NCBI GenBank assembly: GCA_947491945.1
Contig: CANLLN010000002.1
Span: forward strand, 248,001-312,000
Origin: an uncultured Carboxylicivirga sp.
GTDB taxonomy: Bacteria; Bacteroidota; Bacteroidia; Bacteroidales; Marinilabiliaceae
Direction: 5' to 3'
Length of the DNA stretch: 64,000 nt
The notes beneath the pieces are model-generated. The model was not told where the DNA came from. It ran no database searches and was given only the letters and a program-made list of their open reading frames with translations. Positions within the stretch are counted from its first letter, which is position 1. Each line of letters begins with the position of its first letter. Of the stretch, positions 1 to 64,000 are shown in pieces. Both the position numbers and the translations under genes were made by a program.

Positions 1-1854
1 TCCGGAAGCCGCATTCAGCCAGATGATCGGCCAGTTGGTTCCATTGGACATTTTACCAAAGGCCGTACGGGCAAAAGTTTCTCTCTGCGCCCACTTAAGC
101 TTTACCGCCAGTTCATCCATTGTAAAATCCGCTGCCACATCACCCGCTTCGGCAAAACGATAAGGCATTTGCGGTGCTATATCAAAATGAGTAAAGTAAA
201 GACCTCCTTTCCAATACTTGAGAAAACGAAACTCAGCACCACTGCGCCATCCCTTACTCAGATCCATGGTCTCAGTAAGGAAACGACTAAAACGCTCGCT
301 CGACATTGCCTTCACCCCATCCAAAAAGGCGTATGAACCCGTAGCATGTACATCATCCTGATAGCTCACAAAAAAACGATTTTCCTTATTCTCAAAGGGC
401 GTAAGCGATAAGCTAAGACCATACTTCTCGTCCTTATCGCCAAAACCGTAGGTAAAATATCCGCCGGTGGAAAAATAAGGCGACACCTCGGGGCTGGTAT
501 AGAGGCCCAACCCCAACTTAAAGCCCTCAAAATTATTATAATCAATCAGCTTGGATAGATTCAGCTGTAATTTACCAATTGGCAGATACCCCTTGATCAT
601 GGACACCTGCGTTTTTATCAGCGCATCCAGGTGATTTCGGCGACCGATACTGTCTAGGAATTGATAGGTTAACGAATCGCGCGCCGTGAGGGGTGAATAT
701 CGGAAACGTTCCAGATCCGGAGCATCCCGATCGCCCGAAAGATCTTCGAGCACAATATTATCAAACTCACTCGGCGAAAAGCTGGCCTGTGTATTAATGG
801 CTGTTACATAACTCTTTCCCTTACCTACAATAGGAAAAGGAAGACGCCGTGCAAGCCCGAGCCCTCCAAGCTGAAGGCTACTCTCCAGCTGCTTGGGAAA
901 CCATTTGCCATTGTTGGCAGGCTGATATTTTTGCCGAATAAACAGACGCATTCCATTTTCGGTACCGGTAGTAGTCGCAGACACCGTCTTGATAGCCATT
1001 GTGCGCCCGTCAATATGAAAAGCACCTGTTAAGCCTCTGAAATTGCGATCTCTTTGGGGACGATAAGTGATGTAAAACACTGTATCCCCCTGCTCGCTGT
1101 ACGTCTCCTGCAATATAAACTGATAGGCTCCCAAACCTGCCCGTGAGGCCGGGTTAAGATACGAATAACCCAAGAGCTTAATTGTCGGGTCGTAAAACGA
1201 AAAAGGTTGTAGCATAGCGGGAAAAGACGCCAGCAGGGGATCTTTCAAACCGCTCACTCGTCCCGAGATTACTCTCTCCTTACCCACCCCCTTTTTCAGG
1301 TGTTTCTTTTCTGATACAGACTCAAACAAAAATAAATAACTGTCGTTTTGAATGCCCAGAGAATCCTTTAATTCAGCACGCTCCTCTTCGTTGAGTACTG
1401 CAGGCCACTCAAAATCAAGGGTCATCTTATGGTACAGGATACAGCTGAAAGGCGCGTAATTATCGGGATTATGCAGATCCTTTTTCTCCACCACACCGCG
1501 CATAATAGCCAATGCGGGATTTTCTGAAGGCAGTACATCGACAGCTGCCAGACTGTATTTTTGAGGTTTCAGATAAATTACACCATCAGGCTGCAATTCA
1601 TCTATGGGAAGTACAAGAGGCGCATAACCAAGGCAGCTGAGCTTGAGTTCTTGCACATTTCGCCAGGTTCGTATTTCAAAGCGCCCATCGATATCAGTAA
1701 CAGTGCCGGCACCATCACCATACACAATATTCACAAAGGCGATCGGACTTTCCGTTTGTGCGTCTTCCACGCGCCCCCTAAGGTACTGCTCCTGCCCCCA
1801 AGTGATTAAATGGACATAGAAAAACACGAATAAGATCAGATAACGATGCATCAT
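1..1854 (-). CDS. DUF5686 / carboxypeptidase-regulatory-like outer-membrane protein, 3' end missing
   Basis: The gene starts at 1854 (two consecutive ATG codons) and is open for 618 codons to the window edge, so the C-terminus lies outside. It has a signal peptide of about 20 residues ending near Trp-Gly-Gln. A short carboxypeptidase-regulatory-like beta-sandwich follows (about residues 22-95, with GDGAGTVTDIDGRFEI). The rest is a long beta-rich body resembling the DUF5686 family: an outer-membrane beta-barrel protein of Bacteroidota with no settled function. It sits 114 bases downstream of the rluB-like gene on the same strand, behind that gene's terminator, so it is probably transcribed separately. 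Family assignment is by recognition of the overall pattern; no catalytic residues can be named. Confidence 0.75.
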   Translation of the reverse strand, partial: MMHRYLILFVFFYVHLITWGQEQYLRGRVEDAQTESPIAFVNIVYGDGAGTVTDIDGRFEIRTWRNVQELKLSCLGYAPLVLPIDELQPDGVIYLKPQKYSLAAVDVLPSENPALAIMRGVVEKKDLHNPDNYAPFSCILYHKMTLDFEWPAVLNEEERAELKDSLGIQNDSYLFLFESVSEKKHLKKGVGKERVISGRVSGLKDPLLASFPAMLQPFSFYDPTIKLLGYSYLNPASRAGLGAYQFILQETYSEQGDTVFYITYRPQRDRNFRGLTGAFHIDGRTMAIKTVSATTTGTENGMRLFIRQKYQPANNGKWFPKQLESSLQLGGLGLARRLPFPIVGKGKSYVTAINTQASFSPSEFDNIVLEDLSGDRDAPDLERFRYSPLTARDSLTYQFLDSIGRRNHLDALIKTQVSMIKGYLPIGKLQLNLSKLIDYNNFEGFKLGLGLYTSPEVSPYFSTGGYFTYGFGDKDEKYGLSLSLTPFENKENRFFVSYQDDVHATGSYAFLDGVKAMSSERFSRFLTETMDLSKGWRSGAEFRFLKYWKGGLYFTHFDIAPQMPYRFAEAGDVAADFTMDELAVKLKWAQRETFARTAFGKMSNGTNWPIIWLNAASG

Positions 1855-1910
1855 GGACAAGACAACTCAGTTTGGTTTAATTCCCGAATTTACAAAAAAC
1901 AGAATTGTAA

Positions 1911-1950
1911 ATAAAAAAATATCCCTTGCTCTCTTCACGAAAACAAGGGA
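1911..1950 (-). terminator. Rho-independent terminator of the rluB-like gene
   Basis: Read on the minus strand, TCCCTTG (1950-1944) and CAAGGGA (1928-1922) form a 7-bp stem with a 15-nt loop. The sequence TATTTTTTTATTT follows directly. It lies 19 bases past the stop codon of the pseudouridine synthase gene. Confidence 0.8.
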
Positions 1951-1968
1951 CGATATCATGCAAATATT

Positions 1969-2850
1969 TTATTTTAACATACCGGCCTTTAGGCGGGTAA
2001 TTTCTTTTGCAGTGAGGTAACGCCACTTACCACGCGGTATACGCTGCTTAGTTAATCCGGCAAAGTAAACACGATCAAGCTTCATTACCTTATAACCCAA
2101 GTGTTCGAACATGCGGCGCACAATACGATTACGTCCAGAATGAATTTCTATGCCCACCTGAGTTTTGTCTTCTTTCTCCACAAAACTGATGGCATCCGCG
2201 TGAATAGGCCCGTCATCAAGCGTAATACCGGCCGCCAATTGATCGAGATGACTGGCAAATACAGGCTTATCGGTAAATACGTGATAAATCTTTTTGGCAT
2301 TGTACTTGGGATGGGTCAGCATTTTTGTCAGATCACCATCATTGGTAAGAAGCAATAATCCAGTGGTTTGCTTATCCAATCGCCCAACAGGATAAATACG
2401 CTGCTCACAGGCATCTTCCACCAAGTCCATTACCGTAAGCTTGGCGTGCTTATCTTCCACCGTTGTTACGTACCCTTTGGGTTTATTAAGAAGTACATAA
2501 ATTTTTTCCTCAGGATTCAGCCTGTTACCCTTATAGCGAACGTCGTCTTTAGGGCTAACACTCACCCCTAACTGGGTAATCACCTTACCATTAACAGTTA
2601 TCTCCCCTTTAGCGATCAGCTCATCAGCATCGCGACGACTACAGATACCCGCATTGGCAATGTATTTATTCAAGCGCATTGTCTCCTTAACTACAGGCTC
2701 ATCCTCTTTTTTTTGTCGAACCGGCTTGCCTTCCGATCGTCCTGTACCAGTAAAACCGCCCTTCTTTATATGAGGCTTTTTATCACGACGCTCTTCGCGA
2801 CTGCCTTCAAAGCGTTTTCCGGGGCCTCTCCTATTTTGTTCTTTCTTCAT
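1969..2850 (-). CDS. rluB: RluB/RsuA-family 23S/16S rRNA pseudouridine synthase
   Basis: This 293-residue protein converts a uridine of ribosomal RNA to pseudouridine. Residues 1-55 are a basic, Lys/Arg/Gly-rich tail typical of Bacteroidota members. An S4 RNA-binding domain follows (about 57-105, RLNKYIANAGICSRRDADEL). The catalytic domain carries PVGRLDKQTTGLLLLTNDGD, where the Asp of GRLD is the catalytic residue, and GRNRIVRRMFEHLGYKV towards the C-terminus. The family (RsuA/RluB/E/F) is certain. RluB rather than RluE/F is inferred from the S4 domain and size. The start at 2850 is the first ATG in frame with the basic tail. It is followed by its own terminator. Confidence 0.9.
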   Translation of the reverse strand: MKKEQNRRGPGKRFEGSREERRDKKPHIKKGGFTGTGRSEGKPVRQKKEDEPVVKETMRLNKYIANAGICSRRDADELIAKGEITVNGKVITQLGVSVSPKDDVRYKGNRLNPEEKIYVLLNKPKGYVTTVEDKHAKLTVMDLVEDACEQRIYPVGRLDKQTTGLLLLTNDGDLTKMLTHPKYNAKKIYHVFTDKPVFASHLDQLAAGITLDDGPIHADAISFVEKEDKTQVGIEIHSGRNRIVRRMFEHLGYKVMKLDRVYFAGLTKQRIPRGKWRYLTAKEITRLKAGMLK

Positions 2851-3122
2851 TCTGTTTCTTCACATTGTTCACACACAAGATATTGCATGCGACTTCAATT
2901 AAAAATGCAAAGTTGATAAAAAAGCAATTAATAACAGCAGTTTAAGGAGAAAATAAATCCAATAAGCTCCATAAACTATGAACAAATGGAATAAAATTAC
3001 TTCGAAAGCATTTGAAAGACCATTATAATCAATTCGGCACTTTATAAAATGATTCGTAAGAGCACTTGGCTTTTAAAAAAATAACTAGCAAATTTGCATA
3101 CTTATACAAAAGCACTTGATTT

Positions 3123-4502
3123 ATGACACTGATTAAATCCATATCAGGAATTAGAGGCACAATAGGCGGTAGATCCGGCGATGGCCTCTCTCCACTAGAT
3201 GTTGTTAAATTTACATCGGCCTATGGTCAATGGGCCAAGCAACGCCATAATGGCAAACTAAAAGTTGTAGTAGGACGCGACGCTCGCATCTCCGGAGAAA
3301 TGGTTAAGAACCTGGTAATAGGCAGTCTTCAGGGATTGGGCATTGACGTGATTAACATTGGCCTGGCCACGACTCCTACCACTGAACTGGCGGTAACCGA
3401 AGAGAAGGCACAAGGCGGTATTATACTAACAGCCAGCCACAACCCAAAGCAATGGAACGCCCTAAAGCTTTTGAATGAGAATGGCGAATTTCTGACGGCA
3501 GCCGATGGTGCTGAGGTACTAAAGATAGCCGAAGATGAGAGTTTTGAATTTGCGCAGGTCGATGACTTAGGCCAGGTATGTGAGAAGGATAATTACACCG
3601 ATTACCATGTTCAGCACGTCCTGGATTTGAAAATGGTGGATGTTGAAGCCATTAAAAAAGCCAAGTTTACAGTCGCCATCGACTGTGTGAACAGCGTAGG
3701 AGGCGTAGCACTACCTCCACTACTAAAAGCCCTGGGAGTAAATGTTATTGAACTATACTGTACACCCAATGGTCAGTTCCCGCACAATCCGGAGCCCCTA
3801 CCCGAAAACCTCACTGAAATTTCAGCCCTTATAAAGGATAAAAAAGCAGATCTCGGATTTGTGGTTGACCCCGATGTGGATCGTTTGGCCATCGTTAACG
3901 AAGACGGCACTATGTTTGGCGAAGAATACACTTTGGTGGCCGTTGCCGACTACCTTTTATCAAAGCAGGTAGGCAATACGGTTTCTAACCTGTCCTCGTC
4001 GCGCGCCCTGGCCGATGTAACACGCAGCTATGGCGGGCAATATGAACCGGCTGCCGTGGGCGAAGTAAACGTAGTGGCCAAAATGAAAGCAAGCAATGCC
4101 ATTATTGGCGGCGAAGGCAATGGCGGTGTCATCTACCCCGAGAGTCACTATGGCCGCGATGCCCTGGTGGGTATCGGACTATTCCTGACTCACCTTGCCA
4201 AATCAGGCATGAAATGTTCCGAACTGAGAGCTAAATATCCTGCCTACTATATTTCAAAAAATAAAATTGAGTTAACACCCGAAATTGATGTGGATGGCAT
4301 TCTCAAAAGTATTGAAGAAAAATACAAACAGGAAGAAATCAACACCATCGATGGTTTAAAAATTGATTTTCCTGATAAATGGGTTCAACTGCGTAAATCA
4401 AATACTGAACCCATCATTCGCATTTATGCAGAAGGGAAAAGCACAGAAGCCGCTGAGCAGCTGGCAGAAACCATTATCAGCGACATAAAATCTTTAATAT
4501 AA
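3123..4502 (+). CDS. glmM: Phosphoglucosamine mutase
   Basis: GlmM interconverts glucosamine-6-phosphate and glucosamine-1-phosphate on the route to UDP-GlcNAc for peptidoglycan and lipopolysaccharide. The 459-residue protein has the four alpha-D-phosphohexomutase domains in order. The phosphoserine loop is TASHNPKQWNALK (Ser105), the magnesium loop DPDVDRL (about 250), the sugar-specificity loop GGEGNGG (about 328), and the C-terminal phosphate-binding stretch RKSNTEPIIRIYAEG. Bacteroidota GlmM is shorter and diverged from PGM/PMM, and the sequence GEGNGG favours GlmM over phosphomannomutase, although a dual specificity cannot be excluded. It is monocistronic, with a weak terminator after it. 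Confidence 0.88.
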   Translation: MTLIKSISGIRGTIGGRSGDGLSPLDVVKFTSAYGQWAKQRHNGKLKVVVGRDARISGEMVKNLVIGSLQGLGIDVINIGLATTPTTELAVTEEKAQGGIILTASHNPKQWNALKLLNENGEFLTAADGAEVLKIAEDESFEFAQVDDLGQVCEKDNYTDYHVQHVLDLKMVDVEAIKKAKFTVAIDCVNSVGGVALPPLLKALGVNVIELYCTPNGQFPHNPEPLPENLTEISALIKDKKADLGFVVDPDVDRLAIVNEDGTMFGEEYTLVAVADYLLSKQVGNTVSNLSSSRALADVTRSYGGQYEPAAVGEVNVVAKMKASNAIIGGEGNGGVIYPESHYGRDALVGIGLFLTHLAKSGMKCSELRAKYPAYYISKNKIELTPEIDVDGILKSIEEKYKQEEINTIDGLKIDFPDKWVQLRKSNTEPIIRIYAEGKSTEAAEQLAETIISDIKSLI

Positions 4503-4531
4503 TTTTAGATGTTAACATATTTTAACGTCAC

Positions 4532-4556
4532 GCCCGTATAAAAGCGGGCTTTTTTA
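4532..4556 (+). terminator. Weak Rho-independent terminator after glmM
   Basis: GCCCG (4532-4536) and CGGGC (4545-4549) form a 5-bp stem with an 8-nt loop, followed by TTTTTTAT. It is short but well placed, 30 bases after the stop codon. Confidence 0.6.
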
Positions 4557-4618
4557 TGCTCAAAAGTCTAATGTTTTAACTAAAATCGTAGTTGCTATAA
4601 TCCGCAGTAAATAAACTT

Positions 4619-5923
4619 ATGAAGAAAAAAAACATCATCATCCTTCTTGCCGCGATAATAACAGTGCTTGCCATTGCGCTGATACCGGGCAACAGCGATA
4701 CAGACAACTACCTTTACACCAAGGTGCAAAAAGGCGATTTCATTGCTCAGGTCTACAGTACCGGTCAGCTGCAAACAGAGAATTCGGAACTGATTGTTCT
4801 GCCCAAAGAGATGTCGAGCCGTAACATTGACCTATACGAAATAAAAGTATCCAGCATTGTTGAAGAAGGCACTGTGGTAGATTCGGGTGGTTATGTGGCT
4901 ACGCTTGACCATGCTGCCGTGGAGGAATTACGCACCAAGGCCGAAGACGAACTGGAGACCGCATTAAATGCTTATGAAGATGCCAAGATAGACACTAACC
5001 TAAATCTGAGTACGCTGCGCGATGAACTACTGAATGCCGATGTGGATCTGGAAGAGAAGAAACTGATTCTGGAACAGTCTATTTATGAGTCACCCGCAGT
5101 AAAACGACAGGCCAGCCTCAATGTGGAGCGCGCCCAACGCGATTTGGAGCAGAAAAAACGCAACTATAAGCTGAAACAGAAACAGGATGAATTCAAAGTC
5201 TTTCGTGCCTGGGAAAATGTAAAACGAAGACAGGACAAGGTGGATGACATTGAGAAATTGTTTAACGTACTGGATGTAAAAGCTCCCAAGCCGGGAATGG
5301 TTATATACAGCTACGACCGCTTTGGCAAAAAAATAAAAGCAGGTTCCAGCATTATTAGATGGAGGCCTCAGATAGCTGAACTACCCGACCTTAGCACGAT
5401 GCTCTCCAAAACCTTTATCAACGAAATTGATATCTCCAGGATAAAAGTGGGCCAAAGGGCACAGATAGGCATTGACGCCTTTCCCGAGAAAAGCTTTCAG
5501 GGCGTGGTAACCAGTGTGGCCAACATCGGTCAGGTAATTCCCAACGGTGATGCCAAGGTATTTGAAGTTTCCATCAAAATTGAAGGCACTGATCCGGATT
5601 TGCGGCCGGCCATGACCACGAGTAACATCATTCAAACAGCGCAGCTCACCAATGTGCTTTATGCACCCCTGGAATGCATCTTCAGCAACGACACCCTGAG
5701 CTATGTTTTTATAAAAGAAGGCAACGACTACCGAAAACAAATTATACAGCCTGGCATCAGTAACGAAAATCAGATTCAGTTGCTCAATGGCGTGATGGAG
5801 GATGAGATATTGCTAATGAACCAACCCGTTGATGCCGATAAAAAACCCTTTGAAGGCATGGCTATTTATGAGCGTATAAAAAATGCCGAAACAGATACAC
5901 TGAACACTGAATCAAACAACTAA
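4619..5923 (+). CDS. HlyD/MacA-type periplasmic adaptor (first copy)
   Basis: This is a 434-residue membrane-fusion protein that would bridge an inner-membrane permease and a TolC channel. A single N-terminal membrane helix (residues about 5-22) precedes a biotinyl-lipoyl-like segment with VEEGTVVDSGGYVATLDHAA. A long charged coiled coil follows (about residues 100-215, rich in Glu/Lys/Arg), then the second lipoyl half (VKAPKPGMVIYSY) and a beta-barrel domain (INEIDISRIKVGQRAQIGID). It is the first gene of a four-gene operon: 9 bases separate it from the permease. It is clearly paralogous to the adaptor at 8816-10066, sharing the pattern EIDI..I..GQ....IDAFP and MTTSN.I. The substrate is unknown. 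Confidence 0.87.
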   Translation: MKKKNIIILLAAIITVLAIALIPGNSDTDNYLYTKVQKGDFIAQVYSTGQLQTENSELIVLPKEMSSRNIDLYEIKVSSIVEEGTVVDSGGYVATLDHAAVEELRTKAEDELETALNAYEDAKIDTNLNLSTLRDELLNADVDLEEKKLILEQSIYESPAVKRQASLNVERAQRDLEQKKRNYKLKQKQDEFKVFRAWENVKRRQDKVDDIEKLFNVLDVKAPKPGMVIYSYDRFGKKIKAGSSIIRWRPQIAELPDLSTMLSKTFINEIDISRIKVGQRAQIGIDAFPEKSFQGVVTSVANIGQVIPNGDAKVFEVSIKIEGTDPDLRPAMTTSNIIQTAQLTNVLYAPLECIFSNDTLSYVFIKEGNDYRKQIIQPGISNENQIQLLNGVMEDEILLMNQPVDADKKPFEGMAIYERIKNAETDTLNTESNN

Positions 5924-5932
5924 ATTCATACG

Positions 5933-7309
5933 ATGAGAAAATCTCCCCATCAGCTTTATCGGCGTTACTCGCACAATGTGCTGATCGCCTTTGAAGCCAT
6001 CCTCTCTAATAAAGTAAAGTCCTTCCTAACGGCACTGGGCATTATGTTTGGTGTGGCAGCCGTAATTAGTATGCTCGCCATTGGTAAAGGAGCGCAACAA
6101 GAGGTGCTTGAACAAATTAAACTAGTGGGTGTCAACAATATAATAATAACACCCAACGACCAATCTATTGAGGCCAATGGACAAACCGGTGAGGACAGCG
6201 ATCAGAAAAAGAAATTTTCACGCGGTCTGCATCAGATGGATGCCCGCGCCATATTGGAAAATATCCCCACGGTAAAAACCGTTAGCCCGGTGGTTTCGCT
6301 CAGCTACCATGCCATTAAGGAAGGTAAGAGCTACCCGGTGACGCTGGAAGGAGTATCCACCGATTATTTTAGCATGCTTAATATTACCCTCGACAAGGGT
6401 AAACATTTTAGTCACCAGCACAGCGACAAAGGCCTGCCGGTATGTATTATTGGTGATAATATCCGCCGACGTTTTTTTAATCAGCGTAATCCCGTAGGGC
6501 AATACATCAAGTGCGGACAGGTATGGCTACAGGTGATTGGCACCATTGCTAAGCGCGACTTTACCACATCTGCTTCAGACGAGATGGGTATCAGCAGCAG
6601 CGATAACACCATCATCATTCCCATTAAAACCATGCTCATGCGTTTTAAAGACCGAGGCACCATCAATCCTGAATTAATGGATAATATGGCCGGAGGAGGT
6701 GCCCGGTTTTTCATGGGTGGTAACCCCGACGAGGAAGGAAACCAGCCATCGGGTAAAACACAGAATCAGCTCGACAAAATCATTGTACAAGTGGAAGATA
6801 CTGAGCATCTATCAGCCACTGCCGATGTGATCAAACGCCTGATACTGCGCCGCCATGCCAACATCTACGATTTTGAGGTAACCGTGCCGGAACTACTCCT
6901 TAAACAGCAACAAAAAACGAACGAAATATTTAATATTGTGCTGGGAGCTATCGCCGGTATCTCCCTAATTGTTGGAGGAATCGGCATTATGAATATCATG
7001 CTGGCCTCGGTATGGGAACGGATACGCGAAATTGGCACGCGACAAGCCATTGGTGCATCGCGCAAAGATATCATTGTACAGTTTCTGGCCGAGTCCATCC
7101 TCATCAGTATATCGGGCGGCCTTATTGGCATTTGCCTGGGGGTGTTGCTGGCACACCTGATACACCTGATGGCTGACATTAAAACCATTGTTTCCTTCTT
7201 CTCTGTTATTGTGGCCTTTGGCGTATCGGCCACCGTGGGCATCATCTTTGGCTATATACCTGCCAAAAGCGCTGCCACGCAAGATCCTGTTGAATCCTTA
7301 AGACATTAA
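5933..7309 (+). CDS. MacB-like ABC transporter permease (FtsX family), no ATPase domain
   Basis: The 458-residue protein is the membrane subunit of a type VII ABC (MacB/LolCE-like) system. One membrane helix at about 27-55 (VKSFLTALGIMFGVAAVISM) is followed by the MacB periplasmic core domain (about 60-300). Three C-terminal helices of the FtsX domain follow (about 335-455, GGIGIMNIMLASVWERIREI). Typical E. coli MacB fuses an ATPase to its N-terminus; here it is separate, and no ATPase gene lies in the operon. It sits between an adaptor and a TolC gene with gaps of 9 and 3 bases, so the four products very likely form one tripartite machine. Cargo could be a peptide, lipid or antibiotic; nothing here decides. 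Confidence 0.88.
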   Translation: MRKSPHQLYRRYSHNVLIAFEAILSNKVKSFLTALGIMFGVAAVISMLAIGKGAQQEVLEQIKLVGVNNIIITPNDQSIEANGQTGEDSDQKKKFSRGLHQMDARAILENIPTVKTVSPVVSLSYHAIKEGKSYPVTLEGVSTDYFSMLNITLDKGKHFSHQHSDKGLPVCIIGDNIRRRFFNQRNPVGQYIKCGQVWLQVIGTIAKRDFTTSASDEMGISSSDNTIIIPIKTMLMRFKDRGTINPELMDNMAGGGARFFMGGNPDEEGNQPSGKTQNQLDKIIVQVEDTEHLSATADVIKRLILRRHANIYDFEVTVPELLLKQQQKTNEIFNIVLGAIAGISLIVGGIGIMNIMLASVWERIREIGTRQAIGASRKDIIVQFLAESILISISGGLIGICLGVLLAHLIHLMADIKTIVSFFSVIVAFGVSATVGIIFGYIPAKSAATQDPVESLRH

Positions 7310-7312
7310 ACT

Positions 7313-8812
7313 ATGCGATATATTATCTATCTATTACTGCTAATAAACTGCCTTAGTGGCAAAGCACAAACAACACCTGACCTCTCGCAGCAATCCATGC
7401 AGCTAACGCTCAACGAAGCCATACAAATGGCCAAGCTGCAGTCGCTGTCCAGCTTCCGCCACAAAAACATGTACCTGGCAAGCTACTGGGATTTTCGAAG
7501 CTTTAAGGCTTCACAATTACCCGGACTGCGACTCAACGCAAAACCCATAGACTATAGTCACTCCTTATCCCTCGAGTATATTTCCGACGGATCATACCGC
7601 TATGTGGGTCGCGAAACACTATCATCGTCACTGGGATTGGCCATCCAACAAAACGTTACTTTTACAGGTGGTGAACTGAGCGTAACCTCGGACCTAACAA
7701 GGCTTCAACAAAAACGCGATGGCAAAAACTCAATCGAATATAACTCGGTTCCGGTCAGCATACGCCTCACACAACCCCTTAATGGCTATAATAAATTTAA
7801 GTGGCAGTCTAAGTTAAAGCCGCTGGAATTTGAACAGGCAAAAAAGCTATTTCTATCCGAAATGGAAGCCTTGTCAAAACATACGGTACAAATCTTTTTT
7901 GAAGCTGTGGCTGCCCAAATTGACCTTAAAATAGCATCTACCAACCTGGCTAATGCCGACACGCTATATAATATTGGGCGTGGCCGTTTTGAAATAGGAA
8001 CCGTAACGCAGGATGAACTGCTTGACCTGGAGCTAACCTATCTGAATGCCAAAATGTCTAAAACAATGGCGGAGGTGACCTTAAAACAGTCACGCAACAA
8101 GCTGAACTCATTTCTGGGTTTCGACAAAGATCTTATCATCATGCCCCTTATACCGGATGAAATACCCGGGCTGAAAGTAAATGCTGACCGTGCGCTGGAA
8201 ATGGCCAAAGAAAACAATCCTGAAATACTGGCGCTGGAGGCTCAACTTATTGAGGCTAACCGGAAGGTGGCATTTACCCGATCAACCAGTGGCTTAAGTG
8301 CTGCCTTAAGTGCCAATATCGGCATCAATAAACAGTCCGATGAAATGAATAAGCTATACCGACCGCCCTTCAACGATGATCGGGGTTTAGGCATCAGCCT
8401 GAATGCTCCCATCATTGACTGGGGTACCCGTCGCGGACAAATTCAGATGGCCAAATCAAACAGACAGGTGACTGAGGCAGTGGTAAAGCAGGAACTCATC
8501 GACTTTGAACAGGATGTAATCATGGACATTCTGCAGTTCAACCTACAGGAAGAGCAAGTGATGATATCGGCCAAGGCCGACACGGTAGCACAACTAGGAT
8601 ACAACGTTACCAAACAGCGCTTTATGATTGATAAAGTAGATGTAATCAAGCTGAATGCGGCCCGTAACTCGCTGGATAATGCAAGACGAAAATACATCAT
8701 TGCCCTTTCGGATTTCTGGCGCGGATATTACGCCATACGGGAGATTACCCTCTTCGATTTTGAGCGCAACGAATCCCTGATTAAATCACTCGATTATCTT
8801 CTTGAAAACTAA
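7313..8812 (+). CDS. TolC-family outer-membrane channel protein
   Basis: This 499-residue outer-membrane efflux protein has a signal peptide (about residues 1-18, ending at GKAQ). Two OEP repeats follow, rich in long amphipathic helices, with characteristic segments LTLNEAIQMAKLQSL and SLNAPIIDWGTRRGQIQMAK; the second is the usual P.(F/W/D).G.R. turn. It would provide the trimeric exit duct for the adaptor/permease encoded on either side. Translation is probably coupled: 3 bases separate it from the permease stop codon, and 3 bases from the next start. Confidence 0.9.
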   Translation: MRYIIYLLLLINCLSGKAQTTPDLSQQSMQLTLNEAIQMAKLQSLSSFRHKNMYLASYWDFRSFKASQLPGLRLNAKPIDYSHSLSLEYISDGSYRYVGRETLSSSLGLAIQQNVTFTGGELSVTSDLTRLQQKRDGKNSIEYNSVPVSIRLTQPLNGYNKFKWQSKLKPLEFEQAKKLFLSEMEALSKHTVQIFFEAVAAQIDLKIASTNLANADTLYNIGRGRFEIGTVTQDELLDLELTYLNAKMSKTMAEVTLKQSRNKLNSFLGFDKDLIIMPLIPDEIPGLKVNADRALEMAKENNPEILALEAQLIEANRKVAFTRSTSGLSAALSANIGINKQSDEMNKLYRPPFNDDRGLGISLNAPIIDWGTRRGQIQMAKSNRQVTEAVVKQELIDFEQDVIMDILQFNLQEEQVMISAKADTVAQLGYNVTKQRFMIDKVDVIKLNAARNSLDNARRKYIIALSDFWRGYYAIREITLFDFERNESLIKSLDYLLEN

Positions 8813-8815
8813 GCG

Positions 8816-10066
8816 ATGAACAAGAAAAAAATAGCACTAACAGCAGGTGTTGCCATTATCATCATCGTAATGATTTGGCGCCCCTGGACCAAGCTGGGAA
8901 ATACCCATAAAGTGGTATCGGTAAAAAGTGGCGCCCTTGAGGCCGTGGTGGAAGTAACCGGGGAGCTTAAAGCAGAGAAAGCCGTGGACATACAGGTGCC
9001 CGAGGTTAGCTTTAACGAAGAGGTGGACATCTGGGCCATGAAAATTATGAGCATTGTAGAGGAAGGCAAAATCGTAAAGAAAGGCGAGGAAGTGGCCAAG
9101 CTGGAACCCACCGAAGTAGAAGAAAATCTGAAGCAGGTCAACGACAGACTAAAAGAACTCTACACCTTACTGGAAGATGCCAAAATAGATTCGAGCCTGA
9201 CACTGGCTGCCCAGCGCGAGACGATACAAAAAGAAAAAGACCGGGTGCTGGACACCGAAATAAAAGTAGAACAATCAACCTTTGAGTCCAAAGCCGTGCA
9301 GCGACAAACGCAGATACAGCTTGAAAAAGCCAAACGCGCGCTTGCCAAGGCACAACGCGATTTAATTACGCAGCGACAATTGCACAAAACAAAGATCATA
9401 CGTAACCAAAACAAAGTGGAGCGTTTTGAGCGGCGCAAAGGACTGCTGGAAGAACTGCGTAGCCAATTATCCATTAAATCACCCGCTGACGGTATGATCA
9501 TTTATGGGCGTGGTTACAATGGTCGTAAGGTAAAAGTTGGCTCACGGGTGGGACGCTGGATGCCCATGATTGCAACCCTGCCCGATTTATCAACCATGAT
9601 ATCAGAAATGTATGTGAAGGAGATTGACATTGCTAAGATTGAACTAGGTCAAACGGTCAATATCACCATCGATGCTTTTCCTAAAAAAATATTTAAGGGC
9701 AGCATCTTTAGCATTGCCAATATTGGGCAGTCAATGCCGGGCGAATTTCAGAACGGATTTAAGGTACAAGTACGCATCAATGACTATAAAGAGGACTTAT
9801 TACCCAACATGACCACGTCGAACACCATCATCACCCAACGCATTGAAAATACACTTTTTGTGGAGAAAAGTGCGGTGCTTGGCAATGATACATTACGCTA
9901 CGTCATTGTTAAAGAGGGCCTACATTTACTTAAGAAAGAGGTGGAAACAGGACTGGAGAACGAGTCATTCTTCGAAATAAAAAGAGGTCTTGCGGAACAT
10001 ACAAAAGTACTGATTGAAAGTCCGGATAATTTAGCCGAGCTGGAAATTGAACGCTTGCCTTCCTAG
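8816..10066 (+). CDS. HlyD/MacA-type periplasmic adaptor (second copy)
   Basis: A second membrane-fusion protein of 416 residues ends the export operon. It has an N-terminal membrane helix (about 5-21), the lipoyl-like motif VEEGKIVKKGEEVAKLEP, a long coiled coil (about 105-215), a second lipoyl half (IKSPADGMIIYGRGYNG) and a beta-barrel part (VKEIDIAKIELGQTVNITID). The match to the first adaptor runs along the whole length, so the pair looks like an old duplication. Two adaptors around one permease may form a hetero-hexamer or serve alternative partners; this is inference. Confidence 0.86.
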   Translation: MNKKKIALTAGVAIIIIVMIWRPWTKLGNTHKVVSVKSGALEAVVEVTGELKAEKAVDIQVPEVSFNEEVDIWAMKIMSIVEEGKIVKKGEEVAKLEPTEVEENLKQVNDRLKELYTLLEDAKIDSSLTLAAQRETIQKEKDRVLDTEIKVEQSTFESKAVQRQTQIQLEKAKRALAKAQRDLITQRQLHKTKIIRNQNKVERFERRKGLLEELRSQLSIKSPADGMIIYGRGYNGRKVKVGSRVGRWMPMIATLPDLSTMISEMYVKEIDIAKIELGQTVNITIDAFPKKIFKGSIFSIANIGQSMPGEFQNGFKVQVRINDYKEDLLPNMTTSNTIITQRIENTLFVEKSAVLGNDTLRYVIVKEGLHLLKKEVETGLENESFFEIKRGLAEHTKVLIESPDNLAELEIERLPS

Positions 10067-10080
10067 CCCATGGTGTCATC

Positions 10081-10184
10081 TTGTCAATCTGTCACAATTC
10101 CTGACAGAGCGTTCTTAGTTTTGGATGTCTTCCTGTCAATTTTGCGTAAAAAACAGCACTTTTTCTTTTGGCACACCAATTGAA
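10081..10184 (+). promoter_or_regulatory. Sigma-54-like promoter with upstream inverted repeat in front of dnaK
   Basis: TGGCAC at 10169-10174 and TTGAA at 10180-10184 give a GG-N10-GA arrangement, one base from the sigma-54 consensus GG-N10-GC. About 75-100 bases upstream lies a perfect inverted repeat, CTGTCA (10089-10094) and TGACAG (10102-10107) with a 7-base spacer. Further half sites are TTGTCA (10081-10086) and CTGTCA (10133-10138). The geometry (enhancer-like repeats about 100 bases above a -24/-12 box, dnaK start 59 bases below) suits activation by a bacterial enhancer-binding protein. I see no clear TAnnTTTG box. The function is inferred. Confidence 0.5.
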
Positions 10185-10242
10185 GAATAGCTCATCGTGA
10201 TTTTGAAATTATTTATAAGAACAACAAGATAATTATATAACA

Positions 10243-12159
10243 ATGGGAAAAATTATTGGTATCGACTTAGGAACAACCAACTCATGTGTTTCTGTAATGG
10301 AAGGAAACGAGCCGGTTGTGATTCCAAACAGCGAAGGAAAAAGAACAACACCATCAATTGTAGCATTTGTTGAAGGTGGCGAACGCAAAGTAGGTGACCC
10401 GGCCAAGCGTCAGGCAATCACCAACCCGCATAAAACTATTTATTCTATCAAACGCTTTATGGGATCTATGTACGACGAGATTCCAAATGAAGTAAAACGC
10501 GTGCCATATGAGGTGGTGAAAGGCGATAATAACACACCGCGTGTTAAAATCGACGACCGCCTGTATTCACCGCAGGAAATTTCAGCCATGACGCTTCAGA
10601 AAATGAAGAAGACCGCGGAAGACTACCTGGGACAGGAAGTAAGTGAGGCCGTTATTACCGTACCTGCTTACTTTAACGATGCACAGCGTCAGGCCACTAA
10701 GGAAGCCGGTGAGATCGCTGGTCTGAAAGTGAGCCGTATCATCAACGAGCCAACAGCAGCCTCGCTTGCCTACGGTTTGGATAAGATGGACAAAGACATG
10801 AAGGTAGCCGTGTTTGACTTAGGGGGTGGTACCTTTGATATCTCAGTTCTTGAGCTGGGTGATGGTGTATTCGAAGTAAAGTCAACCAATGGTGATACTC
10901 ACTTGGGTGGTGATGACTTTGATGATGTAATCATCAACTGGCTGGCCGATGAGTTTATGAAAGATGAAAACATCGACCTACGCAAAGATCCAATGGCATT
11001 ACAGCGCCTGAAAGATGCTGCTGAGAAAGCCAAGATCGAGCTATCATCATCAACAAGCACCGAGATCAACCTACCTTATATTATGCCGGTTGACGGTATT
11101 CCAAAGCACTTGGTACGCACCTTGTCGCGCGCTCAGTTTGAGCAGCTGGCTGACAAGCTGATTCAACGTACCCTTGAGCCTTGTAAGGCTGCGCTTAAAG
11201 ACGCAGATATGAGCCCATCGGACATCGACGAAGTGATTTTGGTAGGTGGATCAACACGTATTCCTGCCATCCAGGAAATCGTTAAGAATTTCTTTGGAAA
11301 GGCTCCTTCAAAGGGTGTTAACCCTGACGAAGTGGTAGCAGTGGGTGCAGCCATTCAGGGTGGTGTTCTAACCGGTGAGGTGAAAGATGTATTACTATTG
11401 GATGTAACGCCTTTATCATTGGGTATTGAAACCATGGGTAGTGTGATGACCAAGCTGATTGAAGCCAACACCACTATCCCAACCAAGAAGTCGGAGACCT
11501 TTACCACAGCGGTGGATAACCAGCCATCGGTAGAGATTCACGTGCTGCAGGGTGAGCGTTCTATGGCCAAGGATAACAAAACCATTGGTCGCTTCCACCT
11601 CGATGGTATTCCACCGGCACCACGTGCAACACCTCAAATCGAAGTTACTTTCGATATTGATGCCAACGGTATCCTGCACGTTACAGCCAAGGATAAAGCA
11701 ACCGGTAAAGAGCAGAGCATCCGCATCGAGGCTTCTTCAGGCTTGTCTGATGACGAAATCAAGCGCATGAAAGACGAAGCCGAGGCCAATGCTGACGCAG
11801 ACAAGCAAGCGAAAGAAAAAATCGATAAGCTGAACGGTGCTGACAGCTTGATTTTCCAAACTGAAAAGCAACTGAAAGAGTTTGGTGACAAATTGCCAGC
11901 CGACAAAAAGCAGCCTATCGAGGCAGCCCTTGAAAAGCTGAAGGAAGCGCACAAAGCACAGGACATCGCAGCTATCGACGCGGCAACTACCGAGTTGAAC
12001 ACTGTATTCCAGGCTGCCTCGCAAGAGATGTACAACGCCAGCCAACAGGCAGGTGGCCAGCCCGGACCGGATGCAGGTGCACAACCAGGACCAGACGCAG
12101 GTGCCCAGGGTGGTAAAGATGATGAGGTAACTGATGTTGACTTTGAAGAAGTAAAGTAA
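10243..12159 (+). CDS. dnaK: Chaperone protein DnaK (Hsp70)
   Basis: DnaK is the ATP-dependent Hsp70 chaperone working with DnaJ and GrpE, neither of which is in the window. The 638-residue protein begins [18 protein letters not shown]. The nucleotide-binding domain carries [32 protein letters not shown] and [11 protein letters not shown]. The linker is [16 protein letters not shown], followed by the substrate-binding domain ([11 protein letters not shown]) and the helical lid. The C-terminus holds two copies of QPGPDAGA (24-base DNA repeats at 12058-12105) before the usual acidic end, [10 protein letters not shown]. Length and all motifs are normal. It is transcribed alone, between a stress-type promoter and a strong terminator. 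Confidence 0.98.
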
Positions 12160-12183
12160 CATCAGTTAAACATAAATGATTCC

Positions 12184-12216
12184 TAAAAAGTCTCCGTTTT
12201 ACGGGGACTTTTTTTG
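12184..12216 (+). terminator. Strong Rho-independent terminator of dnaK
   Basis: AGTCTCCG (12189-12196) pairs with CGGGGACT (12202-12209) around a TTTTA loop. Flanking A-run and T-run extend the stem, and TTTTTT follows. Confidence 0.9.
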
Positions 12217-12286
12217 TATTTTTGTTTTGTATCGAATTTTATACCATTGGCAGCGTAACCCTGTTAATTCTTAAAATTATTTTATA

Positions 12287-13144
12287 ATGATGAGCTTGAA
12301 GCTATTTCTTCTACCCGTATTATTTGTTCTCGCCAGCCTAACAGTTTCGGCACAAACCGATGTTTTTGGCAACCGCATACCCACACGTAAGACCACGGTA
12401 AAACCCATTCCGGCGCACTATAACCAAACGGATGCTGAGGGTTTGAAACAAGGCCCATGGGAAAAACGCTATACCGATGGATCTCCCTTATACAAAGCTA
12501 CTTTTAAAAACAACAAACCGGTGGGTAAATACACCCGCTACTACCCCAATGGCAAAAAAAGCCTGGAAATTATTTATGATGAAAATGGCGAATACGGCGA
12601 TGCCCGTTTGTTTGATCAGGATGGCAAACTTAATTCAAGTGGAAGGTACCGGGGCAAGCAAAAAATAGAGACCTGGACCTACTATGGCGAGAAAGAGATA
12701 ATACTGGCCACCGAAGAATTTGTAGATGGCCGACCCCATGGACAATATAAAGTATTTTACCCCGGTGGTGCAGTTGCTGAAATAATTCACTGGCGCAATG
12801 GTAAAAAGGATGGAGAATGGCTGAAATTCTTCGAAGATGGAGCGCCTTTGCTGAAAGCCCGCTATCAGGCCGATCAATTACAAGGTAAATACCTATACTA
12901 CTACAAAAACGGGCAGCTCGAGATAGATGCTAACTACATTGATAACAAAGAAGATGGCAATTGGACTTTTTACCTGGCCGATGGCAAGGTTAACTACGTG
13001 CTGAAATACAACAAAGGTACACTACTGAACCCCGAAGTGCTGGAGGAACGACGTGCTAAGGAAGAAGCAGAATTTCAGAAACAGAAAGATAAATTAAAAG
13101 ACCCGGAAAAGATGCAGAATAACCCGGAGATGTATATGCGATAG
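12287..13144 (+). CDS. Secreted MORN-repeat (YwqK-like) protein
   Basis: This 285-residue protein has a signal peptide (about residues 1-22, ending at VSAQ). A string of roughly 23-residue MORN-type beta-hairpin repeats follows, each with the pattern G.(W/Y).YY.(N/D)G (for example GKYTRYYPNGKK and GKYLYYYKNGQLE). A charged Lys/Glu tail ends it. Such proteins are often labelled 'YwqK family antitoxin', but the signal peptide and the absence of a toxin partner argue against that role here. It precedes the T9SS subtilase by 2 bases, so the two are co-transcribed. Function is unknown; a surface or periplasmic scaffold is only a guess. Confidence 0.75.
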   Translation: MMSLKLFLLPVLFVLASLTVSAQTDVFGNRIPTRKTTVKPIPAHYNQTDAEGLKQGPWEKRYTDGSPLYKATFKNNKPVGKYTRYYPNGKKSLEIIYDENGEYGDARLFDQDGKLNSSGRYRGKQKIETWTYYGEKEIILATEEFVDGRPHGQYKVFYPGGAVAEIIHWRNGKKDGEWLKFFEDGAPLLKARYQADQLQGKYLYYYKNGQLEIDANYIDNKEDGNWTFYLADGKVNYVLKYNKGTLLNPEVLEERRAKEEAEFQKQKDKLKDPEKMQNNPEMYMR

Positions 13145-13146
13145 CC

Positions 13147-14760
13147 ATGATAAAACAAGCAGTAGCCATACTATTCTTTTGTGTATGTCTTGCCGACGCA
13201 AGCGCACAAGAGGGCTACTTTGTTTCCTTTAGCGATAAAAACAATACGCCATACAGTCTTGATCGTCCAGAGGAATTCTTATCAGCACGCGCCATTGAGC
13301 GGCGTCAAAGGCAAAATATAAGCCTTATTGAGAGCGACCTACCGGTTAACCCCCATTATATCGACAGTCTGAAACAAGCCGGCATTGATGTGCGCCATAC
13401 GACAAAGTGGCTCAATGGTGCCATTCTTTTCTGTGCCAATACAGCACTGATGGACACCTTAACACGCATATCATTTATCGCATCGGTAGAAAAAACAAAA
13501 CCTTCAAATGAATTGCCATCATCCCGGCACAAATTTGAAACGAGCTACCCATCGCTCAAAAAAACAAGCAGCTCATTTTATGGGGCATCGCACAGGCAGC
13601 TAGGTACAGTCAACGGCCACCATCTGCACGAAAAAGGCTACCGCGGTGAGGGCATGCAAATAGCCGTGATTGATGCGGGCTTTTTCAAAGCAGATAACCT
13701 ACCCCTATTCAGTCACTTATGGCAAAATGGGCAAATATTAGGCAGTAAGGACTTTGTTGATCCCCTATCAAATATTTTTACTACGCACAGCCATGGCATG
13801 CATGTGCTATCCATTATGGCCGGCAACCAGGATGGGATATACCGTGGTGCTTCTCCGGATGCATCCTATTGGCTTCTGCGCACCGAAGATGCAGCATCGG
13901 AACATCCCATAGAGGCCGATTACTGGATATGTGCCGCAGAGTTTGCCGATAGTGCAGGAGCCGATGTGGTGAATACCTCACTGGGCTACTACGAATTTGA
14001 CCCACCATCATCCAGTTATGCCTACACCCACATGGATGGATCTACCCGCATTTCGCAAGCCTGCGATATAGCATCATCCAAAGGCATGCTGATGGTAACA
14101 AGTGCCGGTAACGAAGGAGCCAGCAGCTGGCATTACATTGGAGCGCCGGCCGATGCTCGTTACGGGATAGCTGTAGGCGCCATTACGGCAGACAGCACGC
14201 GAGCTAGCTTTTCATCCTTTGGCCCCTCCTACGACGGACGCATCAAACCCGATGTTAGCGCCTTGGGCGATTCTGTGGCGGTGCAAGGCACACGTGGCTC
14301 CATCAGCTATGGTAACGGCACCTCTTTTGCAGCACCTATCATCAGCGGACTGGCTGCCTGCTTATGGCAGGCAATGCCCCATAAAAACGCAGCCGAGATA
14401 CGTCAGCTTATTATTGAAAGCGCACACCAGGCCAATGCTCCAAACAATGCACTGGGTTATGGGATACCTAATTTCAGAATCGCCCTTTTCACTGACATAA
14501 AGCAAAAAATACAGTCGCCAGCCCGGTGGAAAGTGGCTGTTAATCCCTTTGGATCACAGCTAAAACTAATAGGCACAGGCAAACAGCCCGTCAGTATTGC
14601 TATCTATGATATTTTAGGCAATCTGATGTATTATAAAGACCATCCAATGCAGGAAGAGATTATAATCAACGAAGTGGCCCATATGGCCAATGGCATATAC
14701 CTGGTTATCATCGAAAACAGCGCCATCAAACAACATATTAAAGTGATAAAAAACCGCTAG
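13147..14760 (+). CDS. Subtilisin-like (S8) serine peptidase with T9SS sorting domain
   Basis: The 537-residue protein is an exported protease. It has a signal peptide (about 1-20, ending ASAQ) and an inhibitor-like propeptide (about 21-120). The S8 catalytic domain shows Asp176 (AVIDAGFF), His216 (HSHGMHVLSIMAG) and Ser393 (GNGTSFAAPIISG), all intact. The last 85 residues form a T9SS type A sorting domain starting at VNPFGSQLKL and ending with a Lys/Arg tail (HIKVIKNR), which would direct it to the cell surface. It belongs to a run of tightly spaced genes with xseA directly after it (1 base between stop and start). Confidence 0.93.
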   Translation: MIKQAVAILFFCVCLADASAQEGYFVSFSDKNNTPYSLDRPEEFLSARAIERRQRQNISLIESDLPVNPHYIDSLKQAGIDVRHTTKWLNGAILFCANTALMDTLTRISFIASVEKTKPSNELPSSRHKFETSYPSLKKTSSSFYGASHRQLGTVNGHHLHEKGYRGEGMQIAVIDAGFFKADNLPLFSHLWQNGQILGSKDFVDPLSNIFTTHSHGMHVLSIMAGNQDGIYRGASPDASYWLLRTEDAASEHPIEADYWICAAEFADSAGADVVNTSLGYYEFDPPSSSYAYTHMDGSTRISQACDIASSKGMLMVTSAGNEGASSWHYIGAPADARYGIAVGAITADSTRASFSSFGPSYDGRIKPDVSALGDSVAVQGTRGSISYGNGTSFAAPIISGLAACLWQAMPHKNAAEIRQLIIESAHQANAPNNALGYGIPNFRIALFTDIKQKIQSPARWKVAVNPFGSQLKLIGTGKQPVSIAIYDILGNLMYYKDHPMQEEIIINEVAHMANGIYLVIIENSAIKQHIKVIKNR

Positions 14761-14761
14761 C

Positions 14762-16144
14762 ATGTCGCAAGAGCACCTTAGTTTATACCAGTTAAATTGC
14801 CAAATTAAAGAGCAGCTTAAAGATGCCTTCCCGTACACCTATTGGGTGGTTGCCGAAATTAGCGAAATACGCACGGTACGTAGCGGACATTGCTATATCG
14901 AACTCATTGAAAAAGACGAAACATCGGATCAGGTAAAAGCCAAGGCAAGAGCCACCATATGGGCTTATACATTTCGCCTGTTGAAGCCATACTTTGAAAC
15001 AACCACAAGACAGACTCTCAGTGCCGGGTTAAAGGTACTACTAAAAGTAAGCGTCGAGTTTCAAGAGATATATGGCTACAGCTTAAATGTAAAAGACATT
15101 GATCCTACCTACACCCTGGGTGACATTGCACGACGCAAAATGGAGGTGATACGTCAACTTGAACAAGACGGCGTACTGTCCATGAACAAGGAAACGGAGC
15201 TGGCCGAAGTACCCCAGAAACTCGCCATCATATCCTCGCCCACAGCTGCCGGATACGAAGACTTTATCAAACAGCTGGATCAAAATAGTGAAGGATTTAA
15301 AATATACCATAAGCTATTCCCGGCCATTATGCAGGGCAACGAGGCGGAGGCTTCCATTATAGAAGCCCTGGATAAGGTTTATGAGTACGAGCACCTGTTT
15401 GATGCCGTTGTAATCATACGCGGTGGTGGATCCACAGCAGACCTGATATGCTTCGACAGCTACCTGATTGCACTTAACATTGCACAATTTCCCCTACCTG
15501 TACTGACGGGCATTGGTCACGAGCGCGATGAGTCGGTGGCCGATATGGTGGCACATACACGACTGAAAACACCCACCGCTGTTGCCGAGTTTGTCATTGA
15601 ACGCATCAGCCATTTCAATGACTACCTGCACGATCTGAAGGACCAATTTGTAGCAGAGACAAGGGAGCTTCTCAGCCATGAGGGACATCGACTGGAGATG
15701 GCAGCTCAAAATTTTCAGCCCGCTGTTAAGGCGGTACTTAAACAGAAGCAGCAGCTACACATTGATGTAGCTCATCGTCTGAACTTTAGTATCAAAAATT
15801 ATTTCGATAAGCAACGCTCATCCTTTGCCCATTTGAAGGAATCCATTCACTACCTAAGCAACAAACAGCTGCGCAGCCACCTAAAGACCCAAAATTTTTA
15901 TGTAACCCGTTTAAAACTTGAGCTGAGTGCTTATTTTAAGAATCAAGAACAGCAGCTGCAACTATCAGAGCGAACAATGCAACTCAGTGACCCTCAGAGA
16001 ATTCTTAAGCGCGGATACTCCATCGCCTATAGTAATAATAAATTAGTGAAACATATAAAAAACCTTAATGTGGGTGATGAGCTACTGACACAAACGGCTA
16101 ATGGAAAAATAGTAAGCCGGATAGAAAAATTATCAGCCAAATAA
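14762..16144 (+). CDS. xseA: Exodeoxyribonuclease VII large subunit
   Basis: XseA is the catalytic subunit of exonuclease VII, which degrades single-stranded DNA in repair. The 460-residue protein has an N-terminal OB-fold (about 1-110) and the XseA core with AIISSPTAAGYEDF, VIIRGGGSTADL and GIGHERDESVADMVAHTRLK. A coiled-coil stalk and C-terminal segment (LKRGYSIAYSNNK) complete it. The length is usual. The small subunit xseB is encoded 2.3 kb downstream, separated by an unrelated sensor-kinase gene. Confidence 0.95.
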   Translation: MSQEHLSLYQLNCQIKEQLKDAFPYTYWVVAEISEIRTVRSGHCYIELIEKDETSDQVKAKARATIWAYTFRLLKPYFETTTRQTLSAGLKVLLKVSVEFQEIYGYSLNVKDIDPTYTLGDIARRKMEVIRQLEQDGVLSMNKETELAEVPQKLAIISSPTAAGYEDFIKQLDQNSEGFKIYHKLFPAIMQGNEAEASIIEALDKVYEYEHLFDAVVIIRGGGSTADLICFDSYLIALNIAQFPLPVLTGIGHERDESVADMVAHTRLKTPTAVAEFVIERISHFNDYLHDLKDQFVAETRELLSHEGHRLEMAAQNFQPAVKAVLKQKQQLHIDVAHRLNFSIKNYFDKQRSSFAHLKESIHYLSNKQLRSHLKTQNFYVTRLKLELSAYFKNQEQQLQLSERTMQLSDPQRILKRGYSIAYSNNKLVKHIKNLNVGDELLTQTANGKIVSRIEKLSAK

Positions 16145-16214
16145 TAACGTTTTCTGGCACGCTTTTTCTATTTTGTACTCAGTTTCACCGACGCTAAGCA
16201 CTCAAAACGTTCAA

Positions 16215-18464
16215 ATGATAACCAAACCCAGCATTCAAAACGTGAGGTACAAGGTATGGCTTGTCCTATTAGCCCTTGGCATGCTCCCCACTCTGATGGC
16301 CCAAATAAGTACCTCACCTCAACAACACCTTGCCTATCGGCTACTGGCACAGGCCGACTCAGCCACTACTGAAGACTGTATCATCCTTTGTTCCAAAGCA
16401 GTGGAAGCACTTAATGATAATAACAACAGGCTACTTCATTTCAACATTTATAAAAAAGCCGGCATTACACTTTATGATCAAGAGCAACATGAGTTGGCAC
16501 AATCGCACTTACTAAAAGCACTTAAATACGCAGACGTTATTAATGACAAAAAAGAACTGGGCAGCCTCTATGAATATCTGGGTTGGACAGAAAGCAAGGC
16601 AACTGATCACGAGAAGGCTATAACCTATTTTCTGCAGGCAGAACGTGTTTTTAAAAGCAGCGGTGAACTCAATAAACTGGGTAGCGTATATAACGGTCTG
16701 GGTGCCATGTATTGGTATTTGCGCAATTACACCATGGCACTTGAGTACTTTGAGCGTGTTGTGAGTAGCGGCGAAAAAACGGACAATACCGTTTTACTGT
16801 GCAAAGGACTTACCAATAAAGGTGTAGTGCTGCATACCCTGGCACAATACAACGAGGCGCTCATTTGTTTGGAACGTGCCCTGGAGTTAAGCCAGCTGGA
16901 TAATAACACCCGCAGCCGTGCCATTTTGCTTAATAATATTGGTAATATTTACGGAGTACTCAATAAACCTAAGGCAGCCATACAAAAATACAATGATGCC
17001 CTGAAGATTTATGCCACCTTGGCCGATCAAAATGGCATTAGCAGCTGCTACAACAACTTGGGCGAAGCCTACCTGAAACAGGGCAATATTCTACAGGCCA
17101 TCGAAAACTATCACACCTCACTAAGCATCTTCAAAGAGCAAGGCGACAGTGCCAGCATGGCTGTTTCCTATGTAAATATTGGCCGGGCACACCAGAAGGG
17201 ACAACAATACAGCAAAGCCATCTCCTATTTCAAGAAAGCCATTAAGCTGATGCTCAGTTTTGACGATCCTTCGCTGAAAGCTGAAACCTACCTCCACCTG
17301 GGACAAACACTGATGGTAAATAATTTATATGACTCAGCACTTGACTATCTTAACAAAGCGGAGGCGCTAGCATTGTCACTCGATGAAAAAGCCTTACTGG
17401 CTGATTGTTACAACAGCCTATCGGAGTGGTACAAGATGAATAACGATTACCGTGAAGCACTGAATTACAAAACCCAATATGCCGAAATAAAAACGGCAAT
17501 TACTGATGAACAGGCTCTGCTAAGCAGTGCTCGTATGGAAGCCGCCTACAAACTGCCAAGTAAAGAAGAGCAAATAAGCATGCTGGCACAGGATAACATT
17601 AATAAAACAGAACGGCTTCAGCTGGCACTGCACAACCGCAGCATTTATTTCATCATCATGGGCGTACTACTGAGTCTGTTATTCTTGCTCTTCCTGAGTT
17701 ATAGAAGTCGTCAGAGAGCTGAGCGCAAGCTGAAACAGGCAAATATGGATCTGCAACAGCTGAATGCCACCAAAGACAAATTTTTCTCCATCATAGCTCA
17801 TGACCTGAAAAGTCCCTTTAGCTCGCTGATGGGCTTTGCCGAGATGCTGATGCTCAACGCCGAATCGAAAAACACCAAGGCCGTTATTGAATACTCCCAA
17901 ATCATACATAACTCCACCAAGCGCTTGCTGGGGCTCGTGGAAAACCTGCTTCAGTGGTCGCGCACACAGCTGGGCACCACCGAATACAGACCTACCCAAC
18001 TCGATATCTCCATACAAACCCACAATATTGTATCGCTGCTGCGCCTTAATGCCGAGGAGAAAGATATCGTAATCAGTCCTAGAATAGAACGTAACCTGGT
18101 GGCCTGGGCCGACGAGAATCTCTATAACACTGTCTTGCGCAACCTTATCAGCAATGCCATAAAGTTTTCGCGGATAGGTAGCGTTATTTATGTAACGGCA
18201 GGTATTAAAAATAACATGATTGAAATATCCGTAGCCGATTCGGGCGTGGGCATCAGGCAGGAAAATCTGGAAAAACTATTTATGGCGGATGCAACTTTTA
18301 GTACTAAAGGCACACTAAATGAAAAAGGTACAGGACTGGGTCTTGTCCTCTGCAAGGAGTTTGTTGAAATAAACAAAGGCGAAATATGGGCTGAGAGTGA
18401 GTTGGAAAAAGGCAGTACATTTTATTTTACCTTACCTTTGCTACACGAGCATAAAAACAAATAG
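16215..18464 (+). CDS. TPR-repeat sensor histidine kinase
   Basis: The protein has 749 residues if it starts at the ATG at 16215; a TTG 42 bases upstream is in frame but less likely. An N-terminal signal or anchor (about 10-30) is followed by about ten tetratricopeptide repeats (about 60-455; one reads ALEYFERVVSSGEK). A membrane helix (about 478-500, YFIIMGVLLSLLFLLFLSY) and a short coiled coil lead to a HisKA domain with His529 in IIAHDLKSPF. The HATPase domain shows NLISNAIKFS, DSGVGI and GTGLGL. It is an orphan kinase: no response regulator lies nearby. Its place between xseA and xseB with a 2-base gap to xseB suggests co-transcription. The signal sensed by the periplasmic TPR domain is unknown. 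Confidence 0.9.
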   Translation: MITKPSIQNVRYKVWLVLLALGMLPTLMAQISTSPQQHLAYRLLAQADSATTEDCIILCSKAVEALNDNNNRLLHFNIYKKAGITLYDQEQHELAQSHLLKALKYADVINDKKELGSLYEYLGWTESKATDHEKAITYFLQAERVFKSSGELNKLGSVYNGLGAMYWYLRNYTMALEYFERVVSSGEKTDNTVLLCKGLTNKGVVLHTLAQYNEALICLERALELSQLDNNTRSRAILLNNIGNIYGVLNKPKAAIQKYNDALKIYATLADQNGISSCYNNLGEAYLKQGNILQAIENYHTSLSIFKEQGDSASMAVSYVNIGRAHQKGQQYSKAISYFKKAIKLMLSFDDPSLKAETYLHLGQTLMVNNLYDSALDYLNKAEALALSLDEKALLADCYNSLSEWYKMNNDYREALNYKTQYAEIKTAITDEQALLSSARMEAAYKLPSKEEQISMLAQDNINKTERLQLALHNRSIYFIIMGVLLSLLFLLFLSYRSRQRAERKLKQANMDLQQLNATKDKFFSIIAHDLKSPFSSLMGFAEMLMLNAESKNTKAVIEYSQIIHNSTKRLLGLVENLLQWSRTQLGTTEYRPTQLDISIQTHNIVSLLRLNAEEKDIVISPRIERNLVAWADENLYNTVLRNLISNAIKFSRIGSVIYVTAGIKNNMIEISVADSGVGIRQENLEKLFMADATFSTKGTLNEKGTGLGLVLCKEFVEINKGEIWAESELEKGSTFYFTLPLLHEHKNK

Positions 18465-18466
18465 AC

Positions 18467-18667
18467 ATGACCAAGAAAAAACTAACTTATAACGAAGCCG
18501 TTAACGAAATTGAAGATATACTCCAGCAGATAGAGAATGAAGAACTGGATGTGGATGATTTATCCACAAAGGTAAAGCGCGTTAGTGTACTGATTAAATC
18601 CTGCAAAGATAAATTAACCAAAACAGAGGAGGAAGTAGAAAAAATTCTGAAGGATATTGACGCCTAA
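18467..18667 (+). CDS. xseB: Exodeoxyribonuclease VII small subunit
   Basis: The 66-residue protein matches the XseB helical hairpin: TYNEAVNEIEDILQQIENEE, then LDVDDLSTKVKRVSVLIKSC. Several small subunits coat the stalk of XseA and activate the complex. It starts 2 bases after the kinase stop codon. Size and pattern are normal. Confidence 0.92.
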   Translation: MTKKKLTYNEAVNEIEDILQQIENEELDVDDLSTKVKRVSVLIKSCKDKLTKTEEEVEKILKDIDA

Positions 18668-18766
18668 AAGAAGAGCTTTAAAAAGCCACTTTCAATTTAA
18701 AAATGAGACTCAATAATCTTGCCTTTTTGCGCCAGCCCCATTGTGCATTTATTAATAATTATCTTG

Positions 18767-18774
18767 TATCTTTG
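18767..18774 (+). promoter_or_regulatory. Candidate Bacteroidota -7 box of guaC
   Basis: TATCTTTG matches TAnnTTTG exactly, 26 bases before the guaC ATG. A possible -33 element (TTG at 18741-18743) is 23 bases away, slightly too far. The -7 box alone is convincing. Confidence 0.45.
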
Positions 18775-18800
18775 GCTGTAATCAAAAAAGCATTTGAGAA

Positions 18801-19841
18801 ATGAGAGTAGAATACGACATTAAGTTGGGATTCAAAGACGTCATGTTCAGGCCGAAAAGATCGACCCTGAAAAGTCGCTCACAAGTGAAGCTACAGCGCA
18901 ATTTTAAGTTTTTGCACACAAGCATTGAATGGACAGGTGTACCCATAATGGCCGCCAATATGGATACGGTAGGCACCTTTGAAATGGCGCTTAAGCTGGC
19001 CGAAAAAGAGCTGTTCACCGCCATTCATAAGCACTACACACTGGAAGAATGGAATACTTTCTTAGCCTCGGCTCCTGCCGGCATCGAAAACTACATTGCC
19101 GTGAGTACCGGTACGGGAGAACAAGACCTTGATAAGGTAGCGCAGATATTTAAAACCAACCCTCATCTTAAATTTATCTGTATTGATGTGGCCAACGGCT
19201 ACTCGGAGCATTTTGTTGCCTTTGTTAAAAAAGCCCGCTCCCTGTTTCCCGATAAGGTTATTATGGCCGGCAACGTGGTAACAGGCGAAATGGTAGAAGA
19301 GCTCTTGCTGGCCGGTGCCGATATTATTAAGGTAGGCATAGGACCGGGATCGGTTTGTACTACACGCGTAAAAACAGGGGTAGGCTACCCACAGCTATCT
19401 GCCATTATTGAATGTGCCGATGCTGCTCACGGACTGGGCGGTCAGATTATTAGTGATGGCGGTTGCGCCGTGCCCGGTGATGTATCCAAGGCCTTTGGTG
19501 CCGGTGCCGACTTTGTGATGCTGGGTGGTATGTTGGCCGGTCATGATGAAAGCGGCGGTAACGTAGTGGAAAAAGATGGTAAACAATACAAGCAGTTTTA
19601 TGGTATGAGCTCGGCAACAGCCATGGACAAACATGCCGGTGGCGTTGCCGAATACCGTGCCAGCGAAGGCAAAACGGTGGAAGTAGCCTACCGCGGCCCC
19701 GTAGAAAACACCCTTCAGGATATTCTGGGTGGCGTACGAAGCACCTGCACCTATGTGGGCGCTGCGCAGCTTAAAGAATTATCAAAAAGAACTACCTTTA
19801 TTCGTGTAGCCGAACAGGAAAACCGCGTTTATACGAAATAG
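18801..19841 (+). CDS. guaC: GMP reductase
   Basis: GuaC reduces GMP to IMP with NADPH, linking guanine and adenine nucleotide pools. The 346-residue TIM barrel belongs to the IMPDH/GMP reductase family. Catalytic Cys186 lies in [20 protein letters not shown], the same position as in the E. coli enzyme. The phosphate-binding loop is [20 protein letters not shown] and the flap has [15 protein letters not shown]. There is no CBS insertion and the N-terminus ([17 protein letters not shown]) is of the GMP reductase type, which separates it from IMP dehydrogenase. It stands alone between a promoter and a strong terminator. Confidence 0.93.
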
Positions 19842-19870
19842 CAAGAAATCAATAAAAGGGTATATAATAA

Positions 19871-19906
19871 GCGCCTGCTTCGAATCACGAGGCAGGCGCT
19901 TTATTT
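19871..19906 (+). terminator. Rho-independent terminator of guaC
   Basis: GCGCCTGCTTCG (19871-19882) pairs with CGAGGCAGGCGC (19888-19899), a 12-base-pair stem with one G-T pair and a 5-base loop, followed by TTTATTTATT. Confidence 0.88.
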
Positions 19907-20003
19907 ATTGAGGACTCCAACTTTCCCAGAGTTTTAAACTTTTGTAAAGCGCATGGCGCAGGACGTTAAGATTTTGAAATCCGCACTTCTTCATTAACTA
20001 CTT

Positions 20004-21122
20004 CTATCCTACCATGTATTTAGAGTAAGGCATGTACGACAGAATCCTGACTACTCCATAGGATGCGATAGAGATCAATACGGCCACAACTAACTGTTCT
20101 ACGCCCGGATGCAGCATCAATACGTCTTTTAGCAAGGCACTTAACCACAAGCATAAAATATAATGCACCAGAAATATACCGTAACTTTTAATGGATAGGT
20201 GGGCAAACACTTTCCGCATCGTTTCAGGAATGTGTAGTTTTTGCACCATTATAAAAACACCTGTGGTCATCATCACCACATTGGGAGCCAAATAACTGAT
20301 ATTGAATTCTATTAACTTCCAATCTTCAACACCGTGGCTGGCCAGCTTATGCAAAAAAGCATTTTGATCGGCAATAAAACCCACATAAGTTAAACCTGCA
20401 CCAGCCGCATAAAGCAACAATCCCATGCCTATGGAATAAATGGTGTTCAAACGATTGTAATGATGCAAGAAGTAACCCAGTATGATATACCCCAGATAAC
20501 CTCCAAAATAATAAAGCATACCAAAACTATTCCAGTCGCACTCGCCATGGATCTGAGGGAAAACCAGGCGCAAATAAGGAAAAAACAAGGTAGCAACCCA
20601 GGCTGCTAAATAAAATAACAAAGCCTTTTTTGAAGCGGTTTTCAGCCAGGGCGAAATGACAGGCATAAACAGGTAGAGGCCCAATATGATGTAGATGAAC
20701 CAGAAATGCACATTACTACCGGTAAAATTCAACGGTATCATCAGCAGGTTATATAAATACACATTCATTCCCCCATCGGTTAAAGCATTAGTAGGGCCAC
20801 CAAAAGCTAACTTATTGGGTACCGGTAGAAACACATAAATAATCGACCAAAATAAGAACGGGATCACCACCCTTACAAAACGACGTTTAAAAAATGTTTG
20901 ATTATCTGTTTTAATTGGTAACAATAAAATAGATGACATGATAATGAATAAGGGAACGGAAGCACGCAGAAGGACAGCATATAATGAGTTTGCTGTGCGA
21001 AATGTTAAGGTGCTTGCTTCATAAAGATAAGCATCCCCGGCATGAACCATAATCACCATAAAAGTGGCCAGTACACGTAAGACATCGAGGTAAGCGATGC
21101 GTTTGTTTTTTGTTTCTTGCAT
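20004..21122 (-). CDS. Acyltransferase family 3 membrane protein (OafA-like)
   Basis: The 372-residue protein is an integral-membrane acyltransferase with about ten hydrophobic helices and no extra domains. The N-terminal signature is RIAYLDVLRVLATFMVIMVH, where the His is the expected catalytic residue. Family members transfer acetyl or other acyl groups to surface sugars, LPS or small molecules. Here the gene stands alone, convergent with guaC and divergent from the amidotransferase, so no substrate can be inferred. A TAATTTTG box at 21224-21217 and TATCTTTA at 21142-21135 on the minus strand are possible -7 elements, without good -33 partners. Confidence 0.85.
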   Translation of the reverse strand: MQETKNKRIAYLDVLRVLATFMVIMVHAGDAYLYEASTLTFRTANSLYAVLLRASVPLFIIMSSILLLPIKTDNQTFFKRRFVRVVIPFLFWSIIYVFLPVPNKLAFGGPTNALTDGGMNVYLYNLLMIPLNFTGSNVHFWFIYIILGLYLFMPVISPWLKTASKKALLFYLAAWVATLFFPYLRLVFPQIHGECDWNSFGMLYYFGGYLGYIILGYFLHHYNRLNTIYSIGMGLLLYAAGAGLTYVGFIADQNAFLHKLASHGVEDWKLIEFNISYLAPNVVMMTTGVFIMVQKLHIPETMRKVFAHLSIKSYGIFLVHYILCLWLSALLKDVLMLHPGVEQLVVAVLISIASYGVVRILSYMPYSKYMVG

Positions 21123-21415
21123 TCGTTAAATAATTAAAGATATACTTCTGCTACGATCATAAATCCGAATCAGTTGCAGTCAGCGGTAGGGTTTGATATT
21201 GGAAGGTCAAAACTAGCAAAATTATATTTAACACTCAGTTAAATACTTATCATCGGCATACGAGTGCGCGGGCATAGTTGGCCTGTAAATAATCATCATC
21301 GGGTGCAAAAAGAACTCCCCCACAGCTCGCATCTTATGGTTTTTTGACGTATTTTTCATACGCAATATTTTGCAGTATTTACAACTTATGTTATACCTAT
21401 TATGCAATTAGTAAA

Positions 21416-21994
21416 ATGCTGTTAATCATCGACAACCAAAGTGCGTTTATCAAAAAATTTAAGCGCCAGTTTCTTGCCGAGCAGGACTTTGACTATATCT
21501 TTTTTGATCATAACCAACCCATCACTTTATCGGCCAAAACAAAAATTAAGGGCATTATTTTATCAGGTGGTAAGGGTAACCCCTACGAACCACTCAACCT
21601 TACAAGTAATTATGTGGCCTTAATGAATTTTGATGTGCCCATTTTAGGCTTTTGCCTGGGACACGAAATACTCGCCGTAAGCTACTGTGGGCGAATAAAA
21701 AAGCTGCCGGAATACCATGGCAAAAAGGAACTGATCAGTATCAGTAAGCCTGAGGATCCCATATTTCAGGGATTGAATAAAACGGAAGTATCATTAGTTA
21801 AACGTCATGCTTTCCATGTATCGGAGATACCTGCGTCCTTTGAGAGCCTGGCCCAGTCCGACACATGCAGGAACGAAATCATCAGGCACAAATCAAAACC
21901 TATCTATGGCTTTCAATCGCACCCTGAAGTTTCAGGCGAAGACGGACTGCTTATGGTGAAGAATTTTCTAAAAATATGTAAGATCGAAGTATGA
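21416..21994 (+). CDS. Class I glutamine amidotransferase (GuaA N-domain-like)
   Basis: I place the start at the ATG at 21416; the frame opens earlier at a TTG, but the domain begins at MLLIIDNQSAF. The 192-residue protein is a stand-alone class I amidotransferase domain. The nucleophile is Cys80 in LGFCLGHEILAVSYCG, and His169 and Glu171 are in GFQSHPEVSGEDG, so the triad is complete. It resembles the glutaminase part of GMP synthetase (archaeal GuaA subunit A type), but no synthetase domain is nearby. The next gene on the strand, 99 bases on, is an ATP-grasp ligase with an M20-like domain, so ammonia or a deamidated or gamma-glutamyl group might be passed between them. That partnership is inference. 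Confidence 0.82.
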   Translation: MLLIIDNQSAFIKKFKRQFLAEQDFDYIFFDHNQPITLSAKTKIKGIILSGGKGNPYEPLNLTSNYVALMNFDVPILGFCLGHEILAVSYCGRIKKLPEYHGKKELISISKPEDPIFQGLNKTEVSLVKRHAFHVSEIPASFESLAQSDTCRNEIIRHKSKPIYGFQSHPEVSGEDGLLMVKNFLKICKIEV

Positions 21995-22093
21995 AACATA
22001 CCCTGCAAATTTGATTATCCATATTGAATCGCAAGCGGAAGATCAGATCTACCAGGGAGTTCCATCAAATCGTTGAAAAATAAAATTAAACAA

Positions 22094-24241
22094 ATGAAAA
22101 TAGCATTAATATACAACAAAGATATTAGCGGGGTGATCAACACCTTTGGCATGCAGAATAAGGAGTTTTATAATGAAAAGACTGTCAAAAAAGTAGCCGA
22201 CAGCCTGGAACAGGCCGGACACAACGTGGCAGTGCTGGATGGCAACAAGCAAATTATTGAACGACTGGAAAATTTTATGCCCCGTGTGAATGAAGGCGAG
22301 CAAATGGGAATGGTGTTTAATATGGCTTACGGTATACAGGGCGAATCGCGCTACACTCACATCCCCAGCATGCTTGAGATGCTGGGTCTGCCTTACGTGG
22401 GCTCATCACCTTCGGGTCATGCCCTGGCACTCGATAAGGTGCTAACCAAAGTAATTTGGAAAAATAACAACCTGCCCACACCGGACTTTTGGGTTTTTAA
22501 CAGTCACAGCGAAGATTTATCGTCGGTAAAATACCCTGTGATCGTAAAGCCCAAGATGGAAAGCGTTTCTTTCGGACTAAAGGTAGTGTACAATGAAGAG
22601 GATCTGAAAGAAGCCATTCACTTCATCGTTACAGAATTTGAGCAGCAAGCGCTGGTGGAACAATTTATACGCGGCCGTGAATTTTGTGTAGGCCTCATTG
22701 GTAACTCACCGGTGGAGGCATTCCCGGTGCTGGAAATTGACCTGGAGGGCGATCCGGATGCCATACAAACGGTAGATGATAAAAAGCATCAGCCCAAGCG
22801 TAAGGTATGCCCTGCTCACCTACCCGAGGAGCTGGCTGAAAAAATGCAGAAATTGAGCATCGATGCCTTTAAAGCACTCAACCTACGCGACTTTGCCCGG
22901 GTAGATATCCGCTTGGACGTAGAAGGTAATATTTACTTACTGGAAATCAATTCTATGGCCAGCCTTGGCGAGTCGGGCTCCTACCCCACAGCGGCACGCG
23001 TGGCTGGTTATAACTTCGAAAGCCTGGTAAATAAGATGCTGGATGTGGCCTCGGTACGCTATTTTACCAACTCATTAATACCCAACCACTCAAAGGCGAA
23101 TACCAAAGCCAACCAAACGGCGCGCCTACGTACATTTATTAAAACAAGGCAACAACGTACCGAGCGCCTGCTTCAAAAGCTGGTTGACACAGATACTCAC
23201 GTACGCAATGTGGAAGGTGTTAACTATTGCAGTGGGCTGATAAGTTCTGAGCTGAGCCAACTGGGCTTCACACAGGAAATATACCCCCAATTGGAAGTGG
23301 GTAACATCCTGTATTTCTCCAACGCCTTTGGGCAGGCCGTAGATTATCTGATTGTGCAGCCGATGGACAACCGTATTAAGCTGGCCCAGCACGAGAATTA
23401 CCATGAGCAGGAGCAATACCTCGAGGGTACCGGCGTGTGGGAAAATAAAGGCGGCATCGCCATTCTTATCAGTGCTTTGCAAGCCCTTAAATTCTCACGC
23501 CACTTAAAAAAACTGAACATCGGCATCCTGCTGGTCACCGATAATGCCATCGACGGACGTTACTCCAAGGCTATCATACAGCAGAAAGCAGCTCATGCAC
23601 AGTCCGTCATTTCCCTTAGCGGCTCTTCTAAAAACGGTGGTCTTATCCTGTCGCGCTCCGGATCGGCCATGTATCGTCTGGAGATGAAGATGCTGAAAAA
23701 AAACGACCCGGAAAATGTATCCCTAACTGCCATGAACTTTAATAAAACACTGGCGGCTATTGCGGATATATCGCAGAATGATAAAAATAACATAATTGCA
23801 CCCTACGATATTCAGTTTAAGAGCAATATTTTTAAGAAATACGCTTATGGAACGGCCGGCATCAGTGTTCGTTATAACACCCCGGAAATACTTGATGAAA
23901 TTGAAAAGAAACTAACGCGAATTGTATCGCTTCAGAAACGCAGTAAAATCTATCAGGTAAAGTTAGAAGGCGGTGTAAAACGCCCGGCTCTGGCAACATC
24001 CGATAAAACCAAACAATTGTACAACGACATCAGTCATCTGGCCAAACAAATTGATGTGCGCATCAGCAAGGAGCACCGTTGGAGCTCGGCCGATATTTGT
24101 CACATTAATAAGGAAATGCCCATTATTGACGGTCTGGGCCCCGTGGGTGAATACCTGCCGTCTGACAACGAACGCATCATACGGCACAGCCTTATTGAGA
24201 GGGCATTGTTAGTGGCCCTATTGCTTAAGGATAAAAAGTAA
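22094..24241 (+). CDS. D-Ala-D-Ala-ligase-like ATP-grasp protein fused to a catalytically degenerate M20 peptidase-like domain
   Basis: With the ATG at 22094 as start (a TTG lies 21 bases earlier) the protein has 715 residues. Residues 1-330 are a Ddl-like ATP-grasp ligase: VIVKPKMESVSFGLKVV, LVEQFIRGREFCVG, ARVDIRLDVEGNIYLLEINS. The tail of the last motif, MASLGESGSY, differs from the MPG..S of true Ddl. After a basic linker, residues 365-712 follow an M20 metallopeptidase fold, but each metal-site motif is altered. PMDN (423-426) replaces the usual H-x-D, GVWENKGG has Glu450 for Asp, TDNA (482-485) replaces DEE, and GPVGEYL (682-688) lacks the final His. The second half is thus probably a binding domain rather than a peptidase. 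The product may be an amino-acid or peptide ligase; the substrate is unknown. Confidence 0.8.
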   Translation: MKIALIYNKDISGVINTFGMQNKEFYNEKTVKKVADSLEQAGHNVAVLDGNKQIIERLENFMPRVNEGEQMGMVFNMAYGIQGESRYTHIPSMLEMLGLPYVGSSPSGHALALDKVLTKVIWKNNNLPTPDFWVFNSHSEDLSSVKYPVIVKPKMESVSFGLKVVYNEEDLKEAIHFIVTEFEQQALVEQFIRGREFCVGLIGNSPVEAFPVLEIDLEGDPDAIQTVDDKKHQPKRKVCPAHLPEELAEKMQKLSIDAFKALNLRDFARVDIRLDVEGNIYLLEINSMASLGESGSYPTAARVAGYNFESLVNKMLDVASVRYFTNSLIPNHSKANTKANQTARLRTFIKTRQQRTERLLQKLVDTDTHVRNVEGVNYCSGLISSELSQLGFTQEIYPQLEVGNILYFSNAFGQAVDYLIVQPMDNRIKLAQHENYHEQEQYLEGTGVWENKGGIAILISALQALKFSRHLKKLNIGILLVTDNAIDGRYSKAIIQQKAAHAQSVISLSGSSKNGGLILSRSGSAMYRLEMKMLKKNDPENVSLTAMNFNKTLAAIADISQNDKNNIIAPYDIQFKSNIFKKYAYGTAGISVRYNTPEILDEIEKKLTRIVSLQKRSKIYQVKLEGGVKRPALATSDKTKQLYNDISHLAKQIDVRISKEHRWSSADICHINKEMPIIDGLGPVGEYLPSDNERIIRHSLIERALLVALLLKDKK

Positions 24242-24248
24242 TTCCATG

Positions 24249-24295
24249 CCGGACGAGCTAAAATACAAAACAATTTAAAGCTCGTCCGGATTTAA
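24249..24295. terminator. Bidirectional terminator between convergent genes
   Basis: CCGGACGAGCT (24249-24259) pairs perfectly with AGCTCGTCCGG (24279-24289), an 11-base stem with a 19-base AT-rich loop, between the stop codons of the ligase gene (+) and the lipoprotein gene (-). Confidence 0.8.
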
Positions 24296-24305
24296 TCATA
24301 GTTGG

Positions 24306-25178
24306 CTATAAATCCTCATAGTTGGCAATTACAAGTTTGCGCATGGCCTCCCCTTCCTCCAGGCGATAGGTAATCTGACGCGTGCCACCAGTGGGCAGTG
24401 CATTAGCATCATCCGGCAGATAAACAGGAAAACGTCGCTTCAACACATTCTCTTCCACAACAAACTCATCGTGCCCCATGTAACCTTCGGCTGCAGGATG
24501 ATCGACGATGGGCGCCACATAAACCTGACTCATAGATCGAAGATTATTCACCGAAAAAGCCAATAGCTCACCATAGCTACCACTGCCATCTGATTGTGTG
24601 ATGATCAATAATTCGGGTGAGTTATCACTATTCAGATCCGCCAGCAAGGCATCGATCACCCGATAACCCATGATATCAAACGATTCGTTATAATCCCTTG
24701 CCGCTAAGCCTTGCGTACGTACCACCAGCCGATGATGATAGTCCGCTTTTGTAGCCTCAAGATGAAATTCGATGTCCTCCTTGTGAAGTGACTGTTTAAA
24801 ACTGACTGCACCACCTTTCTGCTCAACACGTTGACCTTTTAGAATGATATCCTCATCCTTCAAAAACATAAAACTGTCACCCTTAATCCAAAATGAATAG
24901 CCATCATCAGCGACATAGCGTTCGCCACTAGCTGTTTTAACGCGCTTCATGAGGTAAACCTCGCCATTGGTTTCCTCTTTTATAAGCACTTCATCGCTTC
25001 CTTTCCTAGTGAATTGAAATCGTCGACTCCCATCCCAAGTGGCATAATGCTGCTCTGAAGCATTACTATCGGTATTGTCCGTTGCAGCAGGCGCTTGCTG
25101 CTGCTTTTTACGATTTCCATTATAACCACAGGCACTCATCAAAACACTCATGGCCAACACAACTATTTTTATCATCAT
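24306..25178 (-). CDS. Lipoprotein with MliC-like and PliI-like lysozyme-inhibitor domains
   Basis: The 290-residue protein begins with a lipoprotein signal peptide ending LMSAC (Cys17). After a polar Gln/Asn/Asp-rich linker, residues about 45-115 resemble MliC, the C-type lysozyme inhibitor domain. It has an eight-strand pattern with FTRKGSDEVLIKEETNGEVY, DDGYSFWIKGD and ILKGQ. Residues about 120-290 resemble PliI, the inhibitor of invertebrate-type lysozyme, best seen in ADLNSDNSPELLIITQSDGS then GSYGELLAFS. Combining the two in one outer-membrane lipoprotein would protect peptidoglycan from animal lysozymes. Domain calls rest on motif resemblance, with MliC the less certain. Confidence 0.68.
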   Translation of the reverse strand: MMIKIVVLAMSVLMSACGYNGNRKKQQQAPAATDNTDSNASEQHYATWDGSRRFQFTRKGSDEVLIKEETNGEVYLMKRVKTASGERYVADDGYSFWIKGDSFMFLKDEDIILKGQRVEQKGGAVSFKQSLHKEDIEFHLEATKADYHHRLVVRTQGLAARDYNESFDIMGYRVIDALLADLNSDNSPELLIITQSDGSGSYGELLAFSVNNLRSMSQVYVAPIVDHPAAEGYMGHDEFVVEENVLKRRFPVYLPDDANALPTGGTRQITYRLEEGEAMRKLVIANYEDL

Positions 25179-25431
25179 TTTTAAATTATTTTTTGATTTG
25201 TTACGCGAGAGCAGCCCGGGAGAAAGGCTCTACCGTAAAAATACGATTTTCTCAATTAATTTAGAATTTCCTTCTTCATTGGCACAAGATAGAAAAACTT
25301 CTATACAAGGGCATTATACAATTTTCAGTAGAAACTGAATTAAAATAACGCCCAAGGCACGAAAAAAAACACAACTTTTACTCACGCTCCCCCGTAAAGA
25401 ACCCCATCATTTTTTTTAAAAACATATATAC

Positions 25432-26778
25432 ATGAAAAGAATTTTACCTTTGTTATTTTTATTAGCCTGTGTTGGCTTACAAGCAGCAGATCATGATCTG
25501 AAAATATCGCGATGGTTCCTACCACAGTCGGAAGGTCTGCTAAATGCCACCGAAAAAGTACGCTTTGAGATTGCGAACCTGGGAAGCGTTGATGCTGTAG
25601 GATTTAAGGTAGCCTACTCGCTGGATGGCGGTCAAACCTTTGTTGAAGAAGACTTTGCCACCACGGTACCGGCCGGTGAAAGCCGCGTGCATACTTTTGC
25701 TACACTGGGCGATTTCTCCACTGATGGAGCCACCTACGATGTCATCGGAAAAATTATTTACACCCCGGATCCGGAGACAAGCAATAACACCATTACGGTA
25801 GCCATAAAAAACAAAGTAGCTGGTGATGTGTGCGACGAGCCCATCGAACTGAACCTGACAGCCGGCATATCCTATACCGAAATGCGCGACATCAGCGTTT
25901 ACGACAATGACTACGGCTATTCATCTAACTTTAGCGCTCCCAACTACTTGCAGGACCGGGATGTTATTTATGCTTTCCAGACAACGGAGCAGTACTCCTA
26001 CCTGGATGTGGAGCTGGTTTCCAATTACATTGGTAATTTTGCACCAAAACCGGCCGTGCACGTTATCACAGCTTGCCCCAATGGTACATTTTCTACTGTG
26101 GGATACGGCACCGGCACCCACGATGTTTCAGTAAGCGATGCCTACCTGTATGCGGTGAAAACCTATTACATTGTGGTATCCAAATGGAACACCTATAACT
26201 TCACCTATGATCTGGACGTACGTCTATATCACCAAACCGATTTTAAGTCCTTTGGCTTTGCTGGCGTTGATGCAGAAGTGGCTATCGACTATACTACACA
26301 CAGTATCACGGCCACGGTACCTACCGGAACCGATCTGAGCGGCTTAACACCTGAATTCAGCATCCCGGCCTATGGCGAGGTAGTGGCCAACGCAAGCACT
26401 TTGGCAAGCGGCACACAGGCCTTTGACTTTAGCACTCCGCAAAGTTTTACGGTACGCAAATCGAGCACACATGAGGTAACGCAAGATTGGACCGTGTCGG
26501 TTAGTGAAGCAACACCCACAGGCCTGACTACAAATAATGCTGAAGCCTTTACCATATATCCGAATCCAGTCCGGTCAACACTTAATGTGCAGTTAAGTAA
26601 TACACTGCAAGCACAAGAAATTAAGTTGCTAAATGCAGCCGGCCGGGTGGTGCACAAGCAGAAATGCTCTGGAGTACAAAATATAAGCATAGCAGTGAAC
26701 CACCTATCAAAGGGCATTTACTTCGTCAGCCTTGAGGGAACAAACACAAGATCTCTTCAGAAGTTTATCAAACGCTAA
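25432..26778 (+). CDS. T9SS-sorted surface protein with Ig-like and DUF5018-like domains
   Basis: The 448-residue protein has a signal peptide (about 1-19, ending LQAAD). A CARDB-like Ig domain follows (about 20-125, FEIANLGSVDAVGFKVAYSL), then a central beta-sandwich (about 130-265, CDEPIELNLTAGISYTE) that may bind carbohydrate. A DUF5018-like domain (about 270-365, DYTTHSITATVPTGTDLSGL) precedes a C-terminal type A sorting domain (IYPNPVRSTLNVQLSN, ending QKFIKR). There are no visible catalytic residues. It stands alone, divergent from the lysozyme-inhibitor lipoprotein. It is probably an adhesive or binding protein of the cell surface. Confidence 0.8.
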   Translation: MKRILPLLFLLACVGLQAADHDLKISRWFLPQSEGLLNATEKVRFEIANLGSVDAVGFKVAYSLDGGQTFVEEDFATTVPAGESRVHTFATLGDFSTDGATYDVIGKIIYTPDPETSNNTITVAIKNKVAGDVCDEPIELNLTAGISYTEMRDISVYDNDYGYSSNFSAPNYLQDRDVIYAFQTTEQYSYLDVELVSNYIGNFAPKPAVHVITACPNGTFSTVGYGTGTHDVSVSDAYLYAVKTYYIVVSKWNTYNFTYDLDVRLYHQTDFKSFGFAGVDAEVAIDYTTHSITATVPTGTDLSGLTPEFSIPAYGEVVANASTLASGTQAFDFSTPQSFTVRKSSTHEVTQDWTVSVSEATPTGLTTNNAEAFTIYPNPVRSTLNVQLSNTLQAQEIKLLNAAGRVVHKQKCSGVQNISIAVNHLSKGIYFVSLEGTNTRSLQKFIKR

Positions 26779-26861
26779 AGAACCTAAGCGCCAGAGTGGT
26801 CAATAAATAACTTGTGACCTATTAATTCACAAAAGTACTATTCATGCTGGGTAATCAGCCT

Positions 26862-26893
26862 CCAGACCCGGATCGTAATTCGGGTCTGGCTTA
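26862..26893. terminator. Terminator between convergent T9SS and mscS genes
   Basis: CCAGACCCG (26862-26870) pairs with CGGGTCTGG (26881-26889) around a 10-base loop. It ends 2 bases before the mscS stop codon, which itself falls in the following CTTATT. Confidence 0.75.
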
Positions 26894-27832
26894 TTCCCCT
26901 TGGGGAGAATGAATTGTATTCTTTTCCGGCTTAAAACTTATGCGCGTTTGCGGCAGACTAAGCGGATATTTATCGCGAATAAAGGCAATGAGCTGTTCAC
27001 GCACATACACTCTCAGATCCCAGGCGGTGGGCGAATTTTTGGCACTTACCAGCACCCTTATTTCCATGTAGTTCTCCTTTGAGTCGGTAACCTGAACCAC
27101 CTTTACCTTGCCATCCCACAGTTCACAATTCTCCAAGATCCGATCCAGCTCGTGGCGCAAAGCATCCACCGGCAGGCTATAGTCGGCATACAGAAAAACT
27201 GAGCCTATAATATCAGCATTACTGCGGGTCCAGTTCTGAAACGGCTTTTCTAAAAAATAGGTAGAAGGAAGAACTAAACGACGCTTATCCCATAAACGAA
27301 TAACAATGTAGGTAAGATTTATTTCCTCAATCCATCCCCACTCATTTTCAACCACTACGGCATCATCAATGCGAAAAGGCTGGGTGATGGCAATTTGAAT
27401 ACCTGCCAAGATCGCACCCACAATTTTCTGTGCCGACAAACCCACAATAATACCCACCACACCGGCCGAGGCAAAAATACCGATCCCAATTTCCCGAATG
27501 CTGTCAATAGACATCATAATCGCCGCCATAGCAGTGATGATAATGATAAAAACAATGACCTTCTCCAATAAGTTAATCTGCGTGTGCAGCTTACGCGACT
27601 TCAGATTATCTTCGCGCGTGATATCGAATTTGCGCAATAGCATCTTTTTCAACAGACCGATGCTTTCGATAAGCAACCAGGCCACACAGGCAATCATCAA
27701 CATCTTATTGAGGGGCACCCTTTCGGTAACTCCCCACATAAAATCTGACGCATCGAACTGAAAAAATGCCTGATAAGAAGCAAGAAATATCAATAATAAA
27801 ACACTAAAGCTTAGGCGGAAAATTTTACTCAT
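26891..27832 (-). CDS. Small-conductance mechanosensitive channel (MscS family)
   Basis: The 313-residue protein would release solutes on hypo-osmotic shock. Hydrophobic helices lie at about 5-25, 40-60 and 90-110. The pore-lining helix and gate follow (about 115-145, IGIGIFASAGVVGIIVGLSA then QKIVGAILAGIQIA). The beta domain shows FRIDDAVVVENEWGWIEEI and VLPSTYFLEKPFQNWTRSNA. The size and layout are typical of short MscS homologues. It is divergent from mnmH, sharing a 135-base intergenic region that holds promoter elements for both. Confidence 0.9.
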   Translation of the reverse strand: MSKIFRLSFSVLLLIFLASYQAFFQFDASDFMWGVTERVPLNKMLMIACVAWLLIESIGLLKKMLLRKFDITREDNLKSRKLHTQINLLEKVIVFIIIITAMAAIMMSIDSIREIGIGIFASAGVVGIIVGLSAQKIVGAILAGIQIAITQPFRIDDAVVVENEWGWIEEINLTYIVIRLWDKRRLVLPSTYFLEKPFQNWTRSNADIIGSVFLYADYSLPVDALRHELDRILENCELWDGKVKVVQVTDSKENYMEIRVLVSAKNSPTAWDLRVYVREQLIAFIRDKYPLSLPQTRISFKPEKNTIHSPQGE

Positions 27833-27888
27833 AAACGCTTAGTTGAATTGATTTAACCCTTTAATACATCCTTTTGCCGGGTGAAAAT

Positions 27889-27919
27889 TAAAGATAAACA
27901 AAACAGACGATGATGCAAA
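27889..27919 (-). promoter_or_regulatory. Promoter of mscS
   Basis: On the minus strand TTTG (27919-27916), 19 bases, then TATCTTTA (27896-27889) match the Bacteroidota -33/-7 consensus with one mismatch. The start would fall about 50 bases before the mscS ATG. Confidence 0.55.
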
Positions 27920-27969
27920 AATGCAGGATGCCGCCCTGCTGTTCAACAATATCACTACCTTTGCATCAT
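27910..27969. repeat. Inverted repeat spanning the mscS/mnmH divergent promoters
   Basis: ATGATGCAAA (27910-27919) and TTTGCATCAT (27960-27969) are perfect 10-base arms whose centres are 50 bases apart. The left arm contains the mscS -33 TTTG. The right arm contains the TTTG of TACCTTTG (27956-27963), a possible mnmH -7 box, and two bases of the mnmH ATG. Between them GCAGG (27923-27927) and CCTGC (27935-27939) form a smaller hairpin. Confidence 0.6.
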
Positions 27970-28999
27970 GCCACAAGATATAAGCATAAAGTGCTATTTA
28001 GACCACTACACTCATCTGCCTCTGATTGATGTACGATCACCGGGCGAATATGAGAAAGGACACATACCCACTGCCATCAACATACCACTGTTCAGCAATG
28101 AGGAGCGAGCCCACGTAGGCACAGTGTATAAGCAAGAGTCGCAAGCCGCAGCCATCGACCTAGGATACACTTATGTAAATCCTAAGCTACAATGGTTTAT
28201 CGATGAAGCCGGACGTGCAGCACCTGATAAAAATATTGTCATCCACTGCTGGCGGGGCGGAATGCGCAGCCATGCATTTGCCCAACACCTTAAAGACAAT
28301 CGCTTTAAGCAGGTTTATGTGATTGAGAAAGGATACAAAGCCTATCGGCATGAAGCACAAAACAACTTCGACAAAGGACAGTTAGTGATTTTGGGAGGTT
28401 ATACCGGCAGCGGTAAAACACACATCCTTCACTGCCTGCAGGAGGCCGGCCATCAGGTGCTTGACCTGGAAGGTCTGGCTGCCCATAAAGGCTCTGCCTT
28501 TGGCAATATCGGCATGCCGGCACAGCCCACCACCGAACAGTTTGAAAACGACCTATACTGGCAATGGCGACAATTTGACTTTCAACGTCCCATCTGGCTT
28601 GAAGATGAAAGTCCCAACATTGGCGATGTAAATATCCCCATGCACCTGTTTCAAAAAATGCGACAGTCGCCCCTTTTATTTATAGAGATAAGCAAAGAGG
28701 AACGTGCACGGTTACTGGTGAAAGACTACGTGTTGGGCGACAAGGACAAGCTGGCCAATGCTATACAACGCATTGCCAAACGCTTGGGCTATGACAAGGC
28801 ACAACAGGCGCTTAGGCTCTTGGATGAGAATAACTACTACGAAGTAGCAATGCTCACGCTGGGCTACTACGATAAATATTATAAGCGCGGCATTGAAAAA
28901 CGCGAAACCAGCGACATACGGTTTATTACAATGAATAACACCGATGCGAAACAAAATGCACAAGCTTTAATTAAAACTTTAAACGAACAACATGTCTGA
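27968..28999 (+). CDS. mnmH: tRNA 2-selenouridine synthase
   Basis: MnmH (SelU/YbbB) replaces sulfur by selenium in the wobble 2-thiouridine of certain tRNAs, using selenophosphate. The 343-residue protein has an N-terminal rhodanese domain with active Cys94 in [17 protein letters not shown]-loop domain follows with GGYTGSGKT (143-151). [20 protein letters not shown] is the usual rhodanese start. Its stop overlaps the selD start by 8 bases, so selenophosphate supply and use are translated together. A TACCTTTG box ends only 4 bases before the ATG, so the mRNA could be nearly leaderless. Confidence 0.95.
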
Positions 29000-30023
29000 C
29001 GTTAAACTCACACAATACAGTCATGGTGCCGGCTGTGGCTGCAAGATAGCCCCTTCGGTACTCAGTGATATCCTCAAAAGCAATCTAATCCCCATCAAGG
29101 ATGAAAAACTAATTGTTGGCAATAGCAGTCGCGATGATGCTGCCGTTTATGACCTGGGCGATGGCAGCGCCATCATAAGCACCACCGACTTTTTTATGCC
29201 CATTGTTGATGATGCTTTTACCTTTGGAAAAATTGCCGCTGCCAATGCCATTAGCGATGTATATGCCATGGGCGGACAACCCCTGTTGGCCATTGCCATA
29301 CTGGGCTGGCCTGTTGATAAACTGGCACCAGACGTGGCAGCACAGGTGATGGAAGGCGGACGTCAGGCCTGTAAAGAAGCCGGCATAACGCTGGCCGGTG
29401 GTCACAGCATCGATAGCCCCGAACCCATTTTCGGACTGGCCGTTACGGGACGTGTAGAGCTAAAGAAATTAAAACGTAATGATACGGCCACTCAAGGCTG
29501 CCAACTCTACTTAACCAAGCCTTTGGGCGTGGGCATCCTTACCACAGCACAAAAAAAAGGCGTATTGCAAGAAGAGCATGCAGCCGTAGCACCGGAGCTC
29601 ATGAGCAGACTGAACCTTCCGGGTCGGCAACTTGCAGAGATAGAAGGCGTAAAAGCAATGACCGATGTTACCGGCTTCAGCCTGTTGGGTCACCTCAGCG
29701 AGGTATGTGAAGGAAGTAATTTATCGGCGCACATCAACTACGATAAAATACCTAAACTACCTATGCTACAGCCTTACATTGACCAGAACTGCATACCGGG
29801 CGGCACTCACCGCAACTGGCTCAGCTATGGTGCAGGCGTACACCTGGCTGACGAAGCACATAAAGCTATTCTGTGCGATCCCCAAACCAGCGGAGGACTG
29901 CTGATTGCCGTGGAAGAATCAGCCATCGCGGAGGTCGAGAAGATCTTAAATGAAAACAACATCGAAGCGCAATGCTTTGGTTATTTAAGCGAGCAGAAAG
30001 ACAAATTAATCTACGTTGATTAA
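28992..30023 (+). CDS. selD: Selenide, water dikinase (selenophosphate synthase)
   Basis: SelD makes selenophosphate from selenide and ATP. The 343-residue protein carries the catalytic loop [17 protein letters not shown], with Cys15 corresponding to Cys17 of the E. coli enzyme. It is encoded by TGT, so no selenocysteine is used. The ATP-binding part has [20 protein letters not shown] and [12 protein letters not shown]. The substrate lid region has [20 protein letters not shown]. Pairing with mnmH points to a selenium trait used for tRNA modification. No selA or selB lies in the window, which does not exclude selenoproteins elsewhere. Confidence 0.96.
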
Positions 30024-30046
30024 AAAACTATCGCCAAAAACAATAA

Positions 30047-30089
30047 GGATCGCATCTTAATAGCCACCTCACCTGGTAAGATGCGATCC
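30047..30089 (+). terminator. Long hairpin after selD, probable terminator
   Basis: GGATCGCATCTTA (30047-30059) pairs perfectly with TAAGATGCGATCC (30077-30089), a 13-base stem with a 17-base loop. It lies 24 bases after the selD stop. A run of A rather than T follows on the plus strand, so it is not a classic terminator; it may stop transcription or protect the mRNA end. Confidence 0.5.
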
Positions 30090-30222
30090 AAAAAATCCTT
30101 GTCGGAGATAACCCAAAGGATGTTTTAAAGGACAGTTCTCTACCACAAGACACTTATAAGAACCGTTCCATAGTTTGATCTGAACATCACTCCCTTTTTC
30201 TGAACCAAAATGTAGCCGCTAA

Positions 30223-30251
30223 TTGCAGCATAAGGTGTATTTTTATCTTGA
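30223..30251 (+). promoter_or_regulatory. Possible promoter of the sulfatase gene
   Basis: TTG (30223-30225), 18 bases and TATCTTG (30244-30250) approximate the -33/-7 consensus, one T short in the -7 box. The sulfatase ATG is 19 bases downstream. Confidence 0.3.
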
Positions 30252-30269
30252 ACAAAAAACCTCAGTGAT

Positions 30270-32114
30270 ATGATGCCTTACGTCTTGGTTCTCTTAGCCA
30301 TTACCACCTGCTTATTTTCAAGCGAAGCCAGCCTTAAAAAAGACAAGCAACCCAACGTTATTGTAATACTAACCGATGACCAAGGTAGTATTGATATGAA
30401 TTGCTACGGCGCCAATGATCTGTACACCCCCAACATGGATGCGCTGGCAGAATCAGGTGTGCGCTTTACCCAATTTTATGTAGCGGCACCGGTGTGTTCG
30501 CCTTCACGGGCTTCTATGCTTACCGGTCAGAATCCGCACCAGGCAGGCTTGCCCGGTAACGCCTCGTCGCAGGAAGGTCATGCCGGCATGCCGGGTGAAC
30601 AAATCACCATTGCCGAGCTGATGAAAACGCGCGGCTATCAAACTGCCCATATCGGTAAATGGCACATTGGATACACACCAGCCACCCGACCCCGGGCACA
30701 AGGCTTCGACTACACCTTCGGCCACATGGGCGGTTGCATTGACAATTACTCTCACTTCTTTTACTGGAATGGCCCCAACCGCCACGACTTATGGGAAAAT
30801 GGTGAGGAAGTGTGGCACGACGGCGAATACTTTGGAGATTTAATGGCACAAAAAGCCGATGAATATATTGCCGAGCATAAAAAAGAGCCCTTCTTTATAT
30901 ATTATGCCATTAACATGCCGCACTACCCGCTGCAGCCCAAGCAAAAATGGCGCAAACACTATCAACATCTGGATATGCCCCGCCGCGATTACGCCGCATT
31001 TGTTTCCACAATCGACGACTACATCGGTCGCCTGCTGACCACCCTCGACGAGCATGGACTGCGCGATAACACCATTGTGATTTTACAATCGGATCATGGA
31101 CATAGTAACGAGACTCGCACCTTTGGTGGCGGCGGTAATGCCGGACCGTTCCGCGGATCAAAATTTTCGCTTTTCGAAGGTGGCATACGTGTGCCGGCTA
31201 TTATCAGTTATCCCAACAAAATCAAAGGGGCACAAACACGCCATCAGATGGCCTTTAATATCGACTGGCTTCCAACCCTTGCCGATTACTGTCAACTTGA
31301 AGCATTGCCCGGGCATATTGAAGGCAAAAGCCTGCGCCCCATCATTGAAAAGAACGCTCCTAGCCAACACCAGCAATTCATCTGGAAAAGCGGTGGCAGC
31401 TGGGCTATCCGACAAGGAGACTGGAAACTGTTGGGCTATCCCCAGGATCATAGCGGTAAAGGCGAGCTGGATCCGGACAAGGACCTGTTGTTTTTGGTTA
31501 ACCTGGCAACAGACAGTACAGAAATGACCAACCTGGCGGCTGACTACCCGGATAAGGTGGAAGATCTTCAGGCTGCCTACCTGCAATGGCCCTATGCCTC
31601 GCCCGATGATATACCCAAAAAGCGTCAACGCCTTGTGCACAGAGCAATTGATAAACCGGCGACCCTGATCAATGCACCTCACCCCAAACACAGCGCAACG
31701 GGGGCTGCATCACTTCTGGATGGCGAAACAGGCACCCGCTTTTACACCGATGGCTATTGGGTCGGCTTTGAAGGAGAGGATGCCATACTGGTCATCGATT
31801 TTGAAAAACCGGTTACCTGGAATGAAGTACGTGTTGGTGCCATGCACAACCCCGAATCGTGGATTTTCCTTCCTAAAGCCATTGAAGTAAGCTGGTCCGA
31901 TGACGGGCAGAGTTTTTCACAACCCATTGTACTACCGGTAAATACACCGACTAAACCGCAAAATCACACCATTAAACGCTTTAGCATTCAGCAGGAGGAT
32001 ATACATGCCCGTTACTTAAAGGTTCACGTTAAAAACATGGGCATCTGCCCGGACTGGCACACCGGAAAAGGCCATAAAGCCTGGCTCTTTATAGACGAGG
32101 TAAGTGTTTACTAA
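30270..32114 (+). CDS. Type I sulfatase with C-terminal discoidin-like domain
   Basis: The 614-residue protein hydrolyses a sulfate ester, probably of a sulfated polysaccharide. A signal peptide (about 1-20) is followed by the alkaline-phosphatase-fold core: metal ligands in VIVILTDDQGS and the formylglycine site Cys76 in VCSPSRASMLTG. Other core motifs are HIGKWHIG and TIVILQSDHGHSNETRT. Cysteine (not serine) at the modified position makes it a Cys-type sulfatase that needs a maturase, absent from the window. Residues about 475-614 form an F5/8-type-C-like beta sandwich (VTWNEVRVGAMHN), likely a carbohydrate-binding unit. It has no T9SS sorting domain, so it is probably periplasmic. Its own substrate-uptake genes (SusCD) are not adjacent. 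Confidence 0.88.
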   Translation: MMPYVLVLLAITTCLFSSEASLKKDKQPNVIVILTDDQGSIDMNCYGANDLYTPNMDALAESGVRFTQFYVAAPVCSPSRASMLTGQNPHQAGLPGNASSQEGHAGMPGEQITIAELMKTRGYQTAHIGKWHIGYTPATRPRAQGFDYTFGHMGGCIDNYSHFFYWNGPNRHDLWENGEEVWHDGEYFGDLMAQKADEYIAEHKKEPFFIYYAINMPHYPLQPKQKWRKHYQHLDMPRRDYAAFVSTIDDYIGRLLTTLDEHGLRDNTIVILQSDHGHSNETRTFGGGGNAGPFRGSKFSLFEGGIRVPAIISYPNKIKGAQTRHQMAFNIDWLPTLADYCQLEALPGHIEGKSLRPIIEKNAPSQHQQFIWKSGGSWAIRQGDWKLLGYPQDHSGKGELDPDKDLLFLVNLATDSTEMTNLAADYPDKVEDLQAAYLQWPYASPDDIPKKRQRLVHRAIDKPATLINAPHPKHSATGAASLLDGETGTRFYTDGYWVGFEGEDAILVIDFEKPVTWNEVRVGAMHNPESWIFLPKAIEVSWSDDGQSFSQPIVLPVNTPTKPQNHTIKRFSIQQEDIHARYLKVHVKNMGICPDWHTGKGHKAWLFIDEVSVY

Positions 32115-32160
32115 AAAAATTGTATATTCAGTCTTTAAAATGTGGAAGATAGGCTGATTG

Positions 32161-34593
32161 ATGAGACATATAATTAAGCTACTGCTATTAATTCAACTTT
32201 TTTTTGCCGTACCAACATACGGAGCCACAGCTGCCCTGGATACGGTGGTACTACAACTGAAATGGAAACACCAGTTTCAATTTGCCGGTTTCTATGCTGC
32301 CGTTGAAAGGGGATATTATCGCGAGGCAGGTCTGTTTCTTAAATTAATAGAGGGAAATACAGAAGGTAATTATATTGATGAAGTAATATCGGGCCGCGCA
32401 CACTTTGCCATTGAGTCATCAAATCTATTAATTGCTCGTAACAATGGAACACCTGTGGTAGCCCTGGCGGCTATCTTTCAACACTCGCCCGAAGTAATAA
32501 TAACCCGAAAAGACAATGATATACGCTATCCGGGCGACCTGAAAGACAAACGCATCACATTTAGCGGAAATAAGTTGGCTGCGCCAAGGGCATTATTAAA
32601 CAAATTTAATATTCCGGAAGAAAACATCAGCTACAGCTCTGCCTCAGGTCATCTCAACGACCTGATGGAAGACAAAACTGATGCCTTTGCCACATATATC
32701 ACCAGCTCCCCCTACCTGCTTGAGAAAGCAGGCGTTGAACCAATGATTTTCGATCCCAGAGACTATGGTATTGACCTTTATGGCGATATCCTCTTTACCT
32801 CTCAAACCATGGTAGAGCAGCACAATAAAGTCACAAAAAAATTTGTTGATGCCTCCCTAAAAGGATGGATTTATGCCATGAACAATAAACACGAACTCAT
32901 CGATATCATACTTAACAAATACGATCCGAGTCTTTCTCGTGAGTTACTTGTTTATGAATCAAAGATGATGGAGCAGTTGGTGATGCCCAGGCTTATTGAA
33001 CCAGGGCATATGAATACCGAGCGCTGGCACGCCATTGCCCGATCCATGATGGAAATAGGCCTGCTAAAACCTCTCTACAGCCTCGATGGCTTTCTGTATG
33101 AAGACTATCAGCTGCGTGATGCCCATCGCACTCAAAAAACTCTTTACATACTGCTTGCCATTGTAGTGGCCTCGCTAATAACCATTTTTGTATTTTTCCT
33201 ATTTAATCAGCGGCTGAAAAAAGCCGTAATGCAACGCACTCTTGAGCTTTCACGCGCCAACGATAATTTAAAAAAGGAAATCAAACACCGCCAACGCACA
33301 CATGCCCACCTCACACTAAGCGAAGAACGTTTCAAATTACTATTTGAAGACTCACCCATATCACTGTGGGAAGAGGATTTTAGCGTCACCAAGCAAATGA
33401 TTGACCAATTACAAACAGATGGCATAAGTGATGTAGAACAATACATCCGAACGAACCATGACTTCCTGCGCCGATGTGCCCATAGTGTGCGCATCAACAA
33501 TATCAACAAGGCCACGGTACAGTATCTGGAAGCTGGCAGCAAAGAACGTATTCTAGAACATGTGGATGACGTACTAAGCGATGAGGCCCTGCAGAATTTT
33601 GCCGAAGAATTGATTTGTTTTTATAAAGGGCAATACCTTTACGAGACGGAATCGGAACAATATACCTTTAAGGGGAATAAAATACATGTTTCGGTAACAG
33701 TGAAAATACCCAACGGATACGAAAAAAATTGGGACAAGGTAATCGTATCATTAATTGATGTTACCGACCTGAAACGCACCACCAACGACCTGAAGTTTAC
33801 AGAGATACTTCTGAGACAACAAAACGAAGCTCTTAAAGGTATTAACGAAGAGCTAAAAAAGGCCAAGCTGAAAGCTGAGGAGAGCGACCGCCTGAAAACT
33901 GCCTTCCTGTCGAATATGAGCCATGAAATACGCACGCCCATGAATGGTATCGTGGGTTTCACAGACCTGTTGAAACATCAGCCGCTTAATGCAGAGGAAC
34001 GCAAGCGCTACCTAAATATCATTGAAGAAAACTCACAACAACTACTACGCATTATCTCAGATATCATAGACATCTCTAAAATTGAGGCTGCACAACTAAA
34101 AATAGCAAAAAGCGAGGTTAATATTAAGCATCTTTTTGAATCATTACTGGATGTTTTTCAACTCCGCATTGCACGCCTTTCAAAAAATTCTTTGCAGTGT
34201 CGCTTCCATATCGATGAGCGCCTTGACATTGAAACACTGACGCTACATACTGATTTGACGCGCCTGCGTCAAATACTAACCAACCTGCTGGAAAATGCCG
34301 TAAAATTTACTGAGCATGGAATCGTTGAGTTTGGCCTTTATCCCACAGCCAATGAGCCATCACTTACTTTTTATGTGAAAGATACTGGCGTGGGGATTAA
34401 AGAGGCACGCGTGGAACAAATATTCGATCGCTTTTTCAGAGAAGAAGAGCGCTTTGGTGCCAACCTGGGCGGCACAGGCTTGGGCCTCTCCATCGCCAAG
34501 AACCTGGTTGAGCTGCTGGGCGGCAAAATAATGGTGGAAAGCCTGCCCGGTGAGGGTGCCAAGTTTTACTTCACGCACCCACATAAATTCTAA
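32161..34593 (+). CDS. NMT1/THI5-domain sensor histidine kinase
   Basis: I choose the ATG at 32161 (a TTG precedes it in frame), giving 810 residues. After a signal peptide, residues about 25-310 are an NMT1/THI5-like periplasmic binding domain (VVLQLKWKHQFQFAGFYAAV). These usually bind thiamine precursors or taurine-like ligands. A membrane helix (about 322-345) leads to a PAS-like region (about 385-545) and a HisKA domain with His588 in FLSNMSHEIRTPMNGIVG. The HATPase domain has NLLENAVKF, DTGVGI and GTGLGLSIAKNLVELLGG. There is no receiver domain and no neighbouring regulator. It is a transport-type binding domain reused as a sensor; the ligand is unknown. Confidence 0.9.
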   Translation: MRHIIKLLLLIQLFFAVPTYGATAALDTVVLQLKWKHQFQFAGFYAAVERGYYREAGLFLKLIEGNTEGNYIDEVISGRAHFAIESSNLLIARNNGTPVVALAAIFQHSPEVIITRKDNDIRYPGDLKDKRITFSGNKLAAPRALLNKFNIPEENISYSSASGHLNDLMEDKTDAFATYITSSPYLLEKAGVEPMIFDPRDYGIDLYGDILFTSQTMVEQHNKVTKKFVDASLKGWIYAMNNKHELIDIILNKYDPSLSRELLVYESKMMEQLVMPRLIEPGHMNTERWHAIARSMMEIGLLKPLYSLDGFLYEDYQLRDAHRTQKTLYILLAIVVASLITIFVFFLFNQRLKKAVMQRTLELSRANDNLKKEIKHRQRTHAHLTLSEERFKLLFEDSPISLWEEDFSVTKQMIDQLQTDGISDVEQYIRTNHDFLRRCAHSVRINNINKATVQYLEAGSKERILEHVDDVLSDEALQNFAEELICFYKGQYLYETESEQYTFKGNKIHVSVTVKIPNGYEKNWDKVIVSLIDVTDLKRTTNDLKFTEILLRQQNEALKGINEELKKAKLKAEESDRLKTAFLSNMSHEIRTPMNGIVGFTDLLKHQPLNAEERKRYLNIIEENSQQLLRIISDIIDISKIEAAQLKIAKSEVNIKHLFESLLDVFQLRIARLSKNSLQCRFHIDERLDIETLTLHTDLTRLRQILTNLLENAVKFTEHGIVEFGLYPTANEPSLTFYVKDTGVGIKEARVEQIFDRFFREEERFGANLGGTGLGLSIAKNLVELLGGKIMVESLPGEGAKFYFTHPHKF

Positions 34594-34684
34594 CACCCAC
34601 CAGACTTCATATTAGAAAAAAATAGCCCGCTGCGAATTGTAGAATATGCGCCACAGGTTAAACAAAAAAAGATCTCTAGGGTAC

Positions 34685-36025
34685 TTAACTGAACATCTTC
34701 TCAATCTTCACAAAGCTGGAGGGCATAGCAAATAACACCACCTTATCGTGAGGCTCAATTACTGTATCACCGCTGGCAATAATCGCCTGCTCGCCTCGTA
34801 TAACACCACCCACATTAACATCTTTAGGAAGACTTAGCTTGCGCAATGAGCCCTTGGTAATTTTAGAGCCGGGCTGCGCCACCAGCTCCAGCACCTCGGC
34901 ATCAGTAGCTGTCAGACACTTCACATGCGACACATGCGCCCGCAAGGTATAACGATAGATATGGCTGGCCGATATCAGCTTTTTATTCACCAAGGTGCCA
35001 ATGCCAATATTCTCAGCCAGATCGATGTAATCAATATTCTCCACCTCGGCCACCGTTTTTTTAACACCCATCTTCTTTGCCAGCTGACACGCCAGTATGT
35101 TCACCTCCGAGTTACCCGTTACGGCTACAAAGGCATCCATCTTTTTTATGCCCTCATCCTTTAATAACTCAAGGTTGCGTCCATCACCATTAATCACCAA
35201 AGTGTCGGCCAATACATCGGCCAGGCGTGCTGCCTTCTCTTTATCTATTTCTATGAGTTTAATGCTATACTGCCGCTCCAGCTTCTCAGCAACTTTTTTG
35301 CCAATACGGCTACCACCCAATATCATCACATTCTTAATGTCAAACTGCTTCTTACCGGCATCTTTCATCACCTGCTTAACAGCCGATTTAGTGGTAATCA
35401 CATACACCAGGTCATTGTGCTGAAGCGTATCTTTACCCCGCGGAATAATGGTTTCACCACCCCGGTTAATAGCCACAATATTATACTCCTGCTTTTCGTA
35501 CATCGAGGAAATGTACGCCAGTGTTTTATTAACGATAGGGGCGTTATCACGTACTTTTAAAGCAAACATAACCAGCTTACTACCTGTAAACTCATACATC
35601 TGACGCGTACCCACCTGCTTAAGCGAGGCAAAGACCTCCTCCGAAGCCAATTGTTCGGGATAAATCAACTCATCGATACCCAGCTTACCAAAGAACTCTT
35701 TGTTTTCCGCCATCAGATATTCGTGGTTGTTCACCCTTGCCACAGTAGTTTTAGCACCCAACTGCTTGGCCAGTATGCACGACAGAATACTCATATCCTG
35801 ATAGGGAGGCACTGCTACAAATAAATCACATGATTTTACGTTTGCTTCACGCAGGTCTTCAATGGATGAAATACTCCCTACAATGGTCATCAGATCGAAG
35901 TGAGAGTCAATTTGTTTTAACTTCTCCTCCTCCTCATCCATCAGGATGACATCATGATTGGCTGAACATAGCATCTTTGCCAAATGGGTTCCTACCTCCC
36001 CTGCTCCTGCAATAAATATCCTCAT
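34685..36025 (-). CDS. trkA: Potassium uptake regulator TrkA
   Basis: TrkA is the cytoplasmic NAD-binding gate subunit of the Trk potassium importer. The 446-residue protein is a tandem of two RCK units: TrkA-N (MRIFIAGAGEVGTHLAKML) and TrkA-C, then again TrkA-N (VMILGGSRIGKKVAEKL) and TrkA-C (ending DTVIEPHDKVVLFAM). The first Rossmann loop GAGEVG is intact; the second has GGSRIG. The membrane partner TrkH is not in the window. It is expressed from its own promoter at 36103-36072 and is convergent with the NMT1 kinase gene; no clear terminator is visible in the 91 bases between them. Confidence 0.92.
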   Translation of the reverse strand: MRIFIAGAGEVGTHLAKMLCSANHDVILMDEEEEKLKQIDSHFDLMTIVGSISSIEDLREANVKSCDLFVAVPPYQDMSILSCILAKQLGAKTTVARVNNHEYLMAENKEFFGKLGIDELIYPEQLASEEVFASLKQVGTRQMYEFTGSKLVMFALKVRDNAPIVNKTLAYISSMYEKQEYNIVAINRGGETIIPRGKDTLQHNDLVYVITTKSAVKQVMKDAGKKQFDIKNVMILGGSRIGKKVAEKLERQYSIKLIEIDKEKAARLADVLADTLVINGDGRNLELLKDEGIKKMDAFVAVTGNSEVNILACQLAKKMGVKKTVAEVENIDYIDLAENIGIGTLVNKKLISASHIYRYTLRAHVSHVKCLTATDAEVLELVAQPGSKITKGSLRKLSLPKDVNVGGVIRGEQAIIASGDTVIEPHDKVVLFAMPSSFVKIEKMFS

Positions 36026-36071
36026 AGCCTAGCGTGTTGTTTGTGTGTTGAGATAAATGACAATAAGACCG

Positions 36072-36103
36072 CAAATTAATAGATAATAAGGCTAATCCTC
36101 AAA
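36072..36103 (-). promoter_or_regulatory. Promoter of trkA
   Basis: On the minus strand TTTG (36103-36100), 20 bases, then TTAATTTG (36079-36072) match the Bacteroidota -33/-7 consensus with one mismatch. The start site would be about 40 bases before the ATG. Confidence 0.5.
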
Positions 36104-36121
36104 ATAAAAACGCATAATTAA

Positions 36122-38200
36122 TTACCTGTGTTTTGCCGCTGTCAATAAAAAAGCACCCTCTTCATATACATCGTGCAGATAATCAAGCGTCATAGCCGAT
36201 TGAGCATACCACTTGCGTTGATACCATTTCCATCCGGTGGGGATAATAATTAGCCTTGTATGTACCGTTTTAAGCACTTCATCCAAACTCATCCGTGGCT
36301 GCCCCATCAAAACCAGGTAATCAACCTGCACAGCCTGCTTTGATAATGACCATTGTGCGTTAGCCGGCAGCAGTACCATACTCTTGCCGCCGGGGTTTAA
36401 TACTGGCGGTGGTTTATTGTTTGTAGCATCAATTATAGAAAAGGAGTAAGTGGCTGGTGCCCCGTATCGAGCCCACACCCCCTTAAAAGCAAACTCAATA
36501 TCCTTATCGCTGATAATGCCATCGGCGTAAATAATATTCTGCTGCTGAGTAAAGTAATTAACCACACTTTTATCACGTACCTTAGCGATGTAAACCACTT
36601 CAGCTGGTTGGTAATAAGCACGCAGGTGAAAACTGAACAAGAAGGCGATGAGCATTATTGTGAGATACTTGAGATAACGCAGAAAACGATAATCGCTGTA
36701 CAGCAGAAAAAGAATGAGGAAACCATAGAAAAGATACATCTGCCAACGATCGATATACAAATTGGTGAGGGATGAAAAAGGTAGCCGATCCACACTCAGT
36801 GCCACGCCCTCGATGTAGGTCAGTAAATCGCCCAACGCAGGTATCATCAGCTTCAGGCAGACATCGCAGAAGGAAAACAAAGAACTCAGCACGGCCAGTA
36901 TAAGAATAGGCGTTACTACAGGAATTAATAAGAGGTTGGTAAGCATAAAGTATAACGGAAACTCATTAAAGGTATGAATACTTAGCGGCAAAGTACCCAC
37001 CTGAGCCGCCAGAGAAACTGCCGCGATGGACCACAACCAGCGAAAAGGAGGAAAACGAAAATAGAACCACTTGTTTATTTTTGGATAGAAACTAACGATG
37101 GACGCCACGGCACAGTGGCTTAACCAAAAGCCCACATTATAAACCGACAAGGGTTCTATCAGAAGAATAATAAACATGGAGGCGCCCAGCAGATTAAAAA
37201 TCCCCGTTTTCTGCCTGGAAATACGTCCCACCTCTAATATGGTAAACATAAGCCCGGAACGCAGTACCGACGGGGAAAAGCCGGTTATTAGAGCATAAAA
37301 CCAAAGACAAAAAATAATGAACAGCGCAACCCAGCCACTATCCTTCGGTATGCCCAAGGCGCCAATTCCTCCAACCAATAAAAGATAGATAATCCCGACG
37401 TGCAAACCACTGACGGCCAAGAGATGCATAGCCCCGGCATCGGAGAAGGCACTCTTTTGCTCGTAACTAAGCCGACTTTTATCACCCAGATACAGGGCAT
37501 TCAGCAGGGCTCCCTGTGCTTCATCCAGTCCTGCCTCAACGTAACGCTTCCGCAGGTAATTCTTTACCCGCTCGCTGATAATTATAGGAGTAGGTAAGGT
37601 ATCGTCATCATAAAGCTTTGCTTCGCGGGCAACGAAACGAAAGGCAATACGCTGATTCTTCAGGTATTGGCTGTAATCAAAATCGAAAGGACCATCGGGT
37701 GGTGTAAAAGGCAGAAAACGACCCGACAAATAAAGTCGCTGACCACTTACAATGTTCAAAGTGTCATGCAACTTGGAAATATAAACAATGCCCTTCATGC
37801 CCTGCCGGATGCCGAGCGTATCATTGGCACACTGATGTGCCCGCACCTCGTATTTGTTATTTTTCGCACTGCTGCCTATGCCTGACAGCACCCTTACATC
37901 CATGGCACACGCCTCGTTTACCGACACCTGAACAGGTTGCCGCAGTTGAGCGTAAAAAGCCGCCAGGGACACATACATCAGCACGCCCGCAATGCCTGAC
38001 AGATGCCGATACTTATAAACCGCATGTTTCCGCTGCCAGATAACAATAAAGCAGTAAGCGCCGAAAGTAAGCAGCGAAAGGATCAAGAAATGCGACAGTG
38101 ACAAATAAGGAGCGATGTAAAATCCCATTAACAGTGCAAGCACCAAACGCATAAAGGGCGACTTCCTAAAGAAGATGGAAAGCTGGGATAACATGTACAT
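36122..38200 (-). CDS. comEC: ComEC/Rec2-family DNA uptake channel protein
   Basis: The start is ATG at 38200 (an in-frame TTG precedes it; another ATG is at 38194), giving 692 residues. ComEC conducts single-stranded DNA across the inner membrane in natural transformation. Two or three N-terminal helices precede an OB-like DUF4131 domain (about 75-190). The competence domain follows with several helices and the signature GAMHLLAVSGLHVGIIYLLL (about 250). The C-terminal part (about 525-690) is where other ComEC proteins have a metallo-beta-lactamase domain, but I see no HxHxDH motif, so that domain is degenerate, as far as I can tell. It lies last in the minus-strand run, 85 bases after the sugar transferase gene. 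Confidence 0.88.
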   Translation of the reverse strand: MYMLSQLSIFFRKSPFMRLVLALLMGFYIAPYLSLSHFLILSLLTFGAYCFIVIWQRKHAVYKYRHLSGIAGVLMYVSLAAFYAQLRQPVQVSVNEACAMDVRVLSGIGSSAKNNKYEVRAHQCANDTLGIRQGMKGIVYISKLHDTLNIVSGQRLYLSGRFLPFTPPDGPFDFDYSQYLKNQRIAFRFVAREAKLYDDDTLPTPIIISERVKNYLRKRYVEAGLDEAQGALLNALYLGDKSRLSYEQKSAFSDAGAMHLLAVSGLHVGIIYLLLVGGIGALGIPKDSGWVALFIIFCLWFYALITGFSPSVLRSGLMFTILEVGRISRQKTGIFNLLGASMFIILLIEPLSVYNVGFWLSHCAVASIVSFYPKINKWFYFRFPPFRWLWSIAAVSLAAQVGTLPLSIHTFNEFPLYFMLTNLLLIPVVTPILILAVLSSLFSFCDVCLKLMIPALGDLLTYIEGVALSVDRLPFSSLTNLYIDRWQMYLFYGFLILFLLYSDYRFLRYLKYLTIMLIAFLFSFHLRAYYQPAEVVYIAKVRDKSVVNYFTQQQNIIYADGIISDKDIEFAFKGVWARYGAPATYSFSIIDATNNKPPPVLNPGGKSMVLLPANAQWSLSKQAVQVDYLVLMGQPRMSLDEVLKTVHTRLIIIPTGWKWYQRKWYAQSAMTLDYLHDVYEEGAFLLTAAKHR

Positions 38201-38285
38201 CAAGTTAGTACATTAGCCAAAAATACGCAAGTACAACAAAGGCGAAAACAATTACTTATCACCCCTTTAGCGGCATCAGATAATT

Positions 38286-39299
38286 TTATGCACTCTTAAT
38301 TTTACCCCTTAAAATATTGCTGACCGCCATGAAAAAATATCGTACATCGGTTAGAAAGGGAGACTTACTTTTCTCGGCCATATAAATGCGTTCGGCTTCA
38401 ATATTACCCTCACTATCCGGCATGTTAAGCGCCACATAAGGCGGAATACATCCGGGCTTAAACTTTACCCGTTGCTCCTGCACATCACGCGGCAATTCCT
38501 TGAAACGAGCAGAACTTAAGGGACGTACGCCTACAATAGCCAGCTCCCCTTTTAATACATTAATGAGCTGTGGCAATTCATCCAACCAGTATTTACGAAA
38601 AAATCTCCCCCACCGAACCAGACGAAAGTCATTGGCCGGCTTGCCCGCAGCATTGTAGCCATTGAGCTTAACCACATAATCCTGCAGGTACTCCGAAAAA
38701 GGATGCATGGTTCTGAGTTTATACACCTTCACTACTTGCTTATGAAGACCTATGCGCTGCAAACCAATTACCCAGCCATGTTTATCATCACACAGCTGCG
38801 CTTCACTGGTTTTCATGGCACAATAATAGAGAAGACCGTTAATAAAACGGTGCTCAATAAGTTCAAAGCCTGCCTGAGCAATACGCCCCAAAGCCTCGGC
38901 TCTGGCATACCTGGGTGTATTCGGATACCTTTGGTTGTTTGCAAATCCAGGTTTTCTTGGCATTATAGTATCTGTTTCATCAATCAGGCAGCAGCCAATG
39001 TACATCCCTGAGTCGGGCAAACCGCAATTCAGATGATAAAGATATTGCTCACTAGCATCGAGAGGATGCAAATCAATAAGCACCTGCACCTGCTTGGCAT
39101 GCCACTCAAAAGCGTTATCCGATTCATTGGAAGGTATAATATGCGCATTGCCAGCATAAGGCGAGATATTCTGTGTAATAAACCTACAAACGTCCACTCC
39201 TACTTGCTGCAACAGTGCTTCGCAAGGAAATTTGCTTTTCTGTTCAGGCATCGGGGAATGGTCAGTAATGCTTTGCAATAACTCAGTCTGTTTTGTCAT
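38286..39299 (-). CDS. Unusual sugar transferase without N-terminal membrane helix
   Basis: The likely start is ATG at 39299 (a GTG 15 bases earlier is in frame), giving 337 residues. The C-terminal half (about 185-330) is a bacterial sugar-transferase/phosphoglycosyl-transferase core: VYKLRTMHPFSEYLQDYV, FFRKYWLDELPQLINVLKGE and AIVGVRPLS. The usual N-terminal KR.FD membrane-embedded helix is missing. Instead residues 1-180 form a soluble region with ALGRIAQAGFELIEHRFING, faintly like the end of a methyltransferase domain. It may act with a separate membrane partner or be a remodelled enzyme. It follows the AMP-ligase operon with a 96-base gap. Confidence 0.72.
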   Translation of the reverse strand: MTKQTELLQSITDHSPMPEQKSKFPCEALLQQVGVDVCRFITQNISPYAGNAHIIPSNESDNAFEWHAKQVQVLIDLHPLDASEQYLYHLNCGLPDSGMYIGCCLIDETDTIMPRKPGFANNQRYPNTPRYARAEALGRIAQAGFELIEHRFINGLLYYCAMKTSEAQLCDDKHGWVIGLQRIGLHKQVVKVYKLRTMHPFSEYLQDYVVKLNGYNAAGKPANDFRLVRWGRFFRKYWLDELPQLINVLKGELAIVGVRPLSSARFKELPRDVQEQRVKFKPGCIPPYVALNMPDSEGNIEAERIYMAEKSKSPFLTDVRYFFMAVSNILRGKIKSA

Positions 39300-39395
39300 A
39301 CAATCTTGCTTCACTGTAATGATATAAAAATTATATATAACACTGAAAACTAATTGATAACAGGGCTATTTTTCTACATTAACTAACAAAAAAAG

Positions 39396-40859
39396 CTATT
39401 TTTCGACTTTCACCTTTTTACCGGCTGCATTAAAATTCAAGCGTTGAGTAAACTCAAAAATCTGTGGTATCTTATAACTAACCAGCTGTTGTGCACAATG
39501 CATTTTTAAAGCAGATTCGGTGACTTTATCATCATCGGGATTAATCACTACGGTGGCCTTGATGGCTTCGCCCAGCACAATATCCTCCTGAGCTGAAATG
39601 GTACAATCCACCACTCCATCAAGCCCCACAATCACCGCTTCAATCTCCTTGGGACTCACGCGACGCCCCCCCACTTTGATAATTTCCTTTTTACGAGCCG
39701 CATGATAGATAAAACCATCAGCATCTACCCGGGCCAGATCACCTGTGTAAAGCCAACCATCACGTAGGGTGTGCGCAGTTTCTTCCGGATCCTGATAGTA
39801 GCCCAGCATTACATTATCACCCTGTGCTATTATTTCGCCCACCTCATCTTCCGCAACAGATTCACCTTGTTCATTCACCACTTTTAATGTCACATCGGGT
39901 ATCCCTTTTCCCAAAGAGCCCAGCTTATCCTTTAAACGATCCGGTGGAAGATAAGATAAGCGAGCGGTAGCCTCTGTCTGCCCATACATTACATAGAATA
40001 AAATGTTTGGCTGATGCTTTTGAAACTCCTCAATAAAAGCCGTATGCAGCTTACCACCCGCCTGTGTCACATAACGCAATGCCGGAAAACTTGAATTTTT
40101 AAAGGCATCAGTCTTGCGCAATAGTATCTGAAAATGACTGGGCACCCCCGCAAAACCGGTACATCGATATTTCATTAAATCCTCAATGACAGAGTTGAGT
40201 AGTATAAAAGTGTTATTAAGTACAATTGCCCCTCCCACCTTCAGATGCGTGTGCAAGAGCGATAAGCCATAACAGTAAAAAAAAGGCAATACCACCTCCA
40301 TCACATCTGCACTTGTGAGATGCAGGTAATCGATGATGGATTGTGTATTGGCCATGATATTACGATGTGAAATCATCACACCTTTTGGCAAAGCCGTAGA
40401 GCCGGAGGTAAATATAATTTGTGCAAGCTTATCATTACCAACCTTACCGGACTGCCAGGGCACATGGGATTCTGCTTTTAATAATTCATCCAGATTGGGT
40501 TCTGTTAACACCTGCCTTAGGTCTGGCTTGATACGTGCTTCCACCTGACGCGATAAAACTGCATATTGGGCTCCACAACGCATGATAATATCCTCAAAAC
40601 CCGCCTTTTCAAGCTGCGGATTAAGGGGCACCACCACATTACCCGATTTCATAATGGCCAGGTAGCTTATTACTGAATAATGGCTATTGGGCATCATCAA
40701 AATAATATTGTTGCCGGTGCCCACCGCTTGTTCGAACCACGCGCTCAGCTTGGCTACCCCATCGGCCAAGTCGCGGTAGGACAATGAAGAACCTCGTCCC
40801 AAAATAAAATTATCAGATCTTTCCGTGTGCTCTTGCAATAGATAATCAACACAATTCAT
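39396..40859 (-). CDS. AMP-forming acyl-CoA/acyl-ACP ligase
   Basis: The 487-residue protein activates a carboxylic acid as acyl-adenylate and passes it to a thiol. Motifs in order are the P-loop-like IIFTSGSTALPKGVMISHRN (about 149-168), YGQTEATARLSY and YTGDLARVDADGFIYHAARK, then KEIIKVGGRRVSPKEIEAVI. The catalytic lysine is near the end (NFNAAGKKVKVEK). It is shorter at the C-terminus than most long-chain ligases. Its place 6 bases after the NAD-synthetase-like gene, in one operon with an acyl carrier protein and AsnB, suggests it loads that carrier protein. Similar ligases occur in exosortase-A-type polysaccharide clusters; the acid is unknown. Confidence 0.88.
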   Translation of the reverse strand: MNCVDYLLQEHTERSDNFILGRGSSLSYRDLADGVAKLSAWFEQAVGTGNNIILMMPNSHYSVISYLAIMKSGNVVVPLNPQLEKAGFEDIIMRCGAQYAVLSRQVEARIKPDLRQVLTEPNLDELLKAESHVPWQSGKVGNDKLAQIIFTSGSTALPKGVMISHRNIMANTQSIIDYLHLTSADVMEVVLPFFYCYGLSLLHTHLKVGGAIVLNNTFILLNSVIEDLMKYRCTGFAGVPSHFQILLRKTDAFKNSSFPALRYVTQAGGKLHTAFIEEFQKHQPNILFYVMYGQTEATARLSYLPPDRLKDKLGSLGKGIPDVTLKVVNEQGESVAEDEVGEIIAQGDNVMLGYYQDPEETAHTLRDGWLYTGDLARVDADGFIYHAARKKEIIKVGGRRVSPKEIEAVIVGLDGVVDCTISAQEDIVLGEAIKATVVINPDDDKVTESALKMHCAQQLVSYKIPQIFEFTQRLNFNAAGKKVKVEK

Positions 40860-40865
40860 ATACGA

Positions 40866-41849
40866 TCAGTTATAGTTGTGGATGGGTGGTCGTCGCAGAT
40901 AGTCTGTGGTTCTTTTCTTACGCTCAAAATTTCGGAAAATGCGCTCAATATCTAGGCGTTCCTTACCCATCACCGATGCTACTTCTTCGGGCTGGTAACC
41001 ATTCTCCCAGGCATACCACAGTAAATCCATCGCTTCAAAAGGCATTTGATAGAAGAACTCCTCCTGGGTCTGTTCGGCGCTGTAGGTGTCGGTGGTTGGC
41101 GTTCGTTCGATAATCTCGCGGGGCACTCCCAGGGCATGCGCCAACTCATACACCTGTGTTTTATACAAATCACCAATGGGCATCACATCAGCCCCTCCAT
41201 CGCCGTACTTCACAAAAAATCCCTGCTGCACCTCATGCTTATTGGGTGTTCCTATCACTGCATAATGGCGTGCTTCTGCGTGATAGTAGAGCATGGTCAT
41301 GCGGCTACGCTGCTTAAAGTTAGAAGCTGCCACAATCTGAAGATATTCGGCCATGGGCAGGCGCTCGCTCTGCTCCCTTCCATCAGCAAAAATGACGGTA
41401 AGGTAAAACACAGGTGGCAGGTTAGAGTTAATAAATTCTTCCGGAATGACAATCTTCATCTTGTCGCTATCCGGATTATAACTGGGTATCACTCGCTTAA
41501 CAGCTTCATCGCGCCGTTGGTAACAGGCAAAGCCATCCAAAGCAGCGCTGATGTTCTCTTCCACCACTTCAATCCCAAACTTATTCGCCAACTTAAGTGC
41601 AAAGGCTTTGCTATCGCCACTGGAATCCTTTTCAGGCAGCATTACCCCCAAAACCTTATCGGCACCAAAGGCCTTTACTGCCAAAGCCAATGTTACCGAT
41701 GAATCGATGCCACCGCTAATGCCCACAACAGCTCCCTGCCTTCGTAACACACGAGTTACATCATTTTTAAGACGTTCAACAATATGGTTGATGGTAGCCT
41801 GAACATCATTGATTTTTATGAGATCTTTTGAAAAAACGGGTTTGGTCAT
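40866..41849 (-). CDS. NAD synthetase-like PP-loop amide synthase
   Basis: The 327-residue protein is homologous to ammonia-dependent NAD synthetase. The PP-loop is VVGISGGIDSSVTLALA. Other conserved segments are RSRMTMLYYHAEARHYAVIG, GTPNKHEVQQGFFVKYGDGG and MPIGDLYKTQVYELAHALG. It is some 50 residues longer than bacterial NadE because of an insertion at about 115-175 (DEAVKRVIPSYNPDSDKMKI and following). That insertion and the operon (ACP, AsnB, AMP-ligase) suggest that it adenylates and amidates another carboxylate in a surface-polysaccharide pathway, not necessarily deamido-NAD. It could still be the cell's housekeeping NadE; the window cannot rule that out. Confidence 0.75.
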   Translation of the reverse strand: MTKPVFSKDLIKINDVQATINHIVERLKNDVTRVLRRQGAVVGISGGIDSSVTLALAVKAFGADKVLGVMLPEKDSSGDSKAFALKLANKFGIEVVEENISAALDGFACYQRRDEAVKRVIPSYNPDSDKMKIVIPEEFINSNLPPVFYLTVIFADGREQSERLPMAEYLQIVAASNFKQRSRMTMLYYHAEARHYAVIGTPNKHEVQQGFFVKYGDGGADVMPIGDLYKTQVYELAHALGVPREIIERTPTTDTYSAEQTQEEFFYQMPFEAMDLLWYAWENGYQPEEVASVMGKERLDIERIFRNFERKKRTTDYLRRPPIHNYN

Positions 41850-41859
41850 ATTTAGAATA

Positions 41860-43833
41860 TTAATAGGTTACCTTTTCTTTATTGCGAACAATGCCACGCA
41901 GCACACTCCCTTCATCAGATGGCTTAAAATCGGCAATATACTTATCGTGCAAAATTTGGGTGGATAACACAGCCATTAGCGCCATATTATCCTGCTCGGC
42001 CACATCACGGCTCTGGCTGATACGGATCAATAAAGCACCCACCTTCTGAGGATTAAAGAGTTGTGCCGCACGAATACTATCCGGATTCAAATATTCATCA
42101 ATCAATACCTTATTGCGAAGTAAAGCCTGCGCTATGGGCGCACGGTAGGCCTGTTTAGAACGCTTCAACACAGCCTCAGGGAGCTGTTGAGCCATCATCT
42201 GCTTAAGCACATATTTCTCGTTGAGCCCCTTCAACTTAAAGTTATCAGGCAGAGAAGCACAAAACTCAGCCACACGATGATCAAGAAACGGATAACGCCC
42301 TTCCACCGAATTGGCCATGGCCATACGATCGCCTTGTGAAGACAACAGATAGCCCGACATGAACAGGCGTGACTCAATGGCCTGAGCCTTTTCCAAAGCC
42401 GTGTAATTTTGAAACTCACCCTCCAATTGCTCTGCCATCTTTTCAACTGGATTATATCCATCCAGGGTCTCCAACAAGGAAGGGTGTAACAGTTTGGTAA
42501 GCTGCGTGCCATTTTTCCAGCGCAACAAATGTGAATATACCGGTGATTGCGTCTCGCCCAGTCGGTAGGCAAAGAAGAGCTTTAGCATCATGGGACTTGC
42601 ATTGGCCAGTTGTGGAATATAAGGATATAGCTTCTTCAGTAACAGGGGGCGAATGACCGACTGCGGCTGACGCGCCCAAAAATGGCGGATCAAAGTTTCC
42701 TTAAAGATATTATAGCCGCCCAGCAGCTCATCAGCTCCTTCGCCTGTCAGCACCACTTTAATACCCTGCCGGCGCACAAGACCCGACAGCAACATCATGG
42801 GGATGGGGGCAGTGCGCAAAATGGGCGCTTCTGCATGATACACGGCTTGAGGCAGCCAATTGGCAATGTCCTCATTGGTACAGGTCACATGCTCATGACG
42901 TGTCTTTAAAAATGAAGCCACTTTATTCTGATAGGCCGATTCATCGTATTGGGCATCCTCAAAGCAGATGGAGAAAGTATTCAGCACCGAAGGATCTATC
43001 TCCTTCACCAAGGCGGTTGTAACGCTCGAGTCAAGTCCGCCACTGAGATAGGCAGCCACCTGTACATCAGCACGCAAGCGCAGAGAAATACTACTTTTCA
43101 ATAAGCTACGCAATTCCTCAGCCGCCTCATTCACAGTGCCTTTAAAACCCTGATGACCTAAAGAATACTGCCAATACGACGCTTTTGTTATGCTGCCTTG
43201 GTCAAAAGAAAGGTAATGCCCGGGCGGCAACTCATAAATGCCCTCAAAAAACGTATTGGGTGACTGTGGTGCCCAATGCACAAAGCTTTCCTTAAGGGCG
43301 GCATAGTTAATACTGCGAGCCACATTTGGATGACTTAGCAAACATTTTATCTCCGAGGCAAATATCAGTTCATCACCCTGTTGCGTATAGTACAAGGGGC
43401 GAATACCGAAACGGTCACGCGCCAAGAAAAGAATTTTTTTACGCTCGTCCCATATCGCAAAGGCAAACTGACCGTTTAATGCCTGTAAACAATCAGCACC
43501 ATATTCCTCATACATGTGCAGCACGACCTCAGTATCGCAATTTGTACGAAAACGATGTCCTTTTTTGCGCAGTTCATCACGCAGTTCCGGATGATTATAT
43601 ACTTCGCCATTATAGGCAATCCATAAACTACCTTCCTGATTACACAAGGGCTGTTGTCCGCTTCCTAAGTCCACAATACTCAGGCGCACATTGCCCATGC
43701 CACACTGGGGTGAAATATATAGACCCGTTTCATCGGGCCCGCGATGCTGTATGCGGGTCAACATAGTGTTGAGCAGGCGCTCATGTTGCACTGCCTCTCC
43801 CTTATAATTGGTGAAACCTACAATACCACACAT
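41860..43833 (-). CDS. asnB: Glutamine-dependent asparagine synthetase-like amidotransferase
   Basis: The 657-residue protein has an N-terminal class II glutaminase domain with Cys2 as nucleophile (MCGIVGFTNYKG), RLSIVDLGSGQQPL and IAYNGEVYNHPEL. A synthetase domain follows with the PP-loop VAAYLSGGLDSSVTTALVKE, then VVLTGEGADELLGGYNIFKE and VEGRYPFLDHRVAEF. Length fits the AsnB/exosortase-associated amidotransferase group. It lies 9 bases after the ACP gene and 10 before the NAD-synthetase-like gene, so it is more likely an amide-forming enzyme of this operon than general asparagine synthesis. A real asparagine role is not excluded. Confidence 0.88.
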   Translation of the reverse strand: MCGIVGFTNYKGEAVQHERLLNTMLTRIQHRGPDETGLYISPQCGMGNVRLSIVDLGSGQQPLCNQEGSLWIAYNGEVYNHPELRDELRKKGHRFRTNCDTEVVLHMYEEYGADCLQALNGQFAFAIWDERKKILFLARDRFGIRPLYYTQQGDELIFASEIKCLLSHPNVARSINYAALKESFVHWAPQSPNTFFEGIYELPPGHYLSFDQGSITKASYWQYSLGHQGFKGTVNEAAEELRSLLKSSISLRLRADVQVAAYLSGGLDSSVTTALVKEIDPSVLNTFSICFEDAQYDESAYQNKVASFLKTRHEHVTCTNEDIANWLPQAVYHAEAPILRTAPIPMMLLSGLVRRQGIKVVLTGEGADELLGGYNIFKETLIRHFWARQPQSVIRPLLLKKLYPYIPQLANASPMMLKLFFAYRLGETQSPVYSHLLRWKNGTQLTKLLHPSLLETLDGYNPVEKMAEQLEGEFQNYTALEKAQAIESRLFMSGYLLSSQGDRMAMANSVEGRYPFLDHRVAEFCASLPDNFKLKGLNEKYVLKQMMAQQLPEAVLKRSKQAYRAPIAQALLRNKVLIDEYLNPDSIRAAQLFNPQKVGALLIRISQSRDVAEQDNMALMAVLSTQILHDKYIADFKPSDEGSVLRGIVRNKEKVTY

Positions 43834-43842
43834 AGCTATTTT

Positions 43843-44085
43843 TTAGCTTACCAATGCCCTTTTTCGCTCCAGATAATCAGCAATGCGTTGCACACTACCA
43901 AAATTTTCTTCCTGCAGGTCAGTATCCTCGGCTACTACACCAAATTCTGATTCCAGAAAGGTGATTAAATTTAATAATGCCATGGAGTCAAAAATTCCCT
44001 CCTCGAAAATGAGGGTATCGTCTTTAATAATCCCAGGATCGGTATAGGTTGCCTCTGCAATAAAATCACGGATTTTGTCTTTCAT
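43843..44085 (-). CDS. Acyl carrier protein
   Basis: The 80-residue protein has a typical four-helix ACP pattern with the phosphopantetheine site Ser34 in EEGIFDSMALLNLITFLESE (Asp-Ser-Met instead of the common Asp-Ser-Leu). It is not next to fatty-acid genes; it opens the operon with AsnB, the NAD-synthetase-like protein and the AMP-ligase. It is therefore probably a specialised carrier for an acyl or amino-acyl group. The overall charge is strongly acidic, as expected. Confidence 0.88.
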   Translation of the reverse strand: MKDKIRDFIAEATYTDPGIIKDDTLIFEEGIFDSMALLNLITFLESEFGVVAEDTDLQEENFGSVQRIADYLERKRALVS

Positions 44086-44170
44086 AGTTCAAGCCATTTT
44101 ATGATTGGATTAGCATTCGTTATGTTGCTCACTCATATGGTAAAAGATGTGTTAACCAATTAAATATATC

Positions 44171-44209
44171 AAAAAAAAAAAGCACCTGAACAATACTTTG
44201 CCCAAGTGC
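44171..44209 (-). terminator. Terminator of the W-repeat T9SS gene
   Basis: On the minus strand GCACTTG (44209-44203) pairs with CAGGTGC (44188-44182), a 7-base stem with a 14-base loop, followed by a run of 12 T residues with one G-T pair in the stem. It lies just beyond the stop codon at 44271. Confidence 0.85.
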
Positions 44210-44270
44210 CTGATTTAATAGACTAACCGTCTGTTTATCACAATCAATGACCTATCACTGATAAGCTTTG

Positions 44271-45563
44271 CTATTTTTTGATAAACTTCACTGTGCTTTC
44301 CCCTCCTTCAAACTTAACAAGCAGAATATACACACCCGCTTTAAGACGACTAACATCAATGCTACGTCCACTTGCCATCACCTCCTGTGTGTGCACTACT
44401 TTGCCATCCATCGAACAGATAGCCAACTCACGTGCCTCGCCCTTATAATTCATTATCAAGTAATTTTCAGCAGGATTCGGATAAACGCTTAGACCAAAAT
44501 CCTCCTGCTCTTTCACATCCTCGCCTGAGGCTGTCATGGGTTGATAATGATAAACGGTTTTTAAATACTTATCGTAGTCTTCAGTCTGCGAATTATAGTA
44601 ATAAATTGACTCTTCTGTCTTAATACCATCCTTGTTATACCCAAGGACAATTCGCTTATAGGGCAGCCAATCACTTAAAATGGCATCCCATTGCTCAAGG
44701 TTTCGCTCCAACAACTGTCCATTATTCCCCAACTCGTCGCTTTGTCTCACTGAAGGTGCCCAATCATCTAATGCGACATCCCAGTTTTCTCGCACTTCTA
44801 TTCGTATATTAGGCTGAGCGTTATTAATTTCCACCAGGCGCACATTCTCCCACTGCTGATTACTCTCATCCCGATCTATGATTTCCTGACGCAGTAACTT
44901 TCCGGATGCATCGTAAGTCTGCAGCACCTGCCATTCATCTTTCCACAGCCTTGTATCAGCATCGAAGGACTGATTGACTACCTCCACAAGTTTTCCGTTT
45001 TCATCATAAACCCTATCGTACTTCCAGTAAGAAATCCATGAATTGGTCCCGGCATCCCAATAATCCGTGTTATAGGCCTGAAAATGTCCGGCAGAACTAT
45101 ACAACTGCTTCTGCTGCCAAACGTTCTGCCAGGCATTATCTTTCCACTCGGCATAACGAATGCTCAACTGTCCATTAACCGGATTATTGTCGTAATACTT
45201 AGTCCATGTATTTTTCCATGTATCATTACTCTCATCCCATCGCTGCTCCAACTGTTGAACAACATTCTCATTTGTATAGATGTACTGTAAACGTGTTGCA
45301 TCCTGCCAGTTATTCAATGCCTTAGTTTGTACCTGTGAATTAATCAGGTCTTTTTCATCGTTATACACAAATGATTCGCAACCTACCAGCGACCACATAT
45401 CATTTTGTACTATATAGGTATAAACTGAATCCAGCCGATAGTAGAAGCTATCTGATATTTCTACAATCTGACCACTTCCCAGGCCTTTCGCCTGTAATTC
45501 AAGCTGCGCCCCAATGGGCTTAAAACACGCCACCAAGGCCGCCACAATCAAAATCTTTCTCAT
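44271..45563 (-). CDS. T9SS-sorted protein with tryptophan-rich repeats
   Basis: The start is ATG at 45563: the frame is open to 45626, but the promoter lies over that upstream part. The resulting 430-residue protein has a signal peptide (MRKILIVAALVACFKPIGAQ). A central region (about 40-345) is built of about eight repeats of 35-40 residues, each with Trp-N3/5-Trp, a Tyr and a G(K/Q)L turn, such as RWDESNDTWKNTWTKYY and FDADTRLWKDEWQVLQTYD. The C-terminus (about 355-430) is a type A sorting domain (VYPNPAENYLIMNYKGEARE, ending VKFIKK). No catalytic motif is evident. The repeats suggest a long extended beta structure on the cell surface. Confidence 0.8.
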   Translation of the reverse strand: MRKILIVAALVACFKPIGAQLELQAKGLGSGQIVEISDSFYYRLDSVYTYIVQNDMWSLVGCESFVYNDEKDLINSQVQTKALNNWQDATRLQYIYTNENVVQQLEQRWDESNDTWKNTWTKYYDNNPVNGQLSIRYAEWKDNAWQNVWQQKQLYSSAGHFQAYNTDYWDAGTNSWISYWKYDRVYDENGKLVEVVNQSFDADTRLWKDEWQVLQTYDASGKLLRQEIIDRDESNQQWENVRLVEINNAQPNIRIEVRENWDVALDDWAPSVRQSDELGNNGQLLERNLEQWDAILSDWLPYKRIVLGYNKDGIKTEESIYYYNSQTEDYDKYLKTVYHYQPMTASGEDVKEQEDFGLSVYPNPAENYLIMNYKGEARELAICSMDGKVVHTQEVMASGRSIDVSRLKAGVYILLVKFEGGESTVKFIKK

Positions 45564-45605
45564 CACAATATTATAATTCAGGTGTTTTTTTTGCTTTCTA
45601 CGGCG

Positions 45606-45636
45606 CAAAATTAAAAATGTTGTCATTTATCACAAA
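45606..45636 (-). promoter_or_regulatory. Consensus Bacteroidota promoter of the W-repeat gene
   Basis: On the minus strand TTTG (45636-45633), exactly 19 bases, then TAATTTTG (45613-45606) match the TTTG-N19-TAnnTTTG consensus fully. Transcription would start near 45600, which fixes the ATG at 45563 as the start codon. Confidence 0.8.
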
Positions 45637-45928
45637 TAACAATCACTTAATCACCTAAAATAACACACTCGCAGGCAGTACAATAGCCTTTATCAAATGT
45701 GCAAATGATGAGATATTATGAATCGAACTAACGCTTAGTGTGTAACATTACTGTAAAGTACAATTTCCTGTGTTTGATATAATCAGCAATAATGGCCAAC
45801 TAATAATTATTTATAAATTATTATTATGAAGCTATTTTTTTGATGTGAAATAAATCGCATTTAAGACATTTTGAGCCTGTTAAGCCATTATCTTAATTAA
45901 TTCTAAATAATGTTGGGACGATATTTTT
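45637..45928. other. AT-rich gene-free stretch between capD and the W-repeat promoter
   Basis: No coding signal is visible. It includes an imperfect AT-only hairpin, TAATAATT (45801-45808) with AATTATTA (45816-45823), that is not followed by a clear T-run, so I do not call it a terminator. Confidence 0.4.
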
Positions 45929-47863
45929 TTATCGGAAAGATATCATTTCAATAGGTACTGGAACTATTCTACCCTGAACTTCCACTTCAGTATACTTGCT
46001 GTTCTGACTCAGATATTCAGGCACCAACTTTTTTAAACGCAGCACCAAATCAACATCCGTCTCGCTTTGCAAGGCTAACAATAGTTCTTCGACCTGCCCA
46101 TTTACCTCATCATAATCAAACAAAAGCGTCTTACCAATCATGATTTTATCATGATGAGAAGGAAGAGTGTTTTCTTTAGAAGCCAATAACTCCTCGTACA
46201 GCTTCTCACCGGGTCGCAAGCCCGTATAGGCTATATTAATATCTTCGTCCACTTTTAACCCCGACAAACGGATCATCTCTTTGGCAAGATCAACTATTTT
46301 AACTGGATCTCCCATGTCAAAAACAAAGATCTCGCCACCAGCACCCATAAATCCAGCTTCAAGAACCAATTGACATGCCTCCGGTATGGTCATAAAATAG
46401 CGTACAATATCCTTGTGCGTGACGGTAACCGGACCACCATTCTGAATCTGTTTCTTAAACAAAGGAACCACCGAACCATTGGATCCCAATACATTACCAA
46501 AACGCGTGGTAATAAAAGCTGTTTTGATATCGTTACGTTGCGCCAGCGCCTGCACATAGATCTCACATGCCCGCTTACTGGCGCCCATCACATTAGTTGG
46601 ATTGACGGCCTTATCAGTAGATACCATCACAAACTTATCTACCTGATATTTTAAAGCAAGATCAGCTAAATTCTTAAGTCCTCCAATATTAACACGAACG
46701 GCCTCATAAGGGTAGGCTTCCATTAAAGGAACATGCTTATACGCTGCAGCATTAAATATAATCTGAGGCGCGTACTGAATAAACAACTCTTCCATCCGTC
46801 GATGGTTAGTAACGTCAGCCAACACTGCCTCGAAGGGATGATCCTCATGCCCCAGCAATAACTCTTGCTGAAGATCATACAAGGCGGATTCTGCCATATC
46901 AACCATTACCACCTTACGCACAGGGAAACGCAATAGCTGACGTACAATTTCTGAACCAATGGATCCGGCGGCTCCGGTTACCATAATCGTTTTACCACTG
47001 AGTCCATCAGTGATACGCCGCTGGTTAAGAGTAATCTCTTCACGCCCCAAAATATCTTCAATACGGATATCCCGTATTTGCTGCTGGTTAGATACTCCAT
47101 TCACCCAATTGCGTACCGAAGGCATTACTTTTAACTTACACCCCTTATCGAGGCATGCCATAGTAATCTGATGCTTTCGCTGCACACTGATGTGGTTAAC
47201 GGCTAAAATCATCTCTTGCACATTTTTTCGTTCACACAGATCCATGGCCCTGCTCCAGCTCATAACCGGACGCCCATGCAATAAAATACTTTGCTTTCTT
47301 ACTGCATCATCCACAAAACCAATGACATTATATCGATTATCTTTGTCATTGCAAATTGCCTCGTAGGTAATTTGACCCATTTCACCAGCACCAAAAATCA
47401 ACACATCAGTCGTGGTCTTCTTAGGCGTAAGGAAGACATATACCTCTTTCACAAACATACGAAATGTAATGGTGAGCAGAGCCGTGAGTAAGAAATGAAA
47501 AATCAATAAGAAACGTGATATCTGCAGCCACTCCACATTAAAATAGATAAGTAACTCATTGCCGATAAAAAGAAAAGTAAAGGCCAAAAAGCTCACCCTC
47601 AACATCATTTTGAAGTCCTGATAGTTACTATGCCTTACCACCCCCCGGTAAGATCCCGTTGCTAAAAACACAAACCCATAACAGGCGAGCACTACGAATC
47701 CACTAAAGGAGATACTTGACAAGGAATAGTCCGGTAAATAAACGTTGATCCTTAAAAGATAAATCACAATAAACACATTGGCAACAATCCCCATATCAAT
47801 CATGAATATCCACCAAGGCGACACGATGCGGCCTTTGAATAATTTTAAGAGTAATGCTCGCAT
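45929..47863 (-). CDS. CapD/WbpM-type nucleotide-sugar 4,6-dehydratase
   Basis: The 644-residue membrane protein probably dehydrates UDP-GlcNAc or a related sugar in polysaccharide synthesis. Four to five N-terminal helices (about 15-150) are followed by a first Rossmann fold (VLIFGAGEMGQITYEAI, about 178) and a second extended SDR domain. The latter has VTGAAGSIGSEIVRQLLRF (about 293), KHVPLMEAYPYEA and VMVSTDKAVNPTNVMGASKR. The latter region holds the catalytic Ser and Lys of the WbpM/CapD group, where Met replaces the usual Tyr. It lies alone between two T9SS genes, with a 464-base regulatory region above it. The exact product (for instance UDP-2-acetamido-2,6-dideoxy-xylo-4-hexulose) is inferred from the family. 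Confidence 0.92.
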   Translation of the reverse strand: MRALLLKLFKGRIVSPWWIFMIDMGIVANVFIVIYLLRINVYLPDYSLSSISFSGFVVLACYGFVFLATGSYRGVVRHSNYQDFKMMLRVSFLAFTFLFIGNELLIYFNVEWLQISRFLLIFHFLLTALLTITFRMFVKEVYVFLTPKKTTTDVLIFGAGEMGQITYEAICNDKDNRYNVIGFVDDAVRKQSILLHGRPVMSWSRAMDLCERKNVQEMILAVNHISVQRKHQITMACLDKGCKLKVMPSVRNWVNGVSNQQQIRDIRIEDILGREEITLNQRRITDGLSGKTIMVTGAAGSIGSEIVRQLLRFPVRKVVMVDMAESALYDLQQELLLGHEDHPFEAVLADVTNHRRMEELFIQYAPQIIFNAAAYKHVPLMEAYPYEAVRVNIGGLKNLADLALKYQVDKFVMVSTDKAVNPTNVMGASKRACEIYVQALAQRNDIKTAFITTRFGNVLGSNGSVVPLFKKQIQNGGPVTVTHKDIVRYFMTIPEACQLVLEAGFMGAGGEIFVFDMGDPVKIVDLAKEMIRLSGLKVDEDINIAYTGLRPGEKLYEELLASKENTLPSHHDKIMIGKTLLFDYDEVNGQVEELLLALQSETDVDLVLRLKKLVPEYLSQNSKYTEVEVQGRIVPVPIEMISFR

Positions 47864-48327
47864 AAAAGTTTGATTAATCCATAGCCCAATCTGTTTGGCT
47901 TAATGCATCTCTTCGTCAGTTCCTAATAGCGCCCAGACCTTCTTTTGCAGCATTCCCATACCAACAGACTGATAGCTAATTTATGACATGTCAGAGAGAA
48001 TGTCAGATAATATGGGGTTAAATCCAGCTTTTTGTGATGAATGATATAAAATAAAGGGCTAATCGCTAGCGATTAATTGTGAGGATTATAACTAAAACAA
48101 GGAGGCTGTTCAAAAGAGGTGTCATTAGATCCATGAACAGAACAGTCCAACCAATACGCTAGAATTAAGAGTAAACCCAAGGAACTATCAAAACCAACCA
48201 AAAAGCAAACTCGGGTTCCGTGAAAAAAAGAACACTCAATTGAAATCAATTAAATAACACCACCTATGAACATTAAGAATCATATCGGTTCCTAAGGGTT
48301 ATCAACGCATCAACCTATTAGGCACAG
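47864..48327. promoter_or_regulatory. Gene-free region upstream of capD with palindrome and direct repeats
   Basis: This 464-base region has no gene. It holds a perfect 16-base palindrome, TAATCGCTAGCGATTA (48060-48075). Two direct copies of ATGTCAGA (47988-47995 and 48000-48007) occur, the first overlapping the palindrome GACATGTC (47985-47992). These are likely binding sites controlling the capD gene, about 120-210 bases from its ATG. AGGCTGTTCAAAAG at 48103-48116 resembles some insertion-sequence ends but has no partner. No clear -33/-7 pair was found. Confidence 0.45.
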
Positions 48328-49548
48328 CTACAAAATTACCTTTCTTGTTTCTGAAGCATCAGATTTATTTAATTTCACAAAATAAACTCCTCTTCTATGG
48401 CGATCTGTCCGGATATGACAGCTACCACCTCTTACAACGACTTCATCCACACATTTGCCTTCCAAATTGATTAACGTTACAGAAGTATATCCTGCAGACT
48501 CATCCATCTCAATCACAATCTCACGATCATGCACGAATACTTTGGCTGATTCAACTCCATTATCATTTGGTTCTATTCCTGTAGATTCTCCATCCCAACC
48601 TGCGGCACGCGCCAGGAGCCACCACATGGCCTTGGCGATACGCAGCGCTCCCGCATCACCAATATGATCATCCATCTCACCGGGGGGAAGTGACACACCG
48701 GGTATAGCTTCCAGATTATCCGGGTGTATCTGATCGTGGGCACGGGGTGTGCCCCCATCATCCCAAACGGCCTGATGCTTCTCTCCTGCGGCATTATGAC
48801 TCAATATATCCGCATAATCCAGAAAGAAGATATTAGGATCATTGCTATTCAACACGTAATTACGGATATGCTGATTCTTTAACTCACGCTGAAAACCGTT
48901 TTCCGTACCGGCATTACCGTCGATGGCACCCGTGGTGATAAAGAACTTAGTGTCATAATTATTGGTAAGGGTATGCGTGATAAAAGTGTCCGTAGTAGCC
49001 AGATAATAATCCATGCAGATGGGGTTACCTGTCAGGGCTTCATCACCCGCATCCAGCCCCCATATACCCAGTACATTACCCCCCCAATGCACATTATACA
49101 CGGGATCGATGGTGCCGCCGGGGGGATTCTCCCAGGTCGATTCATAGCTGTGGGCGATCCAATAGGCATGAATAGGGTTATTGGCGGTATAGGAATTATC
49201 GATATCAATCATGGTGTTTCGCCTAAAAGGGGTCTCACTCCATTGGGTGGCACCGCCCCAGCCCGGTCGTCCCAGACGTAAGGCGTTGGTCTGTGGTGCA
49301 AGGGGATCGGTATGATACCAGATATCCACCTGAAAGCGATTATCGACCACCTCCAGCAGTTCTGCTCCGTAGAAATAACCGTAGCCATGCGACATGCCAG
49401 GTACCCACACCAGTTGCTTTTTTACCAAATCAATCCACTCCTGCGGAATATTATCAAAATCATCTACAATAGCATGATTTGCAATCACCTGAGCATTCAC
49501 AATTACAAGGTGAAAGCAAAACAAAAACAAAAAATATAATCTTCTCAT
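48328..49548 (-). CDS. T9SS-sorted SGNH-hydrolase-like surface protein
   Basis: The 406-residue protein has a signal peptide (about 1-20, ending IVNAQ). An SGNH/GDSL-type domain is likely (about 25-325): a serine in VPGMSHGYGYFYG, the Asn/Gly block FFITTGAIDGN, LDYADILSH and the Asp-His pair in HDQIHPDN. The C-terminal 80 residues form a T9SS type A sorting domain (VESAKVFVHDREIVIEMDES, ending RKVIL). An esterase or deacetylase acting on surface polysaccharide is plausible given the O-acyltransferase gene nearby, but no family signature is strong enough to be sure. Confidence 0.65.
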   Translation of the reverse strand: MRRLYFLFLFCFHLVIVNAQVIANHAIVDDFDNIPQEWIDLVKKQLVWVPGMSHGYGYFYGAELLEVVDNRFQVDIWYHTDPLAPQTNALRLGRPGWGGATQWSETPFRRNTMIDIDNSYTANNPIHAYWIAHSYESTWENPPGGTIDPVYNVHWGGNVLGIWGLDAGDEALTGNPICMDYYLATTDTFITHTLTNNYDTKFFITTGAIDGNAGTENGFQRELKNQHIRNYVLNSNDPNIFFLDYADILSHNAAGEKHQAVWDDGGTPRAHDQIHPDNLEAIPGVSLPPGEMDDHIGDAGALRIAKAMWWLLARAAGWDGESTGIEPNDNGVESAKVFVHDREIVIEMDESAGYTSVTLINLEGKCVDEVVVRGGSCHIRTDRHRRGVYFVKLNKSDASETRKVIL

Positions 49549-49643
49549 GATAAATGTACTTCTAATTAAAAATCATGAATAAATTTCTGGAAAAAATTGA
49601 AATAAATCCATTTATAACTTATTTTAGAACAAACTTTTAAACA

Positions 49644-50516
49644 ATGTCTACAAAAATTACTATCTCTGCCCTTATGGCTTTAGCTCTTTTATTGGGGTCA
49701 TGCTCGACAGGAGATATGACAGAAAACGAGGTTAATATTATTTTCTTACACCACAGTACAGGTGATCATATTTGGAACGGACAGCCTCCCTCCTTCTCCC
49801 GGAAAGTTATTAGAAAACTAAGCCCTCAGTTAGATAAAAAATTGAATAGTAAAGGACTACTTCCCTCGCTTTTCAATACACACAACGAGACGCACAAAAC
49901 GAATTACGAGGTTGTAGAACAAAATTTCCCTAAGGTATCCCCTTACGGCTGGAACAACTATCCCTTTGATTATTACAATATATGGGTGAAACATGCGGGT
50001 AACAACTTGTTCAAGGAAGAACCAACGCTTGAACTCCTAAGCCCAAAATACGATGTCATTGTTTTTAAACATTGCTATCCGGTCAGCAGCATTGTAAGTA
50101 CAACCGATTCTAATAATATCGAATCATATCAACGAACACTTGGCAACTATAAACTGCAATACTTAGCATTACGTGATAAGCTGCATACCTTTCCTCAAAC
50201 TAAGTTTATACTATTTACGGGGCCAGTTCAAGTACAGGCAAATTTAGAAACAGAAGAAGCTCTTAGAGCTAAAAAATTTTATGATTGGGTAGTTAGTGAG
50301 TGGGACCAACCCGATGATAACATTTTCTTGTGGGATTTATATGCCCTCCAAACGGAAGGTGGTTTATTTTTTAAAGATGAACATGCCGTATCTCCAACTG
50401 ATTCTCATCCCAACAAAACTTTTTCAACCCAAGCAGCTAAGCTTTTATTTGAAAGAATAATAGATATAACAGAAAATAGTGGCAAAAACACCCTTCTAAC
50501 AGGACACAAAAAGTAA
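49644..50516 (+). CDS. SGNH-hydrolase-like lipoprotein
   Basis: The 290-residue protein has a lipoprotein signal ending LLLGSC (Cys20). The body looks like a divergent SGNH esterase: the nucleophile Ser38 in IIFLHHSTGDHIW, an oxyanion region with KYDVIVFKHCYPVSS, FILFTGPVQVQ, and the Asp-His pair in SPTDSHPNKTFST near residue 255. It is the only plus-strand gene among the minus-strand polysaccharide genes besides the beta-helix protein, and it ends 12 bases from the convergent DltD-like gene. It may remove acyl groups added by the MBOAT protein; this is inference. Confidence 0.68.
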   Translation: MSTKITISALMALALLLGSCSTGDMTENEVNIIFLHHSTGDHIWNGQPPSFSRKVIRKLSPQLDKKLNSKGLLPSLFNTHNETHKTNYEVVEQNFPKVSPYGWNNYPFDYYNIWVKHAGNNLFKEEPTLELLSPKYDVIVFKHCYPVSSIVSTTDSNNIESYQRTLGNYKLQYLALRDKLHTFPQTKFILFTGPVQVQANLETEEALRAKKFYDWVVSEWDQPDDNIFLWDLYALQTEGGLFFKDEHAVSPTDSHPNKTFSTQAAKLLFERIIDITENSGKNTLLTGHKK

Positions 50517-50528
50517 ACAAGATTATTT

Positions 50529-51422
50529 CTAATCCATAGAACTTAATTGATTTCTTAATTGAATCTCATTTAAAAGTCGGTAGGTAAACTTCACTGCACC
50601 ATATTTGTTAAAATGCGAGAGTCCTGACCAGTCCCTATCCGGGTCAATAAATTCACAAAAAGATCGTGAATTAAAGTTATATAACTTGGCAGAGGATCCA
50701 TTTTCAAATTCCAGTATGAAAGGGCCCACTTCACATTGGTTTTGAGTATTTTGAACCCCTGGAATTTCGATCAGAATTAACTTTATCTGATAATCATGAC
50801 ATAGATTAGCTGTCTTTTGTATCCATTTGGCATCCCGATACTTTTTGATATCTAATTGTAAGGCTTGATGTTGCGTCTCATCCGGTTCAATTCGAATACT
50901 TTTTTTGTGACCACTGGTCATGCTCATTTTTCTATAATCTGAGAACAAGGCCTTTTTTAAAAGCTCCATCCCTGCCCATCCAAATTTACTTACGGGTACA
51001 TCTTTAATTCCATAGCGATGTCCTTGCATGGTAAACTCGACAACTGGTTGTATTCCTTCCTGATGAAAAGCTTCCAAATAAGCATTTACAGCCAATATCA
51101 CAACTTTTGGTTGTGACTGATAATTATGAAGGTACTCCCTTAATTGAATATAATTTGTCTTTATCGAACTCCCCACCAACGATAAATTAAAGGAAGGGAT
51201 GCCCTTGCTTGACATCAGTTCTGTATCAATACCGTACTCACATAAACTTGAGCCCAACACCAACACTTCGTAACTTGGCTGATCAAAACGTAAGGACTTA
51301 ATTCTTTTAACAAAATCCCAGTCGGTATTAAAAATGACTAAGAGAAAAATTCCATTGATAAGAATGGAAAATAAAAGAAAGTAAATAACGAAACTAACTG
51401 CTCTACGTACTAGACTTTTCAT
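50529..51422 (-). CDS. DltD/AlgX-like membrane-anchored SGNH protein
   Basis: The ATG at 51422 is the likely start (a GTG 21 bases earlier is in frame), giving 297 residues. One N-terminal helix (about 8-32) anchors a periplasmic domain with VLVLGSSLCEYGID (Ser59 nucleophile), NLSLVGSSIKTNYIQ, VVILAVNAYLEAF and an Asp-His region DWSGLSHFNKYGAVKFTYRL. The pattern fits proteins that work with MBOAT acyltransferases, transferring the acyl group to a polysaccharide. It follows the MBOAT gene by 47 bases on the same strand, supporting that pairing. Confidence 0.75.
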   Translation of the reverse strand: MKSLVRRAVSFVIYFLLFSILINGIFLLVIFNTDWDFVKRIKSLRFDQPSYEVLVLGSSLCEYGIDTELMSSKGIPSFNLSLVGSSIKTNYIQLREYLHNYQSQPKVVILAVNAYLEAFHQEGIQPVVEFTMQGHRYGIKDVPVSKFGWAGMELLKKALFSDYRKMSMTSGHKKSIRIEPDETQHQALQLDIKKYRDAKWIQKTANLCHDYQIKLILIEIPGVQNTQNQCEVGPFILEFENGSSAKLYNFNSRSFCEFIDPDRDWSGLSHFNKYGAVKFTYRLLNEIQLRNQLSSMD

Positions 51423-51469
51423 ATAGCTAAAATTAAATTCCACCGCTATAACATATTCAATTCCTTCTT

Positions 51470-52903
51470 TTAGAAATTGGCATATACAAACTGTTCGGAC
51501 TTAAGCCCCTGAATAAACATAATCGTAATGAGAGTAGAATAAATTCCCCAGCGCAATATTCTGCTCTTTTTTGTTTTGGCATACCACACATTTCGCAATT
51601 TTGCATTATAATCGGGATAATCATTTTCAAGCAGTTCTAATAAAAAAATCACAGGCACATAAATTAATAAAAAAATCGGTTTCGTACTAAGTGCATCCAA
51701 TGGTAACTCACCACTAAAGCTTAATAATTTAGCCAGATAATCAAAAGCATACTTCAAATTTGGCGCAAAAAAGAAGACCAATGAAACACTGTAGAATAAA
51801 TAGGTAACTACACGTCCAAACCAGATTCGAAGGCTATTGGGCCAATGGGAATAAATACGATAACGCCATTTTTTAGTAAAAAACTCATAATATATAGCAA
51901 CAGCCTGTAGAACACCTAGTGCAAAAAAGTTCCATCCTGCTCCATGCCAAACACCGAATAAAATCCATGTTATAAAAACCCCATACACCGTAGCATAAGT
52001 ACCCCATTTTCGGAACTTAAAACTAAATTGCCGAAATACATATTCATTAAACCAGCTTCCTAAGGTGATATGAAAACGTCTCCAAAAAACTGTCATATTT
52101 TCAGAAAAAAAAGGTCGTTTAAAATTATCAAGCAACTCAATGTTAAAGCATCGGGCAAGTCCTATGGCCATATCTGTATAAGCTGAAAAATCGAAATACA
52201 GATAAAGTGGTAAAATCAAGGTCATAACCAATAGGGAAGCTCCATTGAATTCTTCTACATTACGAAAACTATCCATTACGTAGGGTGCCAACTCATTGGC
52301 AATGGCTATTTTCTTAAAAAGACCATATAAAATTAAGCGCAAGCCATTTATGAAATTAGACTCTGTGAATTGCATTTTACCTTTTAACTGAGGCAAAAAA
52401 TGCTTTGAACGCTCAATAGGTCCCGCCAAAAATTTTGGGAAAAATGAGATATACAAGAAGAAATGGTCAAACCGCTTTTCAGGTTTCTCCCACCCCATCT
52501 TAACATTAATAATGTAACCTATGCCCTGTAAGGTAAAGTAAGAAATCCCAATCGGCACCAACAATTCAGACAAAAGAGAAACTCTCACACTACTATTAAA
52601 CCACTCAAAAACAGGATCGATAATAAAATCGGCATAATGTAAAAGAACTAACTGTAAAAGATTAAATGCAATAGCGATACGATAAAACGTAGCATTTTTT
52701 CGATCCTGAGCAATACGCTTACCCCAATAAAAATTAATGCCACTATACGCCAGCACATACACGAGCAACTTTAGATCAATCAAACTTAAAAACACACTGC
52801 TTAATAAAACTAGATAAAGCACTCTGTATTTTAAGGCTATAAAATTTAATATAAAAGCAGCAGTGATCGTTACTAAAACAAATGTTGGGGACAAAATATC
52901 CAT
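51470..52903 (-). CDS. MBOAT-family O-acyltransferase (AlgI/DltB-like)
   Basis: The 477-residue membrane protein moves acyl groups, usually acetyl, across the membrane for polysaccharide O-acylation. It has about eleven helices. Conserved signatures are KFLAGPIERSKHFLPQL, YLYFDFSAYTDMAIGLARCF, FWRRFHITLGSWFNEYVF and the catalytic His in ILFGVWHGAGWNFFALG. It leads a two-gene minus-strand unit with the DltD-like gene. The two SGNH-type genes next to it may reverse or tune the modification. Confidence 0.93.
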   Translation of the reverse strand: MDILSPTFVLVTITAAFILNFIALKYRVLYLVLLSSVFLSLIDLKLLVYVLAYSGINFYWGKRIAQDRKNATFYRIAIAFNLLQLVLLHYADFIIDPVFEWFNSSVRVSLLSELLVPIGISYFTLQGIGYIINVKMGWEKPEKRFDHFFLYISFFPKFLAGPIERSKHFLPQLKGKMQFTESNFINGLRLILYGLFKKIAIANELAPYVMDSFRNVEEFNGASLLVMTLILPLYLYFDFSAYTDMAIGLARCFNIELLDNFKRPFFSENMTVFWRRFHITLGSWFNEYVFRQFSFKFRKWGTYATVYGVFITWILFGVWHGAGWNFFALGVLQAVAIYYEFFTKKWRYRIYSHWPNSLRIWFGRVVTYLFYSVSLVFFFAPNLKYAFDYLAKLLSFSGELPLDALSTKPIFLLIYVPVIFLLELLENDYPDYNAKLRNVWYAKTKKSRILRWGIYSTLITIMFIQGLKSEQFVYANF

Positions 52904-53185
52904 ACAATATTGATTTTAACGCAATTGTTAAAGAAAAATATAGAAATACATCGAGTTAATTATAATCAGCTATTACAATTTTGACTAAACCCCTATAAAA
53001 CCGTACTAACAGCAAGGAATCTGAGCATGGATTGCCCTATAAATTAGACTGTTTTATTCTGGTATCTTTATACTTGATTAGTTTTTTTATAGAAAAAAAA
53101 CATAACCTTTTCGTAAAAAAAACGTTTATTCGCAGTGTAATTTGCAATGATGCAGCAATATAAATGATGGAGGTTAATTTTTAAC

Positions 53186-55183
53186 ATGAAGAACGTTTTA
53201 TTAGTGGCCTTACTGCTTCTATGCTGGAAGAGTAATGCCCAAGACATTGGGGGAGATTATTATGTTGCAGTCAATGGTAATGATGCCAACCCCGGAACTT
53301 ACGAACAACCCTTTGCCACATGGCAACGAGCGGTTGATGTAGCTTTACCGGGTGATACGGTTTACATCAGAGGGGGTGTGTACTTACCCAAAAGGCATGC
53401 ACATGGCACCGGAGCCTTTATGATTATTCGCCCTCGAAATGGTATTGGAAAAAGTGGAACAAAAGCAAATCCCATTTGCTATTTTGCTTATCCAGGCGAA
53501 ACGCCTATATTAGATGGCAGTCAATATATACCGGATGGGAACTGGAATATGGCTATTGGCGTTGAATATGCTGAATACATTCATTTTAGAGGGCTTACCG
53601 TTCGAAATATCTATCAGTACTATCATCCGGCTCAGGCACATGGTATTTCAACGCTGGCCGTTGCCAACATGACTTTTGAAAATTGTGTGGTTCACCATGT
53701 ATCCGGCAGAGGTTTTTATTATGAGAGTGGTGCCTGGACAGAAAAATATGGCCCCGGTGCACCTTTTACCTCGGATACAACCCGATACATCAATTGTGAT
53801 GCCTATAGCTTATGCGACAGTATTGATCATACCCAGTCCAATACACCGGGTAATGCCGCCGATGGTTATAAATTAATTAATTACGATGGAAATCTATTGG
53901 TTTTTGACGGGTGTCGTGCTTGGGATTATTCAGATGATGGTTTTGATCCTAATCCTTTTGGCCGTATGGATATGACCAACTGTTGGGCTTTTAATGCCAA
54001 AGATCGAATCTTCTATCAGGGAGCCTGGCATACGATGGAAGGTAACGGCTTTAAGATAGGAGGCAGAGCAGCTGCTTACGCCCCCTATGATGCCTATAGC
54101 AATGCGACGGTGAGCAATTGTATAGCGGCCAATGTACCAGGCAGGGGATTTTATAATAACCTTGAATCGGAGATTTATAACAATGCCATTTTTTTGAATA
54201 ACACGTCTTACTTAAACGGTTATGGTTTTGCCAATGTTTACTTTGGCGAACCGGCACCCAATGGTAGTATATTTCGCAATAACATTGTTTATGGTAGCAC
54301 TAATGTATCAGCTATTCAAGAACCTTATGAATGCGCCTTGGGACAACCACCTTACGAAGAAAGTAATAATACCTGGATTTATGACAGTGGCTACCCTTAT
54401 TTTCAATACAACCCGGCAGTGACGGTCAGCGATAACGATTTTGTCAGTCTGGATGTTAATCAACTGGCACAAGCGCGTAAGGCTGATGGTTCATTGCCGG
54501 ATATCACTTTTATGCAACTGGCACCCGGTAGTGATTTGATCGATGCAGGTACTGATGTAGGTCTGACTTATTACGGAAACAGTCCCGATATTGGTGCTAT
54601 TGAGTACAATGATGGTATCACGAATACTCACCCAAGTGTACAATTAACATCGCCCCAGTCAGGTAGTTCTTTTTCCGTTGGACAAACCATAAAACTTAGT
54701 GCTGAAGCATCTGATACAGATGGCACAGTTGAAAAAGTAAGCTATTACTTTGGAGATTCTCAAAAAATAGGAGAATCCACAGCCGCCCCATGGTCATACG
54801 ATTGGACCAATACGCCAGAGGGTGAATACCAGATATGGGCCATAGCAACTGACAATCAGAATGCACAAACCAATTCTAAGAAGGTTAACATCACTATTGA
54901 GGAAGATAATCAGGTCATCTATTTCAAAATACTCAACACATCACCGAACCCTACCGTGGATATTATTACTGCAGAATTTACCTGCCCGCGAGCCACTAAG
55001 GTTGGAATTAATGTAGTGGATATTTTCAATCGTAATGCTTTATCGGATCATATTGAAACAGATATTGGCCGAAACAAACTTGTACTAAATTTATCCACAC
55101 TAAAAACGGGAAATTACACTATCATCCTTAATATGGAAGATGAAGAAATAAGAGTTCCAATTACCAGACAAGAAATCTTGTGA
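53186..55183 (+). CDS. Secreted PL9-like right-handed beta-helix protein with T9SS sorting domain
   Basis: The 665-residue protein has a signal peptide (about 1-18, SNAQD) and a beta-helix domain (about 25-480). It shows the DUF1565/PL9 start YYVAVNGNDANPGTYEQPFA and PL9-like motifs NAADGYKLINYDGNLLVF and CRAWDYSDDGFDPNPFGRMD. An Ig-like domain (about 483-575, HPSVQLTSPQSGSSFSVGQT) is followed by a type A sorting domain (ILNTSPNPTVDIITAEFTCP and following). The PL9 family comprises pectate or exopolysaccharide lyases; whether the catalytic Lys is present cannot be judged by eye. Set in a polysaccharide locus, it could cut the cell's own polymer. Confidence 0.75.
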   Translation: MKNVLLVALLLLCWKSNAQDIGGDYYVAVNGNDANPGTYEQPFATWQRAVDVALPGDTVYIRGGVYLPKRHAHGTGAFMIIRPRNGIGKSGTKANPICYFAYPGETPILDGSQYIPDGNWNMAIGVEYAEYIHFRGLTVRNIYQYYHPAQAHGISTLAVANMTFENCVVHHVSGRGFYYESGAWTEKYGPGAPFTSDTTRYINCDAYSLCDSIDHTQSNTPGNAADGYKLINYDGNLLVFDGCRAWDYSDDGFDPNPFGRMDMTNCWAFNAKDRIFYQGAWHTMEGNGFKIGGRAAAYAPYDAYSNATVSNCIAANVPGRGFYNNLESEIYNNAIFLNNTSYLNGYGFANVYFGEPAPNGSIFRNNIVYGSTNVSAIQEPYECALGQPPYEESNNTWIYDSGYPYFQYNPAVTVSDNDFVSLDVNQLAQARKADGSLPDITFMQLAPGSDLIDAGTDVGLTYYGNSPDIGAIEYNDGITNTHPSVQLTSPQSGSSFSVGQTIKLSAEASDTDGTVEKVSYYFGDSQKIGESTAAPWSYDWTNTPEGEYQIWAIATDNQNAQTNSKKVNITIEEDNQVIYFKILNTSPNPTVDIITAEFTCPRATKVGINVVDIFNRNALSDHIETDIGRNKLVLNLSTLKTGNYTIILNMEDEEIRVPITRQEIL

Positions 55184-55262
55184 TAATTAAGGTATTTCTA
55201 TTTGTTGATAGATGCCAAAAATAAAAACCCACAAGGGACATATCTCAAACTAAACTTCAGTC

Positions 55263-55312
55263 AAAGGGCGCAAGTTGTAAAACACTATTTTTTTTACGAC
55301 TTTGCGCCCTTT
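55263..55312. terminator. Long hairpin between convergent beta-helix and DegT genes
   Basis: AAAGGGCGCAA (55263-55273) pairs with TTGCGCCCTTT (55302-55312). After a single-base bulge, GTTGTAAAA pairs with TTTTACGAC, for about 20 base pairs and a short AT loop. It lies between the stop codons at 55183 and 55368 and most likely ends transcription from both sides. Confidence 0.65.
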
Positions 55313-55367
55313 ATCGATATTATACTGCGCATACTCAGGAATCGCTATTTGATTTACTTAGCGTAAT

Positions 55368-56516
55368 TTACCTTTGTAAAACTTTTAAAATCTCAACTAA
55401 TACATGCTGCTTTTCAGACTCTGCCATATTTGTACCCGATGGTAAACATAGGCCATGTTGAAACAAGCAATCCGAGACACCACTGATATAACAGTCATAA
55501 TCCTTAAAGATTGGTTGCCGGTGCATAGGCTTCCACAAGGGGCGAGTTTCAACATTCATTTTTTCAAGATGCTGCTGTATTTGCCCTCTGGACAACTTAT
55601 ACTTTTGCTCATCAATTAATATGGTTGTTAACCACCGATTGGAGAAGAATGAACCGTCAGGCTCCGCTAAAAAAGTTAAGCATTGCTCTCTGCTCAAATT
55701 CTCTTTATAAAAAAGATAGATCGCTCTTTTCTGCCTAACCCTTTCATCTAAAATTTCCATTTGCCCCAAACCAATCCCTGCTAACACGTTGCTCATTCGG
55801 TAGTTATAACCAAGCTCACTATGCTGATAATGTGGTGCCGGATCGCGCGCCTGAGTAGCCAAAAAACGGGCCTTTTCGGCATATGGCTCTTCGTTGCAAA
55901 GAAGGGCGCCTCCTCCTGATGTCGTTATAATCTTGTTACCATTAAAAGACAAAATACCTATTTTGCCAAAGGAACCCAAGGCTTTTCCTTTATATTTACT
56001 CCCCAGCGATTCAGCCGCATCTTCTACAACGGGTACTCCATAACGATCGGCCACATCCATTATCCGATCCATTTGCGCCGGCATGCCATATAAATGCACC
56101 ACAATGATGGCTTTTACCCTCTCCAAACTATTCTTTGCCTTGCGATCTGCCAGTGCCTGCTCTAACAATTCGGGATCCATATTCCAGGTCACATTTTCAC
56201 TATCTATAAAGACCGGTTGTGCACCTTGATAAATAATTGGGTTCACGGATGCTGAAAAAGTAAAGGTGGATACCAACACTTCATCTCCTTGCCGGACGCC
56301 AAGCATTATTAATGCCAAATGGATGGCCGCCGTACCAGAACTCAGGACCGCAGCATGATTTACTCCGCAATACTGTGCTAATGATTGCTCAAAGGCATCG
56401 ACATTTGGACCCAATGGTGCTATCCAATTTTGCGCGAAGGCCGCTTGTATATATTTCTGTTCGTGCCCCGACATGTGCGGGGAAGAGAGATAAATTCGTT
56501 CCTTACTATTCGCCAT
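55368..56516 (-). CDS. DegT/DnrJ/EryC1-family sugar aminotransferase
   Basis: The 382-residue PLP enzyme converts a nucleotide-linked keto-sugar to an amino sugar. Signatures are HMSGHEQKYIQAAFAQNWIA, SSGTAAIHLALIMLGV and VPVVEDAAESLGSKYKGKAL. The PLP lysine is in FNGNKIITTSGGGALL. It is the last gene of the minus-strand cluster, 26 bases after the PglC-like gene. The partner 4,6-dehydratase may be the CapD-type enzyme at 45929-47863, since such aminotransferases use the 4-keto product; this is inference. The amino sugar is probably linked by the PglC-like transferase. Confidence 0.93.
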   Translation of the reverse strand: MANSKERIYLSSPHMSGHEQKYIQAAFAQNWIAPLGPNVDAFEQSLAQYCGVNHAAVLSSGTAAIHLALIMLGVRQGDEVLVSTFTFSASVNPIIYQGAQPVFIDSENVTWNMDPELLEQALADRKAKNSLERVKAIIVVHLYGMPAQMDRIMDVADRYGVPVVEDAAESLGSKYKGKALGSFGKIGILSFNGNKIITTSGGGALLCNEEPYAEKARFLATQARDPAPHYQHSELGYNYRMSNVLAGIGLGQMEILDERVRQKRAIYLFYKENLSREQCLTFLAEPDGSFFSNRWLTTILIDEQKYKLSRGQIQQHLEKMNVETRPLWKPMHRQPIFKDYDCYISGVSDCLFQHGLCLPSGTNMAESEKQHVLVEILKVLQR

Positions 56517-56542
56517 TACATCTAAATTATTAACTCATTGGC

Positions 56543-57127
56543 TTACCAACGGAATAGTGTTTTCAAAATGATTTTTATATCCAAAAAGAATGTTCGGTGA
56601 TAGTAATAATCTAGGTTCATCCTCACTTTATCTGGCCAAATAACCTCATCGTTATACCTATACGGATCGGATACGGTAGACAATATTTCTTCTTCCTTGG
56701 CATATTTTAAGGATGCAGGTCCAGTGATGCCAGGGCGTAATTCCAGAATCAGCTTCTCTTCCCCACGGAGACGATCATAAAATTCAGCCGTATCAGGTCG
56801 CGGCCCCACGAAACTCATTTCCCCTATCAGCACGTTCCACAACTCGGGCAACTCATCGAATTTATACTTGCGCATCCAAGCTCCTAGAGGAGTAATCCTG
56901 TTTTCGCCTTTCACCGAAACAGTACTTCCCCCGTGCCCCACTGTCATGCTCCTAAACTTATGAATGGTAAAAGGCTTGCCATACCGTCCCACACGCCGTT
57001 GATGAAACAATACAGGTCCGGGCATCTTAACCTTTATTAGTATGGCTATCAGAATGAATAGGGGCCATAAAAGCATGAGCCCAAGCAAAGAGAACATCAC
57101 GTCAAAAATTCTTTTTCCCAAATTCAT
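56543..57127 (-). CDS. PglC-like monotopic phosphoglycosyl transferase
   Basis: The 194-residue protein transfers a sugar phosphate onto the lipid carrier, the first membrane step of polysaccharide assembly. The N-terminal re-entrant helix has the signature MNLGKRIFDVMFSLLGLMLL. The core has FTIHKFRSMTVGHGG, KFDELPELWNVLIGEMSFVG and PRPDTAEF. The length is that of the minimal PglC type, without the WbaP/WcaJ membrane extension. It is followed by DegT and preceded by GNAT, resembling a pgl-type group. A second, unusual transferase occurs at 38286-39299. Confidence 0.93.
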   Translation of the reverse strand: MNLGKRIFDVMFSLLGLMLLWPLFILIAILIKVKMPGPVLFHQRRVGRYGKPFTIHKFRSMTVGHGGSTVSVKGENRITPLGAWMRKYKFDELPELWNVLIGEMSFVGPRPDTAEFYDRLRGEEKLILELRPGITGPASLKYAKEEEILSTVSDPYRYNDEVIWPDKVRMNLDYYYHRTFFLDIKIILKTLFRW

Positions 57128-57277
57128 ATCGGTCTATTAGTTATTAGGCAGTAGTAATTTGAGATTTGAGTAGTGAGAAACATTTGCATCATATATAAAT
57201 TCGAAAAATGATGACATAACTTGCCTATTACAAATCTAAACCACTACCCATCAATCAACAGAATCATACCACCGGTG

Positions 57278-57874
57278 CTATTGGCTATTTTGCACAAACT
57301 CCACTAGCAAATAATCGTTACTAAGCTTTTTTAAGACTTTCATAGACGAATTTTTTGAGTGAGCCTGCATAACAGCCTTGTTATTTTGTGAAATGGTGGA
57401 AAGACAACGGAAATTCATCTGCCAGGCAAGTTCATACATTACCTTATTCATTATTTTACCAAGCCCTTTACCTCTATAGTTACGATCAGTTAAACGTCCC
57501 ACAAAACACTTTTTATTGATAAAAAGTCGGAGGAAGAAATAACCAACCAAAGTATTTTTATCGAAAACACCCATCATTAAAAAAGCAGATTTACTAAATT
57601 GTTTTTCTAGTGATTTCATATCAAAACCATGAGGTTTAAAATATTTAAGATCGCTGACATCTTGCGAATTGATTAAACAATATAACTGATGCAAATCTAC
57701 TCTGCGCAACTCCCTACAGCTTAATTCTCCTGGATTTATATTGGTTAAGGCATTTTCCAAAGCCTGATTAAAAATAGACTTAAAAAACGCACTAAATAAA
57801 TGATTATTAAACCAATCAATTACATTCCAAAGAAATGGAAATTTATGCTTAACGTAAATTAATAAACGCTCCAT
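57278..57874 (-). CDS. GNAT-family N-acetyltransferase
   Basis: The 198-residue protein has an N-terminal extension (about 1-50) and a GNAT fold (about 55-195). The CoA-binding loop is in LTDRNYRGKGLGKIMNKVMY; the following strand and helix (CLSTISQNNKAVMQAHSKNS) complete it. In this cluster it may acetylate the amino sugar made by DegT or another intermediate; its substrate is unproved. It lies 6 bases after the PaaK-like gene. Confidence 0.78.
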   Translation of the reverse strand: MERLLIYVKHKFPFLWNVIDWFNNHLFSAFFKSIFNQALENALTNINPGELSCRELRRVDLHQLYCLINSQDVSDLKYFKPHGFDMKSLEKQFSKSAFLMMGVFDKNTLVGYFFLRLFINKKCFVGRLTDRNYRGKGLGKIMNKVMYELAWQMNFRCLSTISQNNKAVMQAHSKNSSMKVLKKLSNDYLLVEFVQNSQ

Positions 57875-57880
57875 TGTGGC

Positions 57881-59191
57881 TTAATAATTTTTGTAATTAT
57901 TAACTATCTTCCTTCTTTTTCCTGATGCCAATAATGGTATCTCATCCACATACTCAACATTCAACAAAGCATCTGTACCTAAAAAAGTTTTAAACTCTTC
58001 AACCAACTGCTTTTCTTTTAAAAATGCTCCCTTCACATTTATCTTAAAACAGTATTCTTTGGCTCGTTCCTGTATTAGTTGATACTGATCAATTTCGGGA
58101 TACTGCCACATATTTTTGTAGACTATATATGAAGATACAAGCTCACCAGATGTATCATATAGCAAGTCGAGCTTTCTTCCTTCTACAACTGAAAGGTACT
58201 TTAGCCCCGGTGTTGTCGGATCGGTTTGCAAAGCCCCTATATCTCCCGTATCATACCTGATAAAGGGCATTAAATAGTTAAAATAGTCCGTAACGACAAT
58301 CCTACCCATTTCGCCTTCATGGGCTGGTTCATCAGAATCCATTTTTAATATCTCGATATGATAACTGGCGGTATTAATCAAAAACCCTTTTGATCCATTC
58401 ACCTCTTGTTGGGCTAGAATACCATTTTCAAGATTGGAATACCGGGAAACAACCGGTACCTCAAAATATTTTTCCATGACCAATTTTGTATGATCAGTAA
58501 GCGCTTCCGAAATGGCAATAATAGAATTTACCGCTACGTGCGAATATGATTTATCTTCCCGTTCTAAATGCGTACACATCAAATCTAGTACGGAGGAATA
58601 GGCCAGTATTCCATAGGTGCAGCTATTCTTTCTAATGGCATTTAACAATCGGGCTATATCCTTCTCATTAAACTGAATTACGTCTATGGGGACAATATTT
58701 TGAGCCCAATAAGCGAGTTTATTACGCATTTTCTGCTTCACCCAAATTTTCATATATATCAGCCGATGCCCCACTTTATATCCTGCTCTTTCAGCAAAAT
58801 AAATTGTATCTGCATTGTTACGATACTTTTTATTCTGATTTTGATAGGACCTAAACGGCGTACCAGTTGACCCACTGGTAGTTACCTCAAAGGACTTTTC
58901 GGATAATTCTTGGACTTTAAAGCGGTTTTGATTATTCTTGATAATACTCTTATTCACAACAGGGAAGGAGCTCAATTCAAGACTTCCTGCATTTTTACTG
59001 TAATAATCGCACTGCTTTACTACATGCTTAAGTAGTTGTCTCAGGTTATGTGCATGGAGTTCTTTAGCCCTGCTTGAACCCGGATTTTCCATCACAAATT
59101 TTACTTCTTTGTAGTGCTTTAATACTTTACTACCGCGAAGAAAATCAAATATCCAAAAGATACGATATCGTATATATTCCAAAACTCTCAT
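57881..59191 (-). CDS. PaaK/CapK-like adenylate-forming protein
   Basis: The 436-residue protein belongs to the phenylacetate-CoA-ligase/CapK group. It has the phosphate-binding loop FEVTTSGSTGTPFRSYQNQN (about 103-122) and the aromatic-rich VSRYSNLENGILAQQEVNG. RIVVTDYFNYLMPFIRYDTG, DIGAL and VEGRKLDLLYDTSGELVSSY follow. CapK-type proteins are common in capsule loci and are thought to activate carboxylic acids. It is 6 bases before the GNAT gene and 23 bases after CapA, clearly in the same operon. The acid and its acceptor are unknown. Confidence 0.82.
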   Translation of the reverse strand: MRVLEYIRYRIFWIFDFLRGSKVLKHYKEVKFVMENPGSSRAKELHAHNLRQLLKHVVKQCDYYSKNAGSLELSSFPVVNKSIIKNNQNRFKVQELSEKSFEVTTSGSTGTPFRSYQNQNKKYRNNADTIYFAERAGYKVGHRLIYMKIWVKQKMRNKLAYWAQNIVPIDVIQFNEKDIARLLNAIRKNSCTYGILAYSSVLDLMCTHLEREDKSYSHVAVNSIIAISEALTDHTKLVMEKYFEVPVVSRYSNLENGILAQQEVNGSKGFLINTASYHIEILKMDSDEPAHEGEMGRIVVTDYFNYLMPFIRYDTGDIGALQTDPTTPGLKYLSVVEGRKLDLLYDTSGELVSSYIVYKNMWQYPEIDQYQLIQERAKEYCFKINVKGAFLKEKQLVEEFKTFLGTDALLNVEYVDEIPLLASGKRRKIVNNYKNY

Positions 59192-59214
59192 TATTTAAAA
59201 GTCATATCATATTA

Positions 59215-60297
59215 CTAATTTTGCCAACCAATAAGCTTTATCTTGGCTAAAAAACGTGCTGTTGTTGCTCTTCCTTTCAATAAGTATGTATTGATGGCAT
59301 TTGTCCGAATCTGTTTGTAATTCTTATATGTCGGAATTAGAAATTTCTTTCGTCGATTTTTTTTAAAAAAATTTACATACTCTTTTCTATTCAACCCTTT
59401 ATATGGCGAATATTTGTGCAATAATTCAGAGGTTTCAAACTCATCAGAATTTTTAAGCTGCCAACTAAAATTATCAATGCTATCATTAAATTCAAACCAA
59501 TGGCATTTCATTTTATTTTCACTCACATTCCAGTCCAGAGCCAATTGCATGATTGATAGAGAAGGGAACTTCAGTTTCCCTTGAGCATAAATACTGCTGG
59601 GTATAAAAAAATTACCCAATCCATAAAAGATAATATTGCCATTGTATTTCTCACCTCCCTGAATACAATGAGAATGAGTTCCTAAAACCAAATTTGCTCC
59701 TACATCAATAAGATCCATTGCAAATTGGCGATACATAGGAAATGGTAAAATCTCCAGATCCAAACTCCAGTGGAAATAGATAACGATATGAGCATTAGGT
59801 GAAGATTCTCGCCACTTCCTTACTTCTTTTAGTAATCGATTTTCCTTAATTTCTGCAACAAATACATTACCTGTTGGATTCTTGTGATTGTATAATAGGA
59901 AATTCCAACAAGCATTAAACAGTAAAATTTCATTCTCATTTTCGTAAAACCTCACTGGTTTACCTGCTTCTGCAGGAGAATTACCAGCACCACAAAATGG
60001 AATATCTTCATTTTTAAGTATTCGTTTCGTGTTCTCAAATTGATCGGCAAGATCCAATGTGTGATTATTGGCTAGACAAAATACTGGATCAATATGCTTT
60101 TTCAATTGCTCAGGAAGATGTGGGTGGTTAAATAAAACTGGCTGATTATCGCTATTGGGGTCATGGTCGGCCAGCAATCCTTCAAGATTAAAAACAACCT
60201 TATTCTGGCTGAATACCTGTGAATAGGTTTCGAAAAATTCACCAATGATATTATTGGTCTGCCGGTTGGGGGATGCAATGTCACCTAAAAAAATCAA
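59215..60297 (-). CDS. CapA/PgsA-type metallophosphoesterase-fold protein
   Basis: The 360-residue protein belongs to the CapA (poly-gamma-glutamate biosynthesis) family. It has the opening MIFLGDIASPNR, FNLEGLLAD, the ligand block VFCLANNHTLDLADQF, FHWSLDLEILPFPMYRQFAM and VLGTHSHCIQGGE. The start is a TTG at 60297: the frame is closed by a stop codon 15 bases upstream, with no ATG or GTG between. It lies 2 bases after the second deacetylase stop. CapA proteins often accompany amino-acid-containing capsules; its reaction is not settled. Confidence 0.85.
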   Translation of the reverse strand: MIFLGDIASPNRQTNNIIGEFFETYSQVFSQNKVVFNLEGLLADHDPNSDNQPVLFNHPHLPEQLKKHIDPVFCLANNHTLDLADQFENTKRILKNEDIPFCGAGNSPAEAGKPVRFYENENEILLFNACWNFLLYNHKNPTGNVFVAEIKENRLLKEVRKWRESSPNAHIVIYFHWSLDLEILPFPMYRQFAMDLIDVGANLVLGTHSHCIQGGEKYNGNIIFYGLGNFFIPSSIYAQGKLKFPSLSIMQLALDWNVSENKMKCHWFEFNDSIDNFSWQLKNSDEFETSELLHKYSPYKGLNRKEYVNFFKKNRRKKFLIPTYKNYKQIRTNAINTYLLKGRATTARFLAKIKLIGWQN

Positions 60298-60299
60298 AT

Positions 60300-61421
60300 C
60301 TACGCCTTTTTATACATGCAGTTTAACAAATCTCTTGAACTCATAAAAATCACATCTGGCCATTTCTTTTGAATTAATTCCAATAGCTTTTGCAATTCTC
60401 TCAAGCCTTTCTCCCTATTTTGGGGATCTATCCCTCCAACAAAGTTGACCCGGTGGGTGCTTATTACCGCAGGCTTTCGCCATCGAAAAGCAGATTCAAT
60501 TTGCTTCAATGTGGCATCAACTCCAATATACTTTGGATCTGATGGTTCAAACGCACAGTTTCTAACACAATATGTTAAACCCGACTGGGATTGCTTTCCA
60601 TTTCTATAGTACTTCAGCCGAATGTCTCCCTTCTCTGGTATTGGATTAAGATGCATAACATTTAAATACTGAATACCAGAATCTGCTAATGTCGTTTCAA
60701 ATTGAGGATGAAATATGCCATTACTTGGCACAAACAATTTGGGGCTATAACCTAATTTCTTTCTGAAAATTGTAACCCCTTCCTTTATTGACTCTCGAAG
60801 AAACGGAATGCGCCTTTCATTTTCAAAATAAAACTCAGCCCTGAAACCACGTGCAGCTGGAGGCACACTACTCATTTCTAATGATACATATTCCTGGCTA
60901 AATGCATAACGCAGGTCATCATGGCCTTCTCTTAATTTCTCCATCCAAAGTTGAACTGCAATATGTTCCTTTCCATGTATTTCAGGCACAAACACACCAT
61001 TACTCAAGCCTTCCCTCCATAAATCCAACACTTGCTTCCCTCTACCATAGCGTTCCAAAGTGTTTGAGAATTCTTCAAAATAGTAGTTTTGATAATCATC
61101 CTTTTCAATTCTCTTGAAATCCGGATTTGCAACATTTACAATAGGAGTCATCACTGCTGGCTTATCATTTAGACCTTTAACACTTCCCAGGGTATAAAAA
61201 AGCTGCTCCATATCTTCTACAGTAGCCAATGTATCGAACCGATAACGACAATGTGGGTCAACCAGGTTTCTATCAACTAAGTTGTCATATACTTCCTTTG
61301 ATGGAGTTCGTATTCCCCCCCAATCATCGCATTCAATAACAACAATCTTCTCTGAGACCTTAGGTCCAGGTATGTTTTTAATATTGCGTATAATTGATTC
61401 CTTTATCCCCGGAAGTCCCAT
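60300..61421 (-). CDS. NodB-fold polysaccharide deacetylase-like protein
   Basis: The 373-residue protein has a deacetylase-like beta/alpha barrel. The N-terminal strand has KIVVIECDDWGGIRTPSKEV, with the Asp pair that would bind metal, and FVPEIHGKEHIAVQ carries the H-x3-H pair (His-Gly-Lys-Glu-His). Later, LGYSPKLFVPSNGIF and KPAVISTHRVNF supply further candidate residues. The layout differs from the usual NodB type, so the substrate is uncertain. The start codon overlaps the stop of the previous gene (TAATG), so translation is coupled. Confidence 0.68.
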   Translation of the reverse strand: MGLPGIKESIIRNIKNIPGPKVSEKIVVIECDDWGGIRTPSKEVYDNLVDRNLVDPHCRYRFDTLATVEDMEQLFYTLGSVKGLNDKPAVMTPIVNVANPDFKRIEKDDYQNYYFEEFSNTLERYGRGKQVLDLWREGLSNGVFVPEIHGKEHIAVQLWMEKLREGHDDLRYAFSQEYVSLEMSSVPPAARGFRAEFYFENERRIPFLRESIKEGVTIFRKKLGYSPKLFVPSNGIFHPQFETTLADSGIQYLNVMHLNPIPEKGDIRLKYYRNGKQSQSGLTYCVRNCAFEPSDPKYIGVDATLKQIESAFRWRKPAVISTHRVNFVGGIDPQNREKGLRELQKLLELIQKKWPDVIFMSSRDLLNCMYKKA

Positions 61422-62326
61422 TATTGCCAGATATTGAGTTTAACATTTGGAATTTTCTGCCTTTCATCCATCTTTTGAATAATTTCTCTCATTGAAGTGA
61501 TTTTAAACTCCTTCGTGATTCTATCAAGTTTGGTGGCAACTGTATCCTTTTTAAATCTATATAAACTTAGCAATGCTCTTTTTTTCATTGGTGCTTTAGA
61601 AACAGCCTCATGAAAATAATCCGGATACTTTTTGGTGTCCAGTTCATAGGGATGCAAGTAGAAAATAGCTGGCCGTTGCCTTACAATTTTCGATATGGCT
61701 TTACGCGTCAAGTCATATGGGAAGTAGCGCAGGTATCCACCTCCCCCGACAGGAATGTCCCTACCAAACAATCGAACAACAGACAAAGGAACCTCAACCA
61801 AAGAATTTGAATGATCCAGCTCTATTCGACAAATATCCTTAGAAAATCCTTTCCATCCATACCTCAGTGATAATGAAGGGAAGATACTACTATCATAAGT
61901 AAATCCAGACTCTGCAATAATTGGAAGCGCCCAAGCAGTTTTTGCATTAATCGAAAATGCTGGTGCTCGAAAACCATCAATTTCTTTTCCAATTAATTCG
62001 CCAATTTGCCCCCGTGCACGTTTCAGATCCTCGCGTAGTTTCTCAGGTGATAAGCGGAATATTTGATGATGTCTGTATCCATGTACTCCAATCTCATGAC
62101 CTAAAGAATCTATCCTCCTTATCAATTCCGGGTAATTCTTAGCAATTTCTCCTAATATGAAGAAGGTTCCTGTGACGCTATTCTTCTCACAAATATCCAA
62201 TATAACCTCTACATTATCTACAACCCTGGAAGTGGGTTCCATTTTTACTTTGAAATTATCATACATGGAAATATTAATGCCATCCTCGACATCTATAGTC
62301 AATGCAGATAAGTGAGAATTTCTCAT
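61421..62326 (-). CDS. Exosortase-type polysaccharide deacetylase (DUF3473-like)
   Basis: The 301-residue protein has the complete NodB catalytic set: ALTIDVEDG with the first Asp, GHEIGVHGYRHHQIF with the metal His pair, and FRAPAFSINAKTAWALPIIA. The C-terminal half (VEVPLSVVRLFGRDIPVGGG, PAIFYLHPYELDT) matches the group that accompanies the XrtA/exosortase-A polysaccharide system of other bacteria. No exosortase, PEP-CTERM protein or other xrt gene is seen here, so it more likely modifies a polysaccharide N-acetyl group. It starts 7 bases after the ATP-grasp gene. Confidence 0.87.
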   Translation of the reverse strand: MRNSHLSALTIDVEDGINISMYDNFKVKMEPTSRVVDNVEVILDICEKNSVTGTFFILGEIAKNYPELIRRIDSLGHEIGVHGYRHHQIFRLSPEKLREDLKRARGQIGELIGKEIDGFRAPAFSINAKTAWALPIIAESGFTYDSSIFPSLSLRYGWKGFSKDICRIELDHSNSLVEVPLSVVRLFGRDIPVGGGGYLRYFPYDLTRKAISKIVRQRPAIFYLHPYELDTKKYPDYFHEAVSKAPMKKRALLSLYRFKKDTVATKLDRITKEFKITSMREIIQKMDERQKIPNVKLNIWQ

Positions 62327-62333
62327 AATTTAT

Positions 62334-63515
62334 TTACTTAAGAAACTTCGCCTTAAAATTTTTAAAACTCAAATATTTTTTAATCATATGTAAAAAGAAT
62401 CCCAGGCCGGTAAAAGGATCATCCCAGCTAAACAATTGATCAACTGAGTTTTTACCATACAACCTTAAAAGTGAAGGCTGCATATTATGTTTCATTTCCC
62501 AGGTCGAGAACAAAAACCATAGTATCTCAAGAAATACATTACGACACAAGACATCTTTTCGATAATCGCGAATCAAAGGAACCTCTTCTTTAAGTGCCAG
62601 ATTTAAGTGCAAATCAGCAAAATCAATTCCGGCCACAAATCCTATTTTAATACCTGCCGTAACACGAGGATTAATTTCGAGAATTTTTGGAGTATTATCT
62701 CGTGGATCAAAAATGTAATCAACGTCTGCAGGTCCCTGCCATTTCAATCCCTCCAAAAGTTGTTTGGTGATCTCATGAATTTCGGTATGCTCAACTGTTA
62801 CATTTGCCGTACTGGTTCCACCGGTCACCGGGAAAAACCTCGGTTTGAGAATAACCAAACAAGCCCTCAGCATGTGCCTTTCGTCAAGAAAGGCTTCGGC
62901 CTGATACTGAACTCCACCCTCTTGTGGTATATATTCCTGCACAAGCAAAGATCCAAACTCCTGCTTAAGAGAGGAATACTCCTGTGTTAAAGTATGAATG
63001 TTATTATACCTTTTCACGCCAACAGCACCAACACCCCGGAGAGGTTTGATAATCACAGGGAATCCGATAAGACTTTCAAGTTTGCCAAGGATAGATTCAT
63101 CCAATTCAAATGTTTTAGGACATGGCAGGTGATTCGCCATGCAATATTTCATTAGCTTCAGCTTATCTGCTCCTTGTAAAAACGTCTCATATTCAGGTGA
63201 AGTTATATGAGTGAACTTCTCAATCCTGCTCTTGTTTTTAGATAAGATATCGGATGATATATCCCCAACACTTATTGTAACATCAACCGTATTATTTTCT
63301 AAATACTCAAATAATTTCTGTTCAAACTCATCTCTTTGGTTGACATAATTCGGCCACAGAAGTTTTCGATTAGGATATCTTGAAAAATAACATTCATTAA
63401 GCCTTGTATTGCACACTACAGTTATATGGTGTCCTGCCTTTGCATACGACTTCAAAAAAGGAAGAGCTTGTCTTCCTGCATCAAGAATTAGGATATTTAG
63501 ATGAGGCTTACGCAT
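62334..63515 (-). CDS. ATP-grasp carboxylate ligase
   Basis: The 393-residue protein has a pre-ATP-grasp Rossmann part (LNILILDAGRQALPFLKSYA) and an ATP-grasp fold. GFPVIIKPLRGVGAVGVKRY binds the phosphates, QEYIPQEGGVQYQAEAFLDE lies in the second lobe, and PADVDYIFDPRDNTPKILEI then NPRVTAG holds the magnesium ligands. It resembles carbamoyl-phosphate-synthetase-like ligases that couple a carboxylate to an amine in surface-polymer loci. The substrate is unknown. Its start overlaps the glycosyltransferase stop by 8 bases. Confidence 0.85.
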   Translation of the reverse strand: MRKPHLNILILDAGRQALPFLKSYAKAGHHITVVCNTRLNECYFSRYPNRKLLWPNYVNQRDEFEQKLFEYLENNTVDVTISVGDISSDILSKNKSRIEKFTHITSPEYETFLQGADKLKLMKYCMANHLPCPKTFELDESILGKLESLIGFPVIIKPLRGVGAVGVKRYNNIHTLTQEYSSLKQEFGSLLVQEYIPQEGGVQYQAEAFLDERHMLRACLVILKPRFFPVTGGTSTANVTVEHTEIHEITKQLLEGLKWQGPADVDYIFDPRDNTPKILEINPRVTAGIKIGFVAGIDFADLHLNLALKEEVPLIRDYRKDVLCRNVFLEILWFLFSTWEMKHNMQPSLLRLYGKNSVDQLFSWDDPFTGLGFFLHMIKKYLSFKNFKAKFLK

Positions 63516-64000
63516 TCAAATGCTTCATTATTATATCGTAACTATGCTTAACTGTATATCTTTCCAATAGTAACTGCCTTCCCTTCTCTCCCATCTGCTC
63601 TCTTTCGTCACTATTCTCTGAAAAGAATTTGATTTCTTTAATAAAATCAGCCATTTCACCATGAATTACCGAACGACCACAACCATAATCTGTTACAATC
63701 TCACCAATGTCAGTTTCTTTATTTACAGCGCAAAGAACAGGTTTTGCATACTCTAAATAGCTTAATAAGCGCGAAGGAAATTGTGGTGAGGTATAACGAT
63801 AAAGAAAAATAAGCCCCACATCACTGGTTTGTAATATTTGCTCGTAATCCTCTCTTGGCAGCCAACTGTAAAGAAGTGCATTTTTCAATTGCAATTTATT
63901 CAACTCATTTTCCAAATAATTATACTGCGTTCCTGATCCACCGATAACAAAATAAGCTTTGGGGTAATCAAGCAGCTTTTTTAGGGTGTCAACTATAAAA
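63508..64000 (-). CDS. GT4-type glycosyltransferase, 5' end missing
   Basis: The frame is open to the right window edge, so the N-terminal domain lies outside. The 163 visible codons are the C-terminal half of a GT-B glycosyltransferase: YPKAYFVIGGSGTQYNYLEN, WLPREDYEQILQTSDVGLIF, then SPQFPSRLLSYLEYAKPVLC (the usual E.....G-type nucleotide-sugar site is FPSRLLSYLEYAKP). RYTVKHSYDIIMKHL ends it. It heads, within the window, the minus-strand polysaccharide operon. Confidence 0.82.
   Translation of the reverse strand, partial: FIVDTLKKLLDYPKAYFVIGGSGTQYNYLENELNKLQLKNALLYSWLPREDYEQILQTSDVGLIFLYRYTSPQFPSRLLSYLEYAKPVLCAVNKETDIGEIVTDYGCGRSVIHGEMADFIKEIKFFSENSDEREQMGEKGRQLLLERYTVKHSYDIIMKHLNA

Follow-up and report, generated by a model that had tools for sequence, protein, structure and literature searches.

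The window, a 64,000-nucleotide stretch of a contig from an uncultured Carboxylicivirga sp., carries a stand-alone gene for a class I glutamine amidotransferase (GATase) and, starting 99 nt after that reading frame, a gene whose product joins an ATP-grasp ligase half resembling D-alanine-D-alanine ligase (Ddl) to a domain of the M20 peptidase type (Table 1). An earlier note on this DNA had described a glutaminase with an intact Cys80/His169/Glu171 triad followed by a 715-residue fusion; both reading frames lie where it placed them, and a residue check found C80, H169 and E171 intact. The GATase matches the Pfam GATase family (E = 1.4e-27) and also Peptidase_C26, and its top NCBIfam models are GMP synthase subunit A and guaA_Nterm, both below cut-off. 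Its Cys motif and HPE are kept in 20/20 full-length GATases from the loci gathered for comparison; the GATase of L064/G022 is truncated. The gene encodes a class I glutaminase, predicted to provide glutaminase activity to a partner synthetase.

Table 1 Features of the GATase-fusion locus, in window coordinates
Feature	Position	Strand	Remarks
Stand-alone class I glutamine amidotransferase	21416..21994	+	192 aa; Cys80, His169, Glu171
Fusion protein, Ddl-like ATP-grasp ligase + metal-free M20 domain	22094..24241	+	715 aa
Ddl-like ATP-grasp half, residues 1-325	22094..23068	+	ATP/Mg residues kept; Gly295 replaces Ddl Ser
M20 / carboxypeptidase-G2-like half, residues 342-715	23117..24238	+	Metal-ligand positions all replaced, fold complete
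P423-M424-D425 replaces H-x-D	23360..23368	+	
E450 replaces bridging Asp	23441..23443	+	
D483-N-A-I replaces D-E-E	23540..23551	+	Catalytic Glu and ligand Glu lost
S509 replaces Glu ligand	23618..23620	+	
P689 replaces last His ligand	24158..24160	+	
MscS-type mechanosensitive channel	26891..27832	-	~2.6 kb downstream of fusion, two genes between

The ligase half departs from Ddl

The ligase half matches Dala_Dala_lig_C (Pfam, residues 121-316, E = 8.9e-38), and the best solved Ddl and VanA chains match it at E values of 2e-35 to 1e-31. Its ATP/Mg residues (K115, K152, E189, E196, R269, D271, E284 and N286), named after the catalytic residues of E. coli DdlB and VanA to which we assume they correspond, are kept in 44-45 of 45 aligned fusions, and all exceptions fall in one of the two fusion copies of a single locus (L074). 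The ATP-grasp fold and these residues are shared with Ddl (PF07478); unlike Ddl, the fusion has a different N-terminal stretch without GGxSxE, which we take to be the Ddl N-terminal motif, does not keep the omega-loop Tyr (judged by eye), carries a C-terminal M20 half, and has Gly295 in place of DdlB S281, presumably the Ser that holds the second D-Ala.

Fold and profile might suggest that the fusion serves cell-wall precursor synthesis as an alternative D-Ala-D-Ala (or D-Ala-X) ligase, but the family also occurs in archaea, a Ddl-like gene is present elsewhere in the host (G000:C11), Gly occupies the Ser position in 43/45 members, and the best two NCBIfam Ddl scores are below cut-off (182.4 vs 243 bits and 171 vs 245.65), as are all Ddl models in the listed 25 of the 63 NCBIfam matches. 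On the strength of the sub-cut-off scores, the separate host gene and the Ser to Gly change, we rejected this identity as very improbable. The fusion probably joins amino acids, and the 715-residue protein would be an ATP-grasp amide ligase with a pseudopeptidase M20 half, its chemistry being read from sequence. At two loci (L017 and L018) a Ddl-like ligase is fused to an S58 (DmpA-type) peptidase, which likewise puts a ligase and a peptidase fold in one chain but draws on a peptidase family other than M20.

A carboxypeptidase G2-like half without its metal site

The C-terminal half matches Peptidase_M20 at the 24.6-bit Pfam cut-off (residues 438-711, E = 2.6e-5), and the M20 profile of the family retrieves carboxypeptidase G2 (CPG2) at 1.3e-16. 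Structure prediction, a comparison with M20 peptidases that the earlier note had proposed, gave a match to the whole CPG2 chain including the lid domain (E 2.7e-28, target-normalised TM 0.81), with 10-residue pLDDT blocks mostly >=90. As that note had claimed, the M20 half is metal-dead: the window protein has other residues at all five ligand positions (P423, E450, A485, S509 and P689), and N484 where the catalytic Glu would be; in CPG2 numbering we take S509 and P689 to be E200 and H385. Its account of the lost site holds for the metal ligands but not for every site residue, as two Asp that we assume not to be metal ligands, D425 of H-x-D and D483 preceding the Glu pair, remain in 45/45 members.

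Like CPG2 and other M20 glutamate carboxypeptidases, the fusion has the whole fold with its lid; unlike them, no member has a complete set of metal ligands. An intact metal site, which the earlier note had named as counting against it, was found in 0/45 aligned members. None of the five ligands is kept in 31/45, and the maximum is 3/5; the Glu after the catalytic Glu, the E200 equivalent and the lid His are missing in 45/45, and the catalytic Glu is retained in 3/45. Eight members, namely archaea, one Coatesbacteria and one bacterial MAG, keep 2-3 of the five ligands; with these intermediates beside members that keep none, the evolution of the pseudoenzyme is traceable and testable. The same features recur in 45 aligned fusions, and in the 20/20 full-length GATases, so the observation is not chance. 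The loci were gathered by two short peptide patterns outside which the metal-site positions lie; conservation of EHRWSS and of a GTG stretch is partly a product of that sampling. Invariant residues in the expected pocket region include R521-S522-G523, H661-R662-W663-S664-S665 and D679-G680-G682. The M20 half seems, from these residues, unable to cut peptides.

The earlier note had read the loss of all sites beside retained fold signatures as selection for binding rather than decay, and substitution rates uphold selection for the fold. Among 11 pairs, six were saturated and one of the remaining five nearly so; in the four unsaturated pairs the M20 half has a dN/dS of 0.04-0.17 and is under purifying selection. 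The contrary view, that the fusion is decaying and its M20 half is a relic limited to solubility, can appeal to a dN that is higher in the M20 half than in the ligase half in 10/11 pairs, and to one broken-looking member (L089, split into pieces of 87 and 174 aa). The low dN/dS largely refutes it, fold and motifs are kept across phyla, and none of 60 relatives has a ligase half (>33% identity) that lacks the M20 half; we give decay hardly any credence.

An unlikely alternative is that the dead half acts on proteins rather than a small molecule, by promoting assembly or dimerisation or by activating an M20 enzyme that is encoded separately and is itself active. The complete lid domain is retained, the two fusion copies at L074 lie beside an independent M20 gene that has kept every site, and an M20 peptidase gene lies three genes downstream at L054. 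Nevertheless, a gene like that of L074 was found only there among 48 loci (the probe missed the one at L054, and there could be others), and the expected-pocket residues are invariant, though EHRWSS was a search pattern.

Family spread and linkage to the amidotransferase

The 45 aligned fusions span methane-cycle archaea as well as several phyla of bacteria; two of the rows are <700 aa, and L070, L080, L087, L089 and L091 were excluded as short or cut by contig ends, while L093 (on L068's contig) and L092 (the window) were excluded from neighbour and residue counts. On sequence grounds the ligase-M20 fusion is an old, conserved family, apparently transferable between genomes and dispensable, since only 8/14 same-genus genomes carry it. 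One of the L074 copies has altered ligase residues, and L072 shows a short separate N-terminal frame. The wider scan was queried with the M20 half and would miss ligase halves without one.

Among the 60 relatives of the host, the genomes with the GATase are the same 11 as those with the fusion or a fragment of it, and among 395 genomes of the phylum both occur in the same 2, bar one 34% match. The linkage that the earlier note had treated as decisive for the pair is therefore kept in related genomes (11/60) but is no general rule: of 23 fusion-bearing genomes whose loci mostly lack a GATase, many of them incomplete MAGs, 3 have the gene and 20 do not, and it was not found in three fusion-bearing Bacteroidota MAGs (L056, L063 and L075). 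We accordingly rejected the GATase as an obligate partner, and its absence from so many fusion genomes makes an obligate ammonia role unlikely. Loci of GATase-less genomes have a gamma-glutamyltransferase (GGT) instead, or neither; the GGT adjoins the fusion in archaea and some bacteria in the GATase's stead, and the two occur together in 0/48 loci.

Channels, transporters and polyamine genes near the fusion

A genome-wide Pfam search, the basis of a chance test applied to MscS only, placed 10 MscS genes <=1.5 kb from the fusion in 11 genomes, vs 0.062 expected from genome-wide counts; these fall in 5/11 genomes, and not all are independent events, as the genomes are related. MscS lies within 6 kb in 13/48 loci. 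The islands of G011, G034 or G404 hold CorA, TrkA-C, AA_permease, a Na/H exchanger and a two-component kinase. MscS, and ion-transport genes in some genomes, cluster around the fusion, and for MscS the association is beyond chance. In the window, osmotic genes close to the fusion are limited to one MscS on the opposite strand, which the corresponding loci of the two closest relatives (L033 and L034) lack; it is possibly part of the fusion's context, weakly so in this genome. The neighbour probes used on the 48 loci were taken from those same loci, so that the counts per 48 loci are exploratory and distant homologues can be missed, as the L054 M20 gene was. A universal-stress-like label given by eye to some neighbours was dropped, the one scanned having no Pfam match. 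The earlier note had not noticed the osmoregulation context of the fusion.

A lysine/glutamate-2,3-aminomutase-type gene occurs in 3/48 loci. Both types scanned exceed the KamA-family cut-off, and for one the best model is glutamate 2,3-aminomutase, below its own cut-off. A KamA link within the order found little support (11/11 fusion genomes, but also 32/49 others) and was set aside.

Polyamine genes lie as near the fusion as MscS in several Bacteroidales. The ligase might couple glutamate to putrescine or spermidine, giving a gamma-glutamyl-polyamine or another polyamine conjugate, with the GATase, which does match Peptidase_C26, as a PuuD-like gamma-glutamyl hydrolase. Genes resembling speA, speB and deoxyhypusine synthase, the first two named by eye and the third by NCBIfam models below cut-off, are located upstream at L058-L060 and L077, and in G011 they precede the GATase; a deoxyhypusine-synthase-like gene adjoins the fusion in L056, and an ABC-transporter ATPase with TOBE_2, which together with the next two genes presumably resembles PotABC, lies directly downstream in L061. 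This gene order may, however, reflect common ancestry, and the polyamine reading leaves MscS, CorA and the cation transporters unexplained; no polyamine-type gene is among the named neighbours in the window, and in the loci from archaea, Coatesbacteria and Syntrophomonas the polyamine probes found nothing <=6 kb from the fusion. We judge it distinctly unlikely.

A possible route to a compatible solute

We tentatively favour, with slightly more doubt than belief, a reading in which the ligase and its dead, substrate- or product-binding M20 half make a glutamate-derived compatible solute. The ligase half would turn a carboxylate into an acyl-phosphate and condense it with an amine; the product, a small peptide or amide derived from glutamate that may include a beta-amino acid, would act as the compatible solute. 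The suggestion of the earlier note that the two genes could make and bind a peptide or an amidated product would fit this. The CPG2-like half, which would descend from a peptidase family recognising C-terminal glutamate, might hold the substrate or product or sense the product level. The GATase would supply ammonia or hydrolyse a gamma-glutamyl product, a role that GGT and an N-formylglutamate-amidohydrolase homologue may take elsewhere, and MscS would let the solute out at down-shock. Counting against this reading are the presence of MscS <=1.5 kb away in only 5/11 genomes and <=6 kb in 13/48 loci, of an aminomutase-type gene in only 3/48, the equally close polyamine genes, the broken member and the one truncated GATase, together with the missing GATase of many fusion genomes, the dispensability seen within the genus and the single close osmotic gene of the window.

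One known arrangement close to this is that for NAGGN, which we take to consist of an amidotransferase of Asn-synthase type, a GNAT/ATP-grasp protein and an M42 peptidase (TIGR03103 and related models). There, too, an amidotransferase, an ATP-grasp ligase and a protein of peptidase type serve to make a solute that is an amidated dipeptide; here, by contrast, the amidotransferase is class I and the peptidase is fused and dead. Neither an ectoine synthase nor a NAGGN ligase match was found in the window's genome (no TIGR03103 match in G000), and both systems were set aside for the host's kin: ectoine synthase matches 1/60 relatives, barely above cut-off, and TIGR03103 matches 14/60 at E <= 1e-20 and 0/60 over cut-off. 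PMC1224877 treats NAGGN and beta-amino acids as osmolytes. The Methanoperedens kamA-ablB(-ynaI) osmolyte operon for N-epsilon-acetyl-beta-lysine includes, according to PMC11337218, an MscS-like gene besides the aminomutase; since none of the three aminomutase loci here has an MscS match, and no single fusion locus both genes, this pairing is matched only piecewise, and the enzyme here is an ATP-grasp ligase. Full-text searches of openly accessible papers found no account of a Ddl-like ligase-M20 fusion, none that brings together ATP-grasp, amidotransferase, mechanosensitive channel and M20, and none of a solute system joining ATP-grasp, mechanosensitive channel and gamma-glutamyl chemistry.

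A broader version, which we consider rather doubtful, would make this a hitherto undescribed compatible-solute pathway that methane-cycle archaea have in common with marine and sediment bacteria, in which the dead CPG2-type domain is a built-in receptor for the glutamate-containing (beta-)peptide product and tunes synthesis to the solute level, GATase and GGT are exchangeable gamma-glutamyl partners and MscS is a dedicated exit. Knowledge of the solutes in many marine anaerobes is incomplete, and the fusion system may produce a small protective molecule not yet described. If so, the ligase-pseudopeptidase in osmotic islands would be a gene handle for finding a new solute. The family is in addition a clear case, with intermediates, of a ligase that has taken up a peptidase as a domain that no longer cuts.

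Loss of the metal site in the M20 half

ORFs re-derived from the window (G000:C2:248001-312000, within a 4.9 Mb genome) reproduced the boundaries that an earlier note gave for a class I glutaminase gene (GATase) and for the gene 3' of it, which encodes a 715-aa Ddl-like ATP-grasp ligase joined to an M20-like half (hereafter the fusion). Pfam, NCBIfam and PDB sequence searches assigned one half to the Ddl family and the other to the M20 family. No Pfam match, nor any among the best 25 of 63 NCBIfam matches listed, describes the fusion or gives a pathway, and every NCBIfam model among those 25 scores under its cut-off; full-text search of an open-licence library found no description of it.

Features in the window and at related loci (L, locus or contig stretch; G, genome; C, contig)
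Feature	Location	Strand	Remarks
GATase	window:21416-21994
Fusion	window:22094-24241
Lipoprotein-like ORF	window:24306-25178	-	weakly lysozyme-inhibitor-like (MliC 3.4e-7; PliI 6.9e-6, under cut-off)
Truncated GATase	L064:4274-4522		83 aa; by one of two fusion copies; MAG with 7% contamination
Operon-like stretch	L074:317-9137		GGT, glutamate-2,3-aminomutase-like, intact M20, fusion (changed ligase residues), fusion (intact ligase residues)
M20 peptidase gene	L054:11434-12507		M20_dimer domain; ~2.3 kb 3' of fusion
Small proteins	L094:6486-6821; L095:10730-11059; L058:5817-6134; L059:5089-5412; L075:3557-3862		~102-112 aa, alike by eye, near GATase/fusion; four of the five scanned, no Pfam match in these four
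~990-aa proteins	L040:12512-15487; L039:2797-5784	-; +	adjoin the MscS genes in the islands of G011 and G034; neither has a Pfam match
Ligase-S58 fusions	L017:334-2472; L018:1423-3573	-; +	~715 aa
KamA-tandem Ddl arrays	G052:C118:18134-21203; G047:C314:2520-5610; G057:C58:21393-24413
Methyltransferase-ligase fusion	L015:620-2518	-

We compared the M20 site of 45 aligned members with the intact M20 encoded at L074 and with carboxypeptidase G2 (CPG2). The His of the H-x-D motif is replaced by P (19 members), S (8) or N (7) and kept in 11, and the bridging Asp position holds E in 33, D in 6 and other residues in 6. The ligand Glu after the catalytic Glu is E in none of the 45, the position of CPG2 E200 is acidic in none, and the last His ligand is H in 10; the catalytic Glu itself is retained in three members, L068 and both L074 copies. 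Counted per member, 31 retain no metal ligand, six retain one, three two and five three, the eight with two or three being archaeal (L072, L079, L081-L083, L086), from Coatesbacteria (L084) or from a bacterial MAG (L085). Two metal ligands are lost across all 45 aligned members, and the remaining ligands are eroded lineage by lineage.

The AlphaFold model of the fusion has a mean pLDDT of 85.4, with the M20 half mostly at 90 or above and predicted as a complete fold, and among PDB structures it matches CPG2 best; the relative placement of the halves is unreliable because pTM is only 0.58. Nei-Gojobori dN/dS, estimated with our own script for 11 pairs of which six were saturated, was 0.061, 0.116, 0.169 and 0.037 for the M20 half in the four unsaturated pairs and 0.019 in a fifth, near saturation; in all but one of the 11, this half evolves faster than the ligase half. 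Together, these values, the complete modelled fold and the lost ligands support selection to keep the fold without catalysis. The L089 member consists of two short fragments of 87 and 174 aa, and the gene there may be broken.

Ligase half and partner genes

By alignment, the equivalents of the Ddl ATP/Mg ligands are retained in 44-45 of the 45 members, every exception sitting in one L074 copy, and the position of the Ser that we take, as for the other roles, from DdlB and VanA to serve the second D-Ala of Ddl is Gly in 43. This substitution argues that the second substrate should differ from Ddl's. Two genomes from the same family encode another ligase-peptidase fusion of comparable length, in which a Ddl-like ligase is joined to an S58 (DmpA-type) peptidase; elsewhere, a Ddl-like ligase is fused to a methyltransferase domain. 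Across three families of the order, a KamA-family match (lysine/glutamate-2,3-aminomutase) precedes two tandem Ddl-like matches; these arrays may represent another beta-amino-acid ligase operon.

Among 48 fusion loci, several of which end at contig boundaries, GATase lies immediately or one gene upstream in 21 (including the truncated L064 copy), gamma-glutamyltransferase (GGT; no obvious signal peptide by eye) is adjacent or near in 11, and none has both; an N-formylglutamate-amidohydrolase homologue occurs in seven and a KamA-type gene in three. Genome-wide, GATase (E <= 1e-20) is found in the same 11 of 60 relatives as the fusion or its fragment, ~8-10 kb from it in G011 and G034 and as a partial match in G022, and among 395 phylum genomes in the same two, plus one 34% match. 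Three of 23 genomes searched through their loci have it (that of L050, on another contig; those of L062 and L071, at the locus), and genome searches of three Bacteroidota MAGs, those of L056, L063 and L075, did not find it. The GGT of L086 as query had some match in 20 of 28 genomes and a closer one (at least 42% identity) in 12, namely the 11 GGT-locus genomes and that of L081, whose contig stops just past the fusion; no GATase match was found in these 12. L078, one of two Coatesbacteria, has neither gene. Mapped on a 45-row tree, the GATase label requires six changes and the GGT label five, so gain, loss or non-detection of the partners happened repeatedly. GATase and GGT each act on gamma-glutamyl amides, and this shared chemistry suggests that their roles are exchangeable on a gamma-glutamyl compound.

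Mechanosensitive channels and a putative solute

Matches to the mechanosensitive channel MscS lie within 6 kb of the fusion in 13 of the 48 loci: between GATase and fusion at L048, L051, L054 and L059, immediately or one gene upstream at L064-L067, and directly downstream at L070, for example. In a chance control of 11 genomes (63 PF00924 genes), 10 MscS genes lay within 1.5 kb against 0.062 expected, in five genomes, and 12 within 3 kb against 0.098, in six including the window's own; these genomes are akin, and the 10 cases are therefore not all independent events. The control covers MscS only, and the other island genes are an uncontrolled listing: CorA, AA_permease, a sigma factor, a Na/H exchanger and a GNAT + nitrilase protein in G011; CorA and a RimK + Zn-protease protein in G034; CorA, TrkA-C, AA_permease with a weak SLC12 match and a histidine kinase in G404 (CorA by blastp in the latter two). 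At L075 a sodium:alanine symporter lies directly 5' of the fusion.

We infer that the system makes a glutamate-derived compatible solute. The ligase would most likely activate a glutamate-type carboxylate with ATP and couple an amine, and the resulting small solute would be neutral or zwitterionic. The CPG2-like half, presumably derived from a glutamate-recognising peptidase, would bind substrate or product, the partner enzymes would handle the gamma-glutamyl bond, and MscS would release the solute. An ATP-grasp ligase with a peptidase-type partner is common to this system and NAGGN, but the fusion system uses other parts, and its peptidase is dead and fused. Osmolytes named in a review include beta-amino acids and an amidated dipeptide (PMC1224877). 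Counting against a solute, the window itself has only GATase, the fusion and one nearby opposite-strand MscS, and some Bacteroidales have polyamine genes (speA and speB, named by eye, and a deoxyhypusine-synthase-like gene) lying as near as MscS, as a polyamine-conjugate product might have it.

KamA-type genes lie 5' of the fusion at L074 and at two loci from archaeal MAGs, L072 and L086; for the L074 gene the best-matching model is glutamate 2,3-aminomutase (2.3e-103, under its cut-off). A study of Methanoperedens describes an operon shared by kamA, ablB and the MscS-like ynaI, the last up at higher salinity (PMC11337218); unlike that operon, none of the 48 fusion loci has both a KamA-type gene and an MscS match. 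KamA is present in all 11 fusion-bearing relatives, yet also in 32 of 49 others, and thus has little specific link to the fusion among them.

Distribution of the fusion

The full-length fusion occurs in 10 of the 60 relatives, comprising eight of 14 same-genus genomes (that the other six lack the system also counts against the solute reading), G022, with two copies, and G034; an eleventh, G052, has an M20 half sharing the family's features at a contig edge. The 48 loci, found with the M20 half as query against genome contigs, span Bacteroidales, Melioribacteraceae, Desulfobulbaceae, Desulfopila, Aminicenantes, KSB1, Calditrichaeota, Coatesbacteria, Syntrophomonas, Phycisphaerales and Neomarinimicrobiota, and, among archaea, Methanosarcinales, Methanophagales and Methanomicrobia (two of these records have ANME in the name). 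In the even sample of 395 phylum genomes, the M20 profile at E <= 1e-30 matched only the window's genome and G404. The family is thus wide in range but rare and patchy, as would be expected of a transferred accessory function.
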